From assembly GCA_018816905.1 (NCBI GenBank), contig JAHIVB010000006.1:62001-126000 (forward strand): a DNA stretch of 64,000 bases. The letters are read 5' to 3'. A program made the translations under genes and the position numbers. Numbering within the stretch: position 1 is the stretch's first letter; the number at the start of each line of letters is the position of its first letter. Positions 1-64,000 of the stretch are shown in pieces. The notes beneath the pieces are model-generated. The model searched no databases and had not been told where the DNA came from. It worked only from the letters and a program-made list of their open reading frames with translations. This DNA comes from Bacillota bacterium. Lineage in GTDB: Bacteria > Bacillota_I > Bacilli_A > Izemoplasmatales > Hujiaoplasmataceae.

Positions 1-3000
1 ATTATCAACTGAACTGATTTATCATAGTTATTCGGGTCTTTAGGGTCATCTGGTGGATAGTTATATTTCTTTAATAAAACTTTTATCTCAAATCTGATTT
101 TCGCTCTAACTGAATCTCTAATATTCCAGTCAATCGTAGTACTTGATTTAATCTTCTTGGTGAGTTCTTTAGCAATTTCTTTCAATATATCTATACCCAT
201 AACTTCCTTAGCAGTCATGTTAGAAGATAGTGCTTCATAGAATGCATATTCATCCTCAGTTAAACCAGACTCTTTGCCTGCTTCAGCTGCTTTTGTTATA
301 TCTTTGGCTAGTTCTATCAGTTCTTGGATAACAACGGTAGAATCGATTAATCTAGCTTGATATTTTGCTAATGCATCTTCAAGTAGTTCAGAAAACTGTC
401 TAGATTGAACAATGGTCTTTCTAGCAATCATTCTTAGCTTCCCTTTGATAAGACGTTTTAGAAGTTCAATAGCCACATTCTTATGTTCCATCTTTTTGAA
501 CTCTTCTAAGAACTCTTCAGATAATATTGATATATCAGGTCGTGCTAATCCAATTTCAGTCATAATATCAATGACTTTATCTGACTTAAGTGACTTGGAT
601 ATCAATTGATTGAGTTCAGTATCAAGTTGATCGATTGATTTTTTCTTACTGCTATCGGTTGAAAGTTTAATGATACCCGCTCGGACGGACTTAAAGAACC
701 CAATTTCAACATTGTGTTTTTCAGCTTCTTCAGTTGTTGAACAAAGTGAATATGCTTTAGATAACTCAGAGACAAATTTCAAATAGTCATTTTTTCTTTC
801 TTCCCTAAGTCCAATCACATAGTCAATGGTTTCCATAATGACTTGTAGTTTTTCACTAAATCTGTCACCAAAATATCTGGAATAATCGTGTTGATGAAGA
901 ATATCTCTAACAACATCGAGTTTTTCTAGCATAACAGATACAGCAAGTGCAGTATCAACACCAACTTGTTCTCTATCGTTATCGGTATACTGCATTAATG
1001 CTTTCTTCAATTGGTCTGCAATTCCAATGTAGTCAACAACGAGTCCGCCTTGTTTTTCTTTGAATACACGGTTAACTCTAGCAATAGCTTGCATGAGGTT
1101 ATGTCCTTGCATTGGTTTATCAACATACATGGTATGCATACTTGGCACATCAAAACCGGTTAACCACATATCTCTAACAATAACTATTTCTAATTCATCA
1201 TTATTATCTTTCATTCTGTCTGATAGGGTTTCTCTGGTTTGCTTGGTACCTATATGTTTTTGCCACTCTACTGGATCACTCGATGAGCCAGTCATGACCA
1301 CTTTGATTTTCCCTTTAAGTAGGTCAGTTGAATGCCACTCTGGTCTAAACTCTACAATCGCATCATAGAGTTCAACAGCGATTCTTCTGCTCATAGCAAC
1401 AATCATTGCTTTACCAACTGGTGTTTCCATCGAAGCTTGTCTTTTCTCGAAATGTTCTACCATATCTCTCGCAACAGTCTTAATTCTAGATTTAGAACCA
1501 ACAATTGCTTCAAGTCTTGCCCACTTACGTTTAAGACCTTCTTTTTGTGTTTCTTCCTGGTATTCGGTTATTTCATCATAGTTTTCATCAATCAAATCAT
1601 ATTCTTCTGTAAAGTCAATTTGAGCGATTCTACTCTCGTAATATATCTTAACTGTTGTTTTATCTTCAACTGCTCTAGACATATCATATATATCGATATA
1701 ATCACCAAAGACGGCTCTGGTGTTCTTATCTGTCGTTTCAATTGGTGTACCTGTAAAACCTATATATGATGCATTAGGAAGTGAATCTCTTAAGTACTTA
1801 GCATATCCATACTTTTCGAATGCTTCATCCTTGGATTTCACAACTTTAGCACTAAAGCCATATTGGCTACGATGTGCTTCATCGGCTAATACGATAACAT
1901 TTTTCCTATCTGTTAATGCTGTAACATTCCCTGTTTCATCAGGAGAAAATTTTTGAATGGTCGTGAAAATAATCCCACCCGAATCTCTACCATTTAATAG
2001 AGATTTCAAATCTTCTCTAGATTCCGCTTGATCAGGAATACTTCTTAACAAATCACTTGATTTAGAGAACGTTAAAAACAACTGATCATCTAGATCGTTT
2101 CTATCCGTCATGACAATAATGGTTGGATTCGATAATTCTTGAGATATGACTAGTTTACCTGCATAAAAAACCATCGATAATGATTTCCCACTACCTTGGG
2201 TATGCCAGATAACACCAATTCTTCTGTCACCTTGAGATGAAGTTGCTTCATATGTTTTTTCTAATGCGGTATTCACAGCATGGTACTGGTGATAACCCGC
2301 TAAAATCTTAATATATTCTGCATCGTTTTTTTGAAATAGAATATATTGTTTAATAATGTCTAAGAATCTCTTCTTATCGAACATGCCTTTAATGAGTGTT
2401 TCTAGTTGAGGTATAGTTGTTGGAGCAACCTCTTTACCATCAGTAGTACGCCATGTCATGTATCTATCTTCATCTGAAGTAATAGTTCCTGCCTTAGCGT
2501 GTAGACCATCACTGATGACGTTAAACGAGTTATAGATAAATAAACTACTGATTGCTTGTTGGTAGTTTTTAATTTGTCTAAATGCTGATTTAATTGAGAT
2601 GTTTTCGTCTGATGCAGTTTTTAATTCAAAGACAACAAGTGGAATCCCATTGACAAAGATAACAACATCTGGTCTTTTATCAACTCTATTCTCAACAACT
2701 GTAAATTGATTAACGACTAAGAAATCATTATTTGATTCATCAACAAAATCGAAGATTTTAACTTGAGTATGAACTAACCTACCAGTTTTATCATGATAAG
2801 ATACATCAACACCATCGGTTATCATTTTTTGAAATGTTCTATTGTTTTCAATGAGTGATATTTGTTTAGGAATGGTGATTTGTCTAAAAGCATCTTCAAG
2901 TGCAGATTTAGGCAGTGTTTTATTCAAGCGAAAAAGCGATTCTTTTAATCGCTCTGCTAGAATTACATCACTATAAGACTCTCTTTGAGGATAAGATCCA

Positions 3001-3104
3001 TCAGGAGCAATATTTGGACTGAATTCTATTTGATAGTCTAGTTCTTGAAACCACTCTAACGTAGCTTCTTCGACACCAGATTCAAAAAATACTTTTACTC
3101 CCAT
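1..3104 (-). CDS. hsdR: Type I restriction enzyme, R subunit HsdR (3' end outside window)
   Basis: This is the motor and endonuclease subunit of a type I restriction enzyme. It translocates DNA and cuts unmethylated DNA together with HsdM and HsdS. I translated the minus strand from the ATG at 3104 and found 1034 codons open to the window edge, so only a short C-terminus should be missing. The N-terminal nuclease shows PDVV followed by FELK (PD-(D/E)XK). The helicase shows HTQGSGKS (Walker A), ADEAH (motif II), GFTGTP (motif III) and an ARVNR motif VI region. It starts 4 bp after the hsdS stop and is the last gene of the operon. The family identification is secure; the DNA specificity cannot be read from this subunit. 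Confidence 0.95.
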
Positions 3105-3108
3105 TAAT

Positions 3109-4356
3109 TCACCCCTCAATTGGTACTTCTATTTCACCATTCATTAGTTTTGGTAGTAATTCATCACGTGTTTTTGCTAGTTTATTATTTTGTATTCTTA
3201 GCTTAATTATTTCATCAATTATAGGCTCAAAAAATTTTGTTCCATTTTTTAAAATCGAATTCAAAGGGATTATTACTTGGGATTTCTCTAATTCGTCCCT
3301 CTTTATATGTCCCATCGTAGTTGCCATACTCTTTGCTATATTTTGGAATTTTGCAAGATGTAAATTAGTCCAAAAATAATAAAACCATCTTGGATAATCA
3401 CTTGATGACACTTTGAATAAATGCTGATTTAGAACAGATTTTGTCCCTGTCCAAAAATCTAAAAGCAAAGTGCCTGACCATGAAAAAATTAAATCACCTT
3501 TTTTAATTAAATACTTTTCGGGAACATTAAGTCTGCATCTATCACTTTCGCTGGTACAATTGCCAATACCAAGTTCTTTGATTTTCAAGACAGGCAAAGA
3601 TTTTTCATCATTAATAGGAGCATACTTCTTTACAACAACCCCATTCATGTATACAGCTATGTTTAATAAATTGCCAATTCTCCATCCCTTAGGAGTCAAT
3701 CCCAATTCACTCTCAACCATTTCTCCACCACTGGATTGATAAGGTTCTCCAACTTCATTAGGAAATTCATAATCTACAAACCATTTTTTGTAAAGTGTTT
3801 GTGCGATTTCCTCAAGGTTTTTACTGAGTTTGTTGTTGAGTTCTATTTTATCATCAAGTGATGATAGTATGTTTGCGATTGCTTTTTGTTCTTTAATAGA
3901 AGGAAGATTCAATTCTAGATTTGATAATTCTGTAAATGTTATTTGAGGAAATGTACCTGATCTTGATTCAGCAACTGCTTGCAAAGTTCTCAATGTGTCA
4001 TCACTCTTTAAAAATTGATATAAGAATTTATTATCAACCTGATTGTTTTTTCTTCTTAAAACCATTAGTTTAGTTGAAGCAACATAATTTTTTGATTCAA
4101 AGTCAACATAGGCGTATCTCTTATTTGCTGGTCTTATTTCGCTATACAAAATGTCGTTTTTCTTAAACATTTTTTTGAATTGTCCCGCAACTTTTACAGG
4201 TAGTACGCTGTTATGATTTAGCACTTTTCCTTCAAGAATGTCAGATGTATTAATCAATACAACTTCTTGATTTTCGCTGAACCTATATGTTTCTGATACC
4301 GTATCAATGAGATTAAATAATTTTGTAGTTTTCCATTCACTATAACTCATAACCAA
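3109..4356 (-). CDS. hsdS: Type I restriction enzyme, specificity subunit HsdS
   Basis: This subunit recognises the DNA target for both the methylase and nuclease complexes. The 415 residues form two target-recognition domains, about 1-150 and 215-350. Each is followed by a conserved helical spacer, with [16 protein letters not shown] near residue 155 and a second coiled segment at the C-terminus ending near [13 protein letters not shown]. That is the usual two-TRD, two-spacer layout and a normal length, so the target should be a bipartite sequence. The start overlaps the end of hsdM by 17 bp, which implies translational coupling. The target sequence itself cannot be predicted from the protein by eye. 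Confidence 0.94.
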
Positions 4357-5830
4357 TACCTCTTAAGTTCTCTTTAATCTTTTCCTCAAGAGATTTAGAT
4401 TCTTCAAACAACTCAGATAGTTCAGATGTAAGTTTTTCCATCTTTTCTTCAAATGAAATACCGTCATCTTCAATTTCTTCAATGCCTACATATCTACCTG
4501 GTGTTAATACATAATCATGATTTCTTATTTCATCTAGAGTAGCTGATTTACAGAAGCCATCAATATCTTGATAGTCATTATTATCTCTCCATGCATGGTA
4601 TGTTGAAAAAATCTTTTCACTTTCTTCATCAGTGAGTTCTCTGTGCTTTCTTGTTTCCATATACCCCATCTTACGAGCATCAATAAACAAGACTCTATCT
4701 TTTCTTCCATTCATATTCTTTGAAACAAACCATAAAGAAACAGGTATTGATACATCATAGAACAATTGGGAAGGCATCGCTACGATACAATCGACTAACC
4801 CCTCTTCAAGAATATTCTTTCTAATCTCGTATTCTTCACTTCTTGAAGTTGATAGAGAGCCATTAGCTAAAACAAACCCCGCAATACCTCTTGGGCTTAA
4901 TTTTGAGATAATATGAGATATCCAAGCATAGTTTGCATTACCAGCTGGAGGAGTTCCCCATTGCCATCTTCTATCATCAGTCAGATGTTGATGACCCCAA
5001 TCTTTAATGTTAAATGGAGGATTCGCAAGAATGTAATCAGCTCTTAATGTTTTATGCTGGTCATTAGTAAAAGTATCGGCATCTCTTTCTCCAAGATTTG
5101 CATCGATACCACGAATAGCTAAGTTCATTTTAGCTAATCGCCATGTAGTAGCGACATACTCTTGACCAAACACGTGAATACTGTCGAGTTTTCCAGAATG
5201 TTCTTGGACAAACTTTGCTGATTGAACAAACATACCACCAGATCCACAACAAGGGTCATATACTCTACCACTATACGGTTCAATCATATTAACAAGAAGT
5301 TTAACAATTGATGGTGGTGTATAAAATTCACCTTCGGTTGTTCCAAATTTCTTTAGAAAATACTCATATACTCTTCCTAATACGTCTTTTGCTCTCGCTT
5401 CTTTTGAGCCCACATTAAAAGAAAACAAATCAATTAGTTCGCCTAATCTTGTTTTATCAAGATCAGGTCGAGCATAATTTTTAGGCAATACGCCTTTAAG
5501 TGTATTTGCGTTTTCGCGTTCAATCAGAACCATTGCATTATCAATAATCTGACCAACGATTGGTTGTTTTGCTTGTGATTTTATATAATCCCATCTAGCC
5601 TCTTTGGGAACGAAAAATACATTTTCTGATTCATAAGCATCTCTGTCTTCTTCCATGCCGGGATACATAGCTTTAATTTCTTCGTATCTTTCAGAAAAAG
5701 AGTCTGAGATGTATTTTAGGAACACTAATCCTAATATGACGTGTTTATATTCTGATGATTCAATATTACCTCTAAGCTTATCTGCCATTTGCCATAGTTT
5801 ATCTTCAAATCCAAGTTGTATCTCTGCCAT
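4340..5830 (-). CDS. hsdM: Type I restriction enzyme, methylase subunit HsdM
   Basis: This is the N6-adenine methyltransferase subunit of the type I system. The N-terminal HsdM_N helical domain covers roughly residues 1-130. The catalytic domain shows DPCCGSGGM (SAM-binding motif I) and ANPPFN (motif IV, the NPPF form typical of HsdM). I chose the ATG at 5830 (MAEIQL) rather than an in-frame ATG at 5842, because the bases around 5842 form the GAGG ribosome site for the downstream ATG. It is the first gene of the hsdM-hsdS-hsdR operon. About 570 bp without a convincing gene lie upstream. Confidence 0.95.
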
Positions 5831-6180
5831 ATTGCGCCTCATTTCATATTGAATGTAATGGTAAACCCTTATTATAGTAATTTTAACATTATTTGAGAAA
5901 ATAATTAAGGACTTTATTGAAACAAATCGTGTTTTATTGAATTTTTAGAAAGCCATCTCGTATAATTGACATTAATGCCTAATAAAATCATCGTCTAAAC
6001 AATATATATTAAGTCTATTTTACAGACAATTGGATATGCCGACATGGTTTGAGCCACCAGTCCGATAGCTCTATTGAATGATATATGCACATAACATAAG
6101 GAGTGGATGTAATTACATATGGTATTGCTCGTTATTAAATATATAGTTGACAAAAATGAAATGTATATATTATCAAAAAT

Positions 6181-6208
6181 AAAAGGCCGAATAATAAATC
6201 GGTCTTTT
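6181..6208 (-). terminator. Rho-independent terminator of the HNH/paraMORC operon
   Basis: An inverted repeat AAAAGGCCGA / TCGGTCTTTT (one G-T pair) flanks an 8-base loop. On the minus strand it is followed by a T-rich run. It lies about 200 bp after the HNH stop codon, so it could end transcripts of the four-gene operon. Confidence 0.6.
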
Positions 6209-6231
6209 CACTAGCGATAGGGGGCGTTGTC

Positions 6232-6360
6232 ATGATGTTAATCTCAACATATTACTTTATGCAGTCAAATCTAAATATATACAGAGATAATTTAAATTGC
6301 TGTCCAAAATCATGTGTAGAAGAACCAAATCAATCCGAAATCTTTGTTTGCATGGAATAA
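6232..6360 (+). CDS. Possible small protein, 42 aa
   Basis: An ATG-started frame of 42 codons is preceded by a GGGG stretch about 8 bases upstream. The peptide has three cysteines near the middle (CCPKSC). It shows no recognisable family, signal peptide or membrane segment. It runs opposite to its neighbours. It could be a chance frame in AT-rich DNA. Confidence 0.15.
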   Translation: MMLISTYYFMQSNLNIYRDNLNCCPKSCVEEPNQSEIFVCME

Positions 6361-6411
6361 TGAAACAAGAGTACAATGACGTTTCTGGAGCCTATTGTAA
6401 ATTAAGGATCA

Positions 6412-7017
6412 TCATCTATAGATTGTTTTTCTTTTCAAAAACTTTGTGAATATCATCACAATCGCATCGCAACTGTCTTTATCTTCGCTACATGTCTTTG
6501 AAAGTCCTTCTTTTCGTATTGCACTTGAAATGTTTTTTAGCATCATCAACAGGTAATCGAACCCATGAATATCTTTATCAAGCCCAAGAATCTCCATTGT
6601 TTGCGTAGCCATTCCCATAGCATCGGTTCCATAAACTCCTTTTGCTATAATTATTTTTCCGTATGAAGTCCTTTCAAACAATTTTGAGTATTCATTCACT
6701 ACTGGATCGATTTTGAGAGGCCTATCTCCTTTAGTGGTGTTACAAATCGGACAAGCAAAGACATAATTTGAATACCCGTCTTCTGCGGTGCTTTTTAGAG
6801 AAGGATTAAGATGATCGATGTGAAATCTCTCTCTACCGTATCCTTCATGTTCCCATCCACAATACCCGCAACGACATCCGAAATCTAATTGAAGTTCATT
6901 ATGAATACGATCTCGTACCGCTTGAGATGAACTGTAGTGCAAATCCAGAGAGCGTCTTACCGGAAGGTTGGATGAATATCCTCGAAACTCCTTCTCAAAG
7001 TAGTTATTTATTGGCAT
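6412..7017 (-). CDS. HNH endonuclease of a paraMORC-type restriction system
   Basis: This predicted metal-dependent DNA nuclease has 201 aa and a complete zinc-supported HNH core. C50-x2-C53 is the first zinc knuckle, H66-I-D-H69 the catalytic strand, N84 the middle Asn, and C89-x2-C92 with N93 and KGDR (96-99) the second knuckle. The C-terminal hundred residues are helical and unassigned. The start overlaps the end of the receiver gene by 14 bp, so the two are translationally coupled. As the last gene of an operon that begins with an adenine methylase, it is the likely restriction effector. That role is inferred from the motif and context; HNH proteins also occur as homing or maintenance enzymes. 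Confidence 0.88.
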   Translation of the reverse strand: MPINNYFEKEFRGYSSNLPVRRSLDLHYSSSQAVRDRIHNELQLDFGCRCGYCGWEHEGYGRERFHIDHLNPSLKSTAEDGYSNYVFACPICNTTKGDRPLKIDPVVNEYSKLFERTSYGKIIIAKGVYGTDAMGMATQTMEILGLDKDIHGFDYLLMMLKNISSAIRKEGLSKTCSEDKDSCDAIVMIFTKFLKRKTIYR

Positions 7018-7630
7018 ACTTAGCTATGATCTCCCTTGCAAATGGAATTAGTGAATCTATTGCTTCTTCTAAATCTTCCTCTTCAGCTCTTAATTTAGCG
7101 CCTTCAAGTTCGTCAAGCAAGCTTTCTAGACGAACAACGGTTGCTGACATACTATCATTTATTTTCAACTTCCGAATTATTGTTTTCAACTCATCAGATA
7201 TAACTCGATTGCCATCATATACAGAAAGTAAATCAGTCATAAGTTTCTTCATATTTTCGCGGTCATAAATAGTGTCAACACCAGTTTTTTTCTTATAGTC
7301 CTCTATTAGTTCTTCATCGGATGTAACAATATATATACGAGATAATGGATAAAATGTTTTTATTGACATCCAGATATCGGCTCCAACAACTGAACCTTCC
7401 GAAAATTTGAAATTATCAAGATTGTGATCAACAATAATCGATGCATTCTGCGAACTCATTTGCTTAACTGCCCAATCCAAGAATTCTTGCTTGGGGAGAT
7501 TTTTAAAACGGTTCAAATCACAAAACTCAGTCTCAACAGAAGATATCTCCTTAGCTGATAAGATTGCATTCAATTCATCTATTACCGCCGATGCCATTGC
7601 TTCATTTTCATCGATATAAATAATCTTCAT
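7004..7630 (-). CDS. Response-regulator receiver-like protein
   Basis: The protein has 208 aa. The N-terminal 125 residues read as a CheY-like receiver: an acidic pocket at D7-E8 after the first strand (KIIYID), a candidate phospho-acceptor D68 in IIVDHN, and the switch T103-S104-D105 in IVTSD. The conserved Lys of strand 5 is not obvious (TIYDREN at 120-126). The remaining residues are acidic and helical, possibly a coiled coil, and carry no DNA-binding domain. It lies 4 bp after a gene whose C-terminus looks like a histidine kinase, so the pair could form a phosphorelay. It overlaps the HNH gene, and a role gating the nuclease is inferred from that position. Confidence 0.75.
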   Translation of the reverse strand: MKIIYIDENEAMASAVIDELNAILSAKEISSVETEFCDLNRFKNLPKQEFLDWAVKQMSSQNASIIVDHNLDNFKFSEGSVVGADIWMSIKTFYPLSRIYIVTSDEELIEDYKKKTGVDTIYDRENMKKLMTDLLSVYDGNRVISDELKTIIRKLKINDSMSATVVRLESLLDELEGAKLRAEEEDLEEAIDSLIPFAREIIAKYANK

Positions 7631-7634
7631 ATTT

Positions 7635-9989
7635 TTACCTCACATATAATTTGATGATGAACCCTACTTTTGTGTCAGAGAAAATCAACTCTTTCTTCCA
7701 TTTCATTTTTTCAATTGCAGATGAAAGAATCCATAAACCCATACCTGAATTCCTTTTTTTATTCAGTGTAGTAAAAAATGGTTCAAAAATAACGTACGGA
7801 TTTTCTCGTATTTGCTCATTGGTGAAATCAAGACCAGGTCCGTTATCCTTATAAGTAACACTAATAAAGCCATCCATATTCTCAAAAACTGCGCTAATAG
7901 TTCTTTGTTCTTGCTTATTTCTCTTAAAAGCCTTCAGTGAATTCGATATTAGATTAATGAAAATCGAATCAAATTGTGTTGAATAGCCTGTAATACTATC
8001 TAACTCTTCTTGAGAAAGATTCTTATTCACTGCAACGAAACGATAATCATATGCATCGCATTTCATCAAATTTTCCCATTCTGAAAACACTGAAGTAAGA
8101 TAAAGAAATAATTTATCTTTTTGTGGTCTTTCTCTTTTAGGATTTCTCAGTGTAACACTAAGAAAATTGGAAACGTACTTGATTTGTTTATAGGAATTCA
8201 GTCTAAACTTAGGCAAATTCCATTTAAGTTCCATTGTTGATAAATCTCGTCCTAGAAGGTCGGCAAACTTGTCTTCAATAACTTTGAGCATATTATTATA
8301 TCGATCAAAGTATTTGCGATTGTTTTTTATCTCATGCGCAAAGAAATTCATTGAAATAGCTTGTGTGCTAAGTGCTTGGAGAAGATCGAGCTCATCAAGT
8401 AATTCATCATTTGTTTGAATAGAATATTTGGCTTTTGTGTACAGCCAAATCAAATTTTCAACTGTTGCCATTTTTGATAATGATATGTCCCGTTGCATTT
8501 CAGTAATGTTGTAATCGTTTGATTTTGCGACATTATCAATTCGATTAAATACTTTAGTAACTTGAGGATTGGTAATGTTCTGTGTAATGTGCTCTTTTTC
8601 GTATTTACTGTATTCCTCGAATAACAGTGATCTTGATCTACTAAACCTTTGGACAATAAATAACAGTAATCTTTTAAATATATCAAATTCGCTTGTTTTT
8701 TTTAATCCTTCGCGATTGGCTTGATCCTCAAACATTGGGTTGCTTTCTTTACTAAATAAAACATAGCCATACAGTTGATTGGCTTGCATCATATAGCCAG
8801 ATCTGTTAACACCTGCAGGGTTCATTGATCGAATTCGATCAATTCCTAACCAATCAAAGCCGGTACTTGAAATATCTCCGTACGGTCGTATACGGAAAGA
8901 ATCCCGATATAGCATAATCCCTTGTTTTGCAATTTTCCTCGTCTCGCTCTCCATTTCATGGTCTGAAACAAAAATGGGCACAGATCGATTCGCGGTTTTT
9001 CTTCGTGTAAAGAAGAAAGAACCTTTAAAGTCTCCAATATTAAGCAAGCTGTTAGTGGCTTTTTCAATATCTATTATTGGGTCGATTTTACATGCTTCTT
9101 TTATGTATTCAACTAAAAATTCCGCTGAAGATGTACTATATTTTTCTTTAATTTGACCATATTTATCATAGAGGTAATGTTTGATATCATCGTTTTTAGA
9201 AATATATTCATCAAGAAATCTCATAGGTATTCGATTTGTGTTAATTTCATCGTAACTAATAGAATATGTTATGTTCTTTGTCAATTTGTCAAAACCAAAA
9301 TGAATGACGGCGTCGAATGGTACCTTTTTTGAAGATGAAATATCGCGTTCACTCTGATTAGAGAATTGATAACAGAGTCGAAATTTTTCATCAATAAATG
9401 GCGATTTTAGGTCTTCGAGTTTTTTTTCGAGCGCATTAAAAGAAATGGCTTCTTTTTCATTTGGATCCCATATGTCGAGCAAATTCGTGCAAACAATGAC
9501 TGTACCGTTAATTACTTCTTTTTCGGGTTGAGAATATTGTGAATAGACTTTTTTGAAAGAATTTACTGATATAGTATCAATTTCAAATTCAAGATCATTA
9601 AGATTAGTTTTGTTTTCAAAACTTTTCCAATTAATAATGAAATGATGTGCCTCAGAGCCAGTTGAAGTATATATTTCAGAAACATCCCCAATTCGCCCGA
9701 GGGCAAGTCGACCAATTCCCATTGATCCATTGACGGACCGCTTAAATGTATCTTCATTTCGAAAGTTGGTTCCCAAGGTGAAAAATGCATTTTCAATAAC
9801 AGATTGACTCATTCCGTCTCCGTCATCAATAATAACTACGCTTGATTCGCCAATATACAACTTCGCGGTCGTTGCATTGGCATCATATGAGTTTTTTAGC
9901 AACTCGAATACTGCTGAATCTCTATCCAGAATATTGTCTTTTCCAAGAAGATTAACCGTCCTTGAATTCGTCTTAAATTTTATTTTCAT
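7635..9989 (-). CDS. Dual GHKL protein: MORC-like ATPase fused to a histidine-kinase-like module
   Basis: The 784 residues contain two Bergerat-fold (GHKL) sites. The N-terminal one shows E29-LLKNSYDA (N box), DDGDGM at 55-60 and GSMGIGR at 88-94, as in MORC, Hsp90 and paraMORC proteins. After a long middle region, H552 sits in FFAHEIKNN, which looks like a phospho-accepting His box. It is followed by a second GHKL site: NLISNSLKAF near 678, DNGPGL, FEPFFTT and SGMGLWI near 758. There are no membrane segments, so it is cytoplasmic. It is second in the operon, 11 bp after the methylase and 4 bp before the receiver gene. Known paraMORCs occur in restriction-modification operons. The fusion to a kinase module and the receiver partner are the unusual parts. 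Confidence 0.85.
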   Translation of the reverse strand: MKIKFKTNSRTVNLLGKDNILDRDSAVFELLKNSYDANATTAKLYIGESSVVIIDDGDGMSQSVIENAFFTLGTNFRNEDTFKRSVNGSMGIGRLALGRIGDVSEIYTSTGSEAHHFIINWKSFENKTNLNDLEFEIDTISVNSFKKVYSQYSQPEKEVINGTVIVCTNLLDIWDPNEKEAISFNALEKKLEDLKSPFIDEKFRLCYQFSNQSERDISSSKKVPFDAVIHFGFDKLTKNITYSISYDEINTNRIPMRFLDEYISKNDDIKHYLYDKYGQIKEKYSTSSAEFLVEYIKEACKIDPIIDIEKATNSLLNIGDFKGSFFFTRRKTANRSVPIFVSDHEMESETRKIAKQGIMLYRDSFRIRPYGDISSTGFDWLGIDRIRSMNPAGVNRSGYMMQANQLYGYVLFSKESNPMFEDQANREGLKKTSEFDIFKRLLLFIVQRFSRSRSLLFEEYSKYEKEHITQNITNPQVTKVFNRIDNVAKSNDYNITEMQRDISLSKMATVENLIWLYTKAKYSIQTNDELLDELDLLQALSTQAISMNFFAHEIKNNRKYFDRYNNMLKVIEDKFADLLGRDLSTMELKWNLPKFRLNSYKQIKYVSNFLSVTLRNPKRERPQKDKLFLYLTSVFSEWENLMKCDAYDYRFVAVNKNLSQEELDSITGYSTQFDSIFINLISNSLKAFKRNKQEQRTISAVFENMDGFISVTYKDNGPGLDFTNEQIRENPYVIFEPFFTTLNKKRNSGMGLWILSSAIEKMKWKKELIFSDTKVGFIIKLYVR

Positions 9990-10000
9990 ACAGTCCTCCT

Positions 10001-11458
10001 TTAAACGTTGAGCAATATTGTAGGAACTAGAATTCTTCTGAGGTCATCTGTGCTTATGCTAACATATCCCGAACCATAATTTTTCGATGTTGAGCGCAGA
10101 AAATCTTTTACTTTTGCAGAATTCAAATAATCACAAACTGAACCAAGCGCACCTTCATAGGGCTGCTTCATTGATAGATATATTCCAGCGATAACTAATG
10201 ATGATGTACAGTCAATATAGAAATCATTTTTTAAATTGGCAACTTTTGGAATCACTATTTTTTTTGAGTCGTGAAACTTTAGCCCTTGTCTTCTTCCAAA
10301 ATACAGTCCATATTTTTTTTGATAATCCATAGGAAGAATTAATTTTAAATATCCAAACAATTCATGATATCTTTCTTCTTCGCTGTCAAGAGAAGAATAA
10401 TCACTATTATCGTAAGGAAAAACAACATAATTGATTTGTTTTGAGTTACTAATACGTATTCCTGATTTCACGTGTGAAGTTTGCAAAGAAAATTCACGGG
10501 AGTTTTTTTGAAATACAATATTGTTGCTATCTATTCTTGTTATTTCGCCGCTTTTTATAATGAATGCAGTATCGTTTAATGTGGCAATACCATTTGAAAT
10601 ATAGCATATTTCTTCTAAGGCTTTCGTATCTCCTGAAAAAGAAAACGTTGGGATAAATTTTGAGAAATCAACATATTTGCCTACAAAATCCAATTGTATT
10701 ACATTCTTCCGCCGGTCATATTCACCTTTAAAATGTGAATATTGGTTATGGTTATGTTCTAGGACTGTGATTGCGGAATAAGTAGATGCATTTTCGAATA
10801 AAAGGTTATCAGCAAAATCAATGATTTCAAAAAGAATCCTGTTTTTTTCCAAAAACTCTCGCATTTTTTTGGCTGATTTGGCTCGAAGAAATGAGTTTGG
10901 AGTAATAAACACAATTCTTCCGTTCCTATTCCAGTGCATAATTCCAACTTCAAAAAAAAAGTAATATAAATCAATATTAAATTTGGAGCAAAAAAGACTG
11001 TTTTCATGTAACCAATTGACTTGGGCAACATCTGTCATATTTTTACGTGAGATGTATGGCGGATTGCTTATAATATAGTCAAAAGATCCAAGATTATCAA
11101 TTTCGTTCTGTTCAAAAATGTTAATACATCTAATGTTCCATTTAATCTCGGTTAGTCCAGCTCTTTTATATGCTATATCATTCAGTTTATCAATACAGAT
11201 ATCAATAGATTCATAGTCCTTGTCAAAACCAAAAAATGTGTTTTCAATCATGCGTCGTAAATCATTTGCATCTTTACCCTTATGATAATCTAGAAATTCA
11301 GAAAAAATGTGCTTTATGATATTTCCTTGTCCTATTGCAAGTTCCAATAATCGAAAATTATTCGAATAATCAATACTCAGTTTCGAAATCATGAATTTTG
11401 CTATTGTATCATTTGTATAGTACACACCATTCTTTTTACAAAAAGCAGATTCAACCAA
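10001..11458 (-). CDS. N6-adenine DNA methyltransferase (Eco57I/TaqI-like)
   Basis: This predicted adenine methylase has 485 aa. The SAM-binding motif I is LLELAIGQGN (38-46), an acidic FDKD follows near 78, and the catalytic motif IV is NPPY at 132-135. The C-terminal half (about 230-485) has the size and position of a TaqI-like target-recognition domain. The frame starts at a TTG, with GAGG about 10 bases upstream; an ATG four bases after the GAGG is in another, closed frame. It is the first gene of a tight four-gene minus-strand operon with the dual-GHKL, receiver and HNH genes. It probably marks self DNA; the target sequence is unknown. Confidence 0.88.
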   Translation of the reverse strand: MVESAFCKKNGVYYTNDTIAKFMISKLSIDYSNNFRLLELAIGQGNIIKHIFSEFLDYHKGKDANDLRRMIENTFFGFDKDYESIDICIDKLNDIAYKRAGLTEIKWNIRCINIFEQNEIDNLGSFDYIISNPPYISRKNMTDVAQVNWLHENSLFCSKFNIDLYYFFFEVGIMHWNRNGRIVFITPNSFLRAKSAKKMREFLEKNRILFEIIDFADNLLFENASTYSAITVLEHNHNQYSHFKGEYDRRKNVIQLDFVGKYVDFSKFIPTFSFSGDTKALEEICYISNGIATLNDTAFIIKSGEITRIDSNNIVFQKNSREFSLQTSHVKSGIRISNSKQINYVVFPYDNSDYSSLDSEEERYHELFGYLKLILPMDYQKKYGLYFGRRQGLKFHDSKKIVIPKVANLKNDFYIDCTSSLVIAGIYLSMKQPYEGALGSVCDYLNSAKVKDFLRSTSKNYGSGYVSISTDDLRRILVPTILLNV

Positions 11459-11492
11459 AGTAACACATCCTCGAATAAGTCGTTATTTAAAC

Positions 11493-11520
11493 ATTGTTTT
11501 GGAAAGACAAAACAATTATA
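11493..11520 (-). promoter_or_regulatory. Promoter -10 with overlapping operator upstream of the methylase
   Basis: A perfect 9-bp inverted repeat ATTGTTTTG / CAAAACAAT with a 6-base spacer occupies 11493-11516. On the minus strand, TATAAT at 11520-11515 overlaps one arm, about 57 bases before the methylase start. A good -35 is not visible. The overlap suggests a repressor or self-methylation control site, but no regulator gene lies next to it. Confidence 0.5.
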
Positions 11521-11706
11521 GAATATTCAACATACAAAATTGACATTCTTTCTGCTAGAAGAACTGTGGACAAAAACAATTAACCAAGTCATCCCAATCA
11601 AAAAAATAAATAATAATAAGGGCACAATAGCAGCATCTATCGGAATAAAGAACAACTTTGTTCAAGACACTATAATGTATAAAAGAACTCAATAATCCAG
11701 AATCAA

Positions 11707-11810
11707 TTAACCTAAAACACTTTAGAAAACTATAATAATTTATGTGATTATTAGGTATATTATACTCTCGGTTTGAACAATTTTGTATAGTGTTTTCATA
11801 TTTAGGTTAA
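11707..11810. repeat. Inverted repeat with 10-bp arms, about 100 bp apart
   Basis: TTAACCTAAA at 11707-11716 is the exact reverse complement of TTTAGGTTAA at 11801-11810. Inside it, AAACACT (11714-11720) also pairs with AGTGTTT (11789-11795). The whole could fold as an imperfect cruciform or RNA hairpin. A short non-autonomous element, a small RNA or chance in AT-rich DNA are all possible. Confidence 0.35.
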
Positions 11811-12063
11811 ATAATTTGCATAAATGCACAAATTGTAAAGGGAATATTACTAATTCTTATAGGGTTGAATCCGCCCAATTACAATCAAACGCTATGATTT
11901 GCTATTTATACCTAGAGTAGAATCTGCTTTTGGTGCGGCTCATCGAAACATATTTTAAACGAACACGATTATGATATTTAATTTGATTGAGAAAGTATCA
12001 ATTTAGGAGATTCAATTATTAACTTACTCACAAATATGAATTACACTATGAATTTACATTATA

Positions 12064-13320
12064 TTAGAAATGATCTTCCTTATACTCTTCAACATAACTC
12101 ATAATATAATCCGCTTTAGCACTAAAGTCATCAAAACTTTCAGAATCTTCCGAAATCCCATACTTTAGTAGCATTTCCACATATCCCTTTTCAAAATCAT
12201 AAATGTAATTAATCATCGTTGTACTCAACTCTTCAGGAACCGTCAAATATCCAGGCACAAGATCTCTATCCATGATTGTAAGTGGTCCATTTGTAAAAAC
12301 ATAGGGGAAAGAATAGAACTGAGTTACATGAACTTCAATATCTGAAATCACATCGTCATTATCTAATACGACATCATAAAATCCTTCATTTACAGTACTT
12401 TTGCGTATTTTTTGAAGCGATTCGATTTCCAGAATATTTGCATAGAATGTTGACGATCTTAAAGGTGCATAATGGAAGTATTGATACATGATATCTAATT
12501 CATCGTTTAAAATGGTTGTCGTTAAAGACATCAGTAATATTTCACGATCATCAGAAGTATCATTACTGCTATTTCCCAAAACAACCTCTTGAATATGATC
12601 ATCTTCTCGATATGCATAAGTAAGAGAATAGTAGCTATATACATTTCCTGGCATTCGGATTCTATAATAGGTCATATGAGCTTCTTGAAGATCCTCATAA
12701 TAATAATCTCTTGAATCTCCTCTATAATTGTCATTGAGATAATAATGATTTTCATAATAGATGGAATGTGAAAACGCATAGAATGTGTTGCTAGTAGTAT
12801 TGATATCAGCATATAGAAATTCCATCATTTTCTGTCCATCGATTTCTCCAAAAGTATACTGCATAAATATTGAGCTCGATGAGATATAGGTAATTCTAAG
12901 ATTTAAGTCATTTGATTCAATCAAAAAATATTCGGAAGAACCAATATGATTTGATTGATTGGTTATATAATCGTTATTTCCCATTTCAAGAAAATTCAAT
13001 AGTTGCTGATACTGATATCTTATAGCATTTTCCTTCCAAGGTCGATATTCACACATCCCACTTTGATATTGATCTAATTCTTCTCTAGTGAGTTCTTCTG
13101 CTTCCGTAGAGAAAGATTCACTGGAACAATACGGAAAGCTTTCTTCTACTTCATCCAGGTAGTTGTCCACAAACTCATTGATTGAATCAGCATTTATAGT
13201 GATTGCTGTTTTAAAAGATGGATTGTATTCTGGTAGTTGATAATCAAAAGGGCTTTTACTTTGACAAGATACAAGAAATACAAGGATGAATATCATCATT
13301 CCTAAAGTTGTTCTCTTCAT
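12064..13320 (-). CDS. Putative lipoprotein of unknown function
   Basis: The protein has 418 aa. The first 20 residues form a lipoprotein signal: MKR, a hydrophobic core and the lipobox LVSC with Cys19. The mature part is rich in Tyr, Ser and acidic residues, carries no motif I recognise and should sit on the outer face of the membrane. A degraded copy of its first 40 codons lies at 14626-14740, on the far side of the neighbouring membrane-protein gene, so this locus has been duplicated. The ATG at 13320 is preceded by GAGGAG in a good position. Confidence 0.75.
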   Translation of the reverse strand: MKRTTLGMMIFILVFLVSCQSKSPFDYQLPEYNPSFKTAITINADSINEFVDNYLDEVEESFPYCSSESFSTEAEELTREELDQYQSGMCEYRPWKENAIRYQYQQLLNFLEMGNNDYITNQSNHIGSSEYFLIESNDLNLRITYISSSSIFMQYTFGEIDGQKMMEFLYADINTTSNTFYAFSHSIYYENHYYLNDNYRGDSRDYYYEDLQEAHMTYYRIRMPGNVYSYYSLTYAYREDDHIQEVVLGNSSNDTSDDREILLMSLTTTILNDELDIMYQYFHYAPLRSSTFYANILEIESLQKIRKSTVNEGFYDVVLDNDDVISDIEVHVTQFYSFPYVFTNGPLTIMDRDLVPGYLTVPEELSTTMINYIYDFEKGYVEMLLKYGISEDSESFDDFSAKADYIMSYVEEYKEDHF

Positions 13321-13465
13321 GTAGAGCTCCTCTCAATAATGTAATTCAATAAACTCGATAATTATTATATCATATATATTCTTCTAAGAAAGAGGATTAT
13401 CAGTAATAATAAAAAAAGAGAAACAACCAATTTTGGTTATTTCTCTTCATACATAATGTCAACTA
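13209..13465. repeat. Direct repeat copy A (about 250 bp)
   Basis: This segment covers the 5' end of the lipoprotein gene, its leader and a terminator, and ends at the stop codon of the next gene. It aligns with 14626-14873. The final 115 bp are almost identical; the first 120 bp are more diverged, with small gaps. The two copies bracket the membrane HNH-like gene at 13463-14548. Confidence 0.85.
13416..13447 (-). terminator. Terminator of the 361-aa membrane protein gene (copy A)
   Basis: The stem is AAGAGAAA-C-AACCAA paired with TTGGTT-A-TTTCTCTT, with one internal mismatch. On the minus strand it is followed by a run of T. It lies 16 bp after the stop codon at 13463 and matches the hairpin after the GntR gene at 14826-14857. 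Confidence 0.75.
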
Positions 13466-14548
13466 ATAAGTGCCGTGTATTTTTGATTTTGGCTGATTGT
13501 ATATCCCAACAACAATCAATATTCCAATTGTGATAAGCATACCCAGAATCTTCCATGCACCAACTAGGAATAATGTAGGCAGTCCTGCAATAGAAAGTAT
13601 TAGAACTGAAACTGATAACTTTAATATTGCTTTCAAAAATTGATTTCGAGTAGACTTCTTAATTACTGAATATGCTCCTACAACAATCGTTCCTAATACC
13701 AAATAAATAATTATACTAAAAAAGTGAATTCCTATTTCTCCTAAATTAATGTTTAGAACTCTAAACGAAAATATCAAGAATAATTGAGTAATTAAGTTAA
13801 GACATAAACTCAATAACATCATTAAAGCTCCACCACGCAAAGAATCTTTTAATGCACTTTTGAAAAAAAATGTTGTGAGTAACCCTTTATTTACGATCTT
13901 TTCTCTAACAATATTAGTTAAGAGTCTAATCATAAACCCAAATACAAAAGCATAAATAACGGTCAATAATAACCCAAGAAAAAACAACTCCGTGTTTTTT
14001 TTGAATAAACTATCTTTAATTCTATCTATGTTATCTGCTTTTGGAAGTCCCTCTCCTCCATCCGTATCATGAGGATGTGTTGAAGCTAGAACCATGACTA
14101 TATTATTCGGATCCGTTGCTAGGTCAGTGTTTGGATGTATTGAATTGATATGATGTACGTTATATAAAGAACTTGATCCTAGTGGTTCTTTGCCAAATTC
14201 GACGTATTTATTAAAGATTGACTCTGGAAGGTTTGTTCCCATGAAGGATGTTCCATCATTGTACCCTAACCCGTTCCCTCCAAGATCAAAGTCTATCTTA
14301 ATCATCTCTCTCATTATTTCGTTGTGTGAAATTGATGGGACTCCGTTGGATGTCCCATTATCATAACTTCCCTGCCATACTCTAATATCCTTTAGGAGTC
14401 CATTGAACAATGAATGACGATTACTTATTTCGGCAATTTGACTACTGTTGAAATATTTCGAAGACGATATAGTTCCAACCAGAATTGGATTTTGTGATTT
14501 ATATTCCAAACGAGACATTATACTTTTCGACATTTGATTTTGATTCAT
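13463..14548 (-). CDS. Membrane protein with degenerate HNH-like N-terminal domain
   Basis: The 361 residues split into a soluble N-terminal part (1-185) and a membrane part (about 190-355) with five or six hydrophobic segments. The soluble part holds H132-H133-I, then N148-N149-I and H158-P-H160. This resembles the histidine pair, Asn and distal His of colicin-type HNH nucleases but is irregular. A better-preserved relative, with the same soluble-then-membrane layout, lies at 16850-17869. The gene sits between two copies of a duplicated segment, which suggests recent insertion or rearrangement. Nuclease activity is only inferred; a sensor or toxin-like role is also possible. Confidence 0.65.
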   Translation of the reverse strand: MNQNQMSKSIMSRLEYKSQNPILVGTISSSKYFNSSQIAEISNRHSLFNGLLKDIRVWQGSYDNGTSNGVPSISHNEIMREMIKIDFDLGGNGLGYNDGTSFMGTNLPESIFNKYVEFGKEPLGSSSLYNVHHINSIHPNTDLATDPNNIVMVLASTHPHDTDGGEGLPKADNIDRIKDSLFKKNTELFFLGLLLTVIYAFVFGFMIRLLTNIVREKIVNKGLLTTFFFKSALKDSLRGGALMMLLSLCLNLITQLFLIFSFRVLNINLGEIGIHFFSIIIYLVLGTIVVGAYSVIKKSTRNQFLKAILKLSVSVLILSIAGLPTLFLVGAWKILGMLITIGILIVVGIYNQPKSKIHGTY

Positions 14549-14625
14549 GTTATCTCTCCCAATTCCAAGATACTAAATATTAATCAATGTGACACTACCG
14601 AATCCAAATTCACTCTGTTATCAGT

Positions 14626-14740
14626 TTAAAAAGAGATGGATTGAAGTTAGGCATTTGATATCTAAAAAGGGCTTTTGTTTTGACATATAACGAATGGATT
14701 TCCATCATCATTCCTAATGATGTTCTCTACACGCATAAGC
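14626..14740 (-). pseudogene. Remnant of the 5' end of the 13320 lipoprotein gene
   Basis: Read on the minus strand, this segment aligns with the first 40 or so codons of the lipoprotein at 12064-13320. It shares the stretches around GAGAACA, AGGAATGATGAT, TGTCAAA and AAAAGCCCTTTT. The start codon is changed (ATGAAG to a GTGTAG-like sequence) and the reading frame is broken, so it cannot be translated. It is part of direct repeat copy B. Confidence 0.75.
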
Positions 14741-14825
14741 CTTCTCAATAATGTAATCCAACAAACCCAATAATTATTATATCATATATATTCTTCTAAG
14801 AAAGAGGATTATCAGTAATAAAAAA

Positions 14826-14857
14826 AAGAGAAACAACCAATTTTGGTTATTTCTCTT
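14826..14857 (-). terminator. Terminator overlapping the stop codon of the GntR gene
   Basis: This hairpin is the same as at 13416-13447, followed by seven T on the minus strand. One arm covers the last codons of the GntR gene, ending at 14847. That compact arrangement is probably the ancestral location of the duplicated terminator. Confidence 0.75.
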
Positions 14858-15224
14858 CATACAAAATATCAACTAGTTCTTTTAGTTCCTCTTTCGTAAT
14901 TCCAACCAACTTACACTCATGGATCACTTCCATCAACAAGCCTTCTACCTTTTGATTCTTCTTATCAAGTAAAAAAGTATCCGAATTCTCATTGACGAAT
15001 GCGCCTACACCGGGGACAGTGTAGATGAAATGATTCTGCTCGAGCATCTCCCAGGTTTTTTTGATGGTAATGATGCTGACACGTAATTCTTTTGCGGCTG
15101 CTCTGATGGAAGGTAACTGACTATTTGCTTCTAGTTTCTTTAATATGATCTGATTGGAAATCTGATCATAGATTTGCTGGTAGATTGGTTTGTTTGATTT
15201 TGAGAGTATCTGTATGTTTTTCAT
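14847..15224 (-). CDS. GntR-family regulator, YtrA type
   Basis: This short transcriptional repressor has 125 aa. A winged helix-turn-helix fills the first 75 residues (PIYQQIYDQISNQI, then LPSIRAAAKEL and TVPGVGAFV). A short helical tail of about 40 residues replaces the large effector domain, as in the YtrA subfamily. It is the last gene of an overlapping operon with an ABC permease and an ATPase, the usual arrangement for YtrA regulators, which repress their own transporter. The likely operator is the inverted repeat at 16724-16751. Confidence 0.9.
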   Translation of the reverse strand: MKNIQILSKSNKPIYQQIYDQISNQIILKKLEANSQLPSIRAAAKELRVSIITIKKTWEMLEQNHFIYTVPGVGAFVNENSDTFLLDKKNQKVEGLLMEVIHECKLVGITKEELKELVDILYEEK

Positions 15225-15862
15225 TACTTGATACGCTCAAAATTGGAAATAGATCTTTTGAGGGTAATGTAGTTAATGACAGCGAATAATACAATTCCAC
15301 TAAATAAAACCGTTAATTGGATTAAAACATTCGTCGATTTCAGTATGCTACTCATGAATGGGATGATGGCAGCTCCTACTTCAAATATACCAGCAAATAG
15401 TAGAGTCGCAAATACACCGATGATAATTGGTTTGCCAAACTTATAGGCCGTCTTAAAATAACTAGGTAATAAGATAATATTAAATAAAGCAAGCATCACC
15501 AACATGACTCCAAAGTAAGCCGGATTGATTTCCATGAATAAATTCCAAGAACCATAGATCAAATTATGAATGATTCCAAAGATTGCGGCAGCTATAATAT
15601 GAATCAATTCAAGGATTAAGAATGCAATGACTTTTGAATTAACGATATCTTTTTTTGCGACAGGGAGAATACTACAAAACTTATAATCAAGTTGTGCGGT
15701 ATAGCCACCAATGATTTGAGGAACACTAATCCAAAAAAAGTACATGATGACTAGGGAATACAGCCAATTAGGGATAAAGAACAAAACTGCCAATACAAAA
15801 GGAATGATAAAGAAGAATTGATTGATTGAGAATGTCAATTCTTTATAAAGTAAGTTTTTCAT
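15224..15862 (-). CDS. ABC-2 type permease of the GntR-linked transporter
   Basis: The 212-aa integral membrane protein has about six hydrophobic segments spread over its whole length and no soluble domain. It overlaps both the upstream ATPase gene and the downstream GntR gene by one or a few bases. By context it is the membrane subunit of an exporter in the Ytr/Bcr class. Such exporters often respond to cell-wall-active peptides; the substrate here is unknown. Confidence 0.82.
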   Translation of the reverse strand: MKNLLYKELTFSINQFFFIIPFVLAVLFFIPNWLYSLVIMYFFWISVPQIIGGYTAQLDYKFCSILPVAKKDIVNSKVIAFLILELIHIIAAAIFGIIHNLIYGSWNLFMEINPAYFGVMLVMLALFNIILLPSYFKTAYKFGKPIIIGVFATLLFAGIFEVGAAIIPFMSSILKSTNVLIQLTVLFSGIVLFAVINYITLKRSISNFERIK

Positions 15863-16707
15863 TAGGAATCTCTCCTCTCAGAAAAATAGATAATAATATC
15901 ATCAATCGAAGGTTCTGCATATCGAATATCCTCATGTTCTATCATTAGATCACTAAGAATAAGACCATTGAATCCAAAAGCATTTTCTTTATAGGAGATT
16001 AAGTGTTTCTTAATCTCTGCCAAAGACTCTTTAGAACCATTGACCAATCTATATCGATCTAATAAATCGTCTTTGCTGGAATGTTCTATGATAACACCAT
16101 CTCTGATAAAAGCAATGTAATCAGCACATTTTTCTAAATCAGAAGTTATATGTGTAGAATACAAAATACTTACTTCTTCTGTTTCAACCAAAGACTGAAA
16201 GATTTCAAGTAAATTATCTCTAGCGACCGGATCCAATCCGGTCGTTGGTTCATCTAAAATCAATAACTTGGCATGATGGGATAAAGCTAATGCCAAGACA
16301 TATTTTAGATACATTCCTTTAGATAATTGATCTATTTTTTTAGATTCATCTAGTTTGAATTTAGTTAAGTAGTTTCTATAGATGCTTTCATCCCAAGTAT
16401 CATAAAATCTCTTATAGATATTCGTTACTTGTTTGATTAGTTTTTTTGGATAAAAGATTTCTCCTGAGATATAACCTATATTCTTTTTGATATAGATTTC
16501 ATCTTCATCAATATCTTTTCCAAAGATGGTGATTGTTCCACTATCTCTTTTGGTTACGTTAAGCATTGAGTTAATGGTTGTGGTTTTTCCTGCACCGTTT
16601 TCTCCTACAAAACCTAAGATATAGCCTTTCGGTAATGATAGAGAAACGTTTTTGAGTTGAAAAGTGGGGTATGTTTTATTTAGGTTAGTGATTGATAGTA
16701 CATCCAT
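15862..16707 (-). CDS. ABC transporter ATP-binding protein (YtrB-like)
   Basis: The protein has 281 aa. It shows GENGAGKTT (Walker A, about residues 36-44), LSKGM (signature) and LLILDEPTTGLDP (Walker B and D loop), followed by the switch His in YSTHI. The length and the C-terminal extension fit the exporter ATPases linked to GntR regulators. It starts at an ATG preceded by a perfect AAGGAGG. It leads the operon with the permease and regulator. Confidence 0.93.
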   Translation of the reverse strand: MDVLSITNLNKTYPTFQLKNVSLSLPKGYILGFVGENGAGKTTTINSMLNVTKRDSGTITIFGKDIDEDEIYIKKNIGYISGEIFYPKKLIKQVTNIYKRFYDTWDESIYRNYLTKFKLDESKKIDQLSKGMYLKYVLALALSHHAKLLILDEPTTGLDPVARDNLLEIFQSLVETEEVSILYSTHITSDLEKCADYIAFIRDGVIIEHSSKDDLLDRYRLVNGSKESLAEIKKHLISYKENAFGFNGLILSDLMIEHEDIRYAEPSIDDIIIYFSERRDS

Positions 16708-16723
16708 GTGTAAAAACCTCCTT

Positions 16724-16751
16724 GTGTATATTGTTCATACACAGTATACAC
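16724..16751 (-). promoter_or_regulatory. Likely GntR operator of the ABC operon
   Basis: GTGTATA at 16724-16730 and TATACAC at 16745-16751 form a perfect 7-bp inverted repeat with a 14-base spacer. The repeat lies about 20-45 bases upstream of the ATPase start. YtrA-type regulators bind comparable GTGTA...TACAC repeats in their own promoter. Confidence 0.65.
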
Positions 16752-16792
16752 GCAAATGATTTAAGTGTCAAATGAAATAATCTAATTGCAAT

Positions 16793-16814
16793 AAAAAAAG
16801 CCCAAAAAGGGCTT
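16793..16814 (-). terminator. Terminator of the 339-aa membrane protein gene
   Basis: The stem AAGCCC / GGGCTT encloses a 5-base loop and is followed by seven T on the minus strand. It lies about 36 bp after the stop codon at 16850. Confidence 0.85.
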
Positions 16815-16849
16815 GAGGCAATTTTCGTTGCATTCTTTTCTAAATTGAG

Positions 16850-17869
16850 TCACCCAATCAATTCAGTATTTTTGAAAATAACCAATTTATCTCTAAGAAC
16901 ATTGTCAATAAGTAACTTCAGTCCTATACATACTACTAAAGGAACAAATACTAGTTTTTCCGCATACTCAGCAAGATACATACCTACAAAGAAAATCATC
17001 ATAGGTGGGATTCCGTTTACTGTCATCTTAAAGGCTTTTTTAGAATTAATGATTATCTTCTTGTTTCTTAGGTAATCAACAAATGTGAATCCTATATAAC
17101 TTAATGCCATAAAAAGCAACTGCCATAGATTTATGCTGTTTTCACTCATATTGTTAAGCCTCATTATAGTAACAGCTATTGAAAACGGAAGAGACACTAG
17201 CAATAAAAATAATCCGACAATAGCAGATTGTTTACCTAGTCCAAGAAAGTAACGAAGACTAGGTTTTTTCTTTTCAATTAAGAGATCCTGAATGATACTA
17301 TATAAAAACGTTAATAGAAACCCGAAAATAAAAGTGCTCCAAATAAAATCGAAAGTAGCAATCAGAATTCGTCTGAATCTCGCTTGTTTAACTTTCTTAT
17401 ACTCTTTATTATATCGATCCAAATATGATTCGATGTCGTTGTTCGAAATATCACCATTATGAATAGCTTTATGCTCTTCTGAAGATACCGGAGCTAAATT
17501 TCCGGGATCGGTCAGTTCTTTCCTAATGACATCTCCATTACCACCTTTCTTAATATCTTGTAGGGCTTTTATGTGATGTTCTTGTTTTGCTGAATAATCA
17601 TTGCTATTTAAATCATTAATTTCATCAATACCAAAAACATCGAACAAGATATTCCACATTTTGTTCGCAAAATTCTTGTAATTTTTTTGATAGGGGCTTG
17701 GAGAACTATCTGTGGATTTTAAATTAGTTGGGCCGGCTTTGAAATCAGATTCTGCGGAATAATATTGGATTTCTGCAATCTTAATGGTTTTAGACTTGCT
17801 CTGTATATCAGCAACACTAACGCTTGAGTCCTTTATGATTGGTGGAATATTAATCTTTTTTTCATCCAT
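16850..17869 (-). CDS. Membrane-anchored HNH-type nuclease-like protein
   Basis: The protein has 339 aa. Residues 98-137 read H98-H99-I, 24 residues, N124-L, eight residues, H133, three residues, H137. The N-x8-H-x3-H spacing is that of the colicin E7/E9 HNH metal site. No zinc cysteines are present. After this soluble domain come five or six hydrophobic segments (about 165-335). It is a relative of the 13463-14548 protein and stands on the other side of the GntR-ABC operon. Possible roles are a membrane-tethered defence nuclease or a contact-toxin relative. The motif is visible directly; the function is inference. Confidence 0.7.
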   Translation of the reverse strand: MDEKKINIPPIIKDSSVSVADIQSKSKTIKIAEIQYYSAESDFKAGPTNLKSTDSSPSPYQKNYKNFANKMWNILFDVFGIDEINDLNSNDYSAKQEHHIKALQDIKKGGNGDVIRKELTDPGNLAPVSSEEHKAIHNGDISNNDIESYLDRYNKEYKKVKQARFRRILIATFDFIWSTFIFGFLLTFLYSIIQDLLIEKKKPSLRYFLGLGKQSAIVGLFLLLVSLPFSIAVTIMRLNNMSENSINLWQLLFMALSYIGFTFVDYLRNKKIIINSKKAFKMTVNGIPPMMIFFVGMYLAEYAEKLVFVPLVVCIGLKLLIDNVLRDKLVIFKNTELIG

Positions 17870-18054
17870 GTTTGGGTTCCTTCCTAATAATTAATAGTGA
17901 ATATCATTTTAATGTTATCACAAATAAAACATCAAGTAAATCCAACTTTGTCTTTTATTGTTTAAAATGAGTATGTTTTTATCTTGCCAAGGAGTGAGAA
18001 ATTATCGATAACGCAACAAAAAAAGCCCTAGTAAGAACTTCTAGTAATTGTTGA

Positions 18055-18100
18055 TGGTGGCTCACGCAGGGATTGTACCTGCGACACATGGATATTCAGT
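18055..18100 (-). pseudogene. 3' half of tRNA-Phe (probable attachment-site scar)
   Basis: Read on the minus strand, these 46 bases are exactly the 3' half of a tRNA. They comprise the anticodon loop CTGAATA (anticodon GAA, Phe), stem TCCAT, variable loop GTGTC, T stem GCAGG/CCTGC with loop TACAATC, acceptor strand GTGAGCC, discriminator A and CCA. The bases before 18100 do not continue the anticodon stem or D arm, and no 5' acceptor strand is found. The T loop lacks the usual TTC start. A half-tRNA that breaks at the anticodon loop is the classic scar of site-specific integration. No integrase or intact tRNA-Phe is in the window. Confidence 0.85.
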
Positions 18101-18134
18101 GGGTTAATCTGCCCAGGAAAAGGCTGATATCACT

Positions 18135-18162
18135 AACGATACTGCTCGTTGTAACTGCAGTT
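18135..18162. repeat. Small nested inverted repeats beside the tRNA-Phe fragment
   Basis: AACGA (18135-18139) pairs with TCGTT (18146-18150). The perfect palindrome AACTGCAGTT follows at 18153-18162. They lie 35-60 bp from the tRNA fragment, on the side where an integrated element would be, and could be recombinase arm sites. That reading is speculative. Confidence 0.3.
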
Positions 18163-18212
18163 GATTGCAACTTATTATTAAATCCATACCAAAATACAAA
18201 AGATCGAATTAT

Positions 18213-18407
18213 TCAATCTAATAACTTTTCGCGAACAGGAAATTCAAGCCTATCTAGTTCATAGTTAACATTGTTTAATCTAATTCTATTTTCAATCAAT
18301 TTTACTAATTTTGAGACTGTACTATTCAATTGGATCCATATAAATATAAGAACACCTAATAAAACAACTACATTCACAATAACTGCTATCAATAAAAATT
18401 CAATCAT
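18213..18407 (-). CDS. Small single-pass membrane protein, 64 aa
   Basis: An N-terminal hydrophobic helix (residues 3-27) is followed by a charged, probably coiled tail. No family is recognised. The ATG is 4 bp after the stop of the 113-aa gene, so it is the third gene of the Sel1 operon. Low complexity and small size leave some doubt, but the coupling supports it. Confidence 0.55.
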   Translation of the reverse strand: MIEFLLIAVIVNVVVLLGVLIFIWIQLNSTVSKLVKLIENRIRLNNVNYELDRLEFPVREKLLD

Positions 18408-18411
18408 TTTT

Positions 18412-18753
18412 TTATCTCACCTTTTCTTTAATCAAAATAGTTTTTTCATCAGAATAATCCCAATCTACTAAATAGTATTTTTCTAAAATTCTAACGATTT
18501 CTATTTGTGTAAATTTACTTTCTTCTTTTCCAAAATCATGATTAATATATAGTTTGTCTAGTTGTGCAATTGGCAATTGATCTTGGTCTTCTCCAAACCA
18601 TCTAACATAAATGCCTATAGCATTCAATCCATATGTTTCCTCTATCATTTTTATAGTACATGAAGGACACACGAATCCTTTATTTAATGCATAATCTAAT
18701 TTCAATCGCTCTTTAATTTCTTTAAGTGTCTTATTTAATAATTTTGTATTCAT
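18412..18753 (-). CDS. Conserved hypothetical, possibly DUF6891-like
   Basis: The protein has 113 aa. A CPSC pair lies near residues 29-32, then IEE, then an aromatic-acidic stretch (YVRWFGEDQD). It ends with a strand-rich segment reading YLVDWDYSDEKTILI. This order resembles the DUF6891 pattern of a Cys pair, an F/Y-x-x-QD segment and a C-terminal VDWDGS-like strand, but the match is by eye only. The gene starts 3 bp after the Sel1-repeat gene and precedes the 64-aa membrane protein. Confidence 0.6.
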   Translation of the reverse strand: MNTKLLNKTLKEIKERLKLDYALNKGFVCPSCTIKMIEETYGLNAIGIYVRWFGEDQDQLPIAQLDKLYINHDFGKEESKFTQIEIVRILEKYYLVDWDYSDEKTILIKEKVR

Positions 18754-18756
18754 AGA

Positions 18757-20463
18757 TTACTCAAATCCTTTTTCTAAGAAATATAGTTGCTCTCTTGCTT
18801 CATCACTTCCATGACTAACCGCCATTTCATACCAATAAATTGCTTTTTTTTGATCTTGTTGGATCTCAAACCCATGTTGATATAAGCATCCCATATAAAG
18901 CATTGCACTGATTTCTTTATTTAATGCTTTTTCTTCTGCTAAGTCATTCCCGGCATTAAATTTTAATTTTCTATGACTATACCTGCGTAATAATCCACAT
19001 TCATCTATATTTAGCATCTTTCTTGCTACATCTTGATACATTTTATATGATTCTAAGTAATCAATTTCAACTAAAATACCATGAGCATAAAAATATCCCA
19101 TATCTATTTGAGCATCGATATGATGTTTCGATGCTAATTCATACCAATACAATGCTTTTTCAACATTATAATCTATTGTAGATTCATCATTGTGCCTAAT
19201 TGCCATAATATACTGTGCATATGAATTTCCTGAATTTGCTAATAATTCCCAACATTTCAAATCGTCATCAATATTTAAATTGCTAATATAATTATTAATA
19301 TATTTTTCTTGTAGATCTGGATAATCACAAATAGAATCATATTTTATCCAATTAAAAAATCCTAAATTATTACCAGCTTCCCGAGCATATCTTTTAGAGT
19401 ACTCAATTTGTGCGCCTTCATCACCCGATTTAGCTTCTTCAAATAATCTATATTTATCCTTATACGTTGCACCAACATCAAATCCTCGATCATAGTAATC
19501 TTTTAATCTCATCTCTGATTCATTATCGAATAATTCAGCACCTTTTATAAACCATTTGATAGCTTCATTATCATCACCTTTTTGCTGGTATAATTTACCG
19601 ATACATGAAAATATCCAAGGGTCATAATAGGCATTATCCGCTGCGGTTTTAAACCATTCAATAGCTATATCAAAATCTTTTTTGACCCCACGTCCAGTAC
19701 GATATAGATGCCCTAATCGATATTGAGAAAATACCAGATTATGCTCATTTGCTCCTAATAAATACCATTTTAATGCTTCACTATAATCATGTACATCACC
19801 ATCTTTATTTTCATATAGTTCACCTATTCGATCAATTGCTTTCGTACATCCAAGTTCATATGCTTTTTTGTATGAATCTAATGCTTCTTTTGATTTTTCC
19901 CATACGCCTTGTAGTATTTCACCATTGATGTAAAACACTTCTGAATTATCTTTTTGAGTTTCTTCTTCAATCCATTTATACAGGGTGAATCTATTTTCTC
20001 TAGAAATCTCATTGATGATAAGATAGGATGGTAATTGGTTAATTGCATTAGTATGTCCTTGTTTTGCAGCTTTCATCATCCATTCGAAAGATTTATCGTT
20101 ATCTGGTTCCACTCCTACACCATCACAATGGAAAAAAGGAATATAGTGAGGATTGTCATCCATCTTTGTTTGAATTCTGTTTAATTCATCCTTGCTTAAT
20201 GGAGTCCCAGCCATACCTGGAGTCTCTGAATAAGATGCTCCTACGATATATTGTGATTCTAAAAGCCCACTCTCTGCAGATCTTAAAAACCACTTAAATG
20301 CTTCTTTCCGATTTTCGATAACAAAAAATCCTTTTCTAAAATACAAGCCTACGTAGTATTCGGCAGTTGGATCACCATTCTTCGCTAACGGAAGGAAGAT
20401 AGAGTATGCTTCTTCATATCGCTGTTTTCCAAATAAGTTAATTGCATCACTTAACGCTTTCAT
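18757..20463 (-). CDS. Sel1-repeat (TPR-like) protein
   Basis: The 568 residues are largely Sel1-like repeats with the pattern A-x-x-x-G-x-x-Y and A-x-x-W-x-x-x-A. Clear examples are near residues 31-70, 215-290 and 405-460 and at the C-terminus (AIYWYEMAVSHGSDEA). Sel1 repeats form an alpha-solenoid for protein binding. No signal peptide or membrane segment is visible, so it is probably cytoplasmic. It leads an operon with the 113-aa and 64-aa genes. The promoter carries the TATACTATT motif also found before the Nmad3 gene. A scaffolding role is inferred. Confidence 0.85.
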   Translation of the reverse strand: MKALSDAINLFGKQRYEEAYSIFLPLAKNGDPTAEYYVGLYFRKGFFVIENRKEAFKWFLRSAESGLLESQYIVGASYSETPGMAGTPLSKDELNRIQTKMDDNPHYIPFFHCDGVGVEPDNDKSFEWMMKAAKQGHTNAINQLPSYLIINEISRENRFTLYKWIEEETQKDNSEVFYINGEILQGVWEKSKEALDSYKKAYELGCTKAIDRIGELYENKDGDVHDYSEALKWYLLGANEHNLVFSQYRLGHLYRTGRGVKKDFDIAIEWFKTAADNAYYDPWIFSCIGKLYQQKGDDNEAIKWFIKGAELFDNESEMRLKDYYDRGFDVGATYKDKYRLFEEAKSGDEGAQIEYSKRYAREAGNNLGFFNWIKYDSICDYPDLQEKYINNYISNLNIDDDLKCWELLANSGNSYAQYIMAIRHNDESTIDYNVEKALYWYELASKHHIDAQIDMGYFYAHGILVEIDYLESYKMYQDVARKMLNIDECGLLRRYSHRKLKFNAGNDLAEEKALNKEISAMLYMGCLYQHGFEIQQDQKKAIYWYEMAVSHGSDEAREQLYFLEKGFE

Positions 20464-20486
20464 TATTTTCTCCTTTTTATACTTGT

Positions 20487-20570
20487 ATTATACTATTCAA
20501 TACTATTATACATTTTTTTCACTTGTTATGTATATACTATTCTATACTTTTATCTAAAAAATGATATAAT
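20487..20570. promoter_or_regulatory. Divergent promoter region with two 15-bp operator-like repeats
   Basis: ATACTATTC(A/T)ATACT occurs at 20490-20504 and 20534-20548, differing by one base. The left copy overlaps a minus-strand TATAAT (20492-20487) for the Sel1 operon. The right copy lies just upstream of a plus-strand TATAAT (20565-20570) for the 219-aa gene. The core TATACTATT recurs before the Nmad3 gene. Confidence 0.6.
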
Positions 20571-20589
20571 TAAGTTAGAGGTGGTTTGA

Positions 20590-21249
20590 ATGAGACTTGA
20601 TTTTAAGGGTATAGTAACAATAGACATTCTTGAAAAGAATACTGAAAAATTAGATGAAATCATAGAAGAAAATGACTATGCCATAATCGTTGAGGACGGT
20701 ATAGGTAAATACGTTGTTTTTGATGTTGATTATGTGAGAGAAAAACTTGAAATTATAGACGACTTATCAAAAAACCGAACACGTGAAAAATCACCTTTTA
20801 CTTTAGTTGAATCCATGATTCAAACACTAGAGGAATTACCTGAAAAAAAGACAACAGCAATTATGCTATCGTCTTTGGTTGAAAAATATTATGGTAAAAA
20901 AGTGACGCCAATGATTATTAGGACTAGGGCTGAAGAAAATGCAAATGGTCAAGGTGAAGTCGATTACTTCATCATTGAACCAAACAACACCATTGGTCTT
21001 TCTGAAAATAGTAGTTTCAATTTATATATGTATAATAAAATGAAAAGATCTGTTGAATATGAACTTAATAAGTTATTTAAAAATGATGACTATGTTGAAC
21101 TAAATAATGCATTAGGTTACATAAACAGAATGCTAGCTAATACATACCTTCAAAAATATGCAAAGGATATTACAAACAAAGATATTATCAAGATGATAAA
21201 GGAAATCAATAGATATACCATTGATAACAACTATATAAAACACTTCTGA
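20590..21249 (+). CDS. Hypothetical protein, possible Phd/YefM-like regulator
   Basis: The 219-aa protein runs divergently from the Sel1 operon. Residues 1-53 (DILEKNTEKLDEIIEEN, then a strand pair with an IVEDGIGKYVVFD turn) resemble the N-terminal fold of Phd/YefM antitoxins, which bind DNA and repress their own promoter. The remainder is helical with no recognised domain. A TATAAT lies about 20 bp upstream and GAGGTGG is well placed before the ATG. It is the best local candidate to recognise the repeated TATACTATT sites. The identification is tentative and no toxin partner is apparent. Confidence 0.6.
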   Translation: MRLDFKGIVTIDILEKNTEKLDEIIEENDYAIIVEDGIGKYVVFDVDYVREKLEIIDDLSKNRTREKSPFTLVESMIQTLEELPEKKTTAIMLSSLVEKYYGKKVTPMIIRTRAEENANGQGEVDYFIIEPNNTIGLSENSSFNLYMYNKMKRSVEYELNKLFKNDDYVELNNALGYINRMLANTYLQKYAKDITNKDIIKMIKEINRYTIDNNYIKHF

Positions 21250-21277
21250 AAGTAGTCATATAAATGATTATTGGAGA

Positions 21278-22111
21278 CTATTCTTCAATAATTTTTTTTG
21301 CCCAATTTTCACATTCTTTGGTTTCTTCTAAACCAAGTTCTTGCCACTGACCTTGATAATAAACACTCGTATTTTTATCTTTAGACTTGTTGTTTCGATT
21401 TCCAATAACAGACCCTTCATCATAAACTGGATTCTTAATCCAATTTGCCTTAGAGTAATTTTCTTTAGTTAACACACGGTCTTTGCGAAACTTAAGGATA
21501 CCATATGCATCTAAATTTTTGTTGAATGTGAGCTTATTATAAGAGACATACATAATATTTGTTTTTTTATCAATATAATATGGTTTCGAGTGTGGATGCC
21601 ATTTATTTTCCTTTTGCTTTTCATGATCTCGAATAATATCTTTGACTTGCATATATCCCCAAATAACTTGTAAATCATTATCTTTGTAGAAATCTCCGGT
21701 TTTATTAACTTTTTGATAAATGCCATTGTGATTTTCAACGCAATGAAAATTGCCAAAAAATAAAAAGATATCGCCCTCTCTCACTTTGATTGTTTTATCT
21801 AGATGTGTTGCGGCACTATCACATTGTCCAAATATAGCTTTCCAGTTTTCAACAGATTCTCTATTTACTCTTCTATCTTTAACTAAGTCAGGATCAATAT
21901 GACATCTTTGTTTTTGTTTGTAGCCTAATTGACATAGAAGATTGGTGAAATTTAACCCATTATAGTGAAGCAAATCAAAGGTATCATCACTAACTTTATT
22001 TTCCTTATTTTCTGGTATTGGAAATGAAATCATATCTCCATTTTCGAAGATTGGACTTGTAATACCACCAGTGTTTGAGTCAAAACCTTTTCTGCTAAGA
22101 ATAATTCTCAT
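21278..22111 (-). CDS. Nmad3-domain protein (nucleotide-modification-associated domain 3)
   Basis: The protein has 277 aa. It opens with MRIILSRKGFDSNTGGITSP, followed by HIDPDLV near 90, FGQCDSAATHL near 115, and EGDIFLFFGNFH near 135. This order (SRKGFDS, DPDL, FGQ, GD-x-FLFFG) is characteristic of the Nmad3 family, known from work on DNA-base-modification gene neighbourhoods. Its biochemical role is not established. It may recognise or process modified nucleotides. The gene is monocistronic on the minus strand, with AGGAGA before the ATG, and its promoter contains the TATACTATT motif. Confidence 0.82.
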   Translation of the reverse strand: MRIILSRKGFDSNTGGITSPIFENGDMISFPIPENKENKVSDDTFDLLHYNGLNFTNLLCQLGYKQKQRCHIDPDLVKDRRVNRESVENWKAIFGQCDSAATHLDKTIKVREGDIFLFFGNFHCVENHNGIYQKVNKTGDFYKDNDLQVIWGYMQVKDIIRDHEKQKENKWHPHSKPYYIDKKTNIMYVSYNKLTFNKNLDAYGILKFRKDRVLTKENYSKANWIKNPVYDEGSVIGNRNNKSKDKNTSVYYQGQWQELGLEETKECENWAKKIIEE

Positions 22112-22148
22112 TGTATTCTCCTGTAAAATCTTTTTGGTATCAGTTCAT

Positions 22149-22197
22149 AATAGTATATTGAAAATAAATCCATTTTATATTTCTATTGTATACTATT
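22149..22197 (-). promoter_or_regulatory. Inverted TATACTATT pair upstream of the Nmad3 gene
   Basis: AATAGTATA at 22149-22157 and its exact reverse complement TATACTATT at 22189-22197 lie 38-86 bp before the Nmad3 start. The proximal copy overlaps the likely minus-strand -10 region. The same 9-mer occurs twice between the Sel1 operon and the 219-aa gene. Confidence 0.5.
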
Positions 22198-22323
22198 TTG
22201 ACACACATGAAAATGCAATAATGAAAATATCGTTTTTTTTGTAGACTGGATAAAGATCATCGATAATTATCAGAAATCTTTTGAACCATCATTGAAATCA
22301 ATACCTGAATAGTACTTATTTAA

Positions 22324-22446
22324 AATGGAGTCTATAACAGAGAATCATATCCACCACAATGCAAATATAATCAATTAAGCAACGGAAATACAATGGGAAA
22401 TCAGAATGGCTATATCGGAGGACTTAATAAACATTTCATAGCATAA
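22324..22446 (+). pseudogene. Possible 3' end of a lost gene (plus strand)
   Basis: An open frame of 40 codons without a proper start ends at the TAA at 22444-22446, directly before a strong terminator. The C-terminal peptide (MGNQNGYIGGLNKHFIA) looks protein-like but matches nothing I know. The frame is closed upstream by a stop at 22321. Confidence 0.3.
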
Positions 22447-22479
22447 AAAAATAGCACATGGATTACTTGTGCTATTTTT
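22447..22479. terminator. Bidirectional terminator between two gene remnants
   Basis: A 12-bp perfect stem, AAAAATAGCACA / TGTGCTATTTTT, encloses a 9-base loop, with A and T runs on both sides. Frames from both strands end at it, so it probably once separated two convergent genes. Confidence 0.75.
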
Positions 22480-22582
22480 GATTGTCTATAAATAATTGTT
22501 CAATCATGTCAATGTTGGATGGATTCTGTTCTGCCCCATAAAGACTACTGATGACTAGGTTCCTTCTTTTGTAATGATACAT
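22472..22582 (-). pseudogene. Possible 3' end of a lost gene (minus strand)
   Basis: An open frame of about 36 codons (KEGNLVISSLYGAEQNPSN near its start) ends at a TAG inside the terminator arm. It has no ATG at a sensible position and is closed upstream by TGA. I do not recognise the family. It most likely is the surviving end of a decayed gene. Confidence 0.35.
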
Positions 22583-22662
22583 CAACCTATCGGCGACCAA
22601 CCTTATTTTTATAGAAACATATTGTTAATCTAAATCGATTTTACACCCATATCTGAAAACAA

Positions 22663-23604
22663 TTAAATCTCAGATATTGTTGGCATAGATGGAATCGCTC
22701 CATATTTTGAAACTACGATACTACTGATTTTGTGTGCCAAAAGAAGGGCATCACGTTGATTCATTTGGTTGATTGTATCTACAGTTAATCGATTCTTTAA
22801 TATGTAATATAAGATTCCACCAATAAATGCATCTCCAGCCCCTGTCGTATCGACAACTTTGGTCTTAAAACTAGGGACAAAGAGCTCAGAAGACTTCGTA
22901 TATAATGTTGCGCCAACTCCTCCATCAGTTATAATGACGATTTTGACATTTCCTACAAATAAGGACTTGATCGCCTCATTCGTGTTTTTGATTCTTGTAA
23001 TGAACTCCAGTTCATCACTACTAATCTTCAAAATATGTGCATAGGGTATGAACGATTGGATGGTTTCGTAATATTCTTGAAGGTTCTTCCATAAAGGAAA
23101 CCTGAGATTTGGATCAAAAGAAATCAAACAGCCCTTCTTCTCTGCGTATTCAAGAGCCCTTACATGGGCTTTTTTTACGGGGGCATCCACTAAATCAACA
23201 CTACAGAAATGGATGATGTCTCCGGACTCGAATAAGGACTCTTCTATCTCTGATTCATCCAGTAACAAGTCCGAAGAAGGATTTCTGTAAAAGGAAAAAT
23301 CACGTTCACCGTTTTCTTTCAGAGAAACAAACGCAAGAGCGGTATTCGCAATGTCCGTTCTTTTGATATGAGTTGTATCCACATGGACTTCATTTAGTGT
23401 ATCAACCAAAAAATCACCAAATGCATCTAACCCGAGTTTTGTAATCATTACACTATGGATTCCAAGTTTTGATACACAGGCTGCGACATTTGCAGGTGCT
23501 CCGCCAGCCGCTTTTGTAAAACCTGTGACATTTTTTAATTCGATTCCTGTTTCATTTGGGATGAAATCTATTAATAGTTCACCAATGCAGATTAATTTTG
23601 GCAT
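22663..23604 (-). CDS. scrK: Fructokinase (PfkB family)
   Basis: The enzyme phosphorylates fructose with ATP in the cytoplasm. The 313 residues carry the PfkB signatures: GGAPANVAA near 34-42 and DTTGAGDAF near 255-263, the latter holding the catalytic Asp and anion hole. The length is typical. The ATG at 23604 has AGGAGT upstream. It is the last gene of the fructan operon, 9 bp after a surface GH32 gene, and feeds the fructose released by the GH32 enzymes into glycolysis. PfkB kinases vary in substrate; fructose is inferred from context. Confidence 0.9.
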   Translation of the reverse strand: MPKLICIGELLIDFIPNETGIELKNVTGFTKAAGGAPANVAACVSKLGIHSVMITKLGLDAFGDFLVDTLNEVHVDTTHIKRTDIANTALAFVSLKENGERDFSFYRNPSSDLLLDESEIEESLFESGDIIHFCSVDLVDAPVKKAHVRALEYAEKKGCLISFDPNLRFPLWKNLQEYYETIQSFIPYAHILKISSDELEFITRIKNTNEAIKSLFVGNVKIVIITDGGVGATLYTKSSELFVPSFKTKVVDTTGAGDAFIGGILYYILKNRLTVDTINQMNQRDALLLAHKISSIVVSKYGAIPSMPTISEI

Positions 23605-23613
23605 ATTGTACTC

Positions 23614-25659
23614 CTAATCAATAATGAGGTCCCACTTGGAAAGTGTGAACTCCGTCTCGGATTCCGAGAAAAGAAAGATTTTATCAGTTGAATCTGATTG
23701 ATAAATGGTGGAAGTGATGGCTTGTTCTCCGTTGTTTATAAATACCTCGACACTGAATTGATCGAGAAGAATACGAAGTGTAAGGGTTCCGTCTTCTTGA
23801 AGAACCACAGGAGCTTTTGTGATGTTGTAAAAGTCTCCGGGATGTCTTCCACCCATATTGTCTGTTCGATCAAGGTAAACATAACCTTCTTTATAGTAGA
23901 TATGAGTTCCGTTTCCTTCGCTATCCGCAAATACGGTAATTCCTGAACTTTCGGTTTCAACCGGTTTGAAGGATAACTCGATATCTATGACGTTTCCTGT
24001 ATACAAGGAATCTTGATTTCCAAGAACATCGATGACTTTGGATTCAAAGTTTTCTCGGTAGTTTTCTATTTCAGATACGGGATACTGGATGAGTTGCCCT
24101 TCGGAATCAATGTGGATTTCTCTTGGTAATGTCAATGCTCCTGCCCAACCGTATTGACCAGTCATCGGAGAACGATTCCATGATTGCATCCAAGCAATCA
24201 TGATCCTTCGTCCTTCAGAATCAATCATCGTTTGTGGAGCGTAAAAATCGAAACCATAGTCAATTTCTTTTATTTGAGATAAGTCCCAATTCTCCAACAT
24301 GCCCGTTTGATAGTTCATATCTCCTACGACATAGACGGTTCCGTGTGTGTTTCTGTGACCTGGTATTTCTTGAGGTGACATGATTAAAACATCACTTCCG
24401 TCTAGTTCAAACAAATCAGGACATTCAAACATCTTTCCAAGTGTATATAACGTATTGACACTACCTTGAATCACAGGACCTACGTATTCCCAGTCGATTA
24501 GATTATCGCTAGAAAATAACAACACTTGTCCATAATCATTGATTTGTCTAGAGCCGATGACACTATAATAAGTGTCACCCTTCTTCAAGATTTTTGGATC
24601 TCTGAAGTCGACTGGATTCGCATAGAAAGGTAAATCGTCTTCGTTGATGACGGAGTTCCCTTCATTTATTTTTTCAAAGGTGATTCCATCTTCGCTTTTG
24701 GAGATGACCTGGTATTGATACCCTTGCCAGTTTTCTGTATACATGATGTACAAATCGCCACCAATCTCGATGGCACTTCCTGAAAATGCGGCCCCACCTC
24801 CGGCATGGTTTACAATCGGGGCTACCGCAATCGGAAGATATTCCCAACGAATCAAGTCATCGCTTTTCGCATGTCCCCAGTGCATCGGTCCCCAGATTGA
24901 AGCATAGGGATTATGTTGATAGAATACATGGTATTCATCTTCAAAATACACTAGTCCATTGGGATCATTAATCCACCCCATTTCACCCATCAGGTGATAG
25001 GAGTATCTAGTATCAGAATCAATATATTGTTTATGCAAGTTCAAGTAGTACTCTGCACTCATTAACAAATCATCCGTCATGAAACCCATTCTTTCTAAGA
25101 CGTTTGTTTGATATCTTTGAAGTTCATAGTCGTTTTCAATGAATGTATCAATGCCATCGACATTGATGTAATTTGCGTCAGTGTCCGAAATTTGGATGTA
25201 TAATTCGGTGTCAAGGTAAACAGATAAATCCCAAACAATTCTGACAAAATTATCTATGAACAAGTCTCCGTCATAGGTCATATGATACGCCGACTCTATC
25301 AGTTCATCAGTCGATGACAAATGGATCGATAATTGTGTATTTTGAGAGTTTGAATTGCCAGAAAGAAGGAATGTGATATAGCCCATTCCCGAAAGTACGA
25401 AATGATTCGATCGAATAACAAGACTCTCAGTAGATTCTTTCGTCGTTAAGAAAGATTCTCCTTCTTGCATGTACTTTCGACTTCCATCAAAATAGATTTC
25501 ATCTGAAATGGTTGGATTCCCACTTACAAGTGTCCAGTGCGATAAATCATTCTTCTCAAAATCACCGTCTAGTACTTGATAATCAGGACCAGACACACAA
25601 CCCGTGAATGCGAAAACAGTAAAGAAAATTATGGTTATCAATGCTAGTTTCTTCATCAT
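23614..25659 (-). CDS. Surface GH32 fructan hydrolase (lipoprotein)
   Basis: This predicted exo- or endo-fructanase is anchored outside the membrane. From the ATG at 25659 the protein has 681 aa with a lipobox FTGC. Residues about 30-185 form a beta-rich, carbohydrate-binding-like domain. The GH32 catalytic propeller follows with WINDPNG (nucleophile Asp), FRDPK and ECPDL (acid/base Glu). A C-terminal GH32 beta-sandwich closes the chain. An upstream TTG at 25668 is also in frame; the ATG-ATG pair is the more likely start. It follows another surface GH32 gene directly. Levan and inulin cannot be told apart here. Confidence 0.88.
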   Translation of the reverse strand: MMKKLALITIIFFTVFAFTGCVSGPDYQVLDGDFEKNDLSHWTLVSGNPTISDEIYFDGSRKYMQEGESFLTTKESTESLVIRSNHFVLSGMGYITFLLSGNSNSQNTQLSIHLSSTDELIESAYHMTYDGDLFIDNFVRIVWDLSVYLDTELYIQISDTDANYINVDGIDTFIENDYELQRYQTNVLERMGFMTDDLLMSAEYYLNLHKQYIDSDTRYSYHLMGEMGWINDPNGLVYFEDEYHVFYQHNPYASIWGPMHWGHAKSDDLIRWEYLPIAVAPIVNHAGGGAAFSGSAIEIGGDLYIMYTENWQGYQYQVISKSEDGITFEKINEGNSVINEDDLPFYANPVDFRDPKILKKGDTYYSVIGSRQINDYGQVLLFSSDNLIDWEYVGPVIQGSVNTLYTLGKMFECPDLFELDGSDVLIMSPQEIPGHRNTHGTVYVVGDMNYQTGMLENWDLSQIKEIDYGFDFYAPQTMIDSEGRRIMIAWMQSWNRSPMTGQYGWAGALTLPREIHIDSEGQLIQYPVSEIENYRENFESKVIDVLGNQDSLYTGNVIDIELSFKPVETESSGITVFADSEGNGTHIYYKEGYVYLDRTDNMGGRHPGDFYNITKAPVVLQEDGTLTLRILLDQFSVEVFINNGEQAITSTIYQSDSTDKIFLFSESETEFTLSKWDLIID

Positions 25660-25668
25660 ATACACCAA

Positions 25669-27177
25669 CTACTCAAAGAAATGGATGTTCGAAATTACAG
25701 CATTTGAAGAAAGGGTAAAGAATCCAAAATTGGAGTTAGCCATATCATAAGCCCTCGAGGTCATCGCAATTTGATCATTGACGTACACGATGATGACGCT
25801 TCCTTCTGTAACCATCGTAATGTTCAATTCGTCAACATTTCCAAAATCAAATGGAATCGATATCTCGGGACTTGAATAAGCAATCAAGTTTGCGTCGACA
25901 TTATAAAATTCAATCCGGTTATTCTCGAAGTCGAAATAGAAATTCAAACTTCCGACTTCAGATTCATATGCGTTCAGTGTAATTCCGAAATTAGAGCTAT
26001 CTAATATATCTACTATGAAAGATATTTTGGTGGGTTTTTCTTCAAGTTCCTCAAATAACAAGTAATTGTATCCTCTATTCGAAGAGAAAGTAAATCCGTT
26101 CTCTATTGGAGTGGCGTTCGTATCTACGATTTGATAAGCTACTTCATTGGAAAGAAATTCATCTGTTTCTGTCATCATCTTCGGATAAAGCAAGCCCGAC
26201 TCGTCTTGAACCAACTCGTGATTAACTAAGTTTCCACCCCACATATAAGTTCCATAATCTTTGTCCAGTGTTTTTGTTGCGACCCAGCCGCTCAGCACAA
26301 GCCTATCTTCCACTTTTTCAATTCTTCCGGCATAAAAGCCCCAACCATCGAAAAAGTCTTGAGCCGGGATTTGAAATCCATCCTCAATAGACTCTGTGTA
26401 CCTGTAGTGAACAATGCGATCATTTCCTGAACCTTGTTCAGAGAAAGAGAGATAATAATACCCATTATAATGGATTAAAGTCGGACATTCCATGTTGTAA
26501 GAACCTTCTGTATTTCTATAAAAGGTGCCATGGTTTTGCCAAAAATACAAATCGGTAGACTTATAGATTTTCAATACTCCTCCAAGAGAATCTCTTGTGG
26601 TTATTAACATCCAGTATTCATTGTCTTCTTCACTGTAATAAACATAAGGGTCTCTAAAATCGTTCACTCCTCCAAAAAAACCATCATCTGGTAGTTTTGT
26701 CCAAGTGATCATATCTGAAGATACTGCATGTTGGATTTTCTCATAGTATGGCATTTCTCCAGAACCGTTGTGTCCGGTGTAGTAAGCGTGATATAACCCA
26801 TCATTTCCGTAGATTACAGACCCAGTGCCTAAAGCTAAGTCTTGAGAAGAAATAGAGTTATCATAAGGAATCACAGTTCCAATGTCGTCATAATTCAAGA
26901 AGTCAGAGGTTTGAAATAACGCGAAAGGATGGAACCCGATGGATCCCCTTCTTTCGTCCAATAGATAAAACATGTTCATCACGCCATCGTGATAAAATGG
27001 CATCGGATCTCCGATGTACCCATACTCAGATTTTGGAAATATCATCGCGTCTCCTTGCTCTATGCTTCCGTTCTCAGGGAGGCCAGTAGTTGTAGTAGTG
27101 AGTTGGGTTGATCCAACACATCCCGTTAATCCAAACAAAATGATTATTAACGGTAGAATAATAAGTTTCTTCATCAT
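25669..27177 (-). CDS. Surface GH32-family lipoprotein, divergent
   Basis: The protein has 502 aa with lipobox LTGC and GGAGGAGA before the start. The GH32 motifs are altered: GYIGDPMPF replaces WxNDPNG but keeps the Asp, FRDP is intact, and MECPTL keeps the acid/base Glu. A C-terminal beta-sandwich of about 140 residues follows. All three catalytic acids appear present, so activity is plausible with a different linkage or product from the 684-aa neighbour. The start overlaps the cytoplasmic GH32 stop by 4 bp (ATGA). Secretion and motif divergence are seen; specificity is unknown. Confidence 0.83.
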   Translation of the reverse strand: MMKKLIILPLIIILFGLTGCVGSTQLTTTTTGLPENGSIEQGDAMIFPKSEYGYIGDPMPFYHDGVMNMFYLLDERRGSIGFHPFALFQTSDFLNYDDIGTVIPYDNSISSQDLALGTGSVIYGNDGLYHAYYTGHNGSGEMPYYEKIQHAVSSDMITWTKLPDDGFFGGVNDFRDPYVYYSEEDNEYWMLITTRDSLGGVLKIYKSTDLYFWQNHGTFYRNTEGSYNMECPTLIHYNGYYYLSFSEQGSGNDRIVHYRYTESIEDGFQIPAQDFFDGWGFYAGRIEKVEDRLVLSGWVATKTLDKDYGTYMWGGNLVNHELVQDESGLLYPKMMTETDEFLSNEVAYQIVDTNATPIENGFTFSSNRGYNYLLFEELEEKPTKISFIVDILDSSNFGITLNAYESEVGSLNFYFDFENNRIEFYNVDANLIAYSSPEISIPFDFGNVDELNITMVTEGSVIIVYVNDQIAMTSRAYDMANSNFGFFTLSSNAVISNIHFFE

Positions 27178-28565
27178 GATTTCTCCTCCATATGGATTGA
27201 GTGAACATGACCATTCAAATAAGGAGAACAGAATATTTGATATTCCTGACAGTCCATGAATACTCTGGATGTAAAGGTCTCTTCACCGGAATTGACGAAG
27301 ATCTCTATTGAGGAAGTATCAACTAATATTCTTAATGAAATCTCGTTATAGGACCTGACCGAGTGCTTATTCTCTAGTGGGTCTAGTTCGATTGACATTC
27401 CGTCGACGGAAACCTTAAAACCATCATAGGTGATTTTAAAGGATTCTACTTTGTTTGATGGATTTGCGAAGTGAAGATAAAATGGCATATTTATGGAATC
27501 CATTTCAATGTCTACTGATTTTGGAATCAGTTGTTCATTTCGTAATGAGTTCGAAACCCCTCTGTAATGTTTAATTTCTTCAATTGGGAATTGAAGTAAT
27601 TTTCCGTTTTGGAATTTCAATTCTCTAGGAAAGGTCAATGCTCCGCTCCAATGATGATTATATTCATGAGTAACATTTTTGTGTCCCCACATCTCCATCC
27701 AAGCGATGACTAGGGTTCTACCCAAGTGATCTTTTGTGGCTTGAGGCGCATAAAAATGATGACCACTATCAAAAGATTCTATTTTATCAATATGATATTG
27801 TTTGTTTTCAATGTTAAAGGTTCCAATCATGTATTTTGAATAATTCTTATTGGCAGACTTGTTGTGATCGACGGCAGAATAAATCAGAATATCTTGTCCG
27901 TCTAATGTCAATAAACCAGGACATTCTGCCATACAGTTTTTGAGTGAGTCATGAGAAATGGAATCATGAAATTCAAACTTTTTGAGATCCAAAGATTTAT
28001 ATATTAGAAATTTACCAACTTGATCTTGGTCTTTTGTTCCCACGAGGATATAATACACCCCATGAATCAATACAGGATAAGGATCTCGGTTGTCTTGAAC
28101 AGACCCATATGGTTTTATGATTGATTGATCGATGATTGGTTTGGGTACTTTAAAGAAGTGGATTCCATCGGTTGAGGATGCCATCCCTTGAGTTTCTATT
28201 AATTCACCGTTGTGATCAAAATGCTTTGTGTAAAATAGATGTAGTTTTTTTGGATCTTTTCGATCCACAATCGCTCCACCAGAAAAACATCCGGTTTCAT
28301 CGGATTGATCTGGGGCAAGTGCGATAGGTTGAGGAGTGAATTTGACAAGATCATCAGTTGTCATATGTCCCCAGTGCATTGGACCCCATACGGAATTGTA
28401 AGGGTGATGTTGGTAAAAAACATGGTATTTCCCTTGATAATATACAAACCCATTTGGATCATTCATCCAACCGAATTCAGGCATTGCATGGAAAACAAGA
28501 CGGTAAGTATCTACCACCTTTTTCTTTTCTTTTTGAATCAGATTGTTCGCTTCAAGTAATGTCAT
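27174..28565 (-). CDS. Cytoplasmic GH32 beta-fructofuranosidase / sucrose-6-phosphate hydrolase
   Basis: The 463-aa protein has no signal peptide. It shows GWMNDPNGF near 33 (nucleophile Asp), HWGHMTTDDLV, NRDPYP and AECPGL (acid/base Glu), followed by the C-terminal GH32 sandwich. It would hydrolyse imported fructo-oligosaccharides or sucrose. Because uptake here is by an ABC transporter rather than a PTS, the substrate is probably unphosphorylated. It lies downstream of the carbohydrate-binding lipoprotein gene and overlaps the next GH32 gene. Confidence 0.9.
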   Translation of the reverse strand: MTLLEANNLIQKEKKKVVDTYRLVFHAMPEFGWMNDPNGFVYYQGKYHVFYQHHPYNSVWGPMHWGHMTTDDLVKFTPQPIALAPDQSDETGCFSGGAIVDRKDPKKLHLFYTKHFDHNGELIETQGMASSTDGIHFFKVPKPIIDQSIIKPYGSVQDNRDPYPVLIHGVYYILVGTKDQDQVGKFLIYKSLDLKKFEFHDSISHDSLKNCMAECPGLLTLDGQDILIYSAVDHNKSANKNYSKYMIGTFNIENKQYHIDKIESFDSGHHFYAPQATKDHLGRTLVIAWMEMWGHKNVTHEYNHHWSGALTFPRELKFQNGKLLQFPIEEIKHYRGVSNSLRNEQLIPKSVDIEMDSINMPFYLHFANPSNKVESFKITYDGFKVSVDGMSIELDPLENKHSVRSYNEISLRILVDTSSIEIFVNSGEETFTSRVFMDCQEYQIFCSPYLNGHVHSIHMEEKS

Positions 28566-28641
28566 GATTTGCTCCTTAATGACAGGAGAGGGAGGAGAGA
28601 GTTTCTCCTCCCTAAGATGAATCCTCTTGTCAATAAAATGG

Positions 28642-30879
28642 TTATTCTTGTCTAAAGATAGTTACGCTGATAAATTCAATCGTCGTTGGAGCTTCGTTTG
28701 TTGGGAAACCAAATTGGAATAGAATTTCAAAGTTCATGTCAAACATCAACATGGCATCCATCGTGAACGAGAACGTTTGTTCTGTTTCGGTAACAGTGAT
28801 GGATTCCCAAATTCTTGGATCCCATTGACCCGTCACATTCAATCCAGCAAGTCCTGTAACTGTCTTGTCAGCTTTGATTGTGAATTCGATTGTATAGAGT
28901 CCTCCGCCTGTCAGTTGAACGTCTTCAAAGAATAATTTGTTGAACCAATCTGTTGCGCCAAATGCTTCGATTTCATAGATTAATTTTCCGTCTTCTGCGT
29001 AAACGACTCCGTATGCGCCTTCATCGTTATTATTGTAAGTTCCCCATGAAGTTTCGCCAACAGGATCGAATCCTGTTACTTCTTCGCTAAATTCGGTTGA
29101 ACCTGTAATTTCGTAAAGTTTTACGTTATCTAGAGTAAGTGTGTTAGTAGTCACTCCGTCAGCCGCTTTTCCAATCGAAAACTTAATGTATAAGTCTGTA
29201 ATGTCCATAGAGGCAACAAAGGTGAATTCCAAAGTTCCTTCTCCTGATAATGTTCCATTCTTGAATCCTGCTCTTATTTGCCAATCCATTGCTGAATCTT
29301 CAAAGCAAAGTTCATAGAATTGATCGCTTACAGTATTGTAATCGAATACTATTTTGTACATACTTCCTGTGACAAGATCAAATTCAGTCGCATAATAAAG
29401 ATCCATGTTCCAAGGATTGTTTTCAGTCGGGTATGTATTGATTAATAACTGTAATTTGTTGTCAACATTTGAAATTGTTGCTAAATGTGATTCTGTACCT
29501 CTTTCTGCCCAACCATCTGTGAGTCCGTCTTCAAAGTCATCATCAATCTGGACTGTTTCAACTGTAGCTGCGACAGCTTTAGTGATGTTGATTGAATCAA
29601 CAGTTAAGTCCCAAGCTGCAGGGTTTGTAAATCCATCAAAGTTGTCTCCACCAAATTGAACTAAAAATTCAGCATTTGCAGAAGCTTCATTTGCAATAAA
29701 CTCTAAAGTGTAGTCTGCATACTCGGTTCCAACTGCCAAGTTCCATGAACCAGTATATGGACTCCAACCAGCTTCAGCATTGTTAATAATGTAATGTAAT
29801 TTTACATCTTGACTAGCTTTCATCCGAATTGTAAAGATATAAGTTGCTCCAGATTCAATTTGGATACCTGTTTTAAATATTTTGGCATGCCAGTCGGCAT
29901 CTCCGTTTTCTGTAAGAGAAACTTTCAATTCTCCGTTTTCAATAACCGATGAACCTGTAGCTGTTTCACCGATTCCCACTTCGAAAACGCCTGCATTGTC
30001 AGTTGAAAAATCGTCTTCATGTACCGTTTCTTCTAGAATGGAAGGAGTTTCTTTCACGGTAATGGAATCTACTACTAATTCAAACGCCTCAGGGTTTGTC
30101 AAGGTATCGAAAGTGTTTCCACCGAATTGAAGTAAGAATTCTGTGTTGTCTGAACTGTTATTTGCCAAGAATTCAATCGAATAATCTGCAAAATCAGTTC
30201 CAACTTCCATATTCCATGTACCACCGTAAGGGCTCCAGCCGGCTTCAGCATCATTGATGATGAAGTGCATTCCAACTACTTCGGATGCTTTCATTCTGAC
30301 GGTAAATTTATAAGTATTTCCTTTTTCGATAATTAATCCTGTTTTAAATAATTTTGCATGCCAATCGGAATCTCCGTTATTGGTCACGTCAATCGTCAAT
30401 ACACCTTTAGAAGCTTCATAAGTACCTTCTGCTGGACTTGTAAATCCAACTTCAAATCCATTGAGATCCGCTTCTCCGGAATTGAATTCATAATTGATGA
30501 ACTCTTCTTTTTCACTTACAACAGGTTTCACAGTTAAGGTTGTATATTCTTCAACTTCCTCGCCTTGTGAGTCCGTAACGGCATAAGTGAAATAGTAATC
30601 TCCGGTATTTTCAGGAGTTACAACTCCTGCTGTGATTGTTAGTGCCGGGATTGAAGTAACGACGATATCTTCGGTCAATACTCCATCTTCTGGATCGCTT
30701 GCTGTAACGCCGTCAAGAACGTTCCAGCTTTCTCCTTCGAAGATTTCAACTTCTGCAACGACCCCGCTAATGGTGGGTGCTTCATTTGGCAGAGTAGTTG
30801 TTGTTGATTCTACCGTTTTGCAAGCCGCGAGAGTAAAAAGCGTTAAAGTGGCTAGTGCAAATAAAAATAATTTTTTCAT
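28642..30879 (-). CDS. Surface carbohydrate-binding lipoprotein with four CBM-like modules
   Basis: The 745-aa protein has a lipobox LAAC at about residues 17-20. A DUF5011/Ig-like domain (about 35-120, with ASDPEDGVLTED) is followed by four beta-sandwich modules of about 150 residues resembling CBM4/9. Modules 1 and 2 are near-duplicates: DWHAKLFKTG and RMKAS recur as DWHAKIFKTG and RMKAS. There are no catalytic motifs. It probably holds fructan at the cell surface for the adjacent GH32 lipoproteins. Its start overlaps the YesL-like stop. Module assignment is by pattern only. Confidence 0.8.
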   Translation of the reverse strand: MKKLFLFALATLTLFTLAACKTVESTTTTLPNEAPTISGVVAEVEIFEGESWNVLDGVTASDPEDGVLTEDIVVTSIPALTITAGVVTPENTGDYYFTYAVTDSQGEEVEEYTTLTVKPVVSEKEEFINYEFNSGEADLNGFEVGFTSPAEGTYEASKGVLTIDVTNNGDSDWHAKLFKTGLIIEKGNTYKFTVRMKASEVVGMHFIINDAEAGWSPYGGTWNMEVGTDFADYSIEFLANNSSDNTEFLLQFGGNTFDTLTNPEAFELVVDSITVKETPSILEETVHEDDFSTDNAGVFEVGIGETATGSSVIENGELKVSLTENGDADWHAKIFKTGIQIESGATYIFTIRMKASQDVKLHYIINNAEAGWSPYTGSWNLAVGTEYADYTLEFIANEASANAEFLVQFGGDNFDGFTNPAAWDLTVDSINITKAVAATVETVQIDDDFEDGLTDGWAERGTESHLATISNVDNKLQLLINTYPTENNPWNMDLYYATEFDLVTGSMYKIVFDYNTVSDQFYELCFEDSAMDWQIRAGFKNGTLSGEGTLEFTFVASMDITDLYIKFSIGKAADGVTTNTLTLDNVKLYEITGSTEFSEEVTGFDPVGETSWGTYNNNDEGAYGVVYAEDGKLIYEIEAFGATDWFNKLFFEDVQLTGGGLYTIEFTIKADKTVTGLAGLNVTGQWDPRIWESITVTETEQTFSFTMDAMLMFDMNFEILFQFGFPTNEAPTTIEFISVTIFRQE

Positions 30880-31460
30880 TTTAATCTCTCCTTTAGTTTA
30901 ATATAGTTCATATATGAAAGTCTTGAAACCAAATTGATTATCAAGAAAATTCCAAGTAGATAGATGACAAAATTCCATAAAACGAGATAAACAAACAAAA
31001 CAAGTATTGCGATTTGAATCAAGAAGTTAAGTAATCTGCCAAAAATAAGAATAATAGAATTATGGAGTGCTTGTCTAAATGTTACATTCATGTTTGTAAT
31101 GATGACTGGCGAGTTCATCAACAAGATGAATGCAATCATCAATACAACATAACTTAATCCTTTGACGATTCCATCTAATACTAGGTTTCCTGTGTCTAGC
31201 AACATGATATTTGCGGTTGAAAACGAAAACATAATGATTAGAAGGAGTGTCATTTTTAAGGTGATGGACAAATTCTCTTTTATATTGACAAAAACAAGTA
31301 TTAGACTGCGATCTTCCGGTTCTGCTTGTATATATTTTTGAACTCCGATGATGAATGGGATCAATGGTAGTACTAACAAAGTGGCGATATTGAATAGGAT
31401 TGTTAAAAACAAATAATCAAATACTAGTGTTCCTATAGCTTGAATTTTTTTCTGTTTCAT
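30876..31460 (-). CDS. YesL/DUF624-like membrane protein
   Basis: The 194-aa protein has about five transmembrane segments covering nearly the whole chain and no soluble domain. YesL-like proteins are commonly found next to LplB/LplC-type sugar transporters in Firmicutes; their role is not known. It lies between the binding-protein gene (9 bp upstream) and the CBM lipoprotein gene (4-bp overlap). Confidence 0.75.
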   Translation of the reverse strand: MKQKKIQAIGTLVFDYLFLTILFNIATLLVLPLIPFIIGVQKYIQAEPEDRSLILVFVNIKENLSITLKMTLLLIIMFSFSTANIMLLDTGNLVLDGIVKGLSYVVLMIAFILLMNSPVIITNMNVTFRQALHNSIILIFGRLLNFLIQIAILVLFVYLVLWNFVIYLLGIFLIINLVSRLSYMNYIKLKERLK

Positions 31461-31469
31461 TAAAGTATT

Positions 31470-33116
31470 TTATCCCATTCGGTCATAAGCAGCTTGATAC
31501 ACCACCAATGCATTAGCGAGTCCTATCTGTTCTAGCGTTGCTAGGTAAGTATCCCACGCACTTTGATTCAGTCCGCCATCTTTGAGCCATTCAGTTTGAG
31601 ATTGATACATAAAATCACTTAAGTTTTGTTCTATCCTAGACAAAGTATTGATTTCCTCTAGTGTGTAAGACAATAAAGGAATTGGTCTTGCGCCAGGAAA
31701 CACATAAGGAACAGATACTAGTTGAAGTCTTTCTAATCTTAATTTGGCTCTTGGCTCCATATTTACGACATGCGTCCATTGATATTCGCCAAGATAAATT
31801 AACCCTAGAGGCGCATTTTTTAACCTCAGTTCATCCGTGGTCATTCCTTCTGGAATCGGTTTTTGAACCAACATCCCGTTTTCATCCAATTCTTCCTCAT
31901 AAACGATTCCGATGGGTCCGTAATTAATCTGGGCAGAAATGAAACCATCATAGAATCGATCGATATAGGTGAGTAGTACTTCAGGATTTTCACAGTTCGA
32001 TAATACGACGAAATTCCCTTTTGATACTTCTGGCGTATTCGCAACACCGATGGTTTGATCACCATAGGGTCCAATGAGTGGAGCCATTACAATGTAGTCT
32101 TCAGGGTTTGTCACAACCGTTTCGGATTCCCACCAATAAAAAGCTCCTAGTTTTTGGTCTTCAGCTTTTCCCTTTGCCAAGAATTGATCCTGACTTTGAG
32201 AAAATACTTCCATGTCGATTAAACCTTCAGATACCCAGCCATGATAAAATTCAGTGGCTTCTTTCCAACGGTCCATCGTTCCTGTAAAAGTAATGTCATC
32301 GTTGATGAGTGTTAAATGATTGATATTTTCAGGCACACCAAACGCTCCATAAAGATCGCTTTGGTTCCCTTGCCAGTTTTGATATACAAAGGATAAAGGC
32401 AATTCATCAGCTCTGCCATTTCCGTTCATGTCATTTGTTTTAAATTGACGAAGAATGTCTTCGAATTCAGTCGTTGTAAGACTGAGTCCATCAATCAAAT
32501 CTTCGTTTGTCAAGAAATCGATCTTGTTGCTTTCGATTAATGCAGAAGTCCATTCTTTATTCAAAAAGAGGAGGTTTGGATAAGGAAGAAGACCCATTTC
32601 TTCTATTCTAGGAAGACTATAGATTTTTCCATCCGCGCTTTTCATCAGTTCTGCAATGTCTGGTCGATCTTCCAATATTTTGCTGAAATTTGGCATGTAT
32701 TGTAAGTAGTCGTCCAATGCAATAATCATTTTCCTAGATGAATACAAAATAATTTCTTGTTCAGAAAATCCTGCATGATAAATCGCATCCGGAAGATTCT
32801 TTTTATCCGCCATGATTAAACTTTTAGAGGCAAGGTAAGATGATTCGCTAATGTTATTCCAATTGATATCTACATTGGTTAGATCATATAGTGTATTCAT
32901 GATTTGCATATCGTTATAATCATCCGCGATTGCATTTTTTGGAGCGAGGATTTCAAATGAAATCGACCCTTTTTCAGATACGATAGGTGCAGAGGAATCT
33001 TCCCACTGATAACCGATGAGGCTAAGATCTGTTGGTTCAGCGGTTGTCGCTGCTGTACAGCCGATGGTTGCTAATAGTGCAAAAATTAATGTAAAAACGA
33101 TAAATGTTTTCTTCAT
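31470..33116 (-). CDS. Sugar ABC transporter binding lipoprotein (LplA-like)
   Basis: The 548-aa extracellular solute-binding protein has lipobox ATIGC near residue 20. The mature chain has the two-lobe family-1 arrangement and the long form typical of LplA-like oligosaccharide binders. An EF-hand-like stretch NDMNGNGRADELPL lies near 245 and could bind calcium. It sits between the permease genes and the YesL-like gene. The likely ligand is a fructo-oligosaccharide, inferred from the GH32 and fructokinase neighbours. Confidence 0.9.
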   Translation of the reverse strand: MKKTFIVFTLIFALLATIGCTAATTAEPTDLSLIGYQWEDSSAPIVSEKGSISFEILAPKNAIADDYNDMQIMNTLYDLTNVDINWNNISESSYLASKSLIMADKKNLPDAIYHAGFSEQEIILYSSRKMIIALDDYLQYMPNFSKILEDRPDIAELMKSADGKIYSLPRIEEMGLLPYPNLLFLNKEWTSALIESNKIDFLTNEDLIDGLSLTTTEFEDILRQFKTNDMNGNGRADELPLSFVYQNWQGNQSDLYGAFGVPENINHLTLINDDITFTGTMDRWKEATEFYHGWVSEGLIDMEVFSQSQDQFLAKGKAEDQKLGAFYWWESETVVTNPEDYIVMAPLIGPYGDQTIGVANTPEVSKGNFVVLSNCENPEVLLTYIDRFYDGFISAQINYGPIGIVYEEELDENGMLVQKPIPEGMTTDELRLKNAPLGLIYLGEYQWTHVVNMEPRAKLRLERLQLVSVPYVFPGARPIPLLSYTLEEINTLSRIEQNLSDFMYQSQTEWLKDGGLNQSAWDTYLATLEQIGLANALVVYQAAYDRMG

Positions 33117-33127
33117 GGTTTTCTCCT

Positions 33128-34027
33128 TTATTTAAAACTTCCGATGAGGAATCCTTTTTCAAAAAACTTTTGAATGAAAGGATATAAAACGATAATTGGA
33201 ATACTTGATACAATGATGGATGAGTATTTAATCATATTTGCGATTCTTTGTTGCTCAAGAATCGTTTGAGGATCTCCAGTTCCGCTTCCTTGAGCAACGA
33301 TCAGAATATCACGAAGCACCAATTGAAGTGGGAAATAGCCTTCGGATTGAATGAAGATTAATGCATTAAAGTAGGAGTTCCAATGCCCCACCGCATAAAA
33401 CAAGACCATGACTGCGATGATGGGTTTTGAAATCGGTAGAATGATGGAGAGAAAGGTTCTGTATTCTCCCGCACCGTCAATTTTAGCCGCCTCAATCAAT
33501 TCTTCCGGAATATTAGACTCATAAAATGCTTTCGTCATAAAGATGTTCCAGACACTGACTGCCGAAGGAAGGATGAGCGCTAATGGAGAGTCAATCAGAT
33601 CGAGACTTGAAACCAATAAATAGAAAGGAATTAAGCCTCCTCCGAAAAACATCGTTACAATAAAAAACCATAATATTATTTTTCGGTATGGAAGGTATTT
33701 CCTTGAAAGTGCCCAACCTGCTGGAATGGTTAATAGAATGTTCAGTGCTGTACCGAAGAAAGTATACAAGATTGTATTTCGATACCCTACCCAAATCTGG
33801 CTCTCGCTCAATAGGCGTTGATATCCTTCTAAAGAGAACTTAACCGGATAAAGGAATACTTCCCCGTTCAAAACCGCATCCGGATTTGAGAATGATGATA
33901 TGATGATGAAATAAATTGGATAAATGACGATAATTCCTAAAATGACCATGATGAAGTTATTGATGAAGTAATAGTACTTGTCGCTTTTCGCCTCAAAAAG
34001 AGTGCGTTTCTTTTTAAATAGTCTCAT
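33128..34027 (-). CDS. Sugar ABC transporter permease (LplC-like)
   Basis: The 299-aa inner-membrane subunit has six hydrophobic segments. The EAA coupling loop reads EELIEAAKIDGAGEYRTFLSIILP near residues 178-200. The C-terminus (FFEKGFLIGSFK) is typical of LplC/YtcP permeases. It follows the LplB-like permease by 10 bp and precedes the binding-protein gene. No ATPase is encoded in this operon. Confidence 0.92.
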   Translation of the reverse strand: MRLFKKKRTLFEAKSDKYYYFINNFIMVILGIIVIYPIYFIIISSFSNPDAVLNGEVFLYPVKFSLEGYQRLLSESQIWVGYRNTILYTFFGTALNILLTIPAGWALSRKYLPYRKIILWFFIVTMFFGGGLIPFYLLVSSLDLIDSPLALILPSAVSVWNIFMTKAFYESNIPEELIEAAKIDGAGEYRTFLSIILPISKPIIAVMVLFYAVGHWNSYFNALIFIQSEGYFPLQLVLRDILIVAQGSGTGDPQTILEQQRIANMIKYSSIIVSSIPIIVLYPFIQKFFEKGFLIGSFK

Positions 34028-34037
34028 ATCGCACCCC

Positions 34038-34949
34038 TTACCATAAACTATTCTCTGAGAATCGTTTTGCGATTGTATTTGCGATCACTAATAGCGTAAC
34101 GTTAATCAGTGAATTGAATAATCCGATCGCACTCGCATAACTGAACTCAGGGAATCCGGTTAAACCGGTTTTATATACATAGGTAGATATAACTTCACTA
34201 ACCGCAATGTTTCCTCCGGTTTGCATCAACAATACTTTTTCATATCCAACGCCAAGCAAGTTACCAATGGATAAGATTAACAAAATTGATACGGTAGGAA
34301 AAATGGCAGGAAAATCAATGTGAATCACTCTTTGAAAACGAGAAGCTCCATCCACAACAGCTGCTTCATGCAAGGTGGGGTCCACCCCACTCAATGCAGC
34401 TAAGTAAATGATTGCGCTCCAACCGAAATCTTGCCAGTTTCCGGAGATGATGAACAACGGACGAAAAGCTTCGTTTTCAAGGAAATAAGAATACTTTTCT
34501 CCTCCAAGCGATAGTACTAAATTATTGACAAAACCGTATTCACCAAATAATAACTGGAGCATCCCAACCAAGACAATGACAGAGATAAAATGCGGAGCGT
34601 AAAAAATTGTTTGTAGTCTTTTTGATGTCTTTTGACTTCTCATCGAATTCAAAAGCAATGCGATGATGATTGGCAAAGGAAATCCGATTAGGAAACCAAA
34701 CAAAGATAAAAAGAATGTGTTTTTCAGAAGTTGGATAAAACGAAAATCGTTTAAGAAACGTTCAAAATGATCAAACCCGACCCAATAGGCATTTGAAGAA
34801 ATAATAGGATCGCCAGGGACATAATCTTGAAAGGCAATGAGAACACCATACATCGGAATGTAACTGAAAATGAAAACAAAAATCATTGCAGGCAATAAAA
34901 ACATCAATAATGGATAATGTTTACGTAATTTTGATTTCTTAATATTCAT
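34038..34949 (-). CDS. Sugar ABC transporter permease (LplB-like)
   Basis: This is the partner permease, 303 aa from the ATG at 34949. It has six hydrophobic segments and an EAA loop HEAAVVDGASRFQRVIHIDFP. I chose 34949 over an upstream ATG at 34994 because GGGAGGGA lies 8 bases before it. The longer form would also start within the promoter -10 at 34998-34993. It is the first gene of the fructan operon, transcribed away from the LacI-type regulator. Confidence 0.9.
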   Translation of the reverse strand: MNIKKSKLRKHYPLLMFLLPAMIFVFIFSYIPMYGVLIAFQDYVPGDPIISSNAYWVGFDHFERFLNDFRFIQLLKNTFFLSLFGFLIGFPLPIIIALLLNSMRSQKTSKRLQTIFYAPHFISVIVLVGMLQLLFGEYGFVNNLVLSLGGEKYSYFLENEAFRPLFIISGNWQDFGWSAIIYLAALSGVDPTLHEAAVVDGASRFQRVIHIDFPAIFPTVSILLILSIGNLLGVGYEKVLLMQTGGNIAVSEVISTYVYKTGLTGFPEFSYASAIGLFNSLINVTLLVIANTIAKRFSENSLW

Positions 34950-34992
34950 CTCAAGATCCCTCCCTTCCAGTTTGGAAAACGCATACATTGAC

Positions 34993-35118
34993 ATTATATT
35001 GGGTAGTTTTTACCTTGTCAACAAAATCCGAGAAAAATGTGAATATTTGTGCATATGCACTATTTTTTACCCATTTACACCAAAAAGTATTGTGCAATTG
35101 TAAATATAATTGTATAAT
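34993..35118. promoter_or_regulatory. Divergent promoters and operator between fructan operon and lacI-type gene
   Basis: Minus-strand promoter: TTGACA at 35021-35016, 17-bp spacer, TATAAT at 34998-34993, all consensus. Plus-strand promoter: TTGTGC at 35090-35095, 17-bp spacer, TATAAT at 35113-35118. Between them the perfect palindrome GTGCATATGCAC (35049-35060) is a typical LacI-family operator; the sequence TTGTGCAATTG within the second promoter may be a half-related site. Confidence 0.8.
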
Positions 35119-35135
35119 GTTTTCGAGGTGATAGG

Positions 35136-36161
35136 ATGAAAAACAAAGTAAGCATGAATGATATCGCAGATGCGCTCAATATATCAAGAAATACGGTTTC
35201 AAAAGCTTTTAACAATCAGTATTTACCAGATAAAACGAAGCAACTGATTTTGAATAAAGCCATCGAAATGGGATATAAAAATCTTGATATTGTATCGAGA
35301 AGAGAAACAGTCCTGCATTATAAGAACATCTTGATATTAACATCAAACGACATTCAAAATTTGAACTTTTTCTTATCGGTACTCAGAGGAATTGATAATA
35401 TTGTTACAAAATACAATTTAAATTTACTTCAATATAAGTTTGATTCTCCTGAAAAAATCAAGGAATTGGAACAGTTTATACATGCCCAAAAAATCAGTGG
35501 AATATTAGCGCTTGAAACTTTCAACAGCGAAATCGTGAAAGAGATTTTATCTCTAAAAATCCCTTCAGTCTTTTTAGACAGTACCGTCAATTTCATTGAA
35601 CAAAACGGCGACTATGACATTGTCCTGATGGAAAACCGTAACAATGTAAAACACATGGTCAGAAACATCATCAAATCCAGCAGAATTTCCAAAATTGGGT
35701 TTGTCGGAGATTTCAATCACTGTTTAAGTTTTTATGAAAGATTTTTAGGTTTTAAGGAAGCCTTATTTGAATCAAGAATTCATTACACTTCTAGATATAA
35801 CATCACGAAGCCTGACGAGTTCCCGTATGGGAATATCGATGAACTTGAAAAGGAATTGCGTTTGTTAGAAGAGCTCCCAGAACTTTTTGTCTGCGCGAAT
35901 GACTTTCTCGCGATATCAATCATTCGTGCCCTAAAGCGACTCAACAAAAGAGTTCCTCAAGATATTCAAGTCATTGGATTCGATAATACGATTGACGCAA
36001 GGAACTTTGAAGTTCCCTTAACTACCATCGATACAGATAAAGAAGTTCTTGGAAATGAGAGTATTGTAACATTACTGAACCGAATCAAATATAAAGAAGA
36101 TCGAAACCGGATCATCTATTTGAAAACCACACCAATTTACAGGCAATCAACAAAGATGTAA
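35136..36161 (+). CDS. LacI-family regulator of the fructan operon
   Basis: The protein has 341 aa. The N-terminal helix-turn-helix is MNDIADALNISRNTVSKAFNN (residues 6-26), followed by a hinge and a periplasmic-binding-protein-like sensor domain. The C-terminal region shows ELFVCANDFLAISIIRAL and QVIGFDNTIDARNF, as in LacI/CcpA relatives. It diverges from the fructan operon and probably represses both genes at the palindrome 35049-35060. The inducer is likely a fructo-oligosaccharide or its product, inferred from context. Confidence 0.92.
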   Translation: MKNKVSMNDIADALNISRNTVSKAFNNQYLPDKTKQLILNKAIEMGYKNLDIVSRRETVLHYKNILILTSNDIQNLNFFLSVLRGIDNIVTKYNLNLLQYKFDSPEKIKELEQFIHAQKISGILALETFNSEIVKEILSLKIPSVFLDSTVNFIEQNGDYDIVLMENRNNVKHMVRNIIKSSRISKIGFVGDFNHCLSFYERFLGFKEALFESRIHYTSRYNITKPDEFPYGNIDELEKELRLLEELPELFVCANDFLAISIIRALKRLNKRVPQDIQVIGFDNTIDARNFEVPLTTIDTDKEVLGNESIVTLLNRIKYKEDRNRIIYLKTTPIYRQSTKM

Positions 36162-36196
36162 TGATTTACAATACTAGTCTTACAAGTACTATATAC

Positions 36197-36227
36197 AAAA
36201 GGGCAGTCACAAGTTGACAGCCCTTTT
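36197..36227. terminator. Bidirectional terminator after the LacI-type gene
   Basis: The stem AAAAGGGC-A-GTCA / TGAC-A-GCCCTTTT has one internal mismatch and A/T runs outside. It lies between convergent transcription units, about 36 bp after the regulator stop and 63 bp after the amino-acid transporter operon. Confidence 0.85.
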
Positions 36228-36289
36228 ATTTATAGATTATCAAACAGATATTTTATTGATAAAGAAAATATCAAGCCTTCCCCAAATTT

Positions 36290-36994
36290 CTATCTTACTT
36301 TCTTCATAAACTCTTTAAATGATTCATGCTGAGGGTTGTCCATAATCTCGGGTAATCCTTGTTCAACAATTTCACCTTTATCCATGAAGATGACATAATC
36401 CGCAAAATCTCTGACAAAACTCATGACATGCGTCACAAACACAAACTCTTTTCCTAATCCCTTCAGTTCCTGTACTGCCGTTAATACTTCGTACGTTAGA
36501 ATCGGATCTAGACTTGCAGTGGGTTCATCAAGGAATATGATATTTGGATTAATACTCAAAGCTCTCGCAATCGATGCTCTTTGGGCTTGTCCACCAGATA
36601 CATTCTTTGGTAATTTATTCACTTGGTCGCCCAAGTGAAGCAATTCCAAGTATTTTTGGGCAGTACTGTCCGCATCTTCTTTTGAAAAGTCTCTTGTCTT
36701 TTCTAGAATCAAGGAAATATTCCTTTTCAATGTCAAATGTGGAAACAAGTTATGAGACTGAAATACAAATCCGACATGTCTTCTGTATTCTTCGTCTTTG
36801 ACGCTCACACCATTGATAAGTACTTCTCCTATGGTGGGTTGTTCGAGTCCTGACATCATCCGAATCAACGTCGATTTTCCAGATCCGGATACACCGATAA
36901 TAGCGATTGATTTATATTTTTCCAAAGTCAAATTGATATTCTTAATAACTTCAACATCATACGTATGTGAAAGGTTCTTAATCTCTATTTTCAT
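36290..36994 (-). CDS. glnQ: Amino-acid ABC transporter ATP-binding protein
   Basis: The 234-aa ATPase shows GVSGSGKST (Walker A), NVSGGQAQR (signature), IIFLDEPTASLDP (Walker B) and FVTHVM (switch His). The sequence is typical of the GlnQ/polar amino-acid class. I prefer the ATG at 36994, which overlaps the permease stop as ATGA and has AGGAAG upstream, over a GTG at 37003. It energises the permease encoded just upstream. Confidence 0.92.
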   Translation of the reverse strand: MKIEIKNLSHTYDVEVIKNINLTLEKYKSIAIIGVSGSGKSTLIRMMSGLEQPTIGEVLINGVSVKDEEYRRHVGFVFQSHNLFPHLTLKRNISLILEKTRDFSKEDADSTAQKYLELLHLGDQVNKLPKNVSGGQAQRASIARALSINPNIIFLDEPTASLDPILTYEVLTAVQELKGLGKEFVFVTHVMSFVRDFADYVIFMDKGEIVEQGLPEIMDNPQHESFKEFMKKVR

Positions 36995-37719
36995 ATTGCC
37001 CACTTCCTTTCAATCCACTTCGTTAATTGAGAAAGAGGAATCGTAATTAATAGATATAATCCCCATAAAATGATATACCCTTCTACAAACGCAAATGTTT
37101 GCGATTGAGCAACTCGAATGGCGTAATAGAGTTCAGTGTAACTCAATACATTTAACAAAGCACTTCCTTTGATGATTAACGAAAAGTTATTCATCATCGG
37201 AGGCATTAAGATCCTTACGACTTGAGGAATGATGATATATCGATACCTTTGAAAAGGTGTGAAACGGAATAAATCCATGGCCATATATTGATCTCTTGAT
37301 ATCGAAGAAAAAGCAGACTTATATACATTCTTCATATAAGGCGTCATATACACAATTAACGCAATGATTCCTAAAAGGTTTCTGTTATAAGATCCAAAAG
37401 CAGGCCCAATTAAAAAAGCCATCACAATGATTAATACCAGCAATGGTGTTCCATAGATGATTTCAGTAAATACATCGACCAAAGCCGTAAAATACTTCCA
37501 TTTAGAAATTGATAGCAAGTAAAAAACGAAACCCATCACAAGGCTTCCAAGTAAAGATATTAAAGATACCAATATCGTATTCTTAATTCCTGTCGATATC
37601 AAATATCCATAAGAAGAATAAGAACCTAAATCAAATTGACTGGTCTGACGGAATACAACAAAAACAATGAATGCGGCTATTGTTAAAATAGCCGCAACAT
37701 AAGATATTTTCTTACTCAT
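36991..37719 (-). CDS. Amino-acid ABC transporter permease
   Basis: The 242-aa membrane subunit of the HisM/GlnP type has about five transmembrane segments. The coupling loop is near SISRDQYMAMDLFRFTPFQR, with GSALLNVLSYTEL following it. It overlaps the binding-protein gene by 8 bp and the ATPase gene by 4 bp. It works with the neighbouring binding protein and ATPase. Confidence 0.92.
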   Translation of the reverse strand: MSKKISYVAAILTIAAFIVFVVFRQTSQFDLGSYSSYGYLISTGIKNTILVSLISLLGSLVMGFVFYLLSISKWKYFTALVDVFTEIIYGTPLLVLIIVMAFLIGPAFGSYNRNLLGIIALIVYMTPYMKNVYKSAFSSISRDQYMAMDLFRFTPFQRYRYIIIPQVVRILMPPMMNNFSLIIKGSALLNVLSYTELYYAIRVAQSQTFAFVEGYIILWGLYLLITIPLSQLTKWIERKWAI

Positions 37720-38521
37720 CGATGAAGAAATCCAAACCGTATCTTCCTAGGTCTGCCAATATAAGCGCATCCCAGTCCGCCTTCAATACAGTGTAGAGTC
37801 CACCTGCATCATCGAAAGTATCAATGAATGCATTCGCTTGTGCTAATAACTCCGTATTCCCTTCCGCAACTGCCATACCGATGGGACTGGAAACAAATGC
37901 ATCCCATAAAATGATGGTATCTTCCATATTTGCATTGTATCCATCTACAACTGGATTGGCACTCATTAACAGAATGTCCGCTGTCCCTTGGGCAACACTT
38001 TCAACTGCCGTTCCTAAATCAGTGGCTTCAACAACTGTTTTTCCCAAGGATTGTGGGATTGATACAGATACTTGAGAAGCGAGTCCTACATAGGTAACGT
38101 CTTCTATTGCAAGTACTTCTTCTACCGTAGAGTCTTCGGTGATGCTATTGGCTTCAGCGAAATCCTTATTCATTAAAGAAATAATCTTGAAATAGAAATA
38201 GGGGTCTGTAAAGTCTACCGATAATTCTCTTGCTTCTGTAATACTCATAGAAGCAATAACAATATCAATTTCTCCAGAGTTTAACGCAGGAATCAAAGAA
38301 CCGAAATCAGTATTGACGATTTCGACTTCCCTTCCTAGATATACGCCAAATGCTTTGGCGATATCGACAGAAATACCTTCCGGTTCATTAAGTAATGATA
38401 CTGTTTCAAAAGGTGGATAGTTTAAATCCATCCCTACTCTTAAGACATCCCCTTTTGAATTACATGCGGTAAGCACTAATAAAGATAGTGCAATAGATAA
38501 TGTGATAATGATTCTTTTCAT
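37712..38521 (-). CDS. Polar amino-acid ABC transporter binding lipoprotein
   Basis: The 269-aa protein has lipobox LTAC at about residue 20. The mature chain begins LRVGMDLNYPPFE and continues with IDIVIASMSITEARE, the hallmark of the family-3 solute-binding proteins. Aromatic and acidic residues line the expected pocket, but the ligand (Gln, Cys or another polar amino acid) cannot be fixed by eye. It is the first gene of a three-gene operon. Confidence 0.92.
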   Translation of the reverse strand: MKRIIITLSIALSLLVLTACNSKGDVLRVGMDLNYPPFETVSLLNEPEGISVDIAKAFGVYLGREVEIVNTDFGSLIPALNSGEIDIVIASMSITEARELSVDFTDPYFYFKIISLMNKDFAEANSITEDSTVEEVLAIEDVTYVGLASQVSVSIPQSLGKTVVEATDLGTAVESVAQGTADILLMSANPVVDGYNANMEDTIILWDAFVSSPIGMAVAEGNTELLAQANAFIDTFDDAGGLYTVLKADWDALILADLGRYGLDFFIDE

Positions 38522-38787
38522 AAATTCAACTCCTCATCAAATAAAAGAAAAAAACAAAAGTTTAATCATCTGCGAAAAAACACACGTTCCTCTAATTTAT
38601 ATATTATATAATAATTCGAAAAAAATCCAAAATGATGTGAAAATTAAAAATTTAATATCCAGACAAAGGAATTACTTTTTCAAAAGAAATAAGATAATAT
38701 TTTGCTTTATTTTTATAAATTTAAAAATAACCAACACCTTGTCCCATTGGTGAAAGTTTCAATATATACCTCTTCGTCCCATAAGAG
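38522..38787. other. Intergenic stretch between defence operon and amino-acid transporter
   Basis: No gene or riboswitch is recognised. A weak hairpin CACC...GGTG near 38738-38755 with a T-rich tail on the minus strand may end the upstream defence operon. The rest is A-rich and should hold the transporter promoter. Confidence 0.4.
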
Positions 38788-39693
38788 TTAATAGATTTTT
38801 AAATGTGATACTCCTGATAAATCGATAGAGTATTTGTAATATAGAACTCCTTTTGGAAGCTTGCCTTCAACGAAGTCTTTGAATGTCAGTTTAGGAAAAT
38901 TTTCATCCACAAGATACAAGTCCATTTCCCTAAGAGTATATTTTTCATATCGTTCTCTTTTTCCCTGCCTATACCCAATACTTTCGATATAATCCTCCAG
39001 TTCGTCATTGGGAAAACCTGCTGAAATTATTCTCGCTGACAAATCATCGATTGATTCGCCTAAATCCGTTTTTTCAAAAAAGCAGAATACTAAGTACAAT
39101 TCCTTTTCTGCATCACCTATAAGCTGGTATGGACTGCTAACTGAAATAATTCTATCTGTTTTTATTATAGTAGATTTTACCTCATAACTGGAGTTATCAG
39201 CATCTATATCGTGAGTTCCGCTGATTATCGAATTCCATTTAGGAGATTTCCCTTCGTTAATTAAGTATAAAAGAACTTTCAATTCTCCCAATACGTCATA
39301 GACCTTCAAATCAGACTTTCGGTTTCCCATTAGATTCTTCCATTTTTCAAACCAATCATATGGATTGCTTAACAGTGATAATCTCTTATTATTGTCAAAT
39401 CCCAATTCAACAAAATCACTGCACACCGATGCAAATTCATTTCTATAAAGAATATTTCTACAAGCCAACATCAAAACTCTAAAAATATCGCTCCCCACCT
39501 TAACATTTGTCGTTCGCAAATGAATTAGACTGAATTTCTCATCAATTTCCTGTGAATTATTATAAGGAATCATTACTCCGTATTCATAACCTTTACTAAA
39601 AACATAAGCAGGGAAAGTAGCTGAACCAATATCAATTGTTCGAGTCTCGTCAGTGGTTATCGTTGAAAAAAGATTTTGAAGAGTTTCAATCAT
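38788..39693 (-). CDS. PD-(D/E)XK motif protein (DUF4420-like nuclease) of an Mza-like system
   Basis: The 301-aa protein is the predicted nuclease of the locus. Its central core shows E137 in VLGELKVL, D162 in GTHDID, and E171-V-K173 in YEVKST, followed by ISVSSPYQL, the usual order of the DUF4420/PD-(D/E)XK motif family. The flanking N- and C-terminal parts are beta-rich and probably bind partners. The start overlaps the 227-aa gene by 8 bp. It is the last of eight overlapping genes. Members of this family accompany Z1 helicases and MutL-like ATPases in defence operons. Confidence 0.85.
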   Translation of the reverse strand: MIETLQNLFSTITTDETRTIDIGSATFPAYVFSKGYEYGVMIPYNNSQEIDEKFSLIHLRTTNVKVGSDIFRVLMLACRNILYRNEFASVCSDFVELGFDNNKRLSLLSNPYDWFEKWKNLMGNRKSDLKVYDVLGELKVLLYLINEGKSPKWNSIISGTHDIDADNSSYEVKSTIIKTDRIISVSSPYQLIGDAEKELYLVFCFFEKTDLGESIDDLSARIISAGFPNDELEDYIESIGYRQGKRERYEKYTLREMDLYLVDENFPKLTFKDFVEGKLPKGVLYYKYSIDLSGVSHLKIY

Positions 39694-40369
39694 CTTGTGC
39701 TCCCCCTTTGCAAGATTCTAGCAACATAGTCACATAACCGGATAATCCTCCGTTAAAGTATTCCGGAATCAAAACAAGTGATTTAGCGGTATTTAGAACC
39801 ATGACTTTTCTAAGAAGTTTCATTTTTTTCGAGGCAGGTTCATTGGATAGCTTTTTAAATAATATTCGGAAAAATTCCTCATTTATCCCTGCCCTACTAG
39901 GTCTTTCAACAGTTTGAACAATCATGTCGGAATTAAATCCAGATGAACACAAGACTTGTTCCGTGCTTTCAACAGATCCTTGCCAACTTAAAAATATATA
40001 CCAAAAGAGGGTATAAGGGTATGTTCTTAAATTCTTTTCATAAAAATGCCCTGGAGAATCACCAAATCTTTGGAAAATAATATCTTGGATTACATATAAA
40101 GAAATATGTCTCCAAAACCCCGAATCATTTCTAATAAGGGGGGTAAAAAAATCTAGACTCAATAAATATTGATAGAACTTCAATCCGAATTCAACGTCAA
40201 ATAGATATTTATCTTCCGGTTTATATGATAATGTTGATAAAATAGCAAGAATTTCACTTCGCATTTGATCATATTCTAGAACACCTAATGATAAATAAAG
40301 AAAGTTAGTCTTTTGAAGTTCCAAGAATCGGTTTTTCGCTTCTGTGTTCGTAACAGTTCTAATATTCAT
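39686..40369 (-). CDS. Conserved hypothetical of the Z1/GHKL operon (DUF6339-like?)
   Basis: The 227-aa protein is all-helical with many aromatics (FWRHISLYVIQDIIF near 103-117, TLFWYIFLSWQ near 140-150). Charged VERPSRAGINEEF near 172-184 is the most motif-like segment. The layout reminds me of DUF6339 proteins seen in related restriction loci, but I cannot confirm it. No catalytic residues are obvious. Its ATG follows the stop of the 313-aa gene with no gap, so translation is coupled. A structural subunit of the complex is likely. Confidence 0.6.
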   Translation of the reverse strand: MNIRTVTNTEAKNRFLELQKTNFLYLSLGVLEYDQMRSEILAILSTLSYKPEDKYLFDVEFGLKFYQYLLSLDFFTPLIRNDSGFWRHISLYVIQDIIFQRFGDSPGHFYEKNLRTYPYTLFWYIFLSWQGSVESTEQVLCSSGFNSDMIVQTVERPSRAGINEEFFRILFKKLSNEPASKKMKLLRKVMVLNTAKSLVLIPEYFNGGLSGYVTMLLESCKGGAQDD

Positions 40370-41311
40370 TTATATCATCTCCATAGTGTCAAAATATACT
40401 TTTAATGAGCTCATCATATCATATGGAGAGTCAAAGCGAATTTCGTGAGTTTGATATAAATATTGAATAAATTGATAAACGGATCCCGACATAGTATTTG
40501 TCCTACTAATTACTTGATCGGTCATGGTTTGCATGATCTTAGAGAGAATTAACGAGGTAACAGAAAACATTATTTCATGAACCAATTTTTCATTGTATTC
40601 AGCCCCATTTACATCAATATATTTATAGCTTTGATGCGCTTTGTTTAACTTAAGACAAACCTTTTCAATAAATACATCCGTTTCAAGATTTTCAAGCTCT
40701 TGAATTTCAAGCTCCCACAAAGGTTCATTTTTATGATTGATATCCTTTATTGGAAATAACGATCCGGTTCCTCCAATCCTTACCTGTTGCGACGGAAATT
40801 TACCCAATACAGCTCCACGTTGATTGTTTATATGTGCAGCAGTCAGTTTATTTGATATAGATTGAAGATAGAATACCACTTCGAAAGAAAGAAGATTATC
40901 GATTTCATTTCCTTTAAATGATATTGTCTTTGTGTATATTTGATCTTCGCAGTTCGATCCAAAGCTTCCAATATTATGGATTTTTCTAAGGCGTGTCTCA
41001 TTACATGTTGCTATAATTGCCAATCCTATTTCAGAATCTTCTTCTGCAATCCCATCATTTTTGTCAAAGAAATTGTGCATTTTCTTTAGATGAACTTGCA
41101 CTTTCACTTTCAAACCATCTTCTCGAGGGTCCCAATCGCCCTTTAAAGATTTTAGTGTAATAATGTTTTCTATATTGTCGCTGATTTTCAAATCCATCTC
41201 CATGTTTGAATAGTCGATGTATGAGTAAGAGAAGGTTGGGAGAGAGTTTACTGAAGAAAGTTTAATAGTCGAACTGTCATCAATAGTTTTATACAATGAA
41301 ATTTGTCTCAT
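40370..41311 (-). CDS. Conserved hypothetical subunit of the Z1/GHKL operon
   Basis: The 313-aa protein has no recognised motif. The N-terminal two thirds are beta-rich (about 1-205). The last third is helical and contains the segment LVHEIMFSVTSLILSKIMQ near 240. Strong AAGGAGAG precedes the ATG at 41311, 5 bp after the GHKL gene. Related loci encode a DUF protein at this position, so it is probably a structural or DNA-clamp partner. The function is unknown. Confidence 0.6.
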   Translation of the reverse strand: MRQISLYKTIDDSSTIKLSSVNSLPTFSYSYIDYSNMEMDLKISDNIENIITLKSLKGDWDPREDGLKVKVQVHLKKMHNFFDKNDGIAEEDSEIGLAIIATCNETRLRKIHNIGSFGSNCEDQIYTKTISFKGNEIDNLLSFEVVFYLQSISNKLTAAHINNQRGAVLGKFPSQQVRIGGTGSLFPIKDINHKNEPLWELEIQELENLETDVFIEKVCLKLNKAHQSYKYIDVNGAEYNEKLVHEIMFSVTSLILSKIMQTMTDQVISRTNTMSGSVYQFIQYLYQTHEIRFDSPYDMMSSLKVYFDTMEMI

Positions 41312-41315
41312 TTTC

Positions 41316-43388
41316 TCACTCTCCTTCTATGACAATTGCGTGAAAGGCACAATTAAAATTACGGTCAATTATACGAGCTTTCAAGTTGACTCTACAAACA
41401 AATTTATCAAATGAATTATTAACTAGTCTAATAGAACTAATTAATTGCTCTTTCTTCTCAAATTCAAATGATAATGACTTTTCAAATATAGTAGAATCTT
41501 TAAATATTTCTATCACAGGTTGGCCTAAATAACGCCCTTCCGAATCTTCCAAAACGCAAGTCAAAGAAAGGATTTCAAATGGAGGAACCATTTGATCTTG
41601 TTCTATCCAGTCTGCCATTGATCTATATCCTCTTGTAGTTGCAATTTGAGGAACAAAATTTATAGAAGTTCCCTTCTTCTTTGATTCAACTTTGAAAGTA
41701 ATATTTATGAATTCACCTTCGAATCTACCATTATCCATCAACAGAGTGACTAAAGTTGATTTTGATTTCGCCACTCGAATTTCCTCTCTGCCGGTTTTTC
41801 CGTTAATTGTGCTTTCTTTTCCAAACAGATTATCAGGAAGCAATGCTTTTGCAAATTTCTTTCCTAAAATACGATTTACTGTTGCCTCTTCATCAGCTTT
41901 AGGGGTTTCAATGAATGCTTCTTGAAGACATTTTTTTACCACTCTTTTAATATGAGAAATTGCATCACCTTTTTTATTCTTCAATTTATCTATTGTACTG
42001 TCATACCAATCAAAGTGATCTGACTTTTCTCCTCTTCGAACATATTCCTCGAGAGTTAGGTTTATCCCAAAGTAAGCATTCTCCGAATTTAAGACAAATA
42101 GTCCGATGATAAAATTATCTTTCCCAGAGTTGACTCGAGTCCCGGTCCAATCATCATTAGCTCTATATGATGCTATCATCCCCGGTCTCCTTGTGTACAT
42201 AATAATCGGCGAATATCCTTCGTCCTCTGATGCAGGTTGGTCTATTCCAAAGTAAATAAGCGGCGAAGGGTACTTTAAATCAAGACCCGCTTCGGAATTG
42301 CTTATTATTCTAAATGCAAACCAGCCTAAAACAGGATGAATGAAATTCGAACCACTCTTCCTCACTTCTCTAGTTTTAATATTATTCAATGAAATTTCAG
42401 TTTCATTACTGCCATTACCTCTCTTGTATGAAGCGATTGAAGAATACAGGTTAGAAAGTTCATGAAAAATCGGAATTGCATTAGGGTTGACTACTTTTCC
42501 ATTTATAGACACATTAAGTTTTGCGCCAGAAAAATAATCAGGATTAATTCTAGGAAAATACCATTTCATTACCGAAATTTCAAGAAAGGACGGAATTGAC
42601 TGATACCAATATGCCCCTTGACTAGAAGCATCCTTTTTGTTATTATCTAAAAGTTCTTTTTCATTTATAAATGGGACTATTATTAATGTTCCTGTTTGTT
42701 CATCAGTGAAAGGAGCCAAATTAAAAATTTTGAGAAAAGAATGAATTTTCTCTTCATTACAAATAACCGAAAATTCTTCTTCATCAGTTCCATCAAATTG
42801 ACCAAAAAATGCAACTCCTATGTTATTCGAAAATTGCTTTAGTATGCCATCTTTCTTAGTTTCGTCTTCTACAAACGAAGCTACTAGTCTCTCCTCGAAG
42901 CCACCACTTATCTTAATTCTAGAGTAATAGACTGTGAACCCAGCGCCAAGTCGGTAATAAACTGTTTTGCCAATACCCCAAGAACCACCTGCTCCCTCAT
43001 TCCTTTGCGGATGCATAATTTGGAAAACAAGTTTTCCTAGATGCTCATCTTTGTCGTCACTACTGATAAGTCCGGTTTTCACTCCAGTCAACCCTACGGT
43101 GTTAGTATCCCTTACAGAAAGAAATGAATATACTGCCTCGGAGAAATGTGTTGCTAGTTCAAACTGAAGATCATCAAAAGCCGAGGCAAATAATTCTTTT
43201 TTGAATTCTCCCGTATTAAAAGAAACATCTACACTTTCAGCATCAAGGAGAGCAGCATCCATACTATTTTGAAGTGATTCACGTACAAATAAATCTAGCT
43301 TTGGCTCCGAAGGATTCTGCATCATTCTAATTAGTGCACTTCCTGCGGTTTGCATAAAACCATTTTTAATATAGTTAATCTTGAACAT
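41316..43388 (-). CDS. GHKL ATPase (MutL/MORC-like, paraMORC class)
   Basis: From the ATG at 43388 the protein has 690 aa. The GHKL site shows RESLQNSMDA (N box, 36-45), VRDTNTVGLTG (G1) and GGSWGIGKT (G2), the form seen in paraMORC and MzaA-like proteins. The middle resembles an S5-type transducer, and the C-terminus is beta-rich. I chose 43388, with GGAGGA 8 bases upstream, over an ATG at 43433 deeper in the Z1 gene; overlap with the Z1 end is then 14 bp. ATP-driven clamp closure on DNA, coupled to the Z1 helicase and nuclease, is inferred from the family. Confidence 0.85.
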   Translation of the reverse strand: MFKINYIKNGFMQTAGSALIRMMQNPSEPKLDLFVRESLQNSMDAALLDAESVDVSFNTGEFKKELFASAFDDLQFELATHFSEAVYSFLSVRDTNTVGLTGVKTGLISSDDKDEHLGKLVFQIMHPQRNEGAGGSWGIGKTVYYRLGAGFTVYYSRIKISGGFEERLVASFVEDETKKDGILKQFSNNIGVAFFGQFDGTDEEEFSVICNEEKIHSFLKIFNLAPFTDEQTGTLIIVPFINEKELLDNNKKDASSQGAYWYQSIPSFLEISVMKWYFPRINPDYFSGAKLNVSINGKVVNPNAIPIFHELSNLYSSIASYKRGNGSNETEISLNNIKTREVRKSGSNFIHPVLGWFAFRIISNSEAGLDLKYPSPLIYFGIDQPASEDEGYSPIIMYTRRPGMIASYRANDDWTGTRVNSGKDNFIIGLFVLNSENAYFGINLTLEEYVRRGEKSDHFDWYDSTIDKLKNKKGDAISHIKRVVKKCLQEAFIETPKADEEATVNRILGKKFAKALLPDNLFGKESTINGKTGREEIRVAKSKSTLVTLLMDNGRFEGEFINITFKVESKKKGTSINFVPQIATTRGYRSMADWIEQDQMVPPFEILSLTCVLEDSEGRYLGQPVIEIFKDSTIFEKSLSFEFEKKEQLISSIRLVNNSFDKFVCRVNLKARIIDRNFNCAFHAIVIEGE

Positions 43389-46134
43389 CGTCAGTTTCCT
43401 CCAATGCTTTAATCCTATCCTTAATTCTAACAACTAGTGATTCCGCATATGATTCGCCTGTTCTTCCTCCGGGAATATTAATACATATGCCTATCAAATC
43501 ATCAGCACTGTTTAGTGGAATCCTAAATTCCGATCCTTTAACAGGAACTGAGTCCTTGTCAATAAAATAGATTAACAAAGCCGGGGTTGATGATAACCCT
43601 GATTTGTTTCTAATTCTAAATAATTCTGCAGTTTTAGGGTTTTTAAGTATTCGTCTTTCTTCATTAGATATTGAAGAATCATCAATATCTAATGCAAGGT
43701 CGTTTAGTGAGCGCAAAGCACCAATTCGGATAATTCCATCATTTTGAGTCTGTTTCTTTCTCGAACGATTAACAGGTCTAATTGATATGTTATCAACAAT
43801 TCTCTCTTTTGGTGCATTTACTCCGGGGATAATAATGTTCCATTTTTCTATTATTCCTTTTTTTGATACCTTTTTATACCAATCTTCCAGTCTGTCTATT
43901 TCAACGAATTCAGATGACATATTAGGAAGAAATAGAGATTTAATATATTCAAAGACATGTTCATAATCTACTTCGCGCCAAATATAAGAAACGTTTTTAG
44001 TTTCATGGACGAATTTAATATTCAAATATTTAATAAATTCTTGTGTTTTTTCTAAATTATTGGCTATTTTCTTTGATTCTTCAAAGAAAGCTGTGGTTTG
44101 TGAGACAGCACCAGAGAAATCAAATTCAGTAAACTCTGCATCTTGCATTCGTTTTTTTGCTGTTATTCTCAATAATGCGTTTTTAGGAGAATTCTTTACT
44201 TTTATCCCGCATGATCTTGGAGTTACGTTACTTGAATCCATTAAACTCATTTCATGGCGTAATGAGAAATCTAAAGAAGTTAAGAATTCAAATTGCTTTT
44301 TGATTCTATCGGTTATCCATATTCTTGGAAGAAGTTCATAGTGTCTTCTATATCCGAACCATCGGCCCATTTGCATCAATGTATCTGCCTGGCTCGTATG
44401 TCTTGGAAAATAAGTGCTGACAAGTCCTTCTATAGTGAGCCCTCTCGAAAGAGTGGCACCTCCGACAACAATGAAAGCTGTACAAAAATCCAAATTTAGG
44501 GACTCATCAGGATAGGCAAGTCGAATGTGAACTTTATCATTTCTTCCTGGATTGTATTTGCAATTATCAATACAAAGATGAATTCCCTTTGAATAATTCA
44601 ACTCACCATCATCCTTCATTTCAATTCTTTGAATACTAAAGTCTTTCAAAGAAATGATTTCAGATTGAATATCTTCAAATTTGGGGTATTTATGAATATT
44701 CACTCCAAAATAACCCGGAATATGACTATAGAGATCCTCTAGAGTAAATTGCTTCGTTTGGGTTTCCCAAGTCTTTTCGCACTGAATTAGGAATGTATTA
44801 GTGTCTGTGTTACTAAGAAATGAACGGATTGCTTTCTCCACATTGTCATGATGTGAGGTGTTTTGACTTGTGTGCACGAGCATGCTGACCGGCTTATTGA
44901 TATTCCATAAACGAAAACATGAAACACAGCAAAAAAACCATCGAATAGCATCTTTTAGAGATTCAGGGATTGCATCAAGGTTCATTTTTTGAACATCATA
45001 TAAAATCTTATCGTCATATAGAGTTATTTTGTTGAGAATCGGCATAGAATCCGAGGGATGATCTCCGAAAATCTGTTGCGGTCCAAAATATTCCGCAGGC
45101 GGTTCAAGTACAGCAACGAAGTCTGCCGGAAATAATACATCTTCACGATCTGGTGACTCGTTAAGTATATTTGCATATGGCGTTGCTGTATAACCAATAT
45201 AGTTTACACTTTCATACGGAGAAAAGTATTCGGAATTCGGCTTCTTCCTATTATAGACAAGCTCAACTATTAATTTATTAATTTTCGTTCTTTCGTCTTT
45301 CGAAATATCTGCTGTGTTAATGCCTGCCTGATCAGCCTCATCATCAAATATGAGTACTTTAAGTTGTCTTTTTTTTGCCTGATCTGATTTCAGCATCCTT
45401 AGAAGCAAAGTTAACCGACTTGAATTTTTCAAACACACGGTAAAATAACGAATACTACTCGTATTGCTTAAATATAAATCGGTGAGCGTTTTTCTTGATT
45501 CGTTTTCAATGCAAATCCAAGAATCTGAAGAAAATTCAGAGATTAAATCCTTTTTTAATCTTCCTTCAGTTTGCTTTCTCAAATTTTCAATAGTTCCTGA
45601 TAAGATTACAAACATATTGAACCCATTATCTGCGGCCATTGTCATTAGAGCGGCCATATTTGCAGTTTTACCTGACTGTACATTACCTATTACCATACCG
45701 AGCACAGGATGGCCTTGCTTGGTATCAATCCTAAGCCTTTTAAGAATTCGCAATGAAGTAATTTCAATGTTTTGAATCGTGTCGTCCGAAAAATCTTTGC
45801 TCTGAAGAAGTCTTTTGTATGTGCTCCACGATGAAGAAGGAGCTTCTTTTATTGTGAACTCACTGTCGAGCTCACCGTTAGTGATTAGAGTTGGTCCTAA
45901 ATCCTGAAATTGTATTGATTGTTCTTCGTTTTCCTGCTGCAAAGCACAAAGATGATTCCATTCCTCAACTGTAATATATGCTGCACCTGAATGATAGCGC
46001 GTTTCTAAATATAGTTTCAACTTGTCCTCAGAATCAAGTGTTGCAAAATACACTTCACTCCAATCATGTCCAAGATCGCGAAATGACTTAATTAGCTTTC
46101 TATATACATCAAATCTAAGATCTGAATAGTTCAT
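43375..46134 (-). CDS. Z1-domain superfamily II helicase
   Basis: The 919-aa motor protein shows GNVQSGKT (Walker A, 150-157), DDEAD at 264-268 (motif II), YTATPYANI (motif III), GGATLSRGLTIEG (motif V) and LMQMGRWFGYR (motif VI). This is the Z1 domain of restriction-linked endonuclease/helicases. The N-terminal 130 and C-terminal 250 residues are unassigned. The start overlaps the second cytosine methylase by 4 bp (ATGA). Z1 helicases pair with GHKL ATPases and PD-(D/E)XK nucleases in Mza and related systems, as here. Confidence 0.92.
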   Translation of the reverse strand: MNYSDLRFDVYRKLIKSFRDLGHDWSEVYFATLDSEDKLKLYLETRYHSGAAYITVEEWNHLCALQQENEEQSIQFQDLGPTLITNGELDSEFTIKEAPSSSWSTYKRLLQSKDFSDDTIQNIEITSLRILKRLRIDTKQGHPVLGMVIGNVQSGKTANMAALMTMAADNGFNMFVILSGTIENLRKQTEGRLKKDLISEFSSDSWICIENESRKTLTDLYLSNTSSIRYFTVCLKNSSRLTLLLRMLKSDQAKKRQLKVLIFDDEADQAGINTADISKDERTKINKLIVELVYNRKKPNSEYFSPYESVNYIGYTATPYANILNESPDREDVLFPADFVAVLEPPAEYFGPQQIFGDHPSDSMPILNKITLYDDKILYDVQKMNLDAIPESLKDAIRWFFCCVSCFRLWNINKPVSMLVHTSQNTSHHDNVEKAIRSFLSNTDTNTFLIQCEKTWETQTKQFTLEDLYSHIPGYFGVNIHKYPKFEDIQSEIISLKDFSIQRIEMKDDGELNYSKGIHLCIDNCKYNPGRNDKVHIRLAYPDESLNLDFCTAFIVVGGATLSRGLTIEGLVSTYFPRHTSQADTLMQMGRWFGYRRHYELLPRIWITDRIKKQFEFLTSLDFSLRHEMSLMDSSNVTPRSCGIKVKNSPKNALLRITAKKRMQDAEFTEFDFSGAVSQTTAFFEESKKIANNLEKTQEFIKYLNIKFVHETKNVSYIWREVDYEHVFEYIKSLFLPNMSSEFVEIDRLEDWYKKVSKKGIIEKWNIIIPGVNAPKERIVDNISIRPVNRSRKKQTQNDGIIRIGALRSLNDLALDIDDSSISNEERRILKNPKTAELFRIRNKSGLSSTPALLIYFIDKDSVPVKGSEFRIPLNSADDLIGICINIPGGRTGESYAESLVVRIKDRIKALEETDDVQD

Positions 46135-47276
46135 AGTTTTCCTTCACCTTCTTCCATTTCGAGAAAAATAAAGATTTCGCGAAATATCGCCATCATAACA
46201 TCCACTACTATAGAATTACCAGCTTGAAAATATGCCTGAGTTCTTGATACGACAATTTTAAATTCATCGGTAAACCCCATTAGACGCAACGCTTCTCTCT
46301 CCGTCAACATCCGTCTTTTACCTTGTATGGTAATATAATTATCTATTCCTGCTCTATGACAATTTCCCATCGTTGCCAATATTGGCCGAGCTATTTTTAA
46401 ATCTGTAATAGGTTTTTGATAAAAACCGCCGCTTCCTCCTTGCATTACAAAGTGGTCGACAGTGGCTGACAAAAAATATTGACTTTGCACTACCCCCGGA
46501 ATGTTATCTATAATAATTTTGCCATTTTGCTTATCAAACCTAACTGCCCCTTCAAAATTGTTTTCTATAGTAAAATCTGTCATTGAAAACATGCAATCAA
46601 TTTTATCCTGAGGAAAATTAAAGTGCCCATTAATTGGCCTTTTGAAGCCTACGGCGAAATATCTTCTTCTAGTTTGAGGAATTCCAAAATCTTTAGCGTC
46701 CAGCACACCTGAGAACACGTCATATTCTAAATTATCAAATATTCTATTAATAATCGAAATAGTCTTTTTCTTGTCATGAAAAGTGACTCCTCTAACATTT
46801 TCATAAACAAACACATTAGGTTGTATTTCCTGAATTAGCCTTGCAAAATCATAAAACAAAGTTCCTCTAGCGTCCTCAAAACCTTGCTGATATCCGACAC
46901 TTGAAAAACTTTGACAAGGACTTCCTCCAATAAAAACATCAACTTCTCCCTTAAAGTCATTCCCATCAAGCAAACAAATATCTTCATAATACCTTGAAGG
47001 ATCAAGTTGATAATTGGAAAGATAACTTTGTTTCACGAAATTAGTTCTTCTTGTTTTAGAAAGATAAAGATTATCAACATATTCTTTTTTTTCATCAAAA
47101 GAAGCAAGCGAGCGAATATAATTAAGCTCTCTCTCGTGGTCGTATTCAATTTCCCTGTCTCCGTTATCACATGCAAAAACAATTTCATGAGGTTGATTCA
47201 TTCTAAGAAGCGCAAACTCAGGAGATCCGATTCCACTAAATACAGTAGCAATTCTAACTTTTCTCTTAATCATCAA
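46131..47276 (-). CDS. C5-cytosine DNA methyltransferase (second copy)
   Basis: The 381-aa protein shows the C5-methylase motifs: FSGIGSPE (I), GSPCQSFS with catalytic C121 (IV), YENVRG (VI), QTRRRYFAVG (VIII) and GNSIVV (X). The target-recognition region (about 225-300) differs from that of the upstream methylase, although both share the unusual FACDNG and the following insert. The start overlaps the first methylase by 11 bp. Two different methylases suggest either an asymmetric target with each strand methylated separately, or two targets. Confidence 0.92.
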   Translation of the reverse strand: MMIKRKVRIATVFSGIGSPEFALLRMNQPHEIVFACDNGDREIEYDHERELNYIRSLASFDEKKEYVDNLYLSKTRRTNFVKQSYLSNYQLDPSRYYEDICLLDGNDFKGEVDVFIGGSPCQSFSSVGYQQGFEDARGTLFYDFARLIQEIQPNVFVYENVRGVTFHDKKKTISIINRIFDNLEYDVFSGVLDAKDFGIPQTRRRYFAVGFKRPINGHFNFPQDKIDCMFSMTDFTIENNFEGAVRFDKQNGKIIIDNIPGVVQSQYFLSATVDHFVMQGGSGGFYQKPITDLKIARPILATMGNCHRAGIDNYITIQGKRRMLTEREALRLMGFTDEFKIVVSRTQAYFQAGNSIVVDVMMAIFREIFIFLEMEEGEGKL

Positions 47277-48369
47277 AATTCACAACTTTCATTATTTCAA
47301 TGATGATCTTTTCTAAAACATTGACAACAATAGAATTTCCTGCTTGTTTATACGCTTGGATATTGGAGTTAGAATAAATAAAAGAATTATCAAACCCCAT
47401 CAATCTATAGCATTCTCGATGAGTAAGTTGACGAATCACTCCTGATTTTCCATTCCATTCACCAACATAAGCGCGATTCAATACATCAATTCTATCTTTC
47501 ACTTTGCATAATGGTTCAAATATGAAATCGCCGTTCCAGTTAAATTGTTGATTTGCTTTTTGAGTTTGAAAAATTAACGGATCCACATGAGCACGCCGAA
47601 TATACTTTGGGTTTGTAACAAACTCAAACCCCTTGCGGCCCAAATAGTAATGAGCAGGAATTTTCCCTTTATCAAGGAATTCTTTAGAAAGGGGTCTGTC
47701 TTTGACCTTTTCCGGTTCTTTCATCACAACGTTATGATCCAAGAAACCAATAACATAAACCCTTTTTCTATTTTGAGGAATACCGTAATCTTTTGCATTT
47801 AGTAAAAATGATTGGGTTTTATATCCCGATGTTTCAAATAAATCAGAGATGATTTTCCAAGTATTGTTTTTATCATGAGACAGCATCCCAGCAACGTTTT
47901 CATAAATAAATACTTTGGGCTTAATTTGTTTAATCAATCTCACAAAATCATAAAAGAGGGATCCTCTAATATCTAATAAGCCTCCTTTTTTCCCTATTAC
48001 AGAAAAACTTTGACAGGGACTTCCACCGACAAAAAGGTCAACAATTCCTTCATATTTTGTTCCATCAATGTATCTAATATCTTCATGCCACTGTTCCTCA
48101 GTTATTTTGTAGTTATCAAAATACGTCTTCTTGACGTGATTTGTTTTCTTGCTTAAATTATATAACTTTGATACATACGCTTTTTTCTCATCATATGTAA
48201 AGTTTTTGATGAATTTATGAATTTGTTGTGTATCATTTTCTAGGGTTATTTCTCCGTTATCGCATGCAAATACAATTTCATAGTCGATCCTCTGCTTGGA
48301 AAGCGCATGTTCAATTGCCCCTATTCCACTAAATACTGTTGCTAGTCTTAAAGGCCTATTTATCAACAT
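47266..48369 (-). CDS. C5-cytosine DNA methyltransferase (first copy)
   Basis: The 367-aa protein shows FSGIGAIE (I), GSPCQSFS with catalytic C119 (IV), YENVAG at 156-161 (VI), QNRKRVYVIG (VIII) and GNSIVVNV (X). It is similar to the next gene across the catalytic core, so the two arose by duplication, but the target-recognition part (about 225-300) is different. It overlaps the 292-aa gene by 14 bp. It protects self DNA from the associated nuclease. The recognition sequence is unknown. Confidence 0.92.
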   Translation of the reverse strand: MLINRPLRLATVFSGIGAIEHALSKQRIDYEIVFACDNGEITLENDTQQIHKFIKNFTYDEKKAYVSKLYNLSKKTNHVKKTYFDNYKITEEQWHEDIRYIDGTKYEGIVDLFVGGSPCQSFSVIGKKGGLLDIRGSLFYDFVRLIKQIKPKVFIYENVAGMLSHDKNNTWKIISDLFETSGYKTQSFLLNAKDYGIPQNRKRVYVIGFLDHNVVMKEPEKVKDRPLSKEFLDKGKIPAHYYLGRKGFEFVTNPKYIRRAHVDPLIFQTQKANQQFNWNGDFIFEPLCKVKDRIDVLNRAYVGEWNGKSGVIRQLTHRECYRLMGFDNSFIYSNSNIQAYKQAGNSIVVNVLEKIIIEIMKVVNFDD

Positions 48370-49234
48370 TTTCCACTCCTTCTAAAGTAATTATATTATG
48401 TAAAAAATCAATCAAAAATATTGTCTTGTTTTTATCTAAATTTTGTTTCATTTTTAGAACGTATTGCATATAAATTTCGTGCATCGTTGTATTCCCTTTT
48501 AGCATTATTTGCAATTGTCCTTGGGAATTAATGCGAGTATAAACGTTAATTTTCAATCCGTAAGCATCCATAACATAATTGTGTCCATTAAAATCCAAAA
48601 TATTAGATAGAGATAACACCTGTGATATTAGGTCGCATACAAGAGGTTGATCCAGTAACCCAAAGTATAAGCTGTTGTCTGAAGCCGTTGGATGAAGATT
48701 AGAATTTGTGGCTTTCCTTCCAAGGATTTTTTTTTGAATATTAAAATATACGATATGCTTTTTGAGAGCAAGTTTTTCAATTGAATTAGCATTCTTATTA
48801 TATTTATATTTTAAGAATCTTAGAAAATTATTATATGCTGCAGATATAATATGATGCCAGTATAGGTTTTGTGCAACAAGATTATTGTTGGTTTCGAAAT
48901 ATCTTATTAAGTATTCCAATTGAGGTATATCTGCAAGATCAATAATATTATATCTAAGTGATGTACCCAAAGACAATTCAAGAAGACTTTTCATGACTTC
49001 AAGACTATGAATGTATTTTTCAGCAGTTATAGGTTTAAGCCCTCTTTTCAATATACAATAGTCAAAAAATTCTACTTTATTTAATGAATTATATGATAAC
49101 GAGGATGGGGTTGAGAGGTGAATAATGTCTTTTTCCCCATCCTCAAGAAGAGCTTTTTCTTCAGGATAATCAACATTTCCATTTGGATATTTCCCTTTGA
49201 GATAGTACAAGTAGTTGTGAATTGAATTGTGCAT
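48356..49234 (-). CDS. Hypothetical with integrase core-binding-like region, first gene of the defence operon
   Basis: The protein has 292 aa. Residues about 48-150 (VEFFDYCILKRG, then AEKYIHSLEVMKSLL and AAYNNFLRFLKYKY) have the helix pattern of the SAM-like core-binding domain of tyrosine recombinases. No catalytic R-H-R-Y domain follows; the C-terminal 110 residues are of unknown fold. AGGAGG lies 9 bases before the ATG. It may be a DNA-binding regulator or specificity factor for the operon, since it leads eight overlapping genes. The fold assignment is weak. Confidence 0.6.
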   Translation of the reverse strand: MHNSIHNYLYYLKGKYPNGNVDYPEEKALLEDGEKDIIHLSTPSSLSYNSLNKVEFFDYCILKRGLKPITAEKYIHSLEVMKSLLELSLGTSLRYNIIDLADIPQLEYLIRYFETNNNLVAQNLYWHHIISAAYNNFLRFLKYKYNKNANSIEKLALKKHIVYFNIQKKILGRKATNSNLHPTASDNSLYFGLLDQPLVCDLISQVLSLSNILDFNGHNYVMDAYGLKINVYTRINSQGQLQIMLKGNTTMHEIYMQYVLKMKQNLDKNKTIFLIDFLHNIITLEGVENVDK

Positions 49235-49607
49235 TGAGCTGCACCTCCTCTTATGCTAATGATGTTCATAATATATACTCTAAATTTGAAAGAAAGGATG
49301 GCGAATTGAATAAAAATCAAGCCTAAAATTATTTCAAAAATCAACACGCTACTAAAAATATTATATCATTCATATGAACATTGGTGTTATGTTTTTAGAA
49401 AAAAACATATTAAAAACCAATATTAGGCATAAATTTGAAACGTTTTTCAAAAAAGTTTTTTTTGAAGTGGATGTTACCTGTGAGAAAATGCGAATAAATA
49501 TCACGTATATACTATTAATTAAAAGTAAAAATGTAAAATTAAGCAAAAAATATTACATATTGCATATGACATGCTATAATGAACTTATCAATATTTAGGA
49601 GGAAAAA
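49235..49607. other. Divergent intergenic region: defence operon / heliorhodopsin
   Basis: The left part should contain the promoter of the defence operon. The right part holds the heliorhodopsin promoter: TATAAT at 49575-49580 with the extended TG two bases upstream, and AGGAGG at 49598-49603. A 74-codon frame across this region overlaps the promoter and is not credible. Confidence 0.55.
49575..49603 (+). promoter_or_regulatory. Extended -10 promoter and RBS of heliorhodopsin
   Basis: TGCTATAAT ends at 49580 (extended -10) with no good -35. AGGAGG follows at 49598-49603, five bases before the ATG at 49608. Confidence 0.6.
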
Positions 49608-50402
49608 ATGGAACTAACTCAACTTAAAAAACTTAGAAGATTTAACATGATTATGGGCGGACTTCATCTCATCCAAGGAATCTTAATGTTATTCCTTGCA
49701 GCGACCGTCATTCAAAAAATAGGTGAATTTCAACCAACGATTACACAAAACTACTTATTCTACAATATGACTACTCAATCACTTGAACTAGCAAGTAAAG
49801 AATTATTCTCATTGCCGTTTGGTGTATTAGTAGCTGTATTCTTACTACTATCTGCTGCTGCACATGCACTCATCTCTTTACCAAACAAATTAAACGACAA
49901 GTACAACAAAGACTTAAAAGAAGGAATCAATCAATTCAGATGGTTTGAATATGCATTAAGCTCTTCTGTCATGATTGTATTGATTGCGACTCTATTTGGA
50001 ATCTATGACATTGCTTCCTTAATCTTAATCTTTGTCGTCAATGCTTCCATGAACTTATTTGGACTTGTGATGGAACAACTCAACTCCAAAAGAGCCAAAG
50101 AAGGAAAAGTCAACTGGGGCCCATTCGTATGGGGATCCTTTGCAGGTCTCGCTCCTTGGGTTGCAATCTTACTTTACATGTTCGGCAATGGTAACTTTAG
50201 TGAAGTACCTTGGTTCGTATGGGCGATCGTTGGAACCTACTTCGTAGCGTTCAATACTTTCCCTGTTAATATGGTTCTTCAATACAAAAAGGTTGGAAAA
50301 TGGAAAGACTATCTTTACGGTGAAAGAACTTATATCGTATTAAGTCTTGTGGCTAAATCCATTCTTGCTTGGCTAGTTCTTTTTGGAGCTATGCAACCAT
50401 AA
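49608..50402 (+). CDS. Heliorhodopsin
   Basis: The protein is 264 aa with seven hydrophobic segments. TM7 holds the retinal Schiff-base lysine K250 in LVAKSILAW. TM3 shows WFEYALSSS with E114, matching the counterion Glu of heliorhodopsins. H20 in TM1 and H86 in TM2 correspond to the conserved His pair. Family-wide segments such as NM-x-LQY and GERTYIVLSL are also present. Heliorhodopsins have inverted topology (N-terminus inside) and are not classical proton pumps; a light-sensing or enzyme-modulating role is proposed for the family. No retinal-forming oxygenase gene is in the window. A terminator separates it from a tocopherol-cyclase-like gene. Confidence 0.93.
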   Translation: MELTQLKKLRRFNMIMGGLHLIQGILMLFLAATVIQKIGEFQPTITQNYLFYNMTTQSLELASKELFSLPFGVLVAVFLLLSAAAHALISLPNKLNDKYNKDLKEGINQFRWFEYALSSSVMIVLIATLFGIYDIASLILIFVVNASMNLFGLVMEQLNSKRAKEGKVNWGPFVWGSFAGLAPWVAILLYMFGNGNFSEVPWFVWAIVGTYFVAFNTFPVNMVLQYKKVGKWKDYLYGERTYIVLSLVAKSILAWLVLFGAMQP

Positions 50403-50410
50403 TCAATTAA

Positions 50411-50437
50411 AAAATGCTAGATTTTTCTAGCATTTTT
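50411..50437 (+). terminator. Terminator between heliorhodopsin and tocopherol-cyclase-like gene
   Basis: An 11-bp stem AAAATGCTAGA / TCTAGCATTTT with a TTTT loop is followed by a T run. The next gene starts 15 bp later, so some readthrough is plausible. Confidence 0.85.
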
Positions 50438-50451
50438 GTTAGGAGCATCCA

Positions 50452-51405
50452 ATGAATGTCAAAAATCCGGTATTATTCCAAGGTAGAAAGAAAAAGGATC
50501 ATTATTTTGAAGGCTGGTATTTCAAAGCAGTAAGCTCAGATGAATTATATAGTATTGCACTAATACCAGGTGTCAGTATTAACAAAATCGACCCTCATTC
50601 TTTCATCCAATTATTTATCTCTGAAAAGACTGAAAAAGACGTCAGTCTACAAACCTATTATTTTCGGTTCCCTCTAGAGGACTTCAATTGTGAAGACACT
50701 CCTTTTTCGGTTCGAATCGGAAATAATTTATTTTCAAAAGAAGTTGTAGATATTGATCTCTTCAATGAAAACGTTCGTTTAAAAGGATGTTTGAAGATTT
50801 CAGGCATGGAACCCATCAAGACAAGTCTTTATAGCCCTAACATCATGGGCCCATTTGGATACCTGAATTTTATGGAGTGCTATCATGGTGTGGTATCCAT
50901 GAATCATCAAATAAACGGATCTTTGCAATATAACAATCAAGAAATCTCCTTCAAAAACGCGAAGGGATACATTGAAAAAGACTGGGGAAAATCATTCCCC
51001 AGCAAATACATTTGGCTTCAAACGAATCACTTTAAAGAATCAACAACTTCCTTAATGTTATCTTATGCGACCATTCCTTTGGGAGCTCTTCATTTCAAAG
51101 GGTTGATTGCGAATATGATCATCCATGAAAAAGAATATCGCTTTGCGACCTATAACTTTTCCAAAATCAAGATTACAGAATTAAAACAAGATGAAGTGAG
51201 ACTTCAAATTAAAAAAGGGAGATACAAACTCTTTCTTCATGCAAAAACAGAAAAACAAATAGAATTGAAGTCTCCTTCCAATGGTTTGATGATCAATCAA
51301 ATCAAGGAAGGGCTTTCCGGATGGATTCATATCAAGTTATATGAGTCTCAGAAGTTAATCTATGAAGACACTGGATGCCATTCAGGAATTGAAATCATGA
51401 TGTAA
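50452..51405 (+). CDS. Tocopherol-cyclase-like (lipocalin-like) protein
   Basis: The protein has 317 aa. The N-terminus (FQGRKKKDHYFEGWYFKAV) and the central GYIEKDWGKSFPSKYIWLQT, near residues 170-190, are the signatures of the tocopherol_cycl family. The chain is almost wholly beta, consistent with a two-lobed lipocalin-like barrel. Bacterial members outside tocopherol makers have unknown substrates, probably hydrophobic small molecules. There is no signal peptide. It follows heliorhodopsin in the same direction, with AGGAG in the gap just before it. A functional link with the retinal protein is suggestive only. Confidence 0.85.
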   Translation: MNVKNPVLFQGRKKKDHYFEGWYFKAVSSDELYSIALIPGVSINKIDPHSFIQLFISEKTEKDVSLQTYYFRFPLEDFNCEDTPFSVRIGNNLFSKEVVDIDLFNENVRLKGCLKISGMEPIKTSLYSPNIMGPFGYLNFMECYHGVVSMNHQINGSLQYNNQEISFKNAKGYIEKDWGKSFPSKYIWLQTNHFKESTTSLMLSYATIPLGALHFKGLIANMIIHEKEYRFATYNFSKIKITELKQDEVRLQIKKGRYKLFLHAKTEKQIELKSPSNGLMINQIKEGLSGWIHIKLYESQKLIYEDTGCHSGIEIMM

Positions 51406-51408
51406 CTA

Positions 51409-51436
51409 TTAGGAATCTATTTATTTTTTCCTAAAT
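51409..51436 (+). terminator. Terminator after the tocopherol-cyclase-like gene
   Basis: TTAGGAA pairs with TTCCTAA across a T-rich loop, directly after the stop codon. The stem is modest. Confidence 0.5.
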
Positions 51437-51492
51437 CATGATATTATAATATATATGAATTCATTACTCTTCTACTAACGAACAAAGGAGTT

Positions 51493-51915
51493 TTGACTAT
51501 GAACAAGAAAACACAATCGATCTTTTCCTTGGTATTTACAATCGTTATCCTCGGTGTGGTCGGCATCCTTATGCTCATCTCTTCAAAAGGGGCACCCATT
51601 TCCGTGAATTCCGAAACAAGCCAGTTAGAAATCGGTGGCATTCTATATGCCAAAACCATTGATATCGACAATACAGTTCAAATTGAGTTGGTGAGTCCCA
51701 AAGATATTCTCGCAAGAACAAACGGTTCTGCAATTGGTAGCGTCCGGTCCGGATATTTTACCATCGAAGGTGACCTTGCCGTATATCTTAATTTAGGGGA
51801 TTATCATCTGGATTGGATTGAAATCATCGATGGAGACGAATACTATTACATTAACTTAAAGACAGAAACCGAAACTACTGCCATCTACAATGAACTATTA
51901 GAACTACTGGACTGA
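51493..51915 (+). CDS. Membrane-anchored hypothetical protein, 140 aa
   Basis: One N-terminal hydrophobic segment (residues 9-29) is followed by a beta-rich outside domain of about 110 residues, with no recognised motif. The signal lacks a lipobox, so it is probably a signal anchor. A TATAAT lies at 51445-51450 and AAAGGAG sits before the start region. It ends just before a strong bidirectional terminator. Confidence 0.65.
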   Translation: MTMNKKTQSIFSLVFTIVILGVVGILMLISSKGAPISVNSETSQLEIGGILYAKTIDIDNTVQIELVSPKDILARTNGSAIGSVRSGYFTIEGDLAVYLNLGDYHLDWIEIIDGDEYYYINLKTETETTAIYNELLELLD

Positions 51916-51945
51916 TTTACTTGAAAGAAAATATATTTAATCCTA

Positions 51946-51978
51946 AAAAAGAGAGAATGCCGCGCATTCTCTCTTTTT
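51946..51978. terminator. Strong bidirectional terminator between convergent genes
   Basis: A perfect 15-bp stem AAAAAGAGAGAATGC / GCATTCTCTCTTTTT with a CGC loop stands between the stop codons of the 140-aa (plus) and 118-aa (minus) genes. Confidence 0.92.
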
Positions 51979-51980
51979 CT

Positions 51981-52337
51981 TTATTCAGTCAATTTTTTAT
52001 GCTTTAGCTTGTAATACAAAAATAATCCTCCTGATACCAACAACGGAACTTCAACTGTGATGATGGTAAGCCACTTTTCACTGGTATCCCGATAAAACTT
52101 AAACAGGAAGAATAATCCGATGGCTGCCGCAATCATCAAAAATCCAAGAATCAATTCTTTTTTCCATAGTAAAATTAGGATTCCAATCAAAATAAGTCCT
52201 GGCAAAGAATTCATAATGAATTCTAGTAACATTCCGCCAAATGTATCTGTACCATCGAAAGAGTCAAAAGACATCAAGATGATAAAAGCTCCAAGCAGAA
52301 GGATTAAGTACTTACAAATCTTTACTGCAATTTTCAT
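51981..52337 (-). CDS. Small integral membrane protein, 118 aa
   Basis: Four hydrophobic segments cover almost the whole chain, with a short charged C-terminus (KLKHKKLTE). No family is recognised. GGGGGA precedes the ATG. It is convergent with the 140-aa gene. Confidence 0.65.
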   Translation of the reverse strand: MKIAVKICKYLILLLGAFIILMSFDSFDGTDTFGGMLLEFIMNSLPGLILIGILILLWKKELILGFLMIAAAIGLFFLFKFYRDTSEKWLTIITVEVPLLVSGGLFLYYKLKHKKLTE

Positions 52338-52405
52338 AAAGATTCCCCCTTCAACTTTATTTTATTCCACTACTTGAATTAATTCAAGTCAATAAAGGAC
52401 TTTTT

Positions 52406-53773
52406 TTATTCGAGGTAACAAGAGAGATAAGGTCGGATGGCATCGACGATTTCACGAAACATTTTTCTTTTAACGCTAGGAGACAAACTTTCTGTGAGTG
52501 GATCGTTCATCAAAGCATCCATTGCGTAGTTCAAATCTTTTTCATCAAATGCTTCCATTAGCAATTCATGGATTTCCATATGTTTTAACGTCAAATCCAC
52601 AAGTTCTTCCTTCATCTCCCCTGAAAATACAGGTTGAACACTGTCTTTTCTGAAATAAGCATTGGTTTCAACCACTCTGCCTAGGGGAAGATTTGGTATT
52701 TGACCCATATTAGGCATATTGACGTTCGTAATGAATTTGTCAAACCCAAGAAGTGCTTTGACTTGTTCCACGCCTTCTTCTCCAGAGGCGTGGATTTCAA
52801 CTGGTTTTGACCCATATGCAATCTCTTTTGCGGACCGGTCTCCCTTTTCCATAATTTCAATTCTAAAGTCGACAGGTGTAAGGAAATATTTCCAGTGTTG
52901 AATCATCAATGGGCTTTCAACATACCATTCCTTGGGTAAAAACTCAACCAAGTGACGATCTCCTGCGGCTGCAATGGTATTGTATTTAAAGAACAGATCA
53001 AACTTCACCATGTCAGAACCTCCCCATGGAGCCCCTTTCCTCAGTTCTTCTTCTGTGAACCATCCTTTATCTTTGTATTTTAGTGCGAACTTCTCATAAA
53101 TGGGCATCAAATCAATATTTTTATACGTTGCATAATTAATCCAAGTGAAATGATTAATCCCTTGAACATTGACTTCAATCTCCGTATGAGATACATCGAT
53201 TCCGGTTTCTTCTTTCAATGCTCTTGCGAGTATTCTTTGAGTTCCGAATACTTCATGACAGTTTCCAAAGGCCTTGATCTTTGGAAACACATGATATAAC
53301 ATTTCAACACACATCGTCATCGGATTCGTAAAATTAATAACCCAGGCATTCGGACAATTGAATTCAATCGCAATTGCAATGTCAAAATACATCGGCATCA
53401 TAATCAAGGATCTGAAAATCCCTGCAGGTCCAGCCGTGTCTCCGACCGGCTGGTAAACACCATATTTTTCAGGGATATGAACATAAGCTTTCATCTCTTC
53501 AAAAGTACCAGGCAAAATTGAAATAAATACAAAGTCAGCGTCTTGTAAGGACTCTTCCAACGTATCCGCCACAACAAACTGAAAAGCATGATTCGCTTCC
53601 GGTAATTCCATCATTTTATTTCCAATGATGGAATTATTAACCGCAGGTTCCCTCACGATATCATATAAAGATACAATACCTTCAATATCGGTACAAAGTG
53701 CTAAATCACTCATTAAGTTTCTAGCCCAAAGCCTAGAGCCTCCACCTATATACGCTATTTTTATTTTTTTCAT
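52406..53773 (-). CDS. GH4 family glycosidase, CHEV subgroup (alpha-galacturonidase/glucuronidase-like)
   Basis: The NAD- and Mn-dependent glycosidase has 455 aa from the ATG at 53773 (GAGGAGA upstream; an earlier in-frame ATG at 53791 is less likely). The NAD loop is YIGGGSRLW near 7-15. NPMT and GNCHEVFG near 175-195 carry the metal-binding Cys-His pair. VQGINHFTW holds the second metal His. The CHEV form is that of LplD-like alpha-galacturonidases and an alpha-glucuronidase from Thermotoga, rather than the CHS or CDS forms of alpha-galactosidases. It lies alone after the PrsW-like gene, so its sugar source is not visible here. Confidence 0.88.
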   Translation of the reverse strand: MKKIKIAYIGGGSRLWARNLMSDLALCTDIEGIVSLYDIVREPAVNNSIIGNKMMELPEANHAFQFVVADTLEESLQDADFVFISILPGTFEEMKAYVHIPEKYGVYQPVGDTAGPAGIFRSLIMMPMYFDIAIAIEFNCPNAWVINFTNPMTMCVEMLYHVFPKIKAFGNCHEVFGTQRILARALKEETGIDVSHTEIEVNVQGINHFTWINYATYKNIDLMPIYEKFALKYKDKGWFTEEELRKGAPWGGSDMVKFDLFFKYNTIAAAGDRHLVEFLPKEWYVESPLMIQHWKYFLTPVDFRIEIMEKGDRSAKEIAYGSKPVEIHASGEEGVEQVKALLGFDKFITNVNMPNMGQIPNLPLGRVVETNAYFRKDSVQPVFSGEMKEELVDLTLKHMEIHELLMEAFDEKDLNYAMDALMNDPLTESLSPSVKRKMFREIVDAIRPYLSCYLE

Positions 53774-53797
53774 CGATGTTCTTCTCCTCATTAAGTC

Positions 53798-55060
53798 CTA
53801 TTCTTGATGATCTTCATTCGTCTCAGTCATTTCTTGTTCTATTACCTTTTCTTCAGATTCTATTGATTCTATCTCTATCAAATTATCGTTCAGTCTTTCC
53901 TTTTCAAGAGCGACTTGTAACTTATAATCAATCGATACTTTGGACCAGAAGAGAATGAATAATATCAAAGAAAATAGTGCAATAACAAAAGTTAAAGGCA
54001 TACTGGAATTATAATTCCATAGCCCGTGGATTGTCGCAAGTAGGATGTACCAAAAGAAGAAAACCGGGTTTCGTAAATCTCTCATTTTCAAATGCCCTGA
54101 CTTGCTGATCATTACAACAACACCTGCAAGGATACCTGTCCAAAAATGATGACCTACTCCGATTAAATCATAAAAAGATCTGAGTAAAATAATCCAAATC
54201 ATCTCAAACATGTCAAGATTAGTGAGTAATTCGTTCATGCCATACATTGTCGTTTCAAAAGCTGTAAAACCCGCTCCTACTGCAAACCCAATCAAGATAC
54301 CTTCCAAAGGGTTCTTGATCAGTTTTTTTCTGACTAGAAAAATAACTGTTAAGATCTTCGCTAATTCCTCAATCAATCCCGTCAATAAGTCTCCGATGAT
54401 TGGAAAGGGAATATAACCTGTAAAACCTCGAATGAATAAAACAATGATGATTGAGATGAGTCCACCATATAGAAAATACTTGATGAGTTCAAAGCCTCTT
54501 ATGATTCTTGGGTGATGTGCTTCAAACAAAAACCACATGAACCCTAGCGGAACAAATAAACTTAACGCAAGATTTGCGATGACAATATTTTCAGCCCATG
54601 CCGCGAGAAATGCAACACCAAGCAGAAGAAAGCTAATTCTTAAAAAGACAAAGGGACTCGATGAGTTTTCCTCAAGACTAAACAATTGATTTTCAATGAT
54701 ATTGCTACTAATGTCTTGTTTCTTCTTTTTTACTGCTCCAAACATCGATTTTAAGAAATCCCACATAAATCGAAATGGAGTAAATTTCGATTTAAACGAT
54801 AGTGGTGCAAATACGTTTCTTGTCACTTTTCTATCCAAAAGAACATCTATTCCAATGAAATAAGGATCAAACTCCAATACTTCTGCTATTTTTATGCCTA
54901 AATTATATGGAATGTATTTCCGTTTAGTTTCGTATTCAATTAAGACTTGAGGTTCCACTTCAAGAAGAACTGCAAGTTCTTCAAGAGTCAGGGATTTTGA
55001 CACTCTGAATTTCCTTAAATTCTTGCCAATAGTTTTGGGTTTCAATTTATTTCTCCCCAT
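53798..55060 (-). CDS. XRE helix-turn-helix fused to a PrsW-like membrane protease
   Basis: The protein has 420 aa. Residues 8-65 form an XRE-type helix-turn-helix (IGKNLRKFRVSKSLTLEELA, then VLIEYETKRKYIP). Eight or so membrane segments span about 145-400. Within them are GLIEELAKI (EExxK), GFTAFETTMYG (FxxxE), GVGHHFWTG and ATIHGLWNY, the acidic and His motifs of PrsW/CPBP-like intramembrane proteases. A charged acidic tail ends the chain. The DNA-binding domain is on the same chain as the protease, which suggests control by self-cleavage or membrane tethering. Confidence 0.82.
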   Translation of the reverse strand: MGRNKLKPKTIGKNLRKFRVSKSLTLEELAVLLEVEPQVLIEYETKRKYIPYNLGIKIAEVLEFDPYFIGIDVLLDRKVTRNVFAPLSFKSKFTPFRFMWDFLKSMFGAVKKKKQDISSNIIENQLFSLEENSSSPFVFLRISFLLLGVAFLAAWAENIVIANLALSLFVPLGFMWFLFEAHHPRIIRGFELIKYFLYGGLISIIIVLFIRGFTGYIPFPIIGDLLTGLIEELAKILTVIFLVRKKLIKNPLEGILIGFAVGAGFTAFETTMYGMNELLTNLDMFEMIWIILLRSFYDLIGVGHHFWTGILAGVVVMISKSGHLKMRDLRNPVFFFWYILLATIHGLWNYNSSMPLTFVIALFSLILFILFWSKVSIDYKLQVALEKERLNDNLIEIESIESEEKVIEQEMTETNEDHQE

Positions 55061-55369
55061 TGAAATATGACGTTAAAAAACAACAATTGAAAATGAATCC
55101 TTACTTATTATATCAAATTGAATGAAGTCATATATTGTAAAATTGATAATTAATCAATTTTCTTAGTATTTAATCAATAAAAATCATTATATTTGTTTTC
55201 TTTTCTTTTTAACAATTTATACCCTTTTAAAATACAAAAGAAAAGATGAGCACTGACCGTGCTCATCTTTCGTGTCTTCACAAGGAAAACATAGTTAAAT
55301 TGTGTCTTCGGAGTTAACCTAGGACTTAGTAAATTAATTTTATCATATAAAGTTAAGGATGTCAACTAA
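55061..55369. other. Intergenic stretch between PrsW-like and MazF-like genes
   Basis: The stretch contains the promoter region of the PrsW-like gene and one strong terminator (55242-55270). A 63-codon minus-strand frame here reads through the terminator and is not credible. Confidence 0.5.
55242..55270. terminator. Strong hairpin terminator after the MazF-like gene
   Basis: A perfect 12-bp stem AAAGATGAGCAC / GTGCTCATCTTT has a 5-base loop. It lies 100 bp after the stop of the minus-strand MazF-like gene. Confidence 0.85.
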
Positions 55370-55846
55370 TCATATTTTGAATATATTTTTCATCACACCT
55401 TTTAATATTAAAATACTACAGGTATCAATTTTACCAAATTTTCTATCGATTCTAATCTTGCTAATTGCTCTCATTTGTGTAATTACAGCGTAGTGATGAT
55501 TTTTTGATAAGAATGTAAATGGTTTGTTGATATAAGCCTCATATTTCGCTGGAGAATAATACTCCTCACTTCCATGAACCGGAATAACGAGTACCGTCTT
55601 CGATAATTGAGCGGAATCCTCTATGACGATTCCATATCTTGGGCCCCCTTGTTCTGAACCAACATTGCATCCCAAATTATAATGAATGAAATCACCATAT
55701 TTATATGTAACAGTTGAGGAATAATCAAAAGTATCCTCTTGAAGCCAACAATCTATATTCGAATTTAACCCATTAACAAATTTCTGTTGTCTCGTAGGAA
55801 GAAGAGAAGATAAGAAAGACAGTAGTCTAGAAAGCATGTTATTCAT
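55370..55846 (-). CDS. PemK/MazF-family protein with N-terminal extension
   Basis: The chain has 158 aa from the ATG at 55846, chosen because AAGGAGA lies just before it. Residues about 45-158 follow the MazF fold: YKYGDFIHYNLGCNVGSEQGGPRYGIVIED, TVLVIPVHG and AVITQMRAISKIRIDRKFGKI. These correspond to the strand with conserved Gly-Pro, the VIPxS-like turn and the QIRxI segment of mRNA interferases. The first 40 residues are an extra helical extension. No antitoxin gene lies on either side, so it may be a solitary or housekeeping homologue rather than an active toxin-antitoxin pair. Confidence 0.78.
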   Translation of the reverse strand: MNNMLSRLLSFLSSLLPTRQQKFVNGLNSNIDCWLQEDTFDYSSTVTYKYGDFIHYNLGCNVGSEQGGPRYGIVIEDSAQLSKTVLVIPVHGSEEYYSPAKYEAYINKPFTFLSKNHHYAVITQMRAISKIRIDRKFGKIDTCSILILKGVMKNIFKI

Positions 55847-55947
55847 AATAAATTTCTCCTTAAATAGATATTTTAATAATATCATCAAAAAAGAAAAAAT
55901 TCAATATTTATATAATAAATATATATTAAATTGCAAACACAATTATA

Positions 55948-56652
55948 TCATGCACTCAAATAAGCTTCAATCACTTTGGGATCTTCCATCAACTGTTTTG
56001 ATGGGCCTTCCGCAATTACTTTTCCGGTTTCTAACACATATCCATAGTTAGAGATGTGTAAAGCTCTATTTGCATTTTGTTCCACCAACAGGATGGTTGT
56101 TCCTGATTTATTGATTTCTTCGATGATTTTAAAGATTTCATCCACAAGCAATGGAGCGAGACCCATAGAAGGTTCATCCAGAAGCATGATTTTAGGTCTG
56201 CTCATCAATGCTCTTCCCATCGCAAGCATTTGTTGCTCGCCTCCCGAAAGCGTACCAGCAAGCTGATTTTTGCGTTCTAGAAGTCTTGGAAAGTGATGAA
56301 ACACTTTTTTTAAATCTTTATCGATTTCTTCTTTGTCTTTTCTTGTGTATGCACCCATCTGAAGATTTTCAATCACAGTAAGCCCTGGAAAAACTCTTCT
56401 TCCTTCAGGAACATGAGAAATCCCCATTTCAACGATTTTATGAGCTTCCAGTTTTTTGGTCGATTGACCTAAAAACAGGATGTCCCCTTCGGTAACGTCG
56501 AGTAAATTGGATATCGTTTTAAGTATGGTAGATTTACCAGCTCCGTTCGAACCAATCAAAGAAACGATCGTTCCTTTTTTGACTTCAAATGAAACACCTT
56601 TTATCGCATGAATGACACCATAATATACATGTAAGTTTTCTACTTTTAACAT
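55948..56652 (-). CDS. livF: Branched-chain amino-acid ABC transporter ATPase LivF
   Basis: The 234-aa ATPase starts at the ATG at 56652 (GGGGGAG upstream; a longer frame to 56757 lies inside livG and is unlikely). It shows GSNGAGKST (Walker A), LSGGEQQM (signature) and IMLLDEPSMGLAP (Walker B), the LivF form. It overlaps the livG stop by a base or so and is the last gene of the liv operon. Confidence 0.94.
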   Translation of the reverse strand: MLKVENLHVYYGVIHAIKGVSFEVKKGTIVSLIGSNGAGKSTILKTISNLLDVTEGDILFLGQSTKKLEAHKIVEMGISHVPEGRRVFPGLTVIENLQMGAYTRKDKEEIDKDLKKVFHHFPRLLERKNQLAGTLSGGEQQMLAMGRALMSRPKIMLLDEPSMGLAPLLVDEIFKIIEEINKSGTTILLVEQNANRALHISNYGYVLETGKVIAEGPSKQLMEDPKVIEAYLSA

Positions 56653-56653
56653 A

Positions 56654-57412
56654 TTACTCCCCCAGATAGGCTTTGATGACAGCCGGATTCTTTCTGATTG
56701 CTTCCGGAGCGCCTGAAGCGATAATTTTACCATAATCGACAACGACGATTCTCTCACAGATTCCCATCACGAGTTTCATATCATGCTCTATTAACAATAT
56801 TGAGACTTTGAATTGATCTTTGATGAATCGAATCGTATGCATCAATTCTTCTGTTTCTTGTGGATTCATTCCTGCGGCCGGTTCATCAAGCAATAAGAGT
56901 TTTGGATTTGTCGCAAGAGCCCTTGCAATTTCAAGTTTCCGTTGTTTTCCATACGGAAGGTTTTTTGCTAAATCATTTTGATAGCCTTTCATACCGAATA
57001 CCTCAAGTAAAGAAACCGCTACTTCAGTCGCTGCTGCTTCTTCATCTCGATACTTTTTGTTTTTAACGACACCGTCAAAATAATTGTAAGTCATTCGGTT
57101 ATGGTAGGCTACTCTGATATTGTCTAGAACCGTCATGTTTTTAAACAAACGAATGTTTTGAAATGTTCTAGAACTTCCAAGCATCACGATTTCATTTGGT
57201 TTCATCATCTTCGTCACGGAACCGTTGACTAAAATCGATCCGTTAGTTGGTTTATAAACCCCTGTAAGTAGATTGAAAATCGTTGTTTTTCCAGCGCCGT
57301 TGGGTCCAATCAAACCAACGAGTTCATTTTCATGAATCGTAATTTCGAATTGATCGACGGCCTTCAGTCCTCCGAACATAATCGTCAGGTCTTTAACCTC
57401 AAGGATTGACAT
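56654..57412 (-). CDS. livG: Branched-chain amino-acid ABC transporter ATPase LivG
   Basis: The ATPase has about 252 aa with GPNGAGKTT (Walker A), LPYGKQRKLEIARAL (signature region, LPYG in place of LSGG as in LivG) and LLLLDEPAAGMNP (Walker B). I chose the ATG at 57412, with GAGGTG six bases upstream, over a GTG at 57421 that would overlap the ribosome site. It partners LivF on the LivH-LivM channel. Confidence 0.94.
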   Translation of the reverse strand: MSILEVKDLTIMFGGLKAVDQFEITIHENELVGLIGPNGAGKTTIFNLLTGVYKPTNGSILVNGSVTKMMKPNEIVMLGSSRTFQNIRLFKNMTVLDNIRVAYHNRMTYNYFDGVVKNKKYRDEEAAATEVAVSLLEVFGMKGYQNDLAKNLPYGKQRKLEIARALATNPKLLLLDEPAAGMNPQETEELMHTIRFIKDQFKVSILLIEHDMKLVMGICERIVVVDYGKIIASGAPEAIRKNPAVIKAYLGE

Positions 57413-58481
57413 GGTCGTCACCTCTTTTCAACACTTTATTCTTGGTTTTGATGTACCAAGCTTTGGCTTTACTCCAATTGTTTTTCAGTCCTGAAGACGT
57501 GACTGAGAACTCTTTCGTTCCCATCAACCCTTGTGGTCTGAAAAGCATCGTCAAAATCAGAAGCGTGGAGTAGATAAGCAAACGATAGGTTGCGAATTCT
57601 CTTAACGCTTCAGGTAAGAATGTAAGGACAATCGCCGCAACGATGGATCCGGATAAACTACCCATTCCACCTAAAACGACAATCACGAAAATATCAATCG
57701 ATTTAACGAAATTGAATGCGGTCGGTGCTAAAAAACCAAGTTGAAAAGCATACACGGCTCCGCCGAGTCCACCAAACATCGAAGCCATCAAAAATCCGAT
57801 GATTTTATATTTTGTTATGTTGATACCGACACTTTCACTTGCAATCTCGTCTTCTCGAATCGATATCATCGCTCTACCATGTCTTGAATTCATAAATAAG
57901 GCAATGATTGCGACAACCGCAACCATAGTAAAATAAGCTAATGGAAAAGACATGATTCTTGGAATTGCGGTTAATCCCTGTGCACCGTTCGTCACTTCAA
58001 GATTTGTTAAAATAACTTTGACGATTTCTCCAAATCCAAGTGTCATAATTCCAAGATAATCTCCTCTTAGTCTTAATGCCGGTGTCCCGACAATCAAACC
58101 TGCAAGCATTGCGACAATCATTGCGGCAACCGCCGCAACGAGGAATAGCAATAAATCGTTGGGAATATAAGCTCTTAGTCCGATGGCAGTCAGTGCAGCA
58201 CTATATGCACCAAGCGCCATAAAACCGGCATGCCCTAAAACAAGCTGACCTAAAAATCCAGTCGCGAGATTTAAAGAAGTCGCCATGATGATCATGACCA
58301 AAACCATCACTAGAATCGTTGAATAATATCTGGAGAGAACACCGGTTTCGATCAAAGTGTTCAGGATTAAGAAGATCGCGACAATCATCACGATCATAGG
58401 CAAAGTCTTGTCAAGCAAGACTTTGACAAATGGTTTTCTTTGAGTATTCTCCATTTTTTCTTTTTTCTTAAATAATGTCAT
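57399..58481 (-). CDS. livM: Branched-chain amino-acid ABC transporter permease LivM
   Basis: The 360-aa membrane subunit has about nine hydrophobic segments. The family segments GHAGFMALGAYSAAL and RLRGDYLGIMTLGFGEI are present, and the C-terminus reads RPQGLMG. The end overlaps livG by 14 bp. It forms the channel with LivH. Confidence 0.94.
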   Translation of the reverse strand: MTLFKKKEKMENTQRKPFVKVLLDKTLPMIVMIVAIFLILNTLIETGVLSRYYSTILVMVLVMIIMATSLNLATGFLGQLVLGHAGFMALGAYSAALTAIGLRAYIPNDLLLFLVAAVAAMIVAMLAGLIVGTPALRLRGDYLGIMTLGFGEIVKVILTNLEVTNGAQGLTAIPRIMSFPLAYFTMVAVVAIIALFMNSRHGRAMISIREDEIASESVGINITKYKIIGFLMASMFGGLGGAVYAFQLGFLAPTAFNFVKSIDIFVIVVLGGMGSLSGSIVAAIVLTFLPEALREFATYRLLIYSTLLILTMLFRPQGLMGTKEFSVTSSGLKNNWSKAKAWYIKTKNKVLKRGDDHVNP

Positions 58482-58484
58482 GGG

Positions 58485-59369
58485 TTACACCTTCTCTTTC
58501 GTGTTTTTACCCAAAATTCCCGAAGGTTTCACCAGTAAGACAAACACTAAAATAGAGAACACGATCGCATCGACCCATCTTGTCGAAATATATCCATTGG
58601 TAAAGGTTTCAATCGCACCGATGACATAACCACCGAGCATTGCCCCACCAATATTACCAATCCCACCAAGAACAGCCGCAACGAATGCTTTTAAGCCCGG
58701 CATGACACCCAAGGTTGGATAGACCTGAGAATAGGCGATGCTATAAAAGATACCCCCAAGGGCACCTAAAGCACTACCAATCGCAAATGTCAAAGAGATG
58801 ACGCTATTAACATTGATTCCCATCAACTTTGCGGCTTCTTGGTCTTGAGAAACAGCTCTCATCGCTTTTCCTGGTTTTGTTTTCTTGACGAATACCGTCA
58901 ATAAAATCATAAACCCAATAGACACAAGAATCGTTACGAGCGTTAAAATCGGTACGCTCAATCCAAAAATATTGACATGCGTCTTTGATATTAAAACCGG
59001 CATGACTCTCGGCTCCGGTTTGAAGATCAAAAGCGCAAGGTTTTGTAAAAACAAACTCATTCCGATGGCTGTAATCAAAGCTGAAATTCTAGGCGCTTTT
59101 CTAAGTTTCTTATAAGCGACTTTTTCAATCAAAACACCCATCAAAGCTGCGAGTGCCATTGAAATGACAATGACTAAAATAACAGGTAATTGGAATGGAA
59201 ATACAGTGGCGAATATAAATGCGAAATACGCACCGAACATCATAATGTCTCCGTGCGCAAAATTGATTAATCGGATGATTCCATAAACCATGGTATAACC
59301 GATGGCGACCAAAGCGTAAATACTTCCCGTATTCAACGCGTTGATGATTTGTTCTAAAAATTCACTCAT
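58485..59369 (-). CDS. livH: Branched-chain amino-acid ABC transporter permease LivH
   Basis: The 294-aa membrane subunit has GYTMVYGIIRLINFAHGD near 22-40, the standard LivH signature, and GGIGNIGGAMLGGYVIGAIE near 235-255. It is separated from livM by 3 bp and from livK by a 70-bp gap that contains a strong hairpin. Confidence 0.94.
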   Translation of the reverse strand: MSEFLEQIINALNTGSIYALVAIGYTMVYGIIRLINFAHGDIMMFGAYFAFIFATVFPFQLPVILVIVISMALAALMGVLIEKVAYKKLRKAPRISALITAIGMSLFLQNLALLIFKPEPRVMPVLISKTHVNIFGLSVPILTLVTILVSIGFMILLTVFVKKTKPGKAMRAVSQDQEAAKLMGINVNSVISLTFAIGSALGALGGIFYSIAYSQVYPTLGVMPGLKAFVAAVLGGIGNIGGAMLGGYVIGAIETFTNGYISTRWVDAIVFSILVFVLLVKPSGILGKNTKEKV

Positions 59370-59390
59370 ATGTGCACCCCTAGCATGTAG

Positions 59391-59416
59391 GAATAGGGGA
59401 GAGGTCTCCCCTATTC
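59391..59416 (-). terminator. Hairpin between livK and livH
   Basis: A perfect 12-bp stem GAATAGGGGAGA / TCTCCCCTATTC with a 2-base loop has no T run on the minus strand. It is more likely an RNA-stabilising or partial-termination hairpin that raises livK levels than a full terminator. Confidence 0.65.
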
Positions 59417-59438
59417 TTTATCTAAATATCGGTATAAA

Positions 59439-60563
59439 TTATTCCCCTTGAACCTTTTTGATAACGACATGCTCGCCGCTCACTACTTGAATGATTGTGA
59501 TTGCTTTTACAGGGTCGCCGTTGGCGTCAAATTTGATTGCGCCAGTGACTGCGTCTGCATATTCCAAAGCTTGTAAAGCCGCTACTACATCTGCGTAATC
59601 TGTTGTTCCTGCATTTTCCATTGCAAGTGCCATTGCGTATACTGCATCATATGCCAAAGCAGCCAGTGCACTAGGTGCTTCTCCATAAGTTGCTTCATAG
59701 TTCGTAACGAAATCTTGAACGTTTTGAGCAGGATCTGTTTTTGCATAATGGTTACCGAAGTAATATCCTTCAGCTACAGCAGCATAATTCGCTTCAATTC
59801 CATCCCATCCGTCTCCACCAACGAATACGGTATCTCCGAAATCAAGTGAATCTGCTTGTGTTAAAATAGCTCCAACTTCAGCAACATACGCAGGAACGAA
59901 TACGACATCGTAATCTCCGTTTTTGATGGTTGTCAAGGTTGCACTGTAGTCATCAGTTCCTGATCCGAAAGTATAATCGTCAACAGTCAATTCTGCATCT
60001 TCATAAGCAGCGATAAACGCAAGTGCCAAGCCTTCTGAATAAGCATCGTCGATATTATAATAGACGGCAGCTTTCGTTGCATCTAAATCTTCGATTGTGA
60101 ACAATGCGGCTACCGTTCCCTGATAAGAGTCTGTATAACATGCACGGAACATGTTTCCTGCATCAAGTGTTACATTGGGGTTGGTCGCTGTGGGTGACAA
60201 TACGGGAACACCGTCCGCAACAGCCAAGTCTTTGAATGCCAGTGTTACTCCACTAAAAGTACCACCGATGATTGCATCGACTTCATCTTCTTGAATCAAA
60301 CGATTATAGGCATTGACACCATCGACGACTTCGCCTTTACTGTCATATGCGATAATTTCTAAATCTAATCCTAAAACACCGCCGTCTGCATTAATTTCTG
60401 CAGCTGCAAGATTGGCTCCATTTTCAACGGACGTCCCATAAAAAGAGTAATCTCCTGTTAGAGGTCCAATGACTCCAAACTTAACGGTTTCAGCTTCTGA
60501 CTGGCAAGCTGAAAGAGCAAATCCAAATACGAATACTACTAATAATAATGTAAATTTCTTCAT
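59439..60563 (-). CDS. livK: Branched-chain amino-acid binding lipoprotein LivK/LivJ
   Basis: The 374-aa protein has lipobox LSAC near residue 19. The mature chain begins VKFGVIGPLTGDYSFYG and contains GVTLAFKDLAVADGVPVLSPTATNP, the pattern of Leu/Ile/Val receptor proteins. It should deliver branched-chain or related amino acids to LivHM. It is the first gene of the operon, and the stem-loop after it suggests higher expression than the channel genes. Confidence 0.92.
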   Translation of the reverse strand: MKKFTLLLVVFVFGFALSACQSEAETVKFGVIGPLTGDYSFYGTSVENGANLAAAEINADGGVLGLDLEIIAYDSKGEVVDGVNAYNRLIQEDEVDAIIGGTFSGVTLAFKDLAVADGVPVLSPTATNPNVTLDAGNMFRACYTDSYQGTVAALFTIEDLDATKAAVYYNIDDAYSEGLALAFIAAYEDAELTVDDYTFGSGTDDYSATLTTIKNGDYDVVFVPAYVAEVGAILTQADSLDFGDTVFVGGDGWDGIEANYAAVAEGYYFGNHYAKTDPAQNVQDFVTNYEATYGEAPSALAALAYDAVYAMALAMENAGTTDYADVVAALQALEYADAVTGAIKFDANGDPVKAITIIQVVSGEHVVIKKVQGE

Positions 60564-60810
60564 AATTTTTTTCTCCCTTGTTTAAATATTGGGAGTATAG
60601 TACTACATGTGTATAACTAAAGCAACAAGGGAATGAAAAAAAGATGAAAATTTTTCAAATGAAAATGTTTTCATTGAACATAATTCTCATCTACTAATAT
60701 TCACTCATTGATTTTCACTTTTAAACCGCTAAATGATGAGGAAAAAACAGCGTTCATATATTCTTTATACGTATGAACAGATTCTACTTTTTGAAACTAG
60801 AATATGAAAA

Positions 60811-60839
60811 GTGGAACGTATTTTTCAATAACGTTCCAC
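60811..60839 (-). terminator. Terminator of the PadR/HAAS operon
   Basis: GTGGAACGT pairs with ACGTTCCAC across an 11-base loop, 8 bp after the HAAS gene stop. On the minus strand it is followed by TTTTC. Confidence 0.65.
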
Positions 60840-60846
60840 ATTTATT

Positions 60847-61860
60847 CTAATTCTTGTTACTCTTGATTGTTCCTCTGATTGATTTGATCCATGTAAAAAT
60901 CAAGTCAAGTAAAGTCGCTATTGAAACTACACTGATAATTCCTGTCGCTATTCCTTTGATCATATCCCAAACAACGGTTGTTGAAATTTCAAGGAATGTT
61001 GATGCTTGTAAAGCAAATACACCGTTAATCAGATTGGGCATCGTCATAAAAAAGAGGACTACAGCAAGTGAGAATATTTTATCAAGCGTATGGAAAATCA
61101 TGACCTTCATATTCAGTCTTGCATAATAAATCTTAATCATTTGTGCAATGATGCCTAATGCCAACGAAGCAATGAACAGAGGAATCAGCACATTGACTGC
61201 AGGAGAATTAAACAATGGCACGGAAACTGCCCATCCGTTTCCTTCAACCATCCAACCAAGATAAATGGAATGATTGAAAAGCAAATAAATCCAAGTGACT
61301 CCAAAGATCGTCATAATAATCAACTCTACGATGGAACCGGTTCTAGATACCTTAGGTTCTTTTTCGTTTGGAAGGTCAGGGAGGCTACTCACGGACCACT
61401 CCTTCTTTTTAGGAGAAAGGTCATATTGTTCAATTAATACAAACACTAGAGTAACAATCGCAAAAGCTTGAAATGCGGATTGAAAAGCTTCTGAAATCGT
61501 CTTCGCGAATACTTCTGCAAAGATTCCAAAAGCATTCAGAGATTCGGCGTTCATGATATTGTCTATCAATCCAAAAATAACCGATATAGAAACAAAGATG
61601 ATGATGACGATTTTTAGCACTCTAATATAATCGTCCATCCATTTTGGCGAGATTAAATATCTCTTCTTTTCACGATATTCGTTTGCGAGTGTTCTTGGTT
61701 CTCCAAGACTTAAAAGTACTTTTTCAATTTCAACTTCATTCGTGCTTCCTGAAAGCATGTCGTCGATGTTCGCTCTTAATTCTTTTGCGACATCTTCTCT
61801 TTGATTTTCAGGTAATCTTCTTGTGACGTCATATACATAACGTTCTATCATATGTTTCAT
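60847..61860 (-). CDS. HAAS-domain membrane protein (PadR-associated)
   Basis: The 337-aa protein opens with a cytoplasmic HAAS-like helical region (ERYVYDVTRRLPENQREDVAKEL, 5-27, and EVEKVLLSLGEP-like segment). About seven membrane segments follow. Such proteins are usually encoded directly after a PadR repressor, as here (4-bp ATGA overlap), and are thought to work in membrane-stress or signalling circuits. The precise role is unknown. Confidence 0.8.
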   Translation of the reverse strand: MKHMIERYVYDVTRRLPENQREDVAKELRANIDDMLSGSTNEVEIEKVLLSLGEPRTLANEYREKKRYLISPKWMDDYIRVLKIVIIIFVSISVIFGLIDNIMNAESLNAFGIFAEVFAKTISEAFQSAFQAFAIVTLVFVLIEQYDLSPKKKEWSVSSLPDLPNEKEPKVSRTGSIVELIIMTIFGVTWIYLLFNHSIYLGWMVEGNGWAVSVPLFNSPAVNVLIPLFIASLALGIIAQMIKIYYARLNMKVMIFHTLDKIFSLAVVLFFMTMPNLINGVFALQASTFLEISTTVVWDMIKGIATGIISVVSIATLLDLIFTWIKSIRGTIKSNKN

Positions 61861-62195
61861 TGTTTATCCCCCCTAAACAGTTCTTCCATTTCTTTTACAA
61901 TTTGTAACCATTCTTCTTTTAATATTGAATATACTTCTTTTCCTTCTTCACTTAACTTGTAATACTTCCTTGGCCTCGACTCGCTCGTATCCCAAACGCT
62001 CTCAAGAAGATTTTGCGTATCGAGTCTTCTTAGAAGCGGGTATAATGTTCCGGCTTCAATGTTGACATTTAAGTCATTTAGATCCTGGAGGAGCGAGTAA
62101 CCGTACTGCATTTTATCTAGTTGAGATAAAACTGCCAATATCTGTGTCCCTCTTCGAAGCTCGCTTTTCAGGTTTTGAACCAATGCTTCATTCAT
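61857..62195 (-). CDS. PadR-family transcriptional repressor
   Basis: The 112-aa winged-helix regulator starts at the ATG at 62195, with AGAGGTG upstream. It shows LRRGTQILAVLSQLD, YGYSLLQDL and EAGTLYPLLRRL, the typical PadR N-terminal order, then RPRKYYKLSEEG (wing). The length fits the small PadR-s2 group. It is followed at once by its HAAS partner gene. Autoregulation at the palindrome 62222-62234 is likely. Confidence 0.92.
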   Translation of the reverse strand: MNEALVQNLKSELRRGTQILAVLSQLDKMQYGYSLLQDLNDLNVNIEAGTLYPLLRRLDTQNLLESVWDTSESRPRKYYKLSEEGKEVYSILKEEWLQIVKEMEELFRGDKQ

Positions 62196-62214
62196 CTTTC
62201 TCACCTCTAACATT

Positions 62215-62244
62215 ATTATACTGTATGGCATACACTATTGTCAA
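62215..62244 (-). promoter_or_regulatory. PadR promoter with operator in the spacer
   Basis: On the minus strand, TTGACA (62244-62239), an 18-bp spacer and TATAAT (62220-62215) form a consensus promoter. The spacer contains the perfect palindrome TGTATG-G-CATACA (62222-62234), which fits PadR-type ATGT...ACAT operators and would block RNA polymerase. Confidence 0.75.
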
Positions 62245-62301
62245 TAAAATAATATTAATTTTTTCAAAAAAATAACAGGATTCAAAGAATCCTGCAATTT
62301 A

Positions 62302-64000
62302 CTATAAAGTAAGAATAAGAGAAACAATGATTATAACAATGGCTGCAGCTAATAAATATGCAAATCTCATTGGATGAATTTTCGCTTTGTTTTCCCTTAG
62401 AAAAGACTTGATTTCTCTACCTGCTCTTCTTGAATAAGCATAGAACAGTGGTGTAAGAAATGTTTCCGTGCTGACGTTCACGTCGGCGTGGTATTGTACC
62501 AATAATTTCACCATATCCAAGTTATGATGATAAATGGCATTGAGGATTGGATAAAAACGACCTTTTTTGAACAAGACAGGAATATTTGGATTCGCTCCTC
62601 TTTCCAGAAGAAGTTTGACGACCTCGATATCGTTATGAAAAGAGGGGTCAATTAATAAAGGAATTTTGTGTTTATTGTGAAATTCAATATCAATCCCCAG
62701 GATTAACTCTTGAATCACTTTTGAAGAATACGTCCTCATCAGCAATAAATAAGGTGTCGTTTGATTGTCAATGAGCACATTAAAATTGACACCAGCTTTT
62801 TCGAGATGACGAATCACATGTAGGTTGGATTCAGAAAAGGATAGACGCAAGAGTTTTGATACATCCTGATATTCTAAGAGTCCTTCTGAAATGAAATAAT
62901 CGAAACAGTCGTTAGAATGATACACTGCCGCAATCTCCATGACGGTATATCCATCGCCTGCAGGTTTGAAGATGTCAATTCCCATCGTCTTGATTTCTTT
63001 TAATATATCAAGATTGTCATACTCGATGGCAAAATGCTCTACCGAATATCCGATTCTATTTATAAATTCCATTCCGAAATTCTCGGAATGAAGTAAATAA
63101 GATGCAAAATCAGTATTTTTCATCTCAAGAGCTAGTTCAAACAAACTCTGACCCGTCAGGAAAACATGATTTACATCAAGAAACTTTCTGAAAATCATAT
63201 ACTTGATTCCCTTGACTAAATTCATCTCTAGCATCATTTTAAAAGGATCGATTTTTATCATGTGATCGGGGTCGGTAACCAGTTTGACTCTGCAAAAATC
63301 AATCAAGGCTTCACTTTCACCGTATGGAACGATTTCCGCAGGAAGAATTCCCTGATTATTTGCGATTTTATAATTCGCACCTTTTTCAATCAAGGCATAA
63401 AAACAATCGACTTTTCCAAAAGCCGCAGCCAAGAAAAGAGGCGTGTTTCCGTATCCGTCCACTTCATCGATAGGTAAACCTACCGATAATAGAAACTTCA
63501 ATATTTTAACCGCATTATACCTTGCGGCATAATGAAGAATCGTTTCATTTAGATTCGTTCTTAACGAAACCTCAATCTCTCCTTGTTCATAAAGCGCCTT
63601 GAACATGTGCGCATTGTCGCTGAGGAGCAAATCATCAATCATTCCAGCATATTCTTGCATTTCTTCGTCATATAGTTCTTTGTAGACCAACCTGTGCCAC
63701 TCATCTAGAAAGAATTCATCGGGAATGTCATCGGGAACGGATTCAATCATTGAATCCACTCCGATTGCATCAATGAAAAATTGTACATAGGGACTTTTAA
63801 CTTGAAAGAAATAAGTCTCAATCAATTCTCTTTCGTCATTTGGAAGCGTTCTGAAAAGTTCATACAATTCCATCGATTGAATTTCTTGGTTCGGTATATA
63901 TCCATAAAGTGGAAACAAGGTCGCAATAATCATGTCTTCTCCCCATTGGCTGATGGAGGTCTCGTCCTTCAATTCTGCCACTACGAAAAACGGAACTAAG
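62302..64000 (-). CDS. Ankyrin-repeat membrane protein (5' end outside window)
   Basis: The frame is open to the right edge. A GTG at 63981 is the first start inside the window, but codons upstream of it (LVPFFV) are also open, so the gene probably begins outside. Ankyrin repeats are clear near residues 145-215 (ETILHYAARYNAVKILKFLL, YGNTPLFLAAAFGKVDCFYALIEKGA) and 405-520. The last 20 residues form a single membrane anchor. It likely acts as a tail-anchored scaffold on the cytoplasmic face. The partners are unknown. Confidence 0.82.
   Translation of the reverse strand, partial: LVPFFVVAELKDETSISQWGEDMIIATLFPLYGYIPNQEIQSMELYELFRTLPNDERELIETYFFQVKSPYVQFFIDAIGVDSMIESVPDDIPDEFFLDEWHRLVYKELYDEEMQEYAGMIDDLLLSDNAHMFKALYEQGEIEVSLRTNLNETILHYAARYNAVKILKFLLSVGLPIDEVDGYGNTPLFLAAAFGKVDCFYALIEKGANYKIANNQGILPAEIVPYGESEALIDFCRVKLVTDPDHMIKIDPFKMMLEMNLVKGIKYMIFRKFLDVNHVFLTGQSLFELALEMKNTDFASYLLHSENFGMEFINRIGYSVEHFAIEYDNLDILKEIKTMGIDIFKPAGDGYTVMEIAAVYHSNDCFDYFISEGLLEYQDVSKLLRLSFSESNLHVIRHLEKAGVNFNVLIDNQTTPYLLLMRTYSSKVIQELILGIDIEFHNKHKIPLLIDPSFHNDIEVVKLLLERGANPNIPVLFKKGRFYPILNAIYHHNLDMVKLLVQYHADVNVSTETFLTPLFYAYSRRAGREIKSFLRENKAKIHPMRFAYLLAAAIVIIIVSLILTL

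Follow-up and report, generated by a model that had tools for sequence, protein, structure and literature searches.

What would a heliorhodopsin use as chromophore in a bacterium with no visible retinal synthesis gene, and why should a tocopherol-cyclase-like gene follow it directly? Both questions are raised by a 64,000-nucleotide stretch (hereafter the window; positions 62,001 to 126,000 of contig JAHIVB010000006.1, assembly GCA_018816905.1) from a Bacillota bacterium of the Izemoplasmatales, a host described in an earlier note on this DNA as low in G+C, which the analysis supports. The same note saw a possible link between the two genes through retinal or another lipid.

The two genes and their spacer

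The first gene (HeR; 49608–50402, + strand, ATG start, 264 aa) is, by its sequence, a genuine heliorhodopsin. Its match to PF18761 is full-length (E 8e-99; residues 9–262 over positions 1–242 of the 242 in the Pfam model), it scores 303 bits against NCBIfam NF038020 “heliorhodopsin HeR” (cut-off 100), and it matches the solved heliorhodopsin 6IS6 with an E of 6e-57. The residues on which the earlier identification was based, K250, E114 and a His pair (H20 and H86), are all present, align with those of the solved protein, and do not vary across 38 aligned HeRs, most of which belong to the same order and class. The distribution of Lys and Arg agrees under the positive-inside rule with an N-terminus located inside; the N-terminus and the putative cytoplasmic loops are positively charged, as expected of N-inside heliorhodopsins. 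The protein therefore shares with the solved HeRs (6IS6; 48C12, 6SU3) and the two family models a full-length match, the Schiff-base Lys, the Glu counter-ion and the His pair, although it is only about 43–50% similar to the solved proteins. A much closer copy exists: the HeR of the same-genus genome G001, probably the same record as JAQUZN010000003.1 (Candidatus Izemoplasmatales bacterium STD2_261), is 87% identical to it. Measured against a copy from the same genus, dN stands at 0.10 and synonymous sites are nearly saturated, which indicates strong purifying selection on the opsin.

Upstream of HeR, a ribosome binding site (AGGAGG, 49597–49602, + strand) is preceded by a promoter-like site (ATTACA-17 nt-TATAAT with a TG before the -10, 49552–49580, + strand), which lies 28 nt from the gene. 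It is the best match in the region, scoring 10/12, and such sites are no more numerous there than in shuffled sequence; similar -10 boxes can be seen by eye upstream of HeR in relatives.

The second gene (Toc; 50452–51405, + strand, 317 aa) encodes a PF14249 protein with a predicted double-lipocalin-like fold. It matches PF14249 with an E of 4e-19 and 69.3 bits (curated cut-off 26.6), through residues 133–315 only, which cover no more than a C-terminal portion of the Pfam profile. A structure predicted with AlphaFold2 from the window Toc and six relatives has a pLDDT of 85.7; with it, Foldseek gave AttH (2ICH, E 7e-10) as the best match, and matches also to the pericyclases Fsa2, Phm7 and CghA and to kievitone hydratase. 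The predicted fold thus resembles that of enzymes working on prenyl or polyketide chains, and the earlier description of the neighbour as a lipocalin-like tocopherol_cycl protein holds. Compared with PF14249 (plant VTE1) and with the AttH/CrtC-like double lipocalins (2ICH, 7E5T, 7A0T and 6KAW), Toc would have the same overall fold (TM 0.5–0.6) with about 12% identity to the solved relatives. Unlike the setting of plant VTE1, no plant-type tocopherol pathway genes are seen beside the window Toc, and no signal peptide is apparent in it. A sequence search of the PDB with a Toc profile returned alpha-crystallins, and these matches were rejected as chance.

A spacer of 49 bp separates the genes, in line with the 50 bp described before. 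It is filled by a terminator-like hairpin with a 12-bp stem (50410–50437, + strand; -15.6 kcal/mol, z -4.1, equalled by none of 200 shuffles), directly after which comes the ribosome binding site of Toc (AGGAG, 50441–50445, + strand). A stem-loop with a U-rich 3' side is found in all the HeR-to-Toc spacers compared, L331 among them, except that of locus L198, and it lies 14–32 nt from the Toc start codon where this was measured; on average, only about one in 24 shuffled spacers does as well. The stems themselves vary (GCTAGG/CCTAGC, GCCAGG/CCTGGC, GACTAAG/CTTAGTC and GGGCCGG/CCGGCCC, for example): the 22 measured hairpins have 18 different left arms, a count in which L299 figures with a mis-picked stem, its spacer also carrying GCTAGG/CCTAGC.

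HeR copies without a Toc (L151, L172 and L178) likewise end in a terminator-like hairpin. This observation suggests that the hairpin is probably HeR's own terminator, with Toc lying behind it on its own ribosome binding site. Since the position of the hairpin is kept while the sequence of its stem varies, Toc is probably reached by partial read-through and expressed below the level of HeR; the terminator is probably leaky. As regards co-transcription, a short spacer filled by such a hairpin fits either read-through or a promoter inside HeR, which is a possible alternative route to Toc expression. Another explanation would be that a strong terminator means separate transcription of Toc, which could be the case.

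Distribution and history of the pair

A first survey covered 120 relatives of the window genome. HeR was matched in 63 of them and Toc in 57; both genes were present in 40 genomes, the window's included, and were neighbours only in the latter (they lie about 3 kb apart in G039 and about 6 kb apart in G113). On this basis, the adjacency appeared to be unique to the window genome, which the earlier note had named as grounds for abandoning the link. This reading was overturned by a second survey, in which GTDB species genomes were scanned with a HeR alignment, and by the relatives of Peloplasma. Toc lies directly 3' of HeR at six of the loci found in the scan (L152, L153, L154, L158, L182 and L198), of which L198 comes from a Clostridia MAG and L158 from Peloplasma aerotolerans, a mollicute and anaerobe that has been cultured (PMC11122141). 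HeR was matched in 41 of 150 relatives of Peloplasma, and the pair was present in 23. Adding the window and L198 brings the number of distinct HeR-adjacent Toc genes to 25, and hence to 24 genomes other than the window's, including the cultured mollicute, one Clostridia and one case (G219) in which the order is reversed to Toc-HeR with a gap of 91 bp. Elsewhere the gap is 25–71 bp in the loci measured, where the genes of relatives were called by a simple longest-ORF script, small genes and exact starts being approximate.

The arrangement is far from universal. Many genomes carry the two genes far apart, and they are not adjacent in 25 of the 31 named HeR genomes that have a Toc. Viral contigs yielded two HeR loci, both without a Toc, and no relatives of Toc; plasmids yielded two distant HeRs. 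HeR nevertheless has a same-strand neighbour that is conserved beyond close relatives, and the frequency of the adjacency, 25 distinct pairs at several separate places in the tree, indicates that the link is real rather than accidental. A functional partnership of HeR and Toc is well supported.

In a tree of 94 Toc proteins, that of the window falls in a supported clade of 29, comprising 19 HeR-adjacent, four crtI-adjacent and six that are neither. HeR-adjacent Tocs are also found in a set of small genomes that group separately (G194, G206, G214 and G221), in G219 and in the Clostridia locus L198, the nearest relative of which is not adjacent. The adjacency label needs eight changes over this tree, compared with a mean of 22 when shuffled, and strongly supported branches force at least five changes, whether gains or losses. 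Most pairs nevertheless belong to one large Toc clade and one HeR group. A quicker HeR tree places the window with G001 and G007 among the bearers of HeR-Toc. These nearest HeR relatives have HeR, and Toc had no match in their assemblies, so the window appears to keep an arrangement that they have lost. The Toc of the same-genus genome G002 falls in another clade, which makes lateral transfer of the pair possible.

HeR itself is also being lost, as broken genes with frameshifts or stops are found in G171 (L328), G215 (L345), G030, G113 (L100) and G264. Several genomes of about 1 Mb or less (G048, G058 and G065; L080 and L083) carry HeR in two or three copies, of which two lie near each other on a single contig.

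That HeR can have a conserved neighbour was already known (PMC9529153, PMC9769723, PMC11109279, PMC8612252). HeR has been reported to regulate glutamine synthetase, photolyase and an ABC transporter (PMC9529153, PMC9769723, PMC11109279), and in Trichococcus flocculiformis it occurs with a class II photolyase (PMC9769723). One study described ten HeR neighbour groups (PMC11109279) and another defined HeR operons by a spacing of <10 bp (PMC8612252). As in these two studies, a conserved same-strand neighbour of HeR is read here as a partner; however, Toc is not among the ten groups, and spacers of 25–71 bp fail the <10 bp rule. A word search of three of the papers on HeR neighbours did not find “tocopherol”, Toc being a neighbour unnamed in the HeR papers examined. 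A literature search, with subscription papers and supplements outside its scope, found no paper that joins heliorhodopsin with tocopherol cyclase, Acholeplasma or Izemoplasma, and nothing of use came from one on DUF92 or phytyl-phosphate kinase. The arrangement is of a known kind, with Toc as an apparently undescribed partner, and the surveys suggest a conserved partnership in bacteria without recognised retinal synthesis.

Gene surroundings and the source of retinal

The surroundings of the pair differ from one group of genomes to another. In G178, G180, G184 and G205, it is divergent to genes for a crtI-type desaturase, a phytoene/dehydrosqualene synthase (crtB), a VTE5-like membrane protein, DUF92 and a photolyase; in G194, G206, G214 and G221, it is divergent to crtI-crtB-photolyase. 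In G172, G175 and G176, the pair still has the VTE5-like gene, DUF92 and the photolyase in its neighbourhood but not crtI or crtB next to it, and phytoene synthase has no match in the genomes. In Peloplasma and its nearest relatives, only the photolyase of these cluster genes is beside the pair, and in the window, none of the five adjoins it. Conversely, Toc is divergent to crtI-crtB-VTE5-like-DUF92 without a HeR beside it in G136, G257, G262 and G279. The DUF92 match is strong (PF01940, E 2e-62); for the VTE5-like protein, a single copy matched CTP_transf_1, with an E of no better than 0.03. We infer that the parts of the cluster may have been lost stepwise, leaving the window with the HeR-Toc core.

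Like the case of T. flocculiformis, many HeR-Toc relatives have a photolyase beside HeR, apparently of class II (the one classed with NCBIfam, that of L152, falls in the class II phr2 superfamily, below its curated cut-off). They differ from that case in that the photolyase gene is divergent to HeR and that Toc is what stays constant beside it. Searches of the window assembly gave no photolyase, and a linkage of the window HeR to one was rejected.

Other surroundings were also observed. Beside the window HeR, on the minus strand (41316–49234), is a probable defence island with a 705-aa ORF, a pair of cytosine-5 DNA methyltransferase genes and the gene for a Z1-domain protein (PF10593; PADLOC MzaC, E 8e-54, and type II helicase). 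It may be an MZA-like or a restriction-modification system, and relatives have a different neighbour upstream of HeR. Another family of the order (f3) has a cation:proton antiporter-like gene after HeR (L061, L052, L070, L226, L229 and others), with RlmD-like rRNA methyltransferase genes on either side. At other loci of the window's own family (L046, L059, L069, L074 and L077), HeR is divergent to a photolyase-like/DUF1295/DUF2177/DegV-DAK-like gene cluster, the order in L077 being DUF1295-DUF2177-HeR-photolyase on one strand. At L298, L299, L302, L306, L327, L334–L339 and L342, crtI-crtB is regularly followed by the VTE5-like gene and DUF92 (VTE6-like), an order that suggests salvage of a prenol (farnesol, geranylgeraniol or phytol) for carotenoid synthesis in these mollicutes.

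An important question is where the retinal would come from. The known retinal-forming cleavage enzymes need oxygen, of which anaerobes would have little. Genome-wide statements here rest on profile searches, and the window assembly (1.67 Mb in 19 contigs) is an estimated 86% complete. In it, neither phytoene synthase (PF00494), nor an RPE65/CCO-type oxygenase (PF03055), nor BCD (PF15461) was found, the last with a model that never gave a positive control. The absence of a visible retinal synthesis gene, as noted earlier for the stretch itself, thus extends to the whole assembly, and the search for a carotenoid-cleaving oxygenase had the same outcome. More widely, phytoene synthase had no match in any own-family genome among the relatives, PF03055 matched none of 48 genomes (its controls did match), and not one of 170 genomes, comprising relatives and named HeR genomes, exceeded the cut-off of PF15461 (whose controls never matched); four sub-threshold PF15461 matches (E 2e-4 to 4e-4) were not accepted. 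The retinal would therefore have to be taken up from outside or formed by a route not yet recognised; otherwise, HeR may use another aldehyde. The Schiff-base Lys and the Glu remain invariant even though no known retinal-making gene was found. Where the cluster has a crtB, its closest relative among solved proteins is CrtM, a dehydrosqualene synthase, and a C30 product would not lead to retinal.

What Toc may do for HeR

The reading preferred here, which is tentative and falls somewhat short of an even chance, is that HeR and Toc belong together as a conserved unit of two light-response genes, with Toc binding or processing an isoprenoid polyene tied to the chromophore of HeR. HeR would be a photoreceptor of inverted topology, with light acting on the retinal Schiff base (K250, counter-ion E114), and Toc a soluble double-lipocalin protein, for which retinal, an apocarotenoid or a carotenoid end group are candidate ligands. 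Transcription would start upstream of HeR and pass the hairpin in part, yielding more HeR than Toc. In relatives, the unit would lie within the larger cluster crtI-crtB-VTE5-like-DUF92-photolyase / HeR-Toc, of which the window has the core only. Toc occurs with carotenoid genes in the absence of HeR and with HeR in the absence of carotenoid genes, and we infer that a polyene isoprenoid ligand is the simplest common factor of its two linkages. The link through retinal or another lipid is strengthened by the divergent position of Toc to crtI/crtB in relatives and by its predicted fold, and chromophore or polyene handling by Toc is the likeliest of the mechanisms considered. In hosts without a known retinal pathway, Toc would most likely help to capture or prepare the chromophore.

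In favour of this reading, the pair is kept where crt genes were not found (G172, G175, G176, Peloplasma and the window). Against it are the nearness of crtB to C30 enzymes, the many genomes in which the genes are apart, the chance that a strong terminator separates their transcription, and the lack of Toc in the assemblies of G001 and G007, which indicates that HeR does not strictly need it. A bolder version, which has only a small chance of being right, is that Toc-like proteins perform or assist an oxygen-independent step that supplies the HeR chromophore in anaerobes without oxygen-dependent cleavage enzymes, either by capturing and delivering scavenged retinal or through ring or end-group chemistry on an apocarotenoid (possibly C30-derived) used in place of retinal.

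Another possibility, unlikely but to be taken seriously, is a photoprotection regulon, in which HeR senses light or acts as a regulator, while a carotenoid or other antioxidant lipid is modified or carried by Toc without contact with the HeR chromophore, the genes being neighbours because they are all light-responsive. Photolyase and crt genes in the same neighbourhood speak for it, as do the four genomes in which Toc accompanies crtI without HeR and the reports of HeR beside photolyase or carotenoid genes (PMC9769723; PMC8612252). However, the pair is kept where phytoene synthase was not found, so no endogenous carotenoid substrate is evident there.

It is improbable, despite the reported precedents with neighbouring genes (PMC9529153, PMC9769723, PMC11109279), that Toc is a binding partner whose activity HeR controls in response to light. 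With no apparent signal peptide, Toc would face the cytoplasmic side of HeR; however, the hairpin in the spacer speaks for the two proteins being made in unequal amounts. Little credence is given to inherited synteny or chance, which would accord with the concentration of most pairs in one Toc clade and one HeR group and with the single adjacency among the 40 two-gene genomes of the first survey. Against this are the separate occurrences in the Toc tree, the reversed order, the Clostridia case, the persistence of the pair while its surroundings change and the signs of purifying selection on both genes. Finally, the roles of VTE5 and VTE6 in plants raise the idea that the VTE5-like protein, DUF92 (VTE6-like) and Toc (VTE1-like), which share a neighbourhood in several genomes, salvage prenols and make a chromanol antioxidant; this is very improbable, given that the clusters show no aromatic prenyltransferase or methyltransferase, that the VTE5-like match is so weak and that the window has neither a VTE5-like nor a DUF92 neighbour.

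If Toc does handle a polyene for HeR, a lipid-handling neighbour kept with HeR in the absence of carotenoid, prenol-kinase-like and photolyase genes is a concrete candidate for chromophore handling, and it bears on how anaerobic heterotrophic bearers of HeR obtain retinal and on what HeR does. The presence of the pair in the cultured P. aerotolerans makes the idea testable. The “tocopherol cyclase” proteins of bacteria might also, in mollicutes, have a light-related role. In f3 there is a further Toc subfamily, set deeply apart from the first (L108, L110, L111, L115, L119 and L120), with no HeR at these loci; its neighbourhood is conserved and has genes for a PAS-GGDEF protein, an aldo/keto reductase, a regulator of the MarR type and two ABC transporters.
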